A program made the position numbers and the translations under genes. A stretch of DNA of 24,005 bases. Source: a virus. Shown here one piece after another: positions 1 to 24,005 of the stretch. The stretch's first letter is position 1. Each line of letters begins with the position of its first letter. The notes beneath the pieces were generated by a model. That model was given only the letters and a program-made list of their open reading frames with translations. It had not been told where the DNA came from and made no database searches. The stretch spans positions 1-24,005 of IMG/VR virus record IMGVR_UViG_3300033149_006616, one strand, 5' to 3'.

Positions 1-160
1 TGGCGGCGTCCAGGCCCCGCGCCGCGGCGTCGGTGGCGGGCACCGCCCGGCCCACGGCCGCGCCGAGGCCCTGGAGGCCGCGGCTCGCATCATCGATGGC
101 GCGCTTCGCGCCCTCGGCATCGCCGCCCAGTCTCAGCGTTACGTCGTCGTTGCCGGCCAC
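1..160 (-). CDS. Tail tape-measure protein, N-terminal fragment (partial)
   Basis: An open frame starts with GTG at 160 and runs off the left edge (53 codons seen). AAAGGA lies about 9 nt upstream of the GTG. The visible residues begin VAGNDDVTLRLGGDAEGAKR and continue as an Ala/Gly-rich amphipathic helix. This pattern, a short beta start followed by long helix, is typical of the first residues of phage tail tape-measure proteins, which set tail length and line the tail tube. Position supports this: it is the last gene of the tail module and follows a tube-like protein after only 23 bp. The remainder, including any transmembrane or lytic domain, is outside the window. It could instead be another helical tail protein. 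Confidence 0.55.
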   Translation of the reverse strand, partial: MAGNDDVTLRLGGDAEGAKRAIDDASRGLQGLGAAVGRAVPATDAAARGLDAA

Positions 161-183
161 GGCGAGATTCCTTTAACGCAGGA

Positions 184-576
184 TTACGACCACGGCCCAG
201 TGACGCCATCCGAGGCCTCGACCTCGAACGTGATCCGGGCGGCCTCGACGTCGCCGCCGAAAACGCCTTGCTTGTCCACGACGATCAGGTTCGAGTAGGT
301 CTTGTTCGTGGTCGATCCCGTGGACTCGATCCCGACCGTAAACGCGAGGTTGCCCGTCATGCCGATGTAGATCGAGTCGTAGGACGCGTGGTCGCGTAGG
401 GTCAGCGTGATCCGGGCGTTCCGCAGGTGCCGCTTGTTGGAGGTCGGCCAGATCGCGGCATCGCCGTACTGGGGCCGGCCCGAAGACGCCTCCGCGGCGT
501 CGATGCGATCGACCTTCGTGATGTTGACGCCGCCGAAGGTCACCGACCGCGGTTTCAGATAGGTCTCATTCGCCAT
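184..576 (-). CDS. Small tail protein, probable tail tube subunit
   Basis: A 130-residue protein starts at ATG 576 (MANETYLKPRSVTFGGVNIT) with AGGAGA upstream. The open frame extends further 5', but that part is Arg-rich and unlike a protein. The sequence is beta-rich, with alternating polar and hydrophobic stretches (ARITLTLRD, NLAFTVGIES, AARITFEVEA) and no membrane segment, as expected for a tail tube or major tail subunit. It lies between a tail-terminator-like gene and the tape-measure start, which is where a siphovirus tube gene sits. The usual pair of tail assembly chaperones between tube and tape measure is absent. I do not recognise the exact family, so the function is inferred from composition and position. 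Confidence 0.5.
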   Translation of the reverse strand: MANETYLKPRSVTFGGVNITKVDRIDAAEASSGRPQYGDAAIWPTSNKRHLRNARITLTLRDHASYDSIYIGMTGNLAFTVGIESTGSTTNKTYSNLIVVDKQGVFGGDVEAARITFEVEASDGVTGPWS

Positions 577-607
577 GACTGTCTCCTGCTCGTGGTTTTG
601 AGATAGG

Positions 608-1120
608 TCATCCCTGGACGGTGAACGTGTCCGCGTGCGCGTATTGGAGCCGGAGCGACCGCCGCACCAGGCCCGTGACCGCGCCGTCGGGCGCCGTGAT
701 CGCCTGCGTCGCCGTCTCCCCGAGGCTCCGCACATAGCCCCACGATCCGAAGCCGCGGCCGCGGACCACCTGGTGGGCCGCCCACAGCAGATCGAGGACG
801 CCCGCGCGGGCCGGCGTGTCGCGGGGCACCAGGCCCGTCTGCCGGCCGCCGGGCTCGGGGGCGGCCAACTGCTGGTACGCCACGATCCGGACCTCGTACC
901 GCCGGGCGATCCGGTCCACCTGTTCGTCCGTCACCTCGGACCCCAGGACGACGATCCCATAGAACGGCGGCAGCGACTCTGCCGGCACAAGGTTCTCGTC
1001 CTCCACATGATAGATGCGCGTCGTATAGCGGCGGCTCGGGGCCTCGTCGTCGAGCAGCGCCGCCGCGAGGGCGTCGACCAGGCCGCAGACGGGATGGCGC
1101 TCGGGGGTCGTGATCGTCAT
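608..1120 (-). CDS. Tail terminator / Mu gp37-like tail protein
   Basis: A 170-residue protein starts at ATG 1120 after GGAGGA (about 9 nt) and overlaps the end of the gpG-like gene by an ATGA. The N-terminal part is a short helical region (VDALAAALLDDE). Alternating beta-strands follow: YHVEDENLVPAESLPPFYGIV (about residues 37-57), then YEVRIVAYQQL. It ends with a strand-rich tail (LVRRSLRLQYAHADTFTVQG). Size, fold pattern and position after gp36 and gpG match the small neck/terminator proteins of Mu-like and lambda-like tails (Mu gp37/DUF1834, lambda gpU), which cap the tail and join it to the head. Direct family recognition is weak. Confidence 0.45.
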   Translation of the reverse strand: MTITTPERHPVCGLVDALAAALLDDEAPSRRYTTRIYHVEDENLVPAESLPPFYGIVVLGSEVTDEQVDRIARRYEVRIVAYQQLAAPEPGGRQTGLVPRDTPARAGVLDLLWAAHQVVRGRGFGSWGYVRSLGETATQAITAPDGAVTGLVRRSLRLQYAHADTFTVQG

Positions 1121-1836
1121 CGCTGCAGTTCCTCCGCGATTGCGTCCTTCACATGGTCGGCATGTTTGGCGAGCCGGTCATGCGGCGGCGGTGCGAGGAT
1201 CGGCCGGGCCGGCACCGCGAAGACCCGGCCGACAATTTTGCGGAGCCATCCGCGGATGCGGAAGAATTCGGGGTTCCAATTGCGCCGCGCGCGGCTCGGC
1301 CGTCCGGCCGCGGTCGCCCTCGCCTTGTGTCCCGGCAGAACTTTCAGCAGGCGGCTTGTCGCGACCTGGTCGGCCTGTTTGCGGGTCTCGATGGCCGGGC
1401 CGTCCGCCTGGCCGCCCTCATGGAGGCGGCGGGCGTAGGGCACATTGGTACCGACCTCGACGCCGCGGCCTGAGGCCTCGAGTACGTTCCCGGCCGCGCC
1501 GGCGGCGAGACTTGAGGCCAGGCGGCCGGTGTCGACGAGGATCGGTAGCGTCCGGGCGATCTCGATGACCTGGGCCCAGCCGGCGAGTTTGGCGGTGCGG
1601 CCCGTCCGCCGGAGCAGGGCCGTCAGCGGCGAGATTGGCCGCCAGCCGAACCCCGCGGCCGTGCCGCCGCGGCTCCGGGCCAGGAACTCCGACCGCTGGG
1701 CCTCCAGTTCCGAAAGGCCCACGGCCCGCCAGGCCCGGCGGGTCCGCTCCGAGCCGACGACGGCGGCCCGGCCAGCGCGGCCCAGGCGTGCGAGCGTCTC
1801 ATCCAGGCCATCGAGTTTTGCGCTGATCAAGACCAT
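1117..1836 (-). CDS. G: Phage virion morphogenesis protein (Mu gpG-like)
   Basis: A 239-residue protein. I chose ATG 1836 (MVLISAKLDGLDETLARLGR) because GAGAGGG precedes it; the longer frame adds 19 basic residues without support. The signature of the gpG/HK97 gp10-like virion morphogenesis family is clear: ILVDTGRLASSLAAG followed by VEVGTNVPYARRLHEGG. These proteins act at the head-tail neck during virion assembly. The C-terminal third (from about residue 160) is basic and longer than in compact family members, ending PARPILAPP...VKDAIAEELQR. The PARP-type motif near the end is common in this family. The stop overlaps the next gene by ATGA, so the two are probably translationally coupled. 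Confidence 0.8.
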   Translation of the reverse strand: MVLISAKLDGLDETLARLGRAGRAAVVGSERTRRAWRAVGLSELEAQRSEFLARSRGGTAAGFGWRPISPLTALLRRTGRTAKLAGWAQVIEIARTLPILVDTGRLASSLAAGAAGNVLEASGRGVEVGTNVPYARRLHEGGQADGPAIETRKQADQVATSRLLKVLPGHKARATAAGRPSRARRNWNPEFFRIRGWLRKIVGRVFAVPARPILAPPPHDRLAKHADHVKDAIAEELQR

Positions 1837-1846
1837 GGCGTCCCTC

Positions 1847-2290
1847 TCACCAGTGATCCATCGTCCCGCCCGAGCCGTCCGCTTGGTCCTCACCGCGGGT
1901 GAAGGTCCGGTCGGGTTCGGCGACGCCGCCCACGGGGTTTCGCATCGCCAGGCCCGTGATCGTCCGGCGTCCGGAGGCGGCCTGGAGAATCTCGGCGCGG
2001 GCCCGCTCGGCCCGCTTTGCCAGGTTGCCCATGCCGCCGGTAGGCCGGTCCTCGGCCAGGGCCGCCAAGGCGAGGTCCGCCGTCCACCGGGTCACCGTCG
2101 CGGGGATGGTCCCGGTGATAGGGAACGGCCAGCGGGGCGCGAGGATCGCGTCGATCTCGGCCTCAGCATCGGCGATCGCGGCGGCCAGGCGGCCCGAGAT
2201 CTCGATGCCGGTCTCGTCGGAGAGGAGGACCGCCAGGCGGTCGACCGAACCCAGGCGGGCCTCCAGGTCGCTCTGCGTCGCATACGCCAT
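1847..2290 (-). CDS. Mu gp36-like protein (DUF1320)
   Basis: A 147-residue protein starting MAYATQSDLEARLGSVDRLA at ATG 2290, with GGAGAA about 8 nt upstream. The opening ATQSDLEARLG, the acidic helix AAAIADAEAEIDAILAPRWPFP and the conserved WTADLALAALAEDRP are typical of the DUF1320/gp36 family of Mu-like phages, a head-tail connector class. The C-terminus (SGRRTITGLAMRNPVGG...FTRGED) also matches the usual Arg/Gly-rich ending. The frame stays open far upstream to about 2968, but that extension is an antisense-like Arg/Gly-rich shadow of the fibre gene. The leader between this gene and the fibre gene carries a 9-bp tandem repeat that includes the ribosome site. Confidence 0.8.
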   Translation of the reverse strand: MAYATQSDLEARLGSVDRLAVLLSDETGIEISGRLAAAIADAEAEIDAILAPRWPFPITGTIPATVTRWTADLALAALAEDRPTGGMGNLAKRAERARAEILQAASGRRTITGLAMRNPVGGVAEPDRTFTRGEDQADGSGGTMDHW

Positions 2291-2299
2291 CAGGTTGTT

Positions 2300-2326
2300 C
2301 TCCGCGGTCTCTGCGGCCTCTGCGGT
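2300..2326. repeat. Three tandem 9-bp repeats (CTCTGCGGT type)
   Basis: CTCCGCGGT, CTCTGCGGC and CTCTGCGGT follow one another without gaps in the short leader of the gp36-like gene. On the minus strand the last unit provides the GGAGAA ribosome site. Related 9-mers occur at two other gene junctions in this window (8908-8935 and 13298-13315) and I saw none inside genes. Confidence 0.8.
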
Positions 2327-2334
2327 GAAAGCCG

Positions 2335-3810
2335 TTATGATCCGGGGCCGAGCGTCGCCCGGACGACGAAATCGCCCTTGGCGTAGAGCGTCGGGCCGCC
2401 CGTCTCCCAGAACTCGTAGCGATACCGGCCGGGCGTCGCGAGGTCCTCGGCGCTGAACTCCAGGACGGCCTGCCCCGCCTCGGCGTCGGTGATGGTGATC
2501 CCGCCCGTCTCGGAGTCGAGGGCGAAAACCTCGTCGTCGTCGCCGCGCTCGAAGACGCGGAACCGGAGGTGCGCATCTGTCAGGTCGACCGCGTTGCCGC
2601 CCGAGTCCTGGAACACCAGGGCGACGTCGACCGCGGCCCCCTCGGCCAGGTCGAACGGCTGCGTCGAGGCGCCCGTCAGGGTGAACGTCGGGAACGTGAC
2701 CTGAAGCGTCCCCGGCAGGACCTGCGTGACGACGTCGTCGGGCGCGGCCCTGGACGAGACGGCGGCGTCCAGGTGGGCGAGCCGCGCCTCGGTGCAGACG
2801 GAGGCCAGGGCGGCCGAGTCCGTGCCGCGCATCGGCGTTCCGAGCGGCTCCGTGTCGCGGATGGCCTCCAGCGAGTCGGTCGCCTCGTCGAACGTGCCGC
2901 CGCCGGCGTTGACCTCGGCCTTCGCGGTCGCGTCCATCGCGTCGGAGCGGAAGAGGCCCCGGAGCCACTTGGCCAGGCTCGTGATGCCCGAGAGGATGGC
3001 CGCGACGGCGTCGATTTTCCCGTCGGTCGTCGCGTGGGCACCCGTGACGTCGGACGATGTGGCTCGCGTCGAGACGGCGGCGTCGAGATTGTCGAGTTTG
3101 TCGGCGGAGCCAACGATGGCCAGAGATTTACCCGTTGTCGACTGTAGTCTGAGCGCTTCGCCGTTCGTTGTATTGTTGTACTGACCGACCGTCCCGCCCT
3201 CGTTGGACTGACCAGCCGTGGTGCCGATATTGAGCTGACCGCTCGTGTTACCGGTATTGAACTGACCCACATCGCTACCGGCATTGTATTGACCCGCATC
3301 GCCACCGACATTGTACTGCCCGGAGCCCGCACTATTGGTGTTACGGCAGTCCAAGGCTCCTTCGTCTGGTACGTCGCATTCGAGTTTTAGTTGTGAGGCC
3401 TTCAGGACCACGCCGCCGGTACCATCGAGGACTGCTTCCAGGTTGTCTGCGGCTGTCTTATCCCCGCTGATCACCACTACGTCGACACCTGTGTAGAGAT
3501 AGGTCTCGAAATACCTTGACTCCGTAGCGCCGGAGTGGTTCTGTACAGTTAGCTTGAGCGTATCGTCAGCCCCACCAATCAGTTCCACCTGGAATATCGC
3601 ATTTCCGGCTGGACGGATTACGTCACTCGAGAAAACTAGTCTGTCGTTGAGATATCCTTTGACGGTATAGGCTCCACCGATGAGGTCATCAACCCAGATC
3701 CCGGCGTGTAGATGCAAGGCTTCTGGTTCATTCGGTAAGGTTCCCTCGAAGACGGTTACCTCACTTGCGAAGTCGCCTTCACCATCATATGCGGTTCCGA
3801 TTACTTTCAT
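2335..3810 (-). CDS. Tail fibre / baseplate-like protein with nonapeptide repeats and BppU-like C-terminus
   Basis: A 491-residue protein from ATG 3810, overlapping the LamG gene by ATGA. Residues 1-160 are beta-rich with no recognised domain. Residues 164-217 hold six 9-residue repeats starting GQYN, GQFN, GQLN or GQSN, probably a beta-solenoid shaft. Next come two phage-fibre motifs of the form LDAAVSxRA (about 242-250 and again near 348). The last 120 residues (FDLAEGAAVDVALVFQDSGG... to TPGRYRYEFWE) resemble the N-terminal domain of BppU-type baseplate proteins, used to attach receptor-binding parts. The first half is much richer in A+T than the rest of the window, which suggests transfer or rapid host-range evolution. 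Likely role: host attachment, with the LamG neighbour. Confidence 0.6.
   Translation of the reverse strand: MKVIGTAYDGEGDFASEVTVFEGTLPNEPEALHLHAGIWVDDLIGGAYTVKGYLNDRLVFSSDVIRPAGNAIFQVELIGGADDTLKLTVQNHSGATESRYFETYLYTGVDVVVISGDKTAADNLEAVLDGTGGVVLKASQLKLECDVPDEGALDCRNTNSAGSGQYNVGGDAGQYNAGSDVGQFNTGNTSGQLNIGTTAGQSNEGGTVGQYNNTTNGEALRLQSTTGKSLAIVGSADKLDNLDAAVSTRATSSDVTGAHATTDGKIDAVAAILSGITSLAKWLRGLFRSDAMDATAKAEVNAGGGTFDEATDSLEAIRDTEPLGTPMRGTDSAALASVCTEARLAHLDAAVSSRAAPDDVVTQVLPGTLQVTFPTFTLTGASTQPFDLAEGAAVDVALVFQDSGGNAVDLTDAHLRFRVFERGDDDEVFALDSETGGITITDAEAGQAVLEFSAEDLATPGRYRYEFWETGGPTLYAKGDFVVRATLGPGS
3160..3321 (-). repeat. Six 27-bp coding repeats (GQxN nonapeptide) in the fibre gene
   Basis: Each unit encodes nine residues beginning Gly-Gln-(Tyr/Phe/Leu/Ser)-Asn: GQYNVGGDA, GQYNAGSDV, GQFNTGNTS, GQLNIGTTA, GQSNEGGTV, then a decayed GQYNNTTNG. 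At DNA level they appear as divergent 27-bp repeats. The regular period, small turn residues and stacked Asn suggest a beta-helical shaft. Confidence 0.8.
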
Positions 3811-4532
3811 GTCCGTACCCCCGCAAAGAGACCTCCGGAAATGGGGCCGCGTCGTAGTACTCGTTGTCCTTCACCGTAGCGGACGATCGGAAAATCCGTC
3901 GTGTAGCGGACGCACTTGCTCAGACGGACCTCGTCCATGACGCATGAGGGAGCGTAGTTGTACCTACTGACGTCGAGGTAGCCCGAGGGATCGCTTCCTA
4001 TCCCCACGATATCGCCCGATGCACTCGATCTCCGAAGAATACCATTCACGTAGAGACGAAGCCTGTACTCATCGTTAGCATCGAGCACAGCTGCGACGTG
4101 CCACGGATTTGCTCCCCGAAGAATTGTCAAAACATCCGCCGATGTCCACTGGGCGCTGCGTTCACTGATTCCACTCTTCCACCACGAAGCTATAATGAAG
4201 GAGCTTGCATCTCCGTTGTCACAAGCACGGATGCGAAGTTGGCCACCACATACAAAGTCTAAAATCGTAAGATTAGCCCCCGCTTCCGTCCAGTCGCGAA
4301 CCCAGCACTCTATCGTGGCTTGAGGCAGCGCTTCTGGTACGGAGACGGAAGCGCGCATGTAGCTGTTTTCAATATGGTCGAAGCGATAGCCGTCTTCGAC
4401 TGCCACCGCGCCATAGTTCGTGAACGTCGGACCCGTGCCGACGGGCGTGAGGCGCCCGCCGGAGGCGCCGAAACGCCAGTAGCCGAGTTCGGCCGCGTCG
4501 AGGGCGCCGGGATAGATGGCGAACGGTCTCAT
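3807..4532 (-). CDS. LamG / concanavalin A-like lectin-domain protein, candidate receptor-binding protein
   Basis: A 241-residue protein from ATG 4532, coupled by ATGA overlaps to the glycosyltransferase upstream and the fibre gene downstream. It has the order of a LamG/ConA-like jelly-roll domain: ALDAAELGYWRFG near residues 10-22, then QATIECWVRDW, ANPWHVAAVLDANDEYRLRLYVNGILRRSS, and SGYLDVSRYNYAPSCVMDEVRLSKCVRYTTDF. The last block is the usual end of such domains. In phages these domains bind glycans or form part of host-binding tips. No signal peptide is seen, which fits a virion protein. The gene is AT-richer than the head genes. The specific ligand cannot be told. Confidence 0.7.
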   Translation of the reverse strand: MRPFAIYPGALDAAELGYWRFGASGGRLTPVGTGPTFTNYGAVAVEDGYRFDHIENSYMRASVSVPEALPQATIECWVRDWTEAGANLTILDFVCGGQLRIRACDNGDASSFIIASWWKSGISERSAQWTSADVLTILRGANPWHVAAVLDANDEYRLRLYVNGILRRSSASGDIVGIGSDPSGYLDVSRYNYAPSCVMDEVRLSKCVRYTTDFPIVRYGEGQRVLRRGPISGGLFAGVRT

Positions 4533-5698
4533 GGTGCCGCGCCCCCCTGGCCGCGTCCCGCACCGGGCAGGCCCGTCCGCCGCCCGAGGACTTTCCGGTA
4601 CAGCGCCTCGTAGGCCCGGACCGTGGCCTCGATCCGGTGATGTTTCTCAACGTACCGCCGCCCGGCTTGGCCGTGGCGGACGGCCCGCAGCGGCTCGGCC
4701 AGGTAGGACTCGATGTAGGCGGCCATGGCCGCGTCGTCGTCGACGGCCACGAGGCGGCCCCGCTCGCCGCCCTCGCCCAAGAGCAGTTCGGGCACGCCGC
4801 CTACGGCCGTCGCCACGACGGGCAGACCCGCGGCCATCGCCTCCAGCATGGCCAGGGGCGCACCCTCCGACGACGACGTCAGGGCGAACAGGTCGGCCTC
4901 CGCCAGGTGGCGCCGGACCTCGGCCTGGCTGACGTATCCGGTGATCTCGATCCGGCCGCCGGCCCGCGCGGCCTCGGCCTGGAGCGTATCGTCCATCCAC
5001 CGCGACTCGGGCCGCGAGCCGCCGACGACCCGGAAGATCGGCTCGGGCCGCCCGTCGGCCCGCGCGGCCGACTGGACCAGGCCCGCCACGCGGGCGAACA
5101 TCCGGTGGTGCTTGGCCCAGGGTAAGATGCGGCCGACCGTGATCACGAGCGGCGAGCCGCGGACCTCGGGCTGCGCGTTGCGGGCGACAAAGGCGTCCAC
5201 GTCGATGCCGTTATTCACGTGCTCGACGATCAGGCCCCGCGGCCAGAGGTCCGAAATGTAGGCGACCGTCTGGCGGTCCACCGTGGTGACGGCCGCGACG
5301 GGTTCGCCCGGGTAGAAGTTGTCGGTGTACCAAAGCGTCCAGCCGGCGAGCGAGTGGATTGTATGGACGATCGGCAGGCCGCCCGGCGGCCGCGCCTTCG
5401 TGGCGGCCTCGGCCAGACCCCGCCGCCACTTCGGGCCGAAGAGGGAGAGGTTCACCAGGTCGTAGGCGGCCAGCAGGTCCGCGAGGCAGCAGCAACCGTT
5501 CTGCCAGCAGTCGGCCGGGATGGTGAGGACGCGGCCCCATCCGGCGTCGGCGAGTTCCTCGGCCCCGCGATGGCGGTTCTCGGCCGGCACGAGGACGTCG
5601 GCCTCGTGGCCGCGGGCGCGGAGGCCGCGGGCGAGGTCCGAGAAGAGGATCTCGGCGCCGCCGACCTCGATGGACGCTAGGGCATAGAGGATCTTCAT
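4529..5698 (-). CDS. Family 4 glycosyltransferase (GT-B fold)
   Basis: A 389-residue protein starting MKILYALASIEVGGAEILFS at ATG 5698, GGAG about 8 nt upstream. The N-terminal Rossmann half has the GG loop at residues 13-14 (VGGAE). The C-terminal half has VITVGRILPWAKHH, the helix EITGYVSQAEVRRHLAEADL, and the EX7E motif with E278 and E286 (SSSEGAPLAMLEAMAAGLPV), followed by VATAVGGVPELL. These are the marks of retaining GT4 enzymes that move sugar from a nucleotide-sugar to an acceptor. Length is normal for the family. An unusual Cys-rich patch (CWQNGCCCLAD) lies at about 64-74. It sits between the major head gene and the adhesins, so it may decorate virion proteins, or change the host surface. 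It uses GC-rich codons like the head genes, unlike the adhesins. Confidence 0.88.
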   Translation of the reverse strand: MKILYALASIEVGGAEILFSDLARGLRARGHEADVLVPAENRHRGAEELADAGWGRVLTIPADCWQNGCCCLADLLAAYDLVNLSLFGPKWRRGLAEAATKARPPGGLPIVHTIHSLAGWTLWYTDNFYPGEPVAAVTTVDRQTVAYISDLWPRGLIVEHVNNGIDVDAFVARNAQPEVRGSPLVITVGRILPWAKHHRMFARVAGLVQSAARADGRPEPIFRVVGGSRPESRWMDDTLQAEAARAGGRIEITGYVSQAEVRRHLAEADLFALTSSSEGAPLAMLEAMAAGLPVVATAVGGVPELLLGEGGERGRLVAVDDDAAMAAYIESYLAEPLRAVRHGQAGRRYVEKHHRIEATVRAYEALYRKVLGRRTGLPGAGRGQGGAAP

Positions 5699-5796
5699 GG
5701 CTCGCTCCGCGCAAGGCCAAGAGTTGACTCGGCCCAGGCGGCCGCCCGGCGCCGCGCGGCCCGCCGAATCGAGATCACGAGGCCATTCGCTCGCAC
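5695..5796 (-). CDS. Small basic ORF coupled to the glycosyltransferase (possible leader peptide)
   Basis: A 33-residue ORF begins at GTG 5796, with AGGAG 7 nt upstream, and ends in a TGA that overlaps the glycosyltransferase ATG (ATGA). The peptide begins VRANGLVISIRRAARRRAAA and is Arg/Ala-rich. It looks like no known protein. The good ribosome site and exact stop-start overlap suggest a translated leader that feeds ribosomes into the glycosyltransferase, but chance in GC-rich DNA is possible. Confidence 0.35.
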   Translation of the reverse strand: MRANGLVISIRRAARRRAAAWAESTLGLARSEP

Positions 5797-5820
5797 GATG
5801 CTGCTCCTGGGCGACGAGCG

Positions 5821-5891
5821 CCGGGGCGCCCCAGCGGCGTCACGCTGCCGGGGCGCGTCCCGGCCTGTCGGGCGCCCCTCGTCGCGGGGCG
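5821..5891. other. GC-rich hairpin cluster after the major head gene
   Basis: Arms CGCCCC (5873-5878) and GGGGCG (5886-5891) enclose a 7-nt loop 6 nt after the major head stop. A GGGGCGCCCC palindrome and a CCGGG/CCCGG pairing follow. No T-run lies on the minus strand, so this is not a classic terminator. It may stabilise or process the capsid mRNA. Confidence 0.4.
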
Positions 5892-5897
5892 GTCGTT

Positions 5898-6839
5898 TTA
5901 GCCGCTCGCCGTGAAGACGCTCTTCACGATGAGGCCGGGATGGCCGGCCGCGCAGGCGCGGCGGGCGCGGGCCGCGAAGACTGCCTGTTTCTGCTTCGTC
6001 CAGGTATCCGTCCCCTCGCCCAAGCTCTCCGTGGTGAGCGTCTCGCGCTCCTGGAGGACGAGCGGCTTGGCGCCGGTCGACTTGACGTAGGTGTACATCG
6101 TGACGGCCGACGACAAGAACGGGTTGGAGCGGGGGACGAACTGGCCCTTGACCTCGTTGGTCTTCGTGCTGCCGGCCGCGCCGATCAGGTCGTCCTCGGC
6201 GCAGGCCCGGGCCTGCCATTTCAGGGCGGGCGGCACGAGGACGCCGAACTCGCCGCCGAGGGTGATCTTCTTGCCCTTGGGGTCCTCGAACGTCAGGAGC
6301 GCGAGGATCGCCTCCTTGACGGCCGTCTCGAACTCGGCGACGGTCGGGGCCGTCCCGGCCATCGTCGGCGCGAGGCTGTTGTCGAAGGAGCCGATGATCG
6401 AGTCCGTCCGCGCATCGGCGAAGAGGGCCGTCCCGTCGAGTGCCAGCGGATTGGCCTCGAGCGTGCTCGCGATGAGTTCGTGCGGGTGCCAGGTCGCCTT
6501 GACGGCCATATCCGTGACCCGCGAGCGGTGCAGGCCGATGCGGTCGTCCTCGAAGTCTTCGCGCGGGATGCCGATCGCGGCCTCGTAGAGCAGGGCAACC
6601 AATTCGAGCTTGCCGGCCGCTAGGGCCGAGATCACCAGGTCACCGATCGAGAGCGCCAGGCCCGGGGCGGGCGAGAGGGCCGTATAGGCTTCCTGCGCGA
6701 CCGTCGAGGGAACTAGCAGCGCGAGTTCGGCGATCTCGGGGATCGCGATCGCCCCGTCCGGGCCGACGAGCGGCCTCACGGTCGAGTCCCACAGGGCCTT
6801 GATGCCGGCGAGGCCCGTCGCCGTTGGAATTCTTGCCAT
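5898..6839 (-). CDS. T: Major head subunit (Mu gpT-like)
   Basis: A 313-residue protein. I chose ATG 6839 (MARIPTATGLAGIKALWDST) because GAAAGGA lies 8 nt upstream; the ATG at 6848 is too close to it. Features of the Mu-like major head family include the N-terminal amphipathic arm, the IGIPREDFEDDRIGL strand-turn near residues 88-102, the FTVAEFE-like helix TVAEFETAVKEAILAL, and the loop LVPPALKWQARACAEDDLIG where Mu gpT family members carry a similar LVVPPALE motif. The C-terminus has the ERETLTTESLGEGTDTW block. It follows protease/scaffold and decoration genes, the standard Mu order. It forms the capsid shell and should be the most abundant late product. Confidence 0.85.
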   Translation of the reverse strand: MARIPTATGLAGIKALWDSTVRPLVGPDGAIAIPEIAELALLVPSTVAQEAYTALSPAPGLALSIGDLVISALAAGKLELVALLYEAAIGIPREDFEDDRIGLHRSRVTDMAVKATWHPHELIASTLEANPLALDGTALFADARTDSIIGSFDNSLAPTMAGTAPTVAEFETAVKEAILALLTFEDPKGKKITLGGEFGVLVPPALKWQARACAEDDLIGAAGSTKTNEVKGQFVPRSNPFLSSAVTMYTYVKSTGAKPLVLQERETLTTESLGEGTDTWTKQKQAVFAARARRACAAGHPGLIVKSVFTASG

Positions 6840-6882
6840 GACATGCATCCTTTCATTCGCTTAGGTTCGGGCTTGGGCCGGA

Positions 6883-6898
6883 GCGGCCGCGCGGCCGC
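6883..6898. repeat. 16-bp perfect GC palindrome between decoration and major head genes
   Basis: GCGGCCGCGCGGCCGC is identical to its reverse complement and lies in the 89-bp gap between the two capsid genes. It can form a strong mRNA hairpin. There is no U-tract, so termination is unlikely. Similar GC hairpins lie in the neighbouring capsid gaps. Confidence 0.6.
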
Positions 6899-6928
6899 CC
6901 GCCGACGGGGCCCGTCGTATGCTTCGCG

Positions 6929-7384
6929 TCAGGAGATCGCGTTGGCGAGCGTCGCCTTCAGCGGGATGGCCGGTTCGATGTCGACGAAGCACTCGCTGGC
7001 CGAAATCACCCGCTTGATGATGCCGACGAAGAGGGCATTCGAGACGTCGCCGATGCGGGCCACGCGGTAGTTGTCCGCCGCGTAGACCGCTTTCTCCAGG
7101 TCGGCCTGCGTCAACGTCGAGGTGGCCGCGAACCGCAGGACGCCCTTCTGGCGGACCGCGATCTCGTAGTCGCCATTCGACGCCCCGGCCGGGACCGTCA
7201 CCTCCTCGACGGCCACGCCGGCGAACCTGACGGACGCATCGTCGCCCGCCATCGCCCCGTAGCCCGACGCGTTGATCTCGATGAGATGTCCTTTCTTGTA
7301 CGTCGCCGCCGTCGAGGCGAGGGGGACCCGGACGATCTCGCCGTCCATATGTTCCCGCGCCACTTCCTGTGTCGTGTCCGACAT
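6929..7384 (-). CDS. Head decoration / capsid-associated protein
   Basis: A 151-residue protein from ATG 7384 with AAAGGAG about 7 nt upstream. It is beta-rich: GEIVRVPLASTAATYKKGHL (14-33), then GAMAGDDASVRFAGVAVEEV and GDYEIAVRQKGVLRFAATS. The pattern of an early 'kGtli..' type strand followed by 'faGva' is characteristic of phage decoration proteins of the DUF2190/gpD-like type, which bind the outside of the capsid lattice and stabilise it. In Mu-like phages such a gene often lies between the protease/scaffold and gpT, as here. It has no signal peptide and no cysteine besides one near the C-terminus. The exact family is not proven. Confidence 0.65.
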   Translation of the reverse strand: MSDTTQEVAREHMDGEIVRVPLASTAATYKKGHLIEINASGYGAMAGDDASVRFAGVAVEEVTVPAGASNGDYEIAVRQKGVLRFAATSTLTQADLEKAVYAADNYRVARIGDVSNALFVGIIKRVISASECFVDIEPAIPLKATLANAIS

Positions 7385-7435
7385 GCTTGACTCCTTTCAG
7401 TCGCCAGTCGAAAGTCCAACGTCCAGGATCAACGG

Positions 7436-7453
7436 CCGCGCCGCGCGGCGCGG
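7436..7453. repeat. 18-bp perfect GC palindrome after the protease gene
   Basis: CCGCGCCGCGCGGCGCGG equals its own reverse complement and sits 6 bp beyond the protease stop codon. As RNA it gives a very stable stem. No U-run follows on the minus strand, so RNA processing or protection is more likely than termination. Confidence 0.6.
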
Positions 7454-7459
7454 ATCGGT

Positions 7460-8866
7460 TCAGGCGGGGCTGCGCAGCGGGGCTGCGCAGCGGGCCCGCA
7501 CATAGGCCTCTTTGGTGATGCCGAGGCTCCGGGCCAGGCCGAGCCGCTCGTACTCGTCTCCCGCGGACGCCTCGGCGGGCGTCGCACCGCCGGCCATGGC
7601 GGCGGGACCGGCCGCCGCGGCCTGGCCGGTCTCGCCGAGCGGCACGACCTGGGCGGATCGCCGGGCCTCCTCGTCATCGAGGTAGGCGTAGACCGCCGCC
7701 TCGCCGCCGTGGGCCAAGCACGCGGCGGCCTCGGCCCGCAGACGCGGGGCATGTTTCGGGGCGAGGCGTCCCGCGCCGACGAGCCGGGCGATCGTGGCCG
7801 AGACGGCGTCGGCCACGGCGGCCGACATCTCCGGCGGCTTCGGAGCGTCCGACGCCGGCGCCACGGCCGCATTTGGCGCGCCCGGTTTGTCGCGTATTGC
7901 GTCGGAGGCCCCCCGGGCGGCCCCGGAGTCCCCCGAAACGGGATCGGCCGTCACAAGCGAACCTCGCGACTCGCCGCCCTGCTCGGCCGGCGTGCCGTCA
8001 CCGGCCCCGGCTTCCGTCGCGGCGGCGGCCTCCTCGGCGGGTGTCTCGCCCGGCGAGGCGGCGTCGTACTCGGCGAAGAAGGCGGCGATCTCTTCGCCGA
8101 GGGCGCGGAGGGCATCGGCCTTTTCCTCTTCGGTTCGGCCCTCCTTGTCCTCGATCGTCCAGAGCCGGTCCTGAATGGCGCGGAAGACCGGTTGGAGGCG
8201 GCTCGTGGCGGCCTCCTTCTGGACGGCCTCCGACAGCGTGGCGGGTGGCGTGTCGTCGGCCGACGCGGTCGGCTCATCCGAGGCGGCCAGTTCCGCCGGC
8301 AAGTCGAGCGTCGCCGCGGCGGCCTCGTCGGCGCCGCCGGCCATCGCCGCCGGGACGGGCGGCGGATCGGACGGCGCGTAGAGTCTCGCCACGTCGTCGA
8401 GTGTGCCGAGCTGCGGCTGTCGGACCGGGTCGGCGCCGCAGAGGCCCAGGTGTCGCAGGATCGGCTTGTCGCTCACCTGCGGAAATCCGGGCGCCTTCCC
8501 GGCCGGCCACCAGGACGCCGAGACCTGGCGGAACGCCCCGGCGCGGAGCAGGTCGGCCACTTTCCGCGGCACGCGCTTCAGCGCCGCCGAGATGCGGGCC
8601 CTGCCGTCAACCACCCGCTTGCGGACGTTCTCGACCCAGCCGAGGGCGGGCATGCCGGTCGTCAATTTTCCCTCGTCGGCCTCGTTGTGTCCCAGGACCA
8701 CCGGCACAACGAGGCCCCCCTTCTCGCCGGCCAGGGCGGCGAAGGATTCCACGAGGCCGTCGGCCGTCTCCACCGGCCAGGTCCGGCCGTGCTGGTCTGC
8801 GCAGGGGAACTCCGCGATGTCGACCTCGGGGAGGTCCACCAGGTCCACCTTCGTCTGCTCGTTCAT
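7460..8866 (-). CDS. I: Mu gpI-like prohead protease / scaffold
   Basis: A 468-residue protein from ATG 8866 (MNEQTKVDLVDLPEVDIAEF), with AAAGGAG about 7 nt upstream; the longer open frame is out-of-register gpF DNA. The N-terminal protease domain has VVPVVLGHNEADEGKLTTGM (His near residue 55), GWVENVRKRVVDGRARISAALKRVP, and the probable nucleophile Ser in FRQVSASWW near residue 122. This order is that of Mu I-type proteases. From about residue 170 the protein is Ala/Glu/Pro-rich with helix RLQPVFRAIQDRLWTIEDKE and LRALGEEIAAFFAEY, as expected of a scaffold. In Mu the scaffold Z is made from an internal start; I see no well-placed internal ribosome site here. A 13-bp tandem duplication lies at its 3' end. 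Confidence 0.82.
   Translation of the reverse strand: MNEQTKVDLVDLPEVDIAEFPCADQHGRTWPVETADGLVESFAALAGEKGGLVVPVVLGHNEADEGKLTTGMPALGWVENVRKRVVDGRARISAALKRVPRKVADLLRAGAFRQVSASWWPAGKAPGFPQVSDKPILRHLGLCGADPVRQPQLGTLDDVARLYAPSDPPPVPAAMAGGADEAAAATLDLPAELAASDEPTASADDTPPATLSEAVQKEAATSRLQPVFRAIQDRLWTIEDKEGRTEEEKADALRALGEEIAAFFAEYDAASPGETPAEEAAAATEAGAGDGTPAEQGGESRGSLVTADPVSGDSGAARGASDAIRDKPGAPNAAVAPASDAPKPPEMSAAVADAVSATIARLVGAGRLAPKHAPRLRAEAAACLAHGGEAAVYAYLDDEEARRSAQVVPLGETGQAAAAGPAAMAGGATPAEASAGDEYERLGLARSLGITKEAYVRARCAAPLRSPA
7466..7491. repeat. 13-bp tandem duplication at the 3' end of the protease gene
   Basis: GGGGCTGCGCAGC occurs twice in direct succession (7466-7478 and 7479-7491), inside the last codons of the protease gene. 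Thirteen is not a multiple of three, so the duplication moves the reading frame and changes the C-terminal residues and stop position. Confidence 0.8.
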
Positions 8867-8896
8867 CGTCCGCTCCTTTCGATGGTTCCAAATTTC

Positions 8897-8935
8897 AACG
8901 CAGAGATCTCCGCGTGCTCTCTGTCCCTCTGCGTT
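8897..8935. repeat. CTCTGCG-type repeats forming a 9-bp inverted repeat between MuF and protease genes
   Basis: AACGCAGAG (8897-8905) and CTCTGCGTT (8927-8935) are exact inverted copies and can pair around a 21-nt loop. The right arm overlaps the MuF stop codon. Within the span are 9-mers CTCCGCGTG, CTCTCTGTC and CTCTGCGTT, related to those at 2300-2326 and 13298-13315. A weak terminator or processing site is possible, but there is no long U-run. Confidence 0.65.
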
Positions 8936-9701
8936 AAAACATATGCTTCTGGATCGCCTGCCAGAGGCCCGTGCCGGGGTTGCCCAAAAAGCCGGGGTCC
9001 GGTGACACGGCCGGCGGCGCGGGCGCCGCCGCGAGGCCCCCGCGGGCCTCGACCTCCTCGGGCGCGAGGAGCCGGACCTGGCACCGGCAGTTCCACCCGT
9101 TGGGCGGCCACCAGATCGCCCACGTGGGCGCGTCCAGCGGCCCCCACCAGCCGTCCATCGCGAGGTGGTTCGCCCTGGTCCGATCATCCTCGACGGCCAC
9201 GTACTCGGCCGCCGCCACCAGGCCGTCCTCGGCCAGTGTCCGTGCGGCCGTCCACTGGCCGCCCGCATAGGCGGACTGGACGTTCGTGCGGAAGATCGTC
9301 TCCAGGTGCCAGGGTGAAGCCGGATCGAGGCCCCGCGACGTCGTGACGGCGTCGAGAGCCTCACCGAACCGGTCGACCGTCCACCCCTCGCGGACGGCCT
9401 CCGCCAGGGCGTCCTCGACCTCGGCGGCGATGGCGTCGGTCTCGGCCGCGGCTAGCGTCATCGCCTCGCGCCGGCCCCAGTCGAGTACGTTGTCCGTCTG
9501 AATGCCAAAGATCGCATTTTTCTTGAGGCTCGCGACGGCCCGCTCGTAATCGAGGCCCGGCCCGCCGATCATCCCCGCGACCGCGCCCTCGACCTTGATT
9601 TCCGCCAGGGCGTCGATCAGGGGCCCGAGGACCTCGGGCAACTCGCCCGCGGCCGCCTGCGCCCGGAGGCCCGCGAGAAACGCGCGGACCTCCTCTAGAC
9701 T
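8934..9701 (-). CDS. F: MuF-type head morphogenesis protein, expressed by -1 frameshift from the portal gene or from a weak TTG
   Basis: The C-terminal half carries the Phage_Mu_F (SPP1 gp7-like) signature: WHLETIFRTNVQSAYAGGQW, then DDRTRANHLAMDGWW and PPNGWNCRCQVRLL. These proteins sit inside or at the base of the head and are needed for assembly. In this frame no ATG or GTG exists near the beginning; the only canonical-type start is TTG at 9641, without a Shine-Dalgarno site. The frame is open upstream across the portal stop, and the residues read through (SLEEVRAFLAGLRAQAAAGE) look like a real amphipathic helix. The limits given run from the first codon after a -1 slip on the A7 run to the TAA. 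As a portal-MuF fusion the product would be 753 residues. An indel error in the A7 run could also give this picture. Confidence 0.8.
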   Translation of the reverse strand, partial: SLEEVRAFLAGLRAQAAAGELPEVLGPLIDALAEIKVEGAVAGMIGGPGLDYERAVASLKKNAIFGIQTDNVLDWGRREAMTLAAAETDAIAAEVEDALAEAVREGWTVDRFGEALDAVTTSRGLDPASPWHLETIFRTNVQSAYAGGQWTAARTLAEDGLVAAAEYVAVEDDRTRANHLAMDGWWGPLDAPTWAIWWPPNGWNCRCQVRLLAPEEVEARGGLAAAPAPPAVSPDPGFLGNPGTGLWQAIQKHMF

Positions 9702-9707
9702 TTTTTT
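9665..9707 (-). promoter_or_regulatory. Predicted programmed -1 ribosomal frameshift signal (slippery A7 plus hairpin)
   Basis: On the minus strand the portal frame reads CGA AAA AAA GTC TAG. The run A AAA AAA (9701-9707) fits X XXY YYZ in the zero frame. After a 7-nt spacer containing the portal UAG comes an 11-bp stem, GGAGGUCCGCG (9683-9693) pairing with CGCGGGCCUCC (9665-9675) with one G-U wobble and a 7-nt loop. The downstream MuF frame is exactly -1. The 5' arm also contains an AGGAGG that could bind 16S rRNA. Confidence 0.75.
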
Positions 9708-11194
9708 CGTCGGGCCTGGCCGAGGATCGCCTCGGCGAGGGCCTTGTTGGCCGCCGGCACGCGGGCCAGCGCCCGCCGTTCGGCGGCGCTCAAGGCGCCT
9801 GCCGGTGCGTCACCGGCGAACTCGGCCGGCGCGTCGGTCTCGGTCGGCGGCGGCTCGGGCGGCAGACCCGCGCGGCCGGATAGGCCGAGCAGGCCGCCCG
9901 CGCCGAACGGCGATGCGAGGGCCGTCGCGGCGGCCGGCGCCAAGATTTCGTCGTCCTCCTCGGGCGTCGGCACATCGAACTGTTCGTTGACGTACCACGC
10001 CGGGATCGCGACGCCCATCCGCTGGAGGCGTTCGAGCGTCTCGGACGCGGGGCCGGCGTCCTGTTTGGTCCAGCGCCAGTAGAATTCCGGCGGCTCGTCC
10101 AAGGCAAAATTCAGGCCGTGCAGCGGCCCGACCAAGTCCGACTGGATCGCCGCGGCGATCCACTCGCCGACGATCCACGTCCATGGACGCGACGTCCGGG
10201 CGTGCGTCTCGGTCGCCCGGAGCGCCCCCGTTTCGGCGCCCTCCAACATCTGGAGCGTGGCGCCCGTCAGGCCGACGACGATCTCCTTGTCACAGTCGGC
10301 AATCGCGGAGGCGAACACGTCGGCCGGGGCGGTTGCGAGCTCAACTAGGTCCACCTGGAGGTCCGAGGGGATGGCGAAGCCCAGGGACTCCTGGAGTTGT
10401 GTCAGAAGATTCTCGGCCGATTGGCGGCCCGCGTCACCCTGGTCGGCTGGGTAGACGACCTTCCGGCGGCCCTTCGAGAGGGCCTCCAGAAAGATCGCCC
10501 GGAATTTCCACGCGTTGTCCTTCACCCAGAACGCGCGGTAGGCCGCCCGGAACTCCGACTGGCCGAGCGGGTTCGCGTAGCACGGCAACCAGGAGACGAC
10601 GATGAACCGCGTCCGGTCGCGAGTGACCCATTCGCCGCGGACCTGCTGCTTCAGCGATATGATGTTGAGGTACTCGTCGACCTCGAAATCCCACGTATCG
10701 ACGTCCTTGGCCTTGAGGCCCGCTAGGCCCACCCTGCCGGCCCAGCGGCCCCGCTCGATCGGCACGAGGACCTTCTCGATGACCGCAAAGCCATCGACGA
10801 GGGCGCGCGACAGATCGAAGACCAATTGCAGCATGCCCGTCCCCGGCAGCCGCCGGAGCACGTAGCGGAGAAAATCGGCGGCCTCGACGTTCGGGTCGTC
10901 GTCGTCCGGCCGGCGACGGGCGTCGTAGTCGGCCGGCCGGACGTCCCAGTCGGTGGCCATGACAGGGAAAACGCGCGAAAGATAGGCCGCCTTGACGGTC
11001 GCGTCGCGCATCATGTCGCGATAGACCGAGAGGCGGAGGGCCTTCGAGGCCAGGAGATCATCGGCGTAATAGGGCTTGATGCCCCAGCGGGCCGTGTCGG
11101 CCTCGGCGAAGGCGACGCCGGTCTCGCGGTCCTGGCCCCGCAGGGCCCGGGCCACCCAGTCAGCGGCCTTGGCGAGTTGGTCTCGAGCGCTCAC
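9695..11194 (-). CDS. Portal protein (Mu gp29-like, DUF935)
   Basis: A 499-residue protein from GTG 11194, overlapping the terminase stop (GTGA), with GGAGGG 7 nt upstream. DUF935 marks include DATVKAAYLSRVFPVMATDW (about 60-80), LVFDLSRALVDGFAVIEKVL, the strand RTRFIVVSWLPCYANPLGQSEF followed by RAAYRAFWVKDNAWKFRAIF, and VGLTGATLQM with ALRATETH. These match gp29-type portals, the ring through which DNA enters the head. The usual C-terminal helical tail after about residue 440 is replaced by a Pro/Ala linker (PPEPPPTETDAPAEF) and a short helix ending QARRKKV. The stop falls directly after a slippery A7 run, so some ribosomes probably continue into the MuF gene. Confidence 0.9.
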   Translation of the reverse strand: MSARDQLAKAADWVARALRGQDRETGVAFAEADTARWGIKPYYADDLLASKALRLSVYRDMMRDATVKAAYLSRVFPVMATDWDVRPADYDARRRPDDDDPNVEAADFLRYVLRRLPGTGMLQLVFDLSRALVDGFAVIEKVLVPIERGRWAGRVGLAGLKAKDVDTWDFEVDEYLNIISLKQQVRGEWVTRDRTRFIVVSWLPCYANPLGQSEFRAAYRAFWVKDNAWKFRAIFLEALSKGRRKVVYPADQGDAGRQSAENLLTQLQESLGFAIPSDLQVDLVELATAPADVFASAIADCDKEIVVGLTGATLQMLEGAETGALRATETHARTSRPWTWIVGEWIAAAIQSDLVGPLHGLNFALDEPPEFYWRWTKQDAGPASETLERLQRMGVAIPAWYVNEQFDVPTPEEDDEILAPAAATALASPFGAGGLLGLSGRAGLPPEPPPTETDAPAEFAGDAPAGALSAAERRALARVPAANKALAEAILGQARRKKV

Positions 11195-12663
11195 CACTCG
11201 GCCCTCCGATGGCCGCCGCTCCGGTCGGGCGGCCCCCACGGCGATCCCGCCGCCACGGCCCCGGACGGCTGGTAGACGATCGACTCCTCGTGCACGGGGC
11301 CGCACTCGGCGCCGGTGGCCGCCGCCCGGCAGGCCAGGGCGAGCGCCCAGAAGCGATCGGCGTGGCCGGCGTCGGTCCGCGGCGTCTCCAGCCGCACGCC
11401 GCCGCCGGCGAGTTGCACCCGCCGGACGCTGTGCAGATCGGCCCGGATATCGGGGTCGCTGGGGATGCGGATCGTCCGGTCCTCGAAGCGTGCCTTCATC
11501 CGAGCCGCCAAGTCCTCCTGGACGCTCGCGCCCAGGTGGACCGACTCGACGCGGCCCGCGCCCAGGGCCCGCGTCAGGTCCTCGGCCAGTTGCATGCCGA
11601 TGCCGCCGGCGTCAACGGCGACGCGGCCCGCGCGAGTTTTCCGGACCAGGTCTAGGATCGCCTCGTACTGGACACGGAACGGGGCGCCCTGCCAGACAGG
11701 GACGCCCAGCGTCCAAACGACGTCGCCAAGGCGCGCGAGAATCCACGCCACGGTCAGGTCGTGCGTCCGACCGATGTCGACGCCGATATAGACCGGGGCT
11801 GCCAGGCCGGCCGCCTCGCCCGCCGTCATGGAGGCCTCCGGCGACTCGCACGAGGCGATGAGTTCCAGCGGCAGGTAGGCGCCTGCCGCCGACCGCGACG
11901 TGCACATGTAGAGCCGGAGCCAATCCTCCTCCGTGAGGCACTCGCGGCGACAGTCGCGAAGAAACGCCGCCCGTTCGGCCTCGGTGGCCCGGCGCTTCAG
12001 GCCCCGAATCTTCTCCACCAGGCCTTGCTCGACGGCCTGCACAATATTGACCTCGTGATACGACCAGAGCCGGTCCGCGGCGGGCAGGGACAACTCCTTC
12101 CTGGCCTGATCGCACAGGGCGTCGAAGCACGTGCCCTCGGCGTCGGGGTTGGAAAAAACGGACATCTGCCCGCCGCCCCAGCGGATGCACGGCCCGGCTT
12201 CGGCGTACATCCGGAACCCTTGGCCGTGATAGGCATGCTCGTCGAGCGTAACGTCGCCGCCGCGGCCGTGGATGGCGTTGGGATTGGCCGACAGGGCCGT
12301 GATCCGGGCGCCGTTGGGAAACTCGACGTAGGCCGTCTTGATCTCGGTGCCATCCTCGAGGCGGAGCGTCTCCTCGTCGCTGCGCGTATGCCGCTCGACG
12401 GCCTGGTAGAGGCGAAGCCAGTGGCCGACGTATCGGATGTACTCCTTCGCCGTATCATAGTCCTGCGTCGTGAACCACTGGTCGAGTCTGGGCAGACCCT
12501 CCTCGACCTGGCGGACGCGCCGGCGGGTGTGCTTGAACGCTTCGGCATACGTCCAGCCCGCGCGGCGGCACTTCCGGCCGAGGACATGCGGATGTTCGTC
12601 CTCGATCCAGGCCTCCTGGTACGGCAGAAAATACCTCGCCAGGTTGGGTTCGGTCTGCGTCAC
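11191..12663 (-). CDS. Terminase large subunit (Mu gp28-like)
   Basis: A 490-residue protein from GTG 12663, overlapping the previous stop (GTGA), with GGGGGAGG 6 nt upstream. The ATPase half has a degenerate Walker A (GRKCRRAGWTY, residues 29-39, lacking the normal GKT/S) and Walker B DVTLDEHAY (137-145). The nuclease half has VYIGVDIGRTHDLTVAW (D296 probable metal ligand), VAVDAGGIGMQLAEDL and DAGHADRFWALALA, the RNase H-like acidic set of large terminases. Together they pump DNA into the prohead and cut it. In Mu-like phages the motor packages headful DNA from integrated copies. Length is a little short of Mu gp28 (about 550). Confidence 0.9.
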   Translation of the reverse strand: MTQTEPNLARYFLPYQEAWIEDEHPHVLGRKCRRAGWTYAEAFKHTRRRVRQVEEGLPRLDQWFTTQDYDTAKEYIRYVGHWLRLYQAVERHTRSDEETLRLEDGTEIKTAYVEFPNGARITALSANPNAIHGRGGDVTLDEHAYHGQGFRMYAEAGPCIRWGGGQMSVFSNPDAEGTCFDALCDQARKELSLPAADRLWSYHEVNIVQAVEQGLVEKIRGLKRRATEAERAAFLRDCRRECLTEEDWLRLYMCTSRSAAGAYLPLELIASCESPEASMTAGEAAGLAAPVYIGVDIGRTHDLTVAWILARLGDVVWTLGVPVWQGAPFRVQYEAILDLVRKTRAGRVAVDAGGIGMQLAEDLTRALGAGRVESVHLGASVQEDLAARMKARFEDRTIRIPSDPDIRADLHSVRRVQLAGGGVRLETPRTDAGHADRFWALALACRAAATGAECGPVHEESIVYQPSGAVAAGSPWGPPDRSGGHRRAEW

Positions 12664-13292
12664 ACTCGGCCTCCCCCGATTCCGAGAATCCGGTCCACCA
12701 CCTGGGTCACCGTCTCGCGCTCGGCGCCGGCCGCCCGGAGCGCCTCCGTCGCCGTCTTCGCCGCGGCTTCCTTGTCCGCCTGAAATTCCCTGGCGAACGC
12801 GAGTTTGAGGCGCTCGCGGTTCGCCGCCGAGTACCCGAGGCCCGACAGGGCGTGGGCCAGGCTGGAGAGCGTCGCCGCGCGTTTCTTGATATCGGCCGGC
12901 GGACCGCCCAAACCGCCGGCGTCGGCCGCGGCCGGTTCGGCCGTCGCGGCTTCTTGGAGGTCGACGAGGGCCTCGAAGATCATCTGGACGGCCGTCTGTT
13001 CGGCCGCCTCGTTCAGTTCCGTGGCGGGTTTGCCCTCCAGGTCCGCGACGACCGTCTGGGCGGCCTCGCGCCACGCCCTCAGTTTCTCCAGGTGCCGCTG
13101 GAACCGACTGCCCCAGCGGTGGACGCTCGAGCGCCCGACCTGGTGCCCCTCAGCGGCGAGCCAGGCGACCAGCCGATCGTAGGTCTCGCCAGCCTGAAAC
13201 CGGCGGGCGAGTTCGTCGCGGATCTCGCGCGGCAGCCGGTCCACCTTGTGATGCCGGCGTTCGACCTGCCGCGTTTTCGCGTTCTCGCTCAT
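12660..13292 (-). CDS. Terminase small subunit-like (Mu gp27, DUF3486)
   Basis: A 210-residue protein beginning MSENAKTRQVERRHHKVDRL at ATG 13292 (weak AGAGAA site). The line KVDRLPREIRDELARRFQAGETYDRLVAWLAAEGHQVGRSSVHRWGSRF is a diagnostic DUF3486 N-terminal DNA-binding segment, with the typical 'lP..vr..l...l..g...y..i...l...G..vs.sav.R' order. A long helical region follows (HLEKLRAWREAAQTVVADLE and ALVDLQEAATAEPAA), then KRAATLSSLAHALSGLGYS. It directly precedes and overlaps the large terminase, as in Mu. The role is recognition of phage ends and assembly of the packaging motor. Confidence is high from motif and order together. Confidence 0.88.
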   Translation of the reverse strand: MSENAKTRQVERRHHKVDRLPREIRDELARRFQAGETYDRLVAWLAAEGHQVGRSSVHRWGSRFQRHLEKLRAWREAAQTVVADLEGKPATELNEAAEQTAVQMIFEALVDLQEAATAEPAAADAGGLGGPPADIKKRAATLSSLAHALSGLGYSAANRERLKLAFAREFQADKEAAAKTATEALRAAGAERETVTQVVDRILGIGGGRV

Positions 13293-13297
13293 CCGTT

Positions 13298-13315
13298 CTC
13301 TGCGGTCCCTGCGCG
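13298..13315. repeat. Two tandem 9-bp units of the CTCTGCGGT repeat
   Basis: CTCTGCGGT and CCCTGCGCG are adjacent in the short gap before the small terminase gene, close to its ribosome site. They belong to the same 9-mer family as the repeats at 2300-2326 and 8908-8935. Confidence 0.65.
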
Positions 13316-13337
13316 CTCTAGGAAAGCCTGTCGCCAT

Positions 13338-13664
13338 TCAGGGCGCCACGCCGGGGTCGGCCGGGACCGTCCCGTCCAGGAGATCCGTGCCGGCGGAGGT
13401 GATCCGGGCGGAGGCCTCCGACGCGCTCGGCAGCATCGAGACAGGGCCCCCCGCCCGCCGCTCGACATAGCCCGCCGAGGAGAGGTACGTCAGGCACTCG
13501 CGCACCTCGCCGGGCGTCAGGTCCTCCGCCTCGCTCTGCAGGGTCCGGTAGAGGCTCCGCTCCGAGAGCCATCCCTCGTAGCCGGCGCCGGCCACGGCTC
13601 GAAGGACCACCAGCACCTGTCGGCGCAGTATGAGCCGACGTCGGGTCTCGGTCTGGTCAGTCAC
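13338..13664 (-). CDS. Small winged-helix-like protein at the Mu gp26 position
   Basis: A 108-residue protein starting at GTG 13664 (MTDQTETRRRLILRRQVLVV), overlapping the previous gene by 8 nt. It has a helix-turn-helix look: GWLSERSLYRTLQSEAEDLTPGEVRECLTYLSSAGYVERRAGG (about residues 31-73), where a recognition helix is followed by a wing-like turn. Small proteins of this layout occur just upstream of gp27 in many Mu-like prophages (gp26 position). It may help in DNA packaging or late gene control; nothing here decides this. The C-terminus (SEASARITSAGTDLLDG) also fits the end of a winged-helix domain. Confidence 0.65.
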   Translation of the reverse strand: MTDQTETRRRLILRRQVLVVLRAVAGAGYEGWLSERSLYRTLQSEAEDLTPGEVRECLTYLSSAGYVERRAGGPVSMLPSASEASARITSAGTDLLDGTVPADPGVAP

Positions 13665-14055
13665 CGCCGCCCCCCTTCGTGGCCTTGGCCGCCAGAGCCT
13701 CGAACGCCTTGCCGGCCGTCGAACTCATCGAGAGCACCATGCCCTCCAGACGGGCCTGCCCGGCCTGGAGGTTCTCGATCTTGGCGAAGATCCGCGTCGT
13801 GGTCTGCCGGGTTTCGTCGTGGCAGATGTTGCAGGTGTCGCGCGAGACGTACTCGGCGGCGAGTTTCTCGCGGAGCCGCCCCTCCTTCGCGGCCGCATCG
13901 ATCGCGCCCTCGCGTTCGAGGCGCTCCAGGCTCGCGAGCCGCTCGCAGATTCCGTTGAGGCTCTTCTTGAGAAAATAGGCCACCGCGCCCAGCCCGGCCA
14001 CGAGGAGAATCTGGAGGACGATCTTCGCCAGGTCCCACAGGGCATCGCTGGGCAT
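13657..14055 (-). CDS. Mu gp25-like (DUF2730-like) membrane/coiled-coil protein
   Basis: A 132-residue protein from ATG 14055 with GAGGTGA 5 nt upstream. Residues 11-29 (IVLQILLVAGLGAVAYFLK) form one membrane segment, followed by a long coiled coil (NGICERLASLERLEREGAID, then AAAKEGRLREKLAAEYV). A short CNIC motif (RDTCNICHDETRQ) sits within the helix. The C-terminal part (ENLQAGQARLEGMVLSMSS) continues the coil. A membrane anchor plus coil in front of gp26-gp27 is the layout of DUF2730 proteins in Mu-like phages, whose job is not known. This is the first gene of the late operon, so its upstream region should hold the late promoter. Confidence 0.65.
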   Translation of the reverse strand: MPSDALWDLAKIVLQILLVAGLGAVAYFLKKSLNGICERLASLERLEREGAIDAAAKEGRLREKLAAEYVSRDTCNICHDETRQTTTRIFAKIENLQAGQARLEGMVLSMSSTAGKAFEALAAKATKGGGGD

Positions 14056-14246
14056 GGTCACCTCACTCCGGTCGCTCGGGTTCGGGCCGCAAAACACTGC
14101 CGCGACGGGCGCGCTTGTCCCCCGCATATTCGGGAGGCCGGCCGCCGCGGAGGTTCGGCCCACCGGCGGCGCCCGCCGCGGCAATTCCTGGGAACCATCG
14201 CCGGATTGGACGAATTGAATGGAACAAGGCCATGCGGCATCCCGCC
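14056..14246. other. Non-coding gap upstream of the late operon (presumed late promoter region)
   Basis: This 191-bp gap between the early terminator and the first late gene shows no credible ORF. An A/T-richer patch lies at 14204-14228 and a near-palindrome CCCGCATATTCGGG near 14139-14152. I see no good TTGACA/TATAAT pair on the minus strand, which fits an activator-dependent late promoter. Confidence 0.4.
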
Positions 14247-14285
14247 AAAAGAAAGGGCCGCCCCGACTCGCGTCGGAGCGGCCCT
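14247..14285 (-). terminator. Rho-independent terminator of the early operon
   Basis: On the minus strand, AGGGCCGC-T-CCGAC pairs with GTCGG-G-GCGGCCCT around a GCGA loop: 13 pairs with one internal mismatch. It is followed by TTTCTTTTGG, a U-rich tract. It lies after the Com-like gene and before the late genes, so it ends the early transcript. Confidence 0.85.
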
Positions 14286-14307
14286 CGGGGGGCTCGCGGG
14301 GACGGCC

Positions 14308-14493
14308 TCAATCTCGATTCGCCACAGGATGATACGACGGGCGCGGCGCGCCGTCAACAGCAATTTCCGCCTCGCGTCCGAAAATGTTCACGGCATGGCA
14401 CCGCGGGCATTTCAGTTCGTGGGCCTCGCCTCGGGCGGGCGTGAGGCGCCGACCCAGGAGTTTGCCGCAGCGGCGACAGCGGTGTTCAGTCAT
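14308..14493 (-). CDS. com: Com-like zinc-finger regulator
   Basis: A 61-residue protein starting MTEHRCRRCGKLLGRRLTPA at ATG 14493, overlapping the gp16-like gene by 8 nt. Four cysteines, C6, C9, C29 and C32, form one zinc finger with the family-specific context CxxCGKLLG...ELKCPRCHAVN. This matches Mu Com, which binds RNA and turns on translation of mom, the DNA modification gene. The tail (VDGAPRPSYHPVANRD) is not conserved. It is the last gene before the early terminator. No mom-like acyltransferase gene follows, so this Com either acts on a distant gene outside the window or has another RNA target. Many Mu-like prophages keep a com in this place. Confidence 0.82.
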   Translation of the reverse strand: MTEHRCRRCGKLLGRRLTPARGEAHELKCPRCHAVNIFGREAEIAVDGAPRPSYHPVANRD

Positions 14494-14884
14494 GGATGCC
14501 CTCGCGCTCGCAAATGGACCGCGAGGCCTGGAGGCATGCCCTCGCCTCGCGGCCCGTCATCTCGCGCACATCGGCCGTCCGGCCCATCGTGAGCCGCCGG
14601 GCCAGACCGTCGAACCGGGCCTCGCCCAGGGCCGACCGGAGAGACTGGAGTTTCTCGATTTCCCACCTGGTCGCGCCGTCGTCGCGGAACGTCGGCAACC
14701 GCGCGCCCCGCGTCATGGCCATGAGGACGTCGATCACGAGCGTCGCCTCGCGGTGCGAGAGGGCCGAGGCCGACCGGTGGCCCGTCCGGGCGGCAAGAAA
14801 ATCCCGCCGCTCCCCGTCCGACCAGCCTAGGCAGGCGGGCAGGACATGCAGCAACTGTTTCTGCTTGGCCGTTGCCGCCTTCAT
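14486..14884 (-). CDS. Mu gp16-like protein (DUF1018)
   Basis: A 132-residue protein from ATG 14884 (MKAATAKQKQLLHVLPACLG), coupled to the preceding gene by ATGA. The N-terminal KQKQLLHVLPACLGWSDGERRDFLAARTGHRSASALSHREATLVIDVLM follows the DUF1018/gp16 pattern closely: 'k...ih.....lgl.d..yr.lL...tG..S...Ls..ea..vi..l'. The second half has TRWEIEKLQSLRSALG and a C-terminal DNA-binding-like helix. Its role in Mu biology is not established; the family lies between transposition genes and late genes in nearly all Mu-like phages, exactly as here. Confidence 0.85.
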   Translation of the reverse strand: MKAATAKQKQLLHVLPACLGWSDGERRDFLAARTGHRSASALSHREATLVIDVLMAMTRGARLPTFRDDGATRWEIEKLQSLRSALGEARFDGLARRLTMGRTADVREMTGREARACLQASRSICEREGIHD

Positions 14885-15225
14885 GGGCAAACACCCCTCT
14901 CGGCGATTTCGTCCCTCGCCCTGGCGAGATCCCGCTGAAGGGCCTGTATTTTCTGCCACCGCTCATCGGCCAGACGCTGGATGTGTCTCAGTTCGTGGTC
15001 CTGGTCGATGAGGCGGTCTTCGGCGGTGTGCAACCGCTCGCGGGTCTCCTCAATCCGCCAGAAGCCGAGGGCCTCGGCCACCTCCGCCAGGATGTCCTCC
15101 CATCGGCAGCGGTCCAAGGCCGTGCGCGGCACGGCCTCGGCTGGCAGATAGCGTTCCAGGACGGCGAGCGCCGCCCGTTTCGCGTCTGCGCCGACAACTT
15201 CGTCGAGATCCAGCATGCAGGCCAT
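14881..15225 (-). CDS. Coiled-coil protein of unknown function (early operon)
   Basis: A 114-residue protein. I chose ATG 15225 (MACMLDLDEVVGADAKRAAL) because GGAGGA stands 6-8 nt upstream; the frame has another ATG at 15255 without a site. The first half is globular (ALAVLERYLPAEAVPRTALD, RWEDILAEVAEALGF). Residues from about 62 to the end form a continuous coiled coil (EETRERLHTAEDRLIDQDHE, HIQRLADERWQKIQALQRDL). No known domain is recognised. It lies between the winged-helix-like gene and gp16, so it may take part in transposition or early-to-late switching, but this rests only on position. Confidence 0.65.
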   Translation of the reverse strand: MACMLDLDEVVGADAKRAALAVLERYLPAEAVPRTALDRCRWEDILAEVAEALGFWRIEETRERLHTAEDRLIDQDHELRHIQRLADERWQKIQALQRDLARARDEIAERGVCP

Positions 15226-15248
15226 GGTCTTCCTCCGTTCGGGCCCGG

Positions 15249-15665
15249 TCACCATCGATTAAAGAGCATGCCCTGACCGGTTTGGGCAACCTCCTGGGCT
15301 TCGGCCGCCGGCAGGCGGTCTTTCATCCGCCGCAGGGCCTCGGCCCGCTCACGCATCGGCTCAAACCGCGAGACGATGTACCGATACGCCGCGTCGTAGT
15401 CCTCCGGCTCGACGCAGAGGAACACGCCCGCCCCACTCGTGCCCAGGGGGACGCCTGCCGCGACGAGTTCGGCCTCCAGGTCGAAGAACTCGCGCCCGGA
15501 AATCCGGCAGCCCGCCGCGGCCAGGTGGTCGCGGATCAGGTGCTGCGCCCGCGCCGCCGCCCGGCCGCGGCAGTGTTTCTCCAGGTACGCCGCCACGAGT
15601 TTGGCCTCGGCCGATAGAGCCATGGTGCACCGCGTTGCATCACGTTGCGGCACGTCACGCCGCAT
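15249..15665 (-). CDS. Small winged-helix-like DNA-binding protein with a clamp-binding-like C-terminus
   Basis: A 138-residue protein from ATG 15665 with GGAGGAAGGA 5 nt upstream. Other starts are ATG 15689 (ATGA overlap with the ATPase stop) and ATG 15623. The core, LVAAYLEKHCRGRAAARAQHLIRDHLAAAGCRISGREFFDLEAELVAAGVPLGTSGAGVFLC, reads as a winged helix that includes a 'vPigTs..GvflC' wing. A helical tail follows (PEDYDAAYRYIVSRFEPMRE, AEALRRMKDRLPA). The C-terminus GQGMLFNRW contains QGMLF, which fits the QxxLF bacterial sliding-clamp-binding motif. A replication or regulatory role in the transposition module is likely. The function is not proven. Confidence 0.7.
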   Translation of the reverse strand: MRRDVPQRDATRCTMALSAEAKLVAAYLEKHCRGRAAARAQHLIRDHLAAAGCRISGREFFDLEAELVAAGVPLGTSGAGVFLCVEPEDYDAAYRYIVSRFEPMRERAEALRRMKDRLPAAEAQEVAQTGQGMLFNRW

Positions 15666-15685
15666 CGCCGTCCTTCCTCCGCCGG

Positions 15686-16969
15686 TCATTCCTCGTCCGC
15701 CGCGGGTGCGCCGCCCGTCAGAACGTAGGACATGAGGCTCTTCGATACGTGTTTCTCGCCCTTTTCCCAAGCGGCTACGAGGGCCGCGGCGAGCCACGTG
15801 TCCAGGAGCGCGGGGTAGAGAGGCGCCGCCCGGCTCCCCCGACCGCCGGGCGACAGCGTCTTCAGGAGCAGGGCCACGGCCTCGGGCGCCACCAGGCCCA
15901 GCTTGGCCCCGGCCACGCCCAAGCGAAAATCGATATAAATCTTGGCCTCCCGGACCTTCAGCGGCCGGACCTCGCACACGTGCAGCCGCCGGCGGACCGA
16001 CACCAGGTCCGGGTCGTCGAGCGTGTCGTCGAGGCTCGGGTTCCCCTCGGTCTGGCCGACGCAGACGACACCCAGGCCCCCGCCGGCATCGGCGCAGATC
16101 TCGCGGAGTTTCTTGAGATCGAGCCACGTGGTAGGGGCGAGTTCGTGGGCTTCCTCCACCACGAGGCAGCACGTCTCGCCCTCCTGGTACTTCTTGGCGA
16201 TCTTAGTGGCGACTTGGTGGACGAGATCCTCGGCGTTGGACCGCGGCCGGTCGCCGGGGGCGATGTCGCGCAGCAGGGCCCGCGGCAGGGCGCAGGCCCC
16301 GACCCGCCGGCGGCGCAGGGTCAGGAGCCGTGCGATGTGGACCTTGCGGTTCCGTTCGCGGCCCCGCGCGGGGTCGCCCGCCACGTCGCCGATTGCCCGG
16401 CGCACGAGCGTTGTCTTGCCGCACCCGCTCGGGCCTTGGACGAGCAGGAAGCCGTGGCTCTTGACTGCCCGATCCACGAGCGATCCCACCAGGTGCCACT
16501 GCGGGTGGAGCCAGAACGTGCGGTCCTCGCGCGGCTCGGCGAACGGGTCCGCCTTCAAGTTGAAGTGTGTCAGCGTCTCTGCAGGCAACATGGGTTTCCT
16601 CCGATGGGTCCATTCGTCCCATGACAGGACCTCGAACGGCGGCCGGGCGGCGGCCCGGCTCGGGCACCGTGACGGCGGCTCGGCCACCAGGCGTTCGTAC
16701 ACCTCGGCCGGCAGGGCCTCGAAGAGCGGCCACCGGGGCCGGAGGCCGAGCCGCGCGGCCGCGCCGGCGACGCGGCGGCGGACGTCCGGCGTCGCCCCTT
16801 TCTCGCCCCGCGCGACCTGGTCGAGCCACTGCTGTGACAGGCCGGCCTCGGTGGCGAGGGCCTGCAGGCTCACGCGCCGATCGGCACCGGGCCGGGGTCG
16901 AGTCAGGGCCCAGAGACCGAGCGGCCGATCAGGCCGAGGCCGCGGCGGCCGGCCCCGCGGCCGGCTCAT
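15686..16969 (-). CDS. B: MuB-like AAA+ target-selection ATPase with N-terminal helix-turn-helix
   Basis: A 427-residue protein from ATG 16969 (weak site; ATG 16999 adds 10 residues). It overlaps the transposase end by 41 nt. Residues about 32-75 form an XRE-like helix-turn-helix (VSLQALATEAGLSQQWLDQV). The ATPase begins near residue 127 (MLPAETLTHFNLKADPFAEP), with Walker A GPSGCGKT (179-186) and Walker B CCLVVEEAHEL (267-277), then a sensor-type VCVGQTE. The layout matches MuB/TniB/ExeA-like ATPases. MuB binds DNA and ATP, picks the target site and activates the transposase. A strong internal ribosome site (GGAGGA before ATG 16591) could give a 301-residue ATPase without the DNA-binding part. 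MuB itself is 312 residues. Confidence 0.85.
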   Translation of the reverse strand: MSRPRGRPPRPRPDRPLGLWALTRPRPGADRRVSLQALATEAGLSQQWLDQVARGEKGATPDVRRRVAGAAARLGLRPRWPLFEALPAEVYERLVAEPPSRCPSRAAARPPFEVLSWDEWTHRRKPMLPAETLTHFNLKADPFAEPREDRTFWLHPQWHLVGSLVDRAVKSHGFLLVQGPSGCGKTTLVRRAIGDVAGDPARGRERNRKVHIARLLTLRRRRVGACALPRALLRDIAPGDRPRSNAEDLVHQVATKIAKKYQEGETCCLVVEEAHELAPTTWLDLKKLREICADAGGGLGVVCVGQTEGNPSLDDTLDDPDLVSVRRRLHVCEVRPLKVREAKIYIDFRLGVAGAKLGLVAPEAVALLLKTLSPGGRGSRAAPLYPALLDTWLAAALVAAWEKGEKHVSKSLMSYVLTGGAPAADEE

Positions 16970-18668
16970 CGCCTGCGCGTTCTGCTGGCAACTGCCCATG
17001 GCGGATCACGTGTTCCAGGGATTCCAGGTCGATCGTCTCGCCCGGCAGCCACAAGGCGGCTAGGCGCTTGTCGGTCTCCGAGAGTGGCGTCGAGAGGCGG
17101 CCGGCCCGCTGGAGGCGTTCGATGGCCTCGAACCGGCCCACGAGAACGGCCCGGCGCTCGAGGGCTGATGCGCGGCCCGCGTCGAACGGGCGCGGCCGGA
17201 CCGCGAGGGGATGGGCGCGGGCCGAGGCGGCAGCGTGCCGCGTGAGATCTTCGCCGGAGTAATCCACGCGGGCGGCGGCGGTGCTTAACGCCTCGGCCGC
17301 GGTGATCGGGCGCTCCGCGGCCGATAGGTGCCGATCGGGCGCGGGCGCGCGGCGGGGGGCCTCCATCCGCTCGTCGCCGACCTCGATCACCACCGTCTCG
17401 CCCTCGGCCGGCTCGCGGCCGCGTTCCAGCCGCCTGTAACGGACCGTGACCTCGCGGCCCACGAGATGGCCGAACACGGCCCAGTCGAGGCCGACGCGTT
17501 CGCCGCCGGGGAGGCGGACCGACACGTCGGGCCGGACGCACGTCACGAGGCGCGCCAGGGCCAGTTCCCGGAACGTCTCGGCGGGCGGGGCCGCGCGGAA
17601 CGTCTCGGGATGGGCCTCGATCAGGCGGACCCATCGATCGTAGGGCGCCTCGCCGGTGGCGGCGCTCTTGCGGTTGTTCCAATATAGGTTCAGGCGTCGG
17701 AAGAACTCCGGCAGGTCGGCCGCCTGCATCCTGAGGATCACCCGTTTCGTCCGGCCCTCGGCCGTTCGTTCGACCTGCGTCCGCGACAGGAGTTCCTGGG
17801 CGAAGAGCGAGGCGCAGGCGCGGAACGACCGTTCGACCTTGCCCTTGGCCTCGGGATGATACGGCTCGTGGAACGCCGGCCGGACCTCCAGGGCCCGGAG
17901 CGCCTCGCGGACGGTCTCGGAGGAAAGCCACGACCCGTTGTCGCCGTAGACCGTCTCGGGCAGGCCGGCGAACGGCATGGTCAGCGGGTCGGGTTTTTCG
18001 GTCCACGCCTCGGCCAGGGCCGCCAGGACCGCCTCGGCTGAGGGCGTAGGGATCGGCACGAAGTGGCGGGCCCGAGATGCGTCGTCGATCGTGCACGCGA
18101 CCCAGAGCGGGGCCCGGCCCCGCTGCTGCTGTCGCCAGTCGATTGAGACGCCCGAATCGTAGACGTACTCGCCCGTCTCGACGTCGACGTACATGCTGGG
18201 CGCCCGCGTCTCGTCGTACTGGTGGAGCGTGTTGGCCCGGACCCGCTGGACCCGCCGCTTGACGGCCGGGGCGCGGCTGCCGTCCGGCCGGGCCTTCCCC
18301 AGGGCCCGGCTCGCCGCCACGCTGTAGCCGTGGTGTGCGAGGGCCCGGCGGAGGCGATACTCGGAGAGGCGATCGGCGTTCGGTTTCCCCAGGTCCCGCG
18401 CGGCGGCGATCACGTCGCGGATCGCCACGTCGCGGTCGAGTTGGCCGACGCACCAGAGCACCAGATCGTCTCCGAGGAGGGCGGCGTACTCGGCGTCGGA
18501 CCGCCGGTCCGACCGGCCGCGGCGACCCGAGCGGACGCCGCGGGTCAGGCGCCAGAGGCTGCGCTCGGAGACGCCGAACCGCTCGGCTAGCGCCGCCCGT
18601 TCGGCGGCCGTTATGTCGGGCCGCCAGAGCCGCCTCAGTTCCTCGCGTTCTTTCGGGCTGATCCCCAC
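16929..18668 (-). CDS. A: MuA-like DDE transposase
   Basis: A 579-residue protein from GTG 18668, AAGGA about 9 nt upstream. The N-terminus is a helix-turn-helix (ERAALAERFGVSERSLWRLT, about 23-42) with a second DNA-binding region near 80-115. The RNase H-like core carries the probable catalytic triad D152 (HQYDETRAPS), D243 (VYGDNGSW) and E279 (GKVERSFR), with LWVACTIDDASRARHF between. A beta-barrel-like region follows (VSVRLPGGERVGLDWAVFGHLVGREVTV), then a basic and helical C-terminus that in MuA contacts MuB. It catalyses strand cutting and joining for integration and replicative transposition. It is shorter than MuA (663), mainly at the N-terminus, where the enhancer-binding domain would be. 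Confidence 0.92.
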   Translation of the reverse strand: MGISPKEREELRRLWRPDITAAERAALAERFGVSERSLWRLTRGVRSGRRGRSDRRSDAEYAALLGDDLVLWCVGQLDRDVAIRDVIAAARDLGKPNADRLSEYRLRRALAHHGYSVAASRALGKARPDGSRAPAVKRRVQRVRANTLHQYDETRAPSMYVDVETGEYVYDSGVSIDWRQQQRGRAPLWVACTIDDASRARHFVPIPTPSAEAVLAALAEAWTEKPDPLTMPFAGLPETVYGDNGSWLSSETVREALRALEVRPAFHEPYHPEAKGKVERSFRACASLFAQELLSRTQVERTAEGRTKRVILRMQAADLPEFFRRLNLYWNNRKSAATGEAPYDRWVRLIEAHPETFRAAPPAETFRELALARLVTCVRPDVSVRLPGGERVGLDWAVFGHLVGREVTVRYRRLERGREPAEGETVVIEVGDERMEAPRRAPAPDRHLSAAERPITAAEALSTAAARVDYSGEDLTRHAAASARAHPLAVRPRPFDAGRASALERRAVLVGRFEAIERLQRAGRLSTPLSETDKRLAALWLPGETIDLESLEHVIRHGQLPAERAGDEPAAGPAAAASA

Positions 18669-18719
18669 GGCGATGTGTCCTTGTCCGTCCTCCGCCCGTC
18701 GCGTCCCGCGCGGCCCGGT

Positions 18720-19589
18720 TTAGAGGCCGCGCTTCGCCTCCTCGTCATCAAGCCGCTCCGAGAGGATCGGCCCCGTCGCCGGCCACGGCTTGGCGGGATG
18801 CGCCTCGGCGAACGCCATGCGCAGGCGCTCGGCAATCCGGTCGCGAGCGGCGTCGATCCGCATGAGCAGGTTCAGTAGCACCGGGCCCGACGCCATTTCG
18901 TCGATGAGAACGGCGGGGTCGACTTCCCGCCAGAGGAACACCTCCGTCCGGCCGAGCGTCAGGACGGCTTTCGCCAAGGCCGAGCGGCAGGGGGCGTCGT
19001 CGGTCACCTCGTCGGGGTCGCGGGCCTTGGCGGCCCGGGCCAACCGCTCGGCCAACTCGTCGATCTGGTCCTGGAGCCGGGCCTCCCGCTTCTCGCGGGC
19101 TTCCAGGCGCCGCTTGAGCCGCGAAACCTCGTTTTCGAGTTCCTTTCGGGGTTTCGGGGCCTTCTTGCGAGGGTCGGCGAGGTCGTCGGCGTCGAGTTCG
19201 TCACCCTCGTCCTCGTCAAATGCGCCGCCGCCCGCGCCCGGCAAATGCGCCGATCTGCGCATTTGGTGTTCCATGGCGTAGCGGGCCTCGGCCATCCACC
19301 ACTGGGCCGTGCGGGCCGGGATGCGGAGGCGATCCAGGAGCGGCAGCCACTCGCCGTGCCGCACACTGGCCTTGAGCCAGATCATCCGCTTGCCCCGCTC
19401 GATGAGGCCGACCGAATGCATGGCGTCGATCATCCGGCCGATCACCTCGACCTGCTCGGTGACCATCTCGACGTTCTCGGGGGAGGCCTCCAGATCCATG
19501 TCGAACCGGCCCAGAAACTCCTGCATCCCGGCCAGGTCCTGGCCATTGGAGGGCGCGAGGCCCTTCTCATCGTGTGCTCGTTTAGCCAT
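18720..19589 (-). CDS. DUF3102-like protein with acidic linker and coiled coil
   Basis: A 289-residue protein from ATG 19589 (MAKRAHDEKGLAPSNGQDLA), AAGGA 8 nt upstream. Residues about 70-112 (ERGKRMIWLKASVRHGEWLP, LRIPARTAQWWMAEARYAME) follow the DUF3102 pattern, in which a 'HGeW..wL' motif and a helix with 'S.rtAq..m' occur. An acidic run (AFDEDEGDELDADDLADP) is followed by a strong coiled coil (KELENEVSRLKRRLEAREKR, QDQIDELAERLARAAKARD). The last 80 residues are globular. DUF3102 proteins occur on phages and plasmids and may bind DNA; the function is unknown. It directly precedes the transposase, with its stop 52 bp upstream, suggesting a role in early replication or control. Confidence 0.7.
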   Translation of the reverse strand: MAKRAHDEKGLAPSNGQDLAGMQEFLGRFDMDLEASPENVEMVTEQVEVIGRMIDAMHSVGLIERGKRMIWLKASVRHGEWLPLLDRLRIPARTAQWWMAEARYAMEHQMRRSAHLPGAGGGAFDEDEGDELDADDLADPRKKAPKPRKELENEVSRLKRRLEAREKREARLQDQIDELAERLARAAKARDPDEVTDDAPCRSALAKAVLTLGRTEVFLWREVDPAVLIDEMASGPVLLNLLMRIDAARDRIAERLRMAFAEAHPAKPWPATGPILSERLDDEEAKRGL

Positions 19590-19926
19590 GGGTTGGTCCT
19601 TGGGCATTGGGCATTAGGGATCGGTCATTGGCCGCGGGAGCGGCCGGCAGGACGTCCGCCGCTTCGATGGTATGCCAGCCATTGCCCCAGGCCGCTAGGG
19701 GCAGGCCGTCCGACGGGTCCGACGCGATGGACGGCTTGTCGATCTCGATGCGCCGGGCCTTACCCGCCAGATGCGTCAGCAGGCAGACACGGGGGCCGCC
19801 CCGGCGGCGGGCGTCTTCGACCGTTGCGAGGGGCCGGCCTCGCGTCCCCTCGACGTTCGCGGCCACGTACACCTCGGCGTCCAGGTCGCCGACGCCGAGG
19901 ATCTCGATCAGTTCGCGAACGTTCAT
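19582..19926 (-). CDS. Small early protein of unknown function
   Basis: A 114-residue protein from ATG 19926 (MNVRELIEILGVGDLDAEVY), overlapping both neighbours by a few bases (8 nt with the DUF3102-like gene). The N-terminus (NVRELIEILGVGDLDAEVYVAAN) matches the common small phage proteins that begin 'mtV.eLie.L...d.daeV.v'; the middle has RGGPRVCLLTHLAGKARRI. The C-terminal part is disordered (PAAPAANDRSLMPNAQGPTHG). No catalytic motif is seen. Function unknown; the tight packing shows it belongs to the early transcript. Confidence 0.65.
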   Translation of the reverse strand: MNVRELIEILGVGDLDAEVYVAANVEGTRGRPLATVEDARRRGGPRVCLLTHLAGKARRIEIDKPSIASDPSDGLPLAAWGNGWHTIEAADVLPAAPAANDRSLMPNAQGPTHG

Positions 19927-20414
19927 GCCGCACCGCCTTTCCCGGCCGAAGCGTCGGCTGGCGCGAGTTCCCTGTAAGCCACGCGGCCGGCCCTGACGCA
20001 GGCCGACACAAGTTCCAGGAGGTCGGTCGTTTCGTCCGTGGCGCGCGGGGCGTCGAACGTCATCAGACCCGGCCGGCCGCGGCCGATACGGACGACCGGC
20101 ACTTCCTCGGCCAGGGCGAAGCCGCACTCGTAGTGGGCGTCGTTGCCCGCCGGCTCCACGAGGACCACGCACCCCGCCTCGCGGATCGCCAGCAGGCAGT
20201 CGAGTTTCATCCGCCTGAGCCGCAGGTACCGGGCCGTCGCCTCGGGGTGCTCCGGGTCGGTCCGTTCCCATTCCTCCAGGGCGTCGCCGTTAAGCGGCTC
20301 CGGGTGCTCTTCCCAGAAGGCCCAGACGTCGTACCCGGCACCCTGCAGGGCGCGGGCGACGTGCCTGGCCCGCTCGACCTCCCGCCAACTGGCGGCAATG
20401 TAGATGTGGCTCAT
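19923..20414 (-). CDS. Nucleoside 2-deoxyribosyltransferase-like enzyme
   Basis: A 163-residue protein starting MSHIYIAASWREVERARHVA at ATG 20414, GGAGGAGA 5 nt upstream, coupled to the amidase by ATGA. The fold pattern is that of the nucleoside deoxyribosyltransferase family: strand IYIAASW, helix, GYDVWAFWEEHPEP, RRMKLDCLLAI (D72), strand GCVVLVEP, then the conserved HYECGFALAEEVPVV with probable catalytic E96. Such enzymes cleave the N-glycosidic bond of (deoxy)nucleosides or nucleotides; related folds include nucleotide hydrolases and TIR domains. In a phage early operon it might alter nucleotide pools, prepare modified bases, or remove nucleotide signals used in defence. The substrate cannot be told. 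Confidence 0.68.
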   Translation of the reverse strand: MSHIYIAASWREVERARHVARALQGAGYDVWAFWEEHPEPLNGDALEEWERTDPEHPEATARYLRLRRMKLDCLLAIREAGCVVLVEPAGNDAHYECGFALAEEVPVVRIGRGRPGLMTFDAPRATDETTDLLELVSACVRAGRVAYRELAPADASAGKGGAA

Positions 20415-20902
20415 AGTTCTCCTCCGTTCGGCACGACGAGCCGCTTGTCCCATGCGCCCGGACACGCCGTCCGGGCGAGTTCCTTGTGGAAGTAGATCGC
20501 CGACCGCCCGAACCCGTAGGCCACCATCGCCAGGGCGAGGAAAGCCCGCGCCGCCGCCAGCGCCGCGGCGGGCGGCGGGCCCGAGGTGTAGTCGCCAATG
20601 AACGCGAGGCCCAGGTTTCCGGCGTTCTGGCCACGGACGTGGGCGCCGTCGCGCGAGAGGGGCCGGCCGAACCAGAGGCTGCCGTCGACGCCGATGAGGA
20701 CGTGGTACCCGATGCCGTCCCAGCCGAGGCTGCGGTGATAGGCGTCGATCGCGCGGACGCGGGCGGCAGGGTCGTCGCCCGGTGTGGCGGTGTGGTGGAT
20801 CGTCGCGCGGGCGAAGCGATGCGCCACCGGAGCAGCCCCGGCTGCGGGGCCGAGGGCCAGACCCGCAATCCCAATCGCCCGGATGGCCGTGCGCCGATTC
20901 AT
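20411..20902 (-). CDS. N-acetylmuramoyl-L-alanine amidase (Amidase_2) with Tat-like signal
   Basis: A 163-residue protein from ATG 20902 (MNRRTAIRAIGIAGLALGPA); no strong ribosome site is seen. Residues 1-24 look like a signal: twin Arg at 3-4, a hydrophobic stretch and an Ala-rich end (AGAAPVA). The amidase domain has the expected zinc ligands H36 (ATIHHTAT), H139 (YFHKELA) and C147 (TACPG), with Y66 in DGIGYHVLIGVDGSLWFGRP and NAGNLGLAFIGDY. It is short but complete. The enzyme cuts the bond between muramic acid and the stem peptide. As an endolysin it would be expected late, yet it lies in the early operon before the transposase, so a role in entry, superinfection or slow export-dependent lysis should be considered. 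Confidence 0.85.
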   Translation of the reverse strand: MNRRTAIRAIGIAGLALGPAAGAAPVAHRFARATIHHTATPGDDPAARVRAIDAYHRSLGWDGIGYHVLIGVDGSLWFGRPLSRDGAHVRGQNAGNLGLAFIGDYTSGPPPAAALAAARAFLALAMVAYGFGRSAIYFHKELARTACPGAWDKRLVVPNGGEL

Positions 20903-20906
20903 GGTT

Positions 20907-21197
20907 TCAGTCCACGGGGGCCGCGAGGCCGCGGCCCGCAAAAAGGACGCGCCGGGCCTGGTCCGCTTCGACGCGGGAGGCCCGGCGGATGGGCGACACC
21001 GTCGCTCCGGCCTGGGTGGAGCGGCGGGCGACTGCGTGAGAAAAATCAACGACCCACCACTGTTCGCAGAAGAGGCACCAAAACGCCCAGGTCTCCACGG
21101 CCCGGCGGCCCCGGACGCGGCGGCGGATACGCCCGCCATGCATCGGTGGGAAACCCTTGCCGCACTCGGGGCAGGATCGGGGCGCCGCGTGTGTCAT
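20907..21197 (-). CDS. Zinc-ribbon protein of unknown function
   Basis: A 96-residue protein from ATG 21197 (MTHAAPRSCPECGKGFPPMH), AGGAGA 5 nt upstream, coupled to the Ner-like gene by ATGA. Two CxxC pairs, C9/C12 and C41/C44, flank a basic loop (GGRIRRRVRGRRAVE) and an aromatic strand (TWAFWCLFCEQWWVV). This is a typical zinc ribbon, expected to bind nucleic acid or protein. The rest (SHAVARRSTQAGATVSPIRR) is basic. It is the second gene of the early operon; there is no evidence for a specific role. Confidence 0.7.
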   Translation of the reverse strand: MTHAAPRSCPECGKGFPPMHGGRIRRRVRGRRAVETWAFWCLFCEQWWVVDFSHAVARRSTQAGATVSPIRRASRVEADQARRVLFAGRGLAAPVD

Positions 21198-21421
21198 GAG
21201 GCTCTCCTGGCGGCTTCGTACCGGGGGAACCAGTAGAGGTCTCCCCAGAGCGCCTCCTCCGGTTCGCCGAGGATCTGGGCGATGGCCCGCTGAAGGTACG
21301 GCGAGATCAGGCCGCCGCGCAGGACGCGCGAGACGGCCACCTTCGAGCAGCCGATCCGGCGGGCGAGGTCGGCCTGGCTCATGCCGCGGCGGGCCAGAAT
21401 CTCTTTGACGCGCGGCTTCAT
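21194..21421 (-). CDS. ner: Ner/Cro-like helix-turn-helix regulator
   Basis: A 75-residue protein from ATG 21421 (MKPRVKEILARRGMSQADLA), AAGG about 10 nt upstream. The helix-turn-helix is clear: MSQADLARRIGCSKVAVSRVLRGG (residues 14-37), followed by helices to EPEEALWGDLYW. Size and position (first early gene, divergent from the repressor, ahead of the transposase) are those of Mu Ner, which limits early and repressor transcription as lambda Cro does. The sequence is a general XRE type rather than a close Ner match, so the symbol rests on position. Confidence 0.78.
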   Translation of the reverse strand: MKPRVKEILARRGMSQADLARRIGCSKVAVSRVLRGGLISPYLQRAIAQILGEPEEALWGDLYWFPRYEAARRAS

Positions 21422-21578
21422 CGCCGATAACCTTTTGTTTACGCCTCGGGCCAAAAGCCGAGCCGCCCGTGCGGCCCGATTTGACTTTGGCCAATTCTGT
21501 GCTATGCTTCTCTGCTGATGGATCGCGGGGCGCCCGAAAATGCGGGACGTTCCGCGACTCCATAGGGGATAATGGCGT
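21422..21578. promoter_or_regulatory. Divergent early/repressor control region
   Basis: This 157-bp gap separates the Ner-like gene and the repressor. It contains the repressor promoter, an inverted repeat CTTTTG (21432-21437) / CAAAAG (21452-21457), the palindrome TTGGCCAA (21487-21494) inside the promoter spacer, and an imperfect palindrome GCGGGACGTTCCGC near 21542-21555. These are candidate operators. The early minus-strand promoter is not obvious. Confidence 0.55.
21481..21508 (+). promoter_or_regulatory. Sigma70-type promoter for the repressor gene
   Basis: TTGACT (21481-21486) and TATGCT (21503-21508) are separated by 16 bp, close to the -35/-10 consensus, and stand about 70 bp before the repressor ATG. 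The palindrome TTGGCCAA in the spacer could let a regulator block it. Confidence 0.7.
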
Positions 21579-22505
21579 ATGACCCCGAACCCGTCAAGCA
21601 AAAAATCCGAAAATTTCGCACATCAGGGGGAGAGGCTTCGGGCGGTGCGCAAATCTGTTGGTGGGGGAAGCCAGGCAGAGTTCGGCGAGGCCCTCGGCGG
21701 CTTCACACTCGACCAGGTGAGCCGGGCCGAGCGGGGAGAGAACGCGATCCCGATGGATATGCTCGCGGCCCTGGCCGACCGATACCACGTGAACGTCAAC
21801 TGGCTGTTGACGGGGGCGGGCGAGATGTTTGTCGCGCCAATGTCCGCCAACGCCCCGGTAGAACTGGCGGCCGAGCAAGCCGAGGCGGGGGCCGGCCAGG
21901 CTGTACCTGCGGGGGATGCGCGGGTGCTGGACCGCGTGCTCGCCGCCCACGAGCGGCTGATCGACGCCCTGGCCTCACAGCGGGCCGCGCCCTGGGGCGC
22001 CGCGGAGATCGCCGAGCCGGGTTACGTGGAGGTGGGGGCCGAGGTGGTCGAAGGGCGGCCGGACCTCTATGAGACGCACGTGCCGATCGTGGACGCGGTG
22101 GCGGCCGGGGCGGCGAGGGAGACGGGCCAGGCCGATGCCTACCCGCCGGGATGGGCCGAATCATTCGTAGAATTCGCGGGCGCACCGGCCGGCGCATTCG
22201 CGGTGCGGGTGGCGGGGGCGTCGATGGAGCCGGATTTTCGGGACGGGGACCTCGTGATCGTGGACCCGCGCCGGCGGGCCGAGGGGGCCGGCGGCGGCGA
22301 GCCGGCCGTGGTCGTCTACGAGGACCCAGCCACAGGATGCCGCCTTGGACGCCTCAAGGTTTTCCGGCGGCGTGGGCGCCGGGTCGTTCTGGCGTCAATG
22401 AACCCGGCCTATCCGGAAGTGGAGTTGGAGGCAAAGGCCGTTCTGGCGGCGTATAGAATCATGAGACACCTGCCCCGCCTCCGACGGCGATCCGCCGGAG
22501 GCTAA
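21579..22505 (+). CDS. Prophage repressor, LexA/CI-like with S24 autoprotease domain
   Basis: A 308-residue protein from ATG 21579, AGGGGA 9 nt upstream. The N-terminal XRE helix-turn-helix covers about residues 17-77 (QAEFGEALGGFTLDQVSRAE, then NVNWLLTGAGEMF). A linker of about 90 residues follows. The C-terminal S24 domain has a cleavage-type Ala176-Gly177 (AVAAGAARE), nucleophile S215 (VAGASMEPDFRDGDLVIVDP) and general base K260 (GRLKVF). This is the layout of SOS-cleaved repressors. It should keep the phage silent by binding operators between itself and ner, and be inactivated by RecA after DNA damage. Phage Mu's own repressor lacks this autoprotease; B3-like and other transposable phages with CI-type repressors are known. 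Confidence 0.9.
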   Translation: MTPNPSSKKSENFAHQGERLRAVRKSVGGGSQAEFGEALGGFTLDQVSRAERGENAIPMDMLAALADRYHVNVNWLLTGAGEMFVAPMSANAPVELAAEQAEAGAGQAVPAGDARVLDRVLAAHERLIDALASQRAAPWGAAEIAEPGYVEVGAEVVEGRPDLYETHVPIVDAVAAGAARETGQADAYPPGWAESFVEFAGAPAGAFAVRVAGASMEPDFRDGDLVIVDPRRRAEGAGGGEPAVVVYEDPATGCRLGRLKVFRRRGRRVVLASMNPAYPEVELEAKAVLAAYRIMRHLPRLRRRSAGG

Positions 22506-22525
22506 GCCGCATTGTGTGGCGCGTT

Positions 22526-22678
22526 ATGTGGCGCGGCGCCATGGGGGATACGTTCAAGATGGTTCGCCTTGCCCACGGCCGGGTCTTTCTCCGGCCGCTG
22601 AACGAGCACTACCGCACGGAGGAGGTGCCTCCGAGGCGCGTGATCAAGGTTCTGGGCGTCCTGGCTCGGATTGGGTAG
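22526..22678 (+). CDS. Tiny ORF downstream of the repressor
   Basis: An ORF of 50 residues from ATG 22526, or 45 from ATG 22541, ends with TAG at 22678, 11 bp before the next gene. The sequence MVRLAHGRVFLRPLNEHYRT is followed by EEVPPRRVIKVLGVLARIG. It looks like a compact real peptide, with no Arg-Gly shadow bias, but neither start has a good ribosome site. Readthrough from the repressor mRNA could express it. Function unknown. Confidence 0.4.
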   Translation: MWRGAMGDTFKMVRLAHGRVFLRPLNEHYRTEEVPPRRVIKVLGVLARIG

Positions 22679-22689
22679 GAGGGCGTGCG

Positions 22690-23445
22690 ATGAATCGGCG
22701 GAATTCGCTGTTTATCGTAGGGGCCATTGTGGCCCTTGCGGGCGCAGGCCTGATCGTCTGGCAGGCCCGCACGGGGCCCAAGCCTGGCGACCCTTCCGCC
22801 CTTCCTTGGCAAATCGCCCTGAACGCGGCCCTCCGGAGGCAGCGCTCAGAGCTCGCCTCGGTGCTGTCGCCCGAAGACCTGGCGTTTGCGGACGCGTGGT
22901 TTGAGGCGGCCGATGCGGACGCAACGCAAGAGACGCTACGTGCTCGAAATTCGTGGTGGACCCAGAACGACCCGCGGGGGCTGCGTGCCGGCGACGTTGC
23001 GGCTTTGTATTGGGCCAATTGCATGGCGGCCCTCCGGCTCGCCCGCGCCCGCAATGCCGTCACGCAGGAAGGACTCTTGGATATCCGGGCCGACGTCCGC
23101 TGCCTTTTTGCCGTTGGTGTCTGGACTGACGACGAGGCCCTGCAGCTCCTCATTGAGGCCGATCGGGATTGGCGTGCGTGGGATGAGCAAACGCGAGCCA
23201 GCCGGCTGCGCTCCCTGACGGCCGTCGTCGACGGCGAGATTGCCGACCTGGTGCGAGAGGGTTATCTCGGCAAAGAAGAGGCCGTTTCTGTGTCGAAGCG
23301 GCTTGTTTCCCGCCCGGAAGTGCTGGTAGCCGTGGGTCGCGGCCTCGAAGCCCTTCTCCGGGAGCAGGAGAAATACGAGCGGGAACACTCGCCGCCCACG
23401 GCGTTTCCGCAAACGCGGTCGGCCGTGGGGGGGACCAACCCATGA
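22690..23445 (+). CDS. Membrane-anchored protein of unknown function near the phage left end
   Basis: A 251-residue protein from ATG 22690 (MNRRNSLFIVGAIVALAGAG), with AGGAGGG 8 nt upstream. Residues about 7-24 form a single N-terminal membrane anchor or uncleaved signal; the rest is a soluble helical domain (ALNAALRRQRSELASVLSPE, TDDEALQLLIEADRDWRAWD, GRGLEALLREQEKYEREHSP). No known domain is recognised. It lies in the lysogeny-side cluster, downstream of the repressor and on the same strand, so it may be made in the lysogen, for example for exclusion of other phages. The stop overlaps the next gene by ATGA. Confidence 0.7.
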   Translation: MNRRNSLFIVGAIVALAGAGLIVWQARTGPKPGDPSALPWQIALNAALRRQRSELASVLSPEDLAFADAWFEAADADATQETLRARNSWWTQNDPRGLRAGDVAALYWANCMAALRLARARNAVTQEGLLDIRADVRCLFAVGVWTDDEALQLLIEADRDWRAWDEQTRASRLRSLTAVVDGEIADLVREGYLGKEEAVSVSKRLVSRPEVLVAVGRGLEALLREQEKYEREHSPPTAFPQTRSAVGGTNP

Positions 23446-23771
23446 GCCTCGGGGGCTTGGCGTGTGTCGCTGCCGGGTTCGCGGCGGGCTTCGCGGCGTG
23501 CCTGGTGGCATGGGGCGTAAGCGGCCGGGCCGGAGGCGTCGATCCGCTGCGTCGTCCCTTGGCGGAGATCGGCCTGGCGCGGATGCGCGGCCTGCCCGAG
23601 CCGACCGACGCCGAGGTGGAGGCCATGGTTGCGGCGGCGGTCCAGGCCCCGCCCGGGGCGCCGTTTGCCTGGTGGACGCTTGCCCTGGCCGCGGCCCTGC
23701 TGCGTGCCCACCGCCGGTCGGTTCCTGGACCGCCTGTTTTTGTGGATAACTCGCCGCCCCATTGTGGATAA
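23442..23771 (+). CDS. Small membrane protein of unknown function, coupled to the preceding gene
   Basis: A 109-residue protein from ATG 23442 (MSLGGLACVAAGFAAGFAAC), overlapping the previous stop by ATGA. Residues about 4-25 form a membrane segment; a second hydrophobic stretch WWTLALAAALL lies near 76-87. The middle (RRPLAEIGLARMRGLPEPTDAEVEAMVAAAV) is helical. The last codons pass through two DnaA boxes, and the second box supplies the TAA stop. Together with its neighbour it forms a two-gene membrane unit. No family is recognised. Confidence 0.6.
   Translation: MSLGGLACVAAGFAAGFAACLVAWGVSGRAGGVDPLRRPLAEIGLARMRGLPEPTDAEVEAMVAAAVQAPPGAPFAWWTLALAAALLRAHRRSVPGPPVFVDNSPPHCG
23741..23771 (-). 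promoter_or_regulatory. Pair of perfect DnaA boxes
   Basis: TGTGGATAA occurs at 23741-23749 and 23763-23771; on the minus strand both read TTATCCACA, the classical DnaA box. They point the same way, with starts 22 bp apart, two helical turns. Both overlap the 3' end of the small membrane-protein gene. Confidence 0.75.
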
Positions 23772-23775
23772 CTTT

Positions 23776-23795
23776 CCGCGGCCCGCGCGCCGCGG
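23776..23795. repeat. GC-rich inverted repeat next to the DnaA boxes
   Basis: CCGCGGC (23776-23782) and GCCGCGG (23789-23795) are exact inverted copies around a 6-nt loop. The hairpin is 4 bp from the second DnaA box. On the plus strand it is followed by ACCGTTTCG, too short a T-run for a confident terminator of the membrane-gene pair. Confidence 0.6.
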
Positions 23796-23800
23796 ACCGT

Positions 23801-23840
23801 TTCGTCCCGCCACTTCCCGCCTGTTCCCGGTTTTTCCCGC
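23801..23840. repeat. Four tandem 10-bp iteron-like repeats
   Basis: TTCGTCCCGC, CACTTCCCGC, CTGTTCCCGG and TTTTTCCCGC follow one another with an exact 10-bp period. The conserved core TTCCCGC would lie on one face of the helix. They stand between the DnaA boxes and the candidate phage end, and may bind transposase or an initiator protein. Confidence 0.7.
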
Positions 23841-23888
23841 ACCGCAATAAGTCAAATCCCCTGCGCGCACTAAGACATCCCGTAACAC

Positions 23889-23890
23889 AG
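23889..23890. other. Candidate left terminus of the transposable prophage
   Basis: Reading inward on the minus strand from 23889 gives TGTGTTACGGGATGTC. It begins with TG like the ends of Mu-type elements and is followed inward by the tandem 10-mers. The other end and the 5-bp target duplication are not in the window, so the exact boundary is a guess; TGTCTTAG starting at 23877 is an alternative. Confidence 0.3.
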
Positions 23891-23904
23891 AATGCCGTTT
23901 TCGC

Positions 23905-23933
23905 TTGTGACCCCGCGCCGGCAGTGATACGAT
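23905..23933 (+). promoter_or_regulatory. Possible promoter at the right edge
   Basis: TTGTGA (23905-23910) and TACGAT (23928-23933) are separated by 17 bp. They could drive a plus-strand gene whose start may be ATG 23997 (Met-Ala-Asn, cut by the window end). If the terminus call is right, this is host DNA. Confidence 0.35.
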
Positions 23934-24005
23934 GCGCCGTTGCCGGCCCACGCGGCGGGTCGAGTCCGAGTTCGTCGAGGCGGTGTGGGATCACCGATGG
24001 CCAAC

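Follow-up and report, generated by a model that had tools for sequence, protein, structure and literature searches.

How the MuF head protein is produced in a phage whose MuF frame overlaps the end of the portal gene, lies exactly in -1 and has no ATG or GTG near its beginning is the question raised by this locus, for which the first-pass annotation had proposed a programmed -1 ribosomal frameshift. The window, meaning the whole stretch of DNA that was analysed, is a 24,005-base IMG/VR virus record of 70% GC, and the DNA transposition protein encoded at 16999-15689 fits a Mu-like phage. The portal matched Portal_Mu (PF06074) with an E-value of 4e-50 and 171.3 bits against a cut-off of 23.9, and MuF matched Phage_Mu_F (PF04233) with an E-value of 3e-15 and 57.5 bits against a cut-off of 29.6, which satisfies the criteria for a Mu-type portal and for MuF. 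Both genes adjoin the terminase, and the arrangement that defines a tail assembly chaperone (G/GT), a pair placed before the tape measure gene, is absent here. The coordinates of the features are collected in Table 1. Two ORFs were also observed on the minus strand between the head and neck genes (3807-5698), one of which (4529-5698) matches phage glycosyltransferase profiles, with the ORF beside it (3807-4532) giving only a weak match, itself of unknown function.

Table 1. Features of the portal/MuF junction in the window (all on the minus strand).
Feature	Position	Strand	Details
Large terminase	13074-11191	minus	
Portal gene, Portal_Mu, Mu gp29-like	9695..11194	minus	GTG start 11194, stop TAG 9697-9695; 499 aa ending ...RKKV*
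MuF -1 frame	open 9809-8934	minus	Phage_Mu_F PF04233
Slippery heptamer A_AAA_AAA (A7)	9701..9707	minus	0-frame reading cgA AAA AAA GTC TAG
-1 extension after the putative slip	8934..9701	minus	SLEEVRAFLAGL..., remaining portal tail then MuF domain; predicted fusion 753 aa
7-nt spacer GTCTAGA	9694..9700	minus	contains portal stop TAG 9697-9695
Hairpin	9665..9693	minus	9693-9683 pairs with 9675-9665, 11 bp, one U-G; loop 9682-9676, 7 nt
TTG codon	9639..9641	minus	sole conventional start candidate near MuF beginning; without Shine-Dalgarno

The elements described by the first-pass annotation, namely the portal end with a correct slippery A7, the spacer with its GC-rich stem and loop, and a MuF frame in -1 with no ATG or GTG nearby and only a TTG lacking a ribosome site, were all confirmed in the sequence at the positions of Table 1. 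An X_XXY_YYZ heptamer in the 0 frame ahead of the portal stop and a structure 5-9 nt downstream, both taken as criteria for a frameshift signal, are hence present. The A7 is the only A or T run of seven or more in the 24 kb, the chance expectation being about 0.15 sense A7+ runs for the 24 kb and 0.0007 for the 114-nt overlap, and it does not reach the homopolymer of about nine or more A that was set for transcriptional slippage. The hairpin folds strongly over the first 45 nt (z -3.1) and is unremarkable over 61 nt (z -0.25), since any stretch of 75% GC folds. An AGGAGG at 9694-9689 was considered as a ribosome site for MuF and rejected, as no start codon lies at a usable distance from it in any frame.

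The closest relative (L005, MuF 59% identical) carries A10 at the same place with MuF in -1, and a TGA closes its -1 frame just ahead of the A10, so that a slip is possible only at or after the run. From the run to a TTG common to both, the -1 frame is conserved (SLEEVRAFLAGLRAQAAAGE in the window, RPEDVRAALDALKADLAAGR in L005), with the differences over the 25 trans-frame codons numbering 6, 8 and 17 at -1 codon positions 1, 2 and 3, respectively, and 10 codon changes being synonymous, whereas the 0-frame ends are not conserved (KV* versus GRKTFGRPSMP*). Conservation of the -1 frame as protein directly after the heptamer, a further criterion, is seen in the window and also in the Bacillus phages described below. 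When frame-corrected fusions were compared with a profile built from the tails of 122 ordinary portals, the match ran across the slip (E 6e-9 for the window fusion). Taken by itself, the post-slip part scored above every one of 50 shuffles in 14 of 22 loci, among them the window, with 5.7 against a shuffle maximum of 2.9. The earlier suggestion that the read-through residues are real protein resembling the helical portal tail is thus borne out by the conserved frame and by the profile. AlphaFold2 was used to model a naturally fused protein (L200; 725 aa, pLDDT 74, pTM 0.44, 14 sequences). The prediction has the portal core extending to about residue 390, a disordered linker at 398-422, three helices at 420-493 and, past another linker, MuF from residue 509. 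The A9 run of L200 falls at about residue 430, near the beginning of the modelled helices, and the short product would therefore retain the portal core, the tail helices and MuF being gained through the slip.

The window's exact stem was sought in L005, L006 and L008 and was not found, so its support comes from its own strength and from an analogous hairpin following U_UUU_UUC in other phages. The comparison with relatives, proposed at the outset as a check, gave a divided answer: the slippery site with MuF in -1 is kept and single-ORF fusions exist, whereas the exact A7 and the 11-bp stem are not conserved, L005 having A10 without a matching stem. The site is conserved in position and frame, as was looked for, with the slippery sequence varying. 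The first-pass reading of the window as a -1 frameshift signal is nevertheless supported, in that relatives keep a slip site at the junction with MuF in -1 and the signal geometry recurs with covariation.

Because of the heptamer, the spacer, the hairpin and the conserved -1 frame, ribosomal -1 frameshifting is the best account of the window, and it very probably produces a 499-aa portal core together with a 753-aa portal-MuF fusion, although neither protein nor ribosome-profiling data stand behind this reading. Most ribosomes would read the portal to the TAG and release the portal core, and a fraction, aided by the hairpin 7 nt downstream, would slip at A_AAA_AAA, read R-K-K-S-L-E... in -1, complete the C-terminal helical portal tail and add MuF. 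Fusion subunits, if co-assembled in the portal ring, would bring MuF into the head in a proportion governed by how often the slip occurs, a step inferred by analogy with SPP1, whose gp7 binds the portal. What the DNA itself displays is the signal, the frame, the conservation of the -1 frame and the recurrence with other slippery sequences; frameshifting as such, its efficiency, the product ratio, ring incorporation, capsid targeting and function are all inferred.

Poly-A slippery runs of A8-A10 with MuF in -1 were observed in about 14 divergent portal/MuF loci. In all, 208 deduplicated portal+MuF loci were classed by frame, the remainder of the same loci serving as the background for enrichment. 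Between the domains, sense A8+ runs were 20-fold enriched where MuF overlaps in -1 and has no ATG (9 runs among 19 loci, p 4e-8) and 11-fold where both domains share one ORF (7 among 28 loci, p 2e-5), with no enrichment in +1 overlaps with ATG (1 in 74) and one T8+ run in all on the same inter-domain stretch. Since run-bearing loci supplied two of the queries, the frequencies are biased, while the within-locus contrast is unbiased. The 0 frame of the run-bearing -1 loci ends at most 16 codons from the run and the -1 frame continues through MuF, with examples such as Winogradskyella phage Peternella_1 (L337, NC_062754), in which a tandem A10 then A7 at the portal end (2549-2569) both lead into the same -1 frame and the portal and MuF are annotated as two separate head genes; EBPR siphovirus 4, with A9 at the junction; and two Bacteroidota genomes (L381 with A9, L385 with A10). 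An in-frame A9 or A10 was found in eight fused loci, where a slip would instead yield a short portal. One of these eight belongs to a gut phage with a portal 44% identical to that of Peternella, and phrog_2662, named portal, matches MuF, indicating that single-ORF portal-MuF fusions are already present in profile libraries. Run loci are scattered over the portal+MuF tree, with at least about 17 state changes (one row being misassigned). The fusion is not universally needed, since many Mu-like phages, 74 of the 208 loci, use ordinary overlapping genes with a +1 overlap and an ATG. The A8 of a Porphyromonas phage (L336) was rejected as a slip site, the run sitting inside the MuF domain. As separate observations, nearly the same nucleotides surround the A9 (GGCTC-A9-CGCT) in L064/L328 and L340, lying within a fused ORF in one of these phages and within a -1 overlap in another, which looks as though upstream indels had swapped the topology; and L102 (4984-5044) has a fused portal-MuF ORF with A7 and T10 in its linker, both shifted frames stopping at most 5 codons from the T10.

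Another class is represented by Bacteroidota-type portals ending in ...FFD*, with U_UUU_UUC exactly 12 nt ahead of the stop, MuF in -1 without a near ATG and a GC-rich hairpin beginning 6 nt past the heptamer; this layout is that of a standard ribosomal -1 frameshift signal and shares its geometry with the window. A scan of IMG/VR for TTTTTTCGAYTRRGCCC returned at least 120 contigs, to which two genomes were added, and among the matches listed 116 of 122 were portal/MuF junctions by profile search, giving at least 110 distinct junctions of this type with the hairpin. The pattern occurs twice in 395 genomes of the same phylum, both times at a portal/MuF junction. Since the pattern fixes the first four hairpin pairs, only the three variable pairs are informative, and among the matches listed these are paired in 90% of cases over 108 junctions, against 58% (maximum 66%) when permuted. 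In 39 distinct equal-length sequences, again among the matches listed, 95.6% of cells are paired and 34 cells have changed on both sides; none of 500 shuffles reached this covariation, and slid versions are only 30-56% paired. Hairpins of this group average a z of -2.8 over 45 nt. The A8 run of L343 was discarded because it cannot feed MuF, the real site there being U_UUU_UUC. A fifth heptamer, A_AAT_TTT, was seen in L380 (2541-2590), 12 nt ahead of the portal stop and followed by a GCCCC...GGGGC hairpin as in the U_UUU_UUC group. Portal_Mu matches were also recorded in 144 of 291 genomes of the phylum of G002 (a Candidatus Zipacnadia MAG), compared with 44 of 395 sampled Bacteroidota genomes and 13 of 392 sampled Planctomycetes genomes; many portal ORFs in that phylum are short and could belong to a domesticated element.

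In a fourth class, found in cultured phages, the portal ends in G_GGA_AAG TAA in Bacillus phages Blastoid, Curly, Leo2 and 280BB001 and in Rossellomorea phage phiT1, and in A_AAA_AAG TAA in BpsS-36, with MuF in -1 in all six. G_GGA_AAG is the heptamer of lambda G/GT. These phages share a conserved stretch of residues (GKVNTSEVLTPKVITFGERRK) that runs from the heptamer to the ATG annotated for MuF, and in three Andromedaviruses the differences upstream of that ATG fall almost only at third positions of the -1 frame, so that MuF probably does not begin at the annotated ATG. In Staphylococcus phage MVC_VPHSA2 (L555, 3150-3260), the portal ends in G_GGA_AAA and the -1 frame gives a conserved TFGERQK, with MuF annotated in another frame and the record seeming to contain a frame break.

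Among the other explanations, the one that survives best is slippage of RNA polymerase on the A run, by which a base added to some transcripts would place the portal and MuF in one frame and lead to the same products by a different step. It is favored by the poly-A relatives, most of which have A9-A10 and weak downstream structure (mean z -0.7 over 45 nt in the A8-A10 loci), and by the eight fused relatives, in which -1 and +1 slips both stop within 14 codons, although these early stops were not accepted as support in their own right because the fused loci with a run are only modestly above chance (combined p 0.017). The window, however, has only A7 together with the strong hairpin, a +1 slip would run for 114 codons in the window and 239 in L005, and the lineages with U_UUU_UUC and its covarying hairpin or with G_GGA_AAG carry ribosomal-type signals. 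Transcriptional slippage was accordingly down-weighted for the window owing to the A7 and appears unlikely there, and it was retained for the A9-A10 relatives, in which it is an equal candidate to ribosomal frameshifting. Production of MuF as a separate protein, by initiation at TTG 9641 or reinitiation past the portal stop, is far less credible: the TTG does occupy the same codon in L005, ATG overlaps occur in many relatives and L020 and L031 have an ATG or GTG at the portal stop besides the A run, but TTG makes up about 10% of Leu codons here, so that one common TTG is not striking, and it lacks a Shine-Dalgarno. Moreover, ATG, GTG and TTG are all absent from the window's MuF frame ahead of TTG 9641, the protein stretch encoded ahead of that codon is conserved in the -1 frame and looks like portal tail, and in 12 of the 16 poly-A -1 loci the MuF frame is free of ATG and GTG over the interval that opens 40 nt ahead of the portal stop and closes 60 nt past it. 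That the A run reflects misassembly, gene decay or a phase-variable tract can practically be ruled out, for although homopolymers are error-prone and mutable and the A count rests on assembled contigs rather than raw reads, a second contig (L003, 99.95% identical over 7.6 kb with 4 SNPs elsewhere) carries the same A7, making a miscount unlikely, dozens of unrelated loci, some of them in isolate genomes, show the same arrangement, MuF is in frame 0 or -1 and never +1 wherever the run sits at the junction (about one third +1 being expected if random), and the slippery sequence changes between lineages with the frame kept.

With ribosomal -1 frameshifting preferred for the window, the common outcome across the lineages is two portal forms, with and without MuF. 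It is likely that recoding which sets the amount of portal-linked MuF is widespread and repeatedly evolved in tailed phages with Mu-type portals, with at least four slippery classes, two interchangeable topologies (a slip giving the fusion, or a fused ORF with a slip giving the bare portal) and a mixed ring with MuF on a minority of its subunits. Portals are usually treated as homododecamers; conserved recoding that adds MuF to some subunits would, if true, imply deliberately mixed portal rings and explain how a minor head or pilot protein is delivered into the capsid in few copies. Many portal/MuF genes would then be mis-annotated, with MuF starts set too far downstream, and MuF delivery would become testable in cultured phages such as Bacillus Curly, Leo2 and 280BB001 and Winogradskyella Peternella_1.

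The first-pass annotation knew of no described case at this gene pair, and none was found in the literature searched, which left most subscription journals outside, so that novelty is not proven; the main text of the GeneTack survey does not mention a portal. Among phage proteins, tail chaperones and those of the capsid and tail tube are known to be subject to frameshifting (PMC5009743, PMC6316719), and recoding yields a minority C-terminally extended virion subunit in T7/T3 gp10A/B, Lactobacillus A2, Listeria PSA and SPP1 gp17.1* (PMC5009743, PMC6316719), where the extension is an Ig-like or FN3-type domain on a capsid or tail protein, whereas here it would be MuF on the portal. The tail assembly chaperones gpG/gpGT of lambda are likewise a late structural pair in which a -1 slip occurs shortly before the first ORF ends, giving short and long products with a common N terminus, and the Bacillus relatives of the window phage use lambda's own heptamer; the present pair differs in being portal and MuF of the head module, with a long product inferred to enter the virion. 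In SPP1, a small number of gp7 (MuF) copies reach the head by binding the gp6 portal (PMC6316719), the two being separate genes with non-covalent binding, whereas the link in the window phage would be covalent. The frameshift or transcriptional slippage of dnaX is similar in its A_AAA_AAG or poly-A sites, its short and long products and the fact that both topologies are workable, although the genes are unrelated, and retroviral Gag-Pol offers an analogy of logic only, in that a minority fusion to a shell subunit brings cargo at a fixed ratio.
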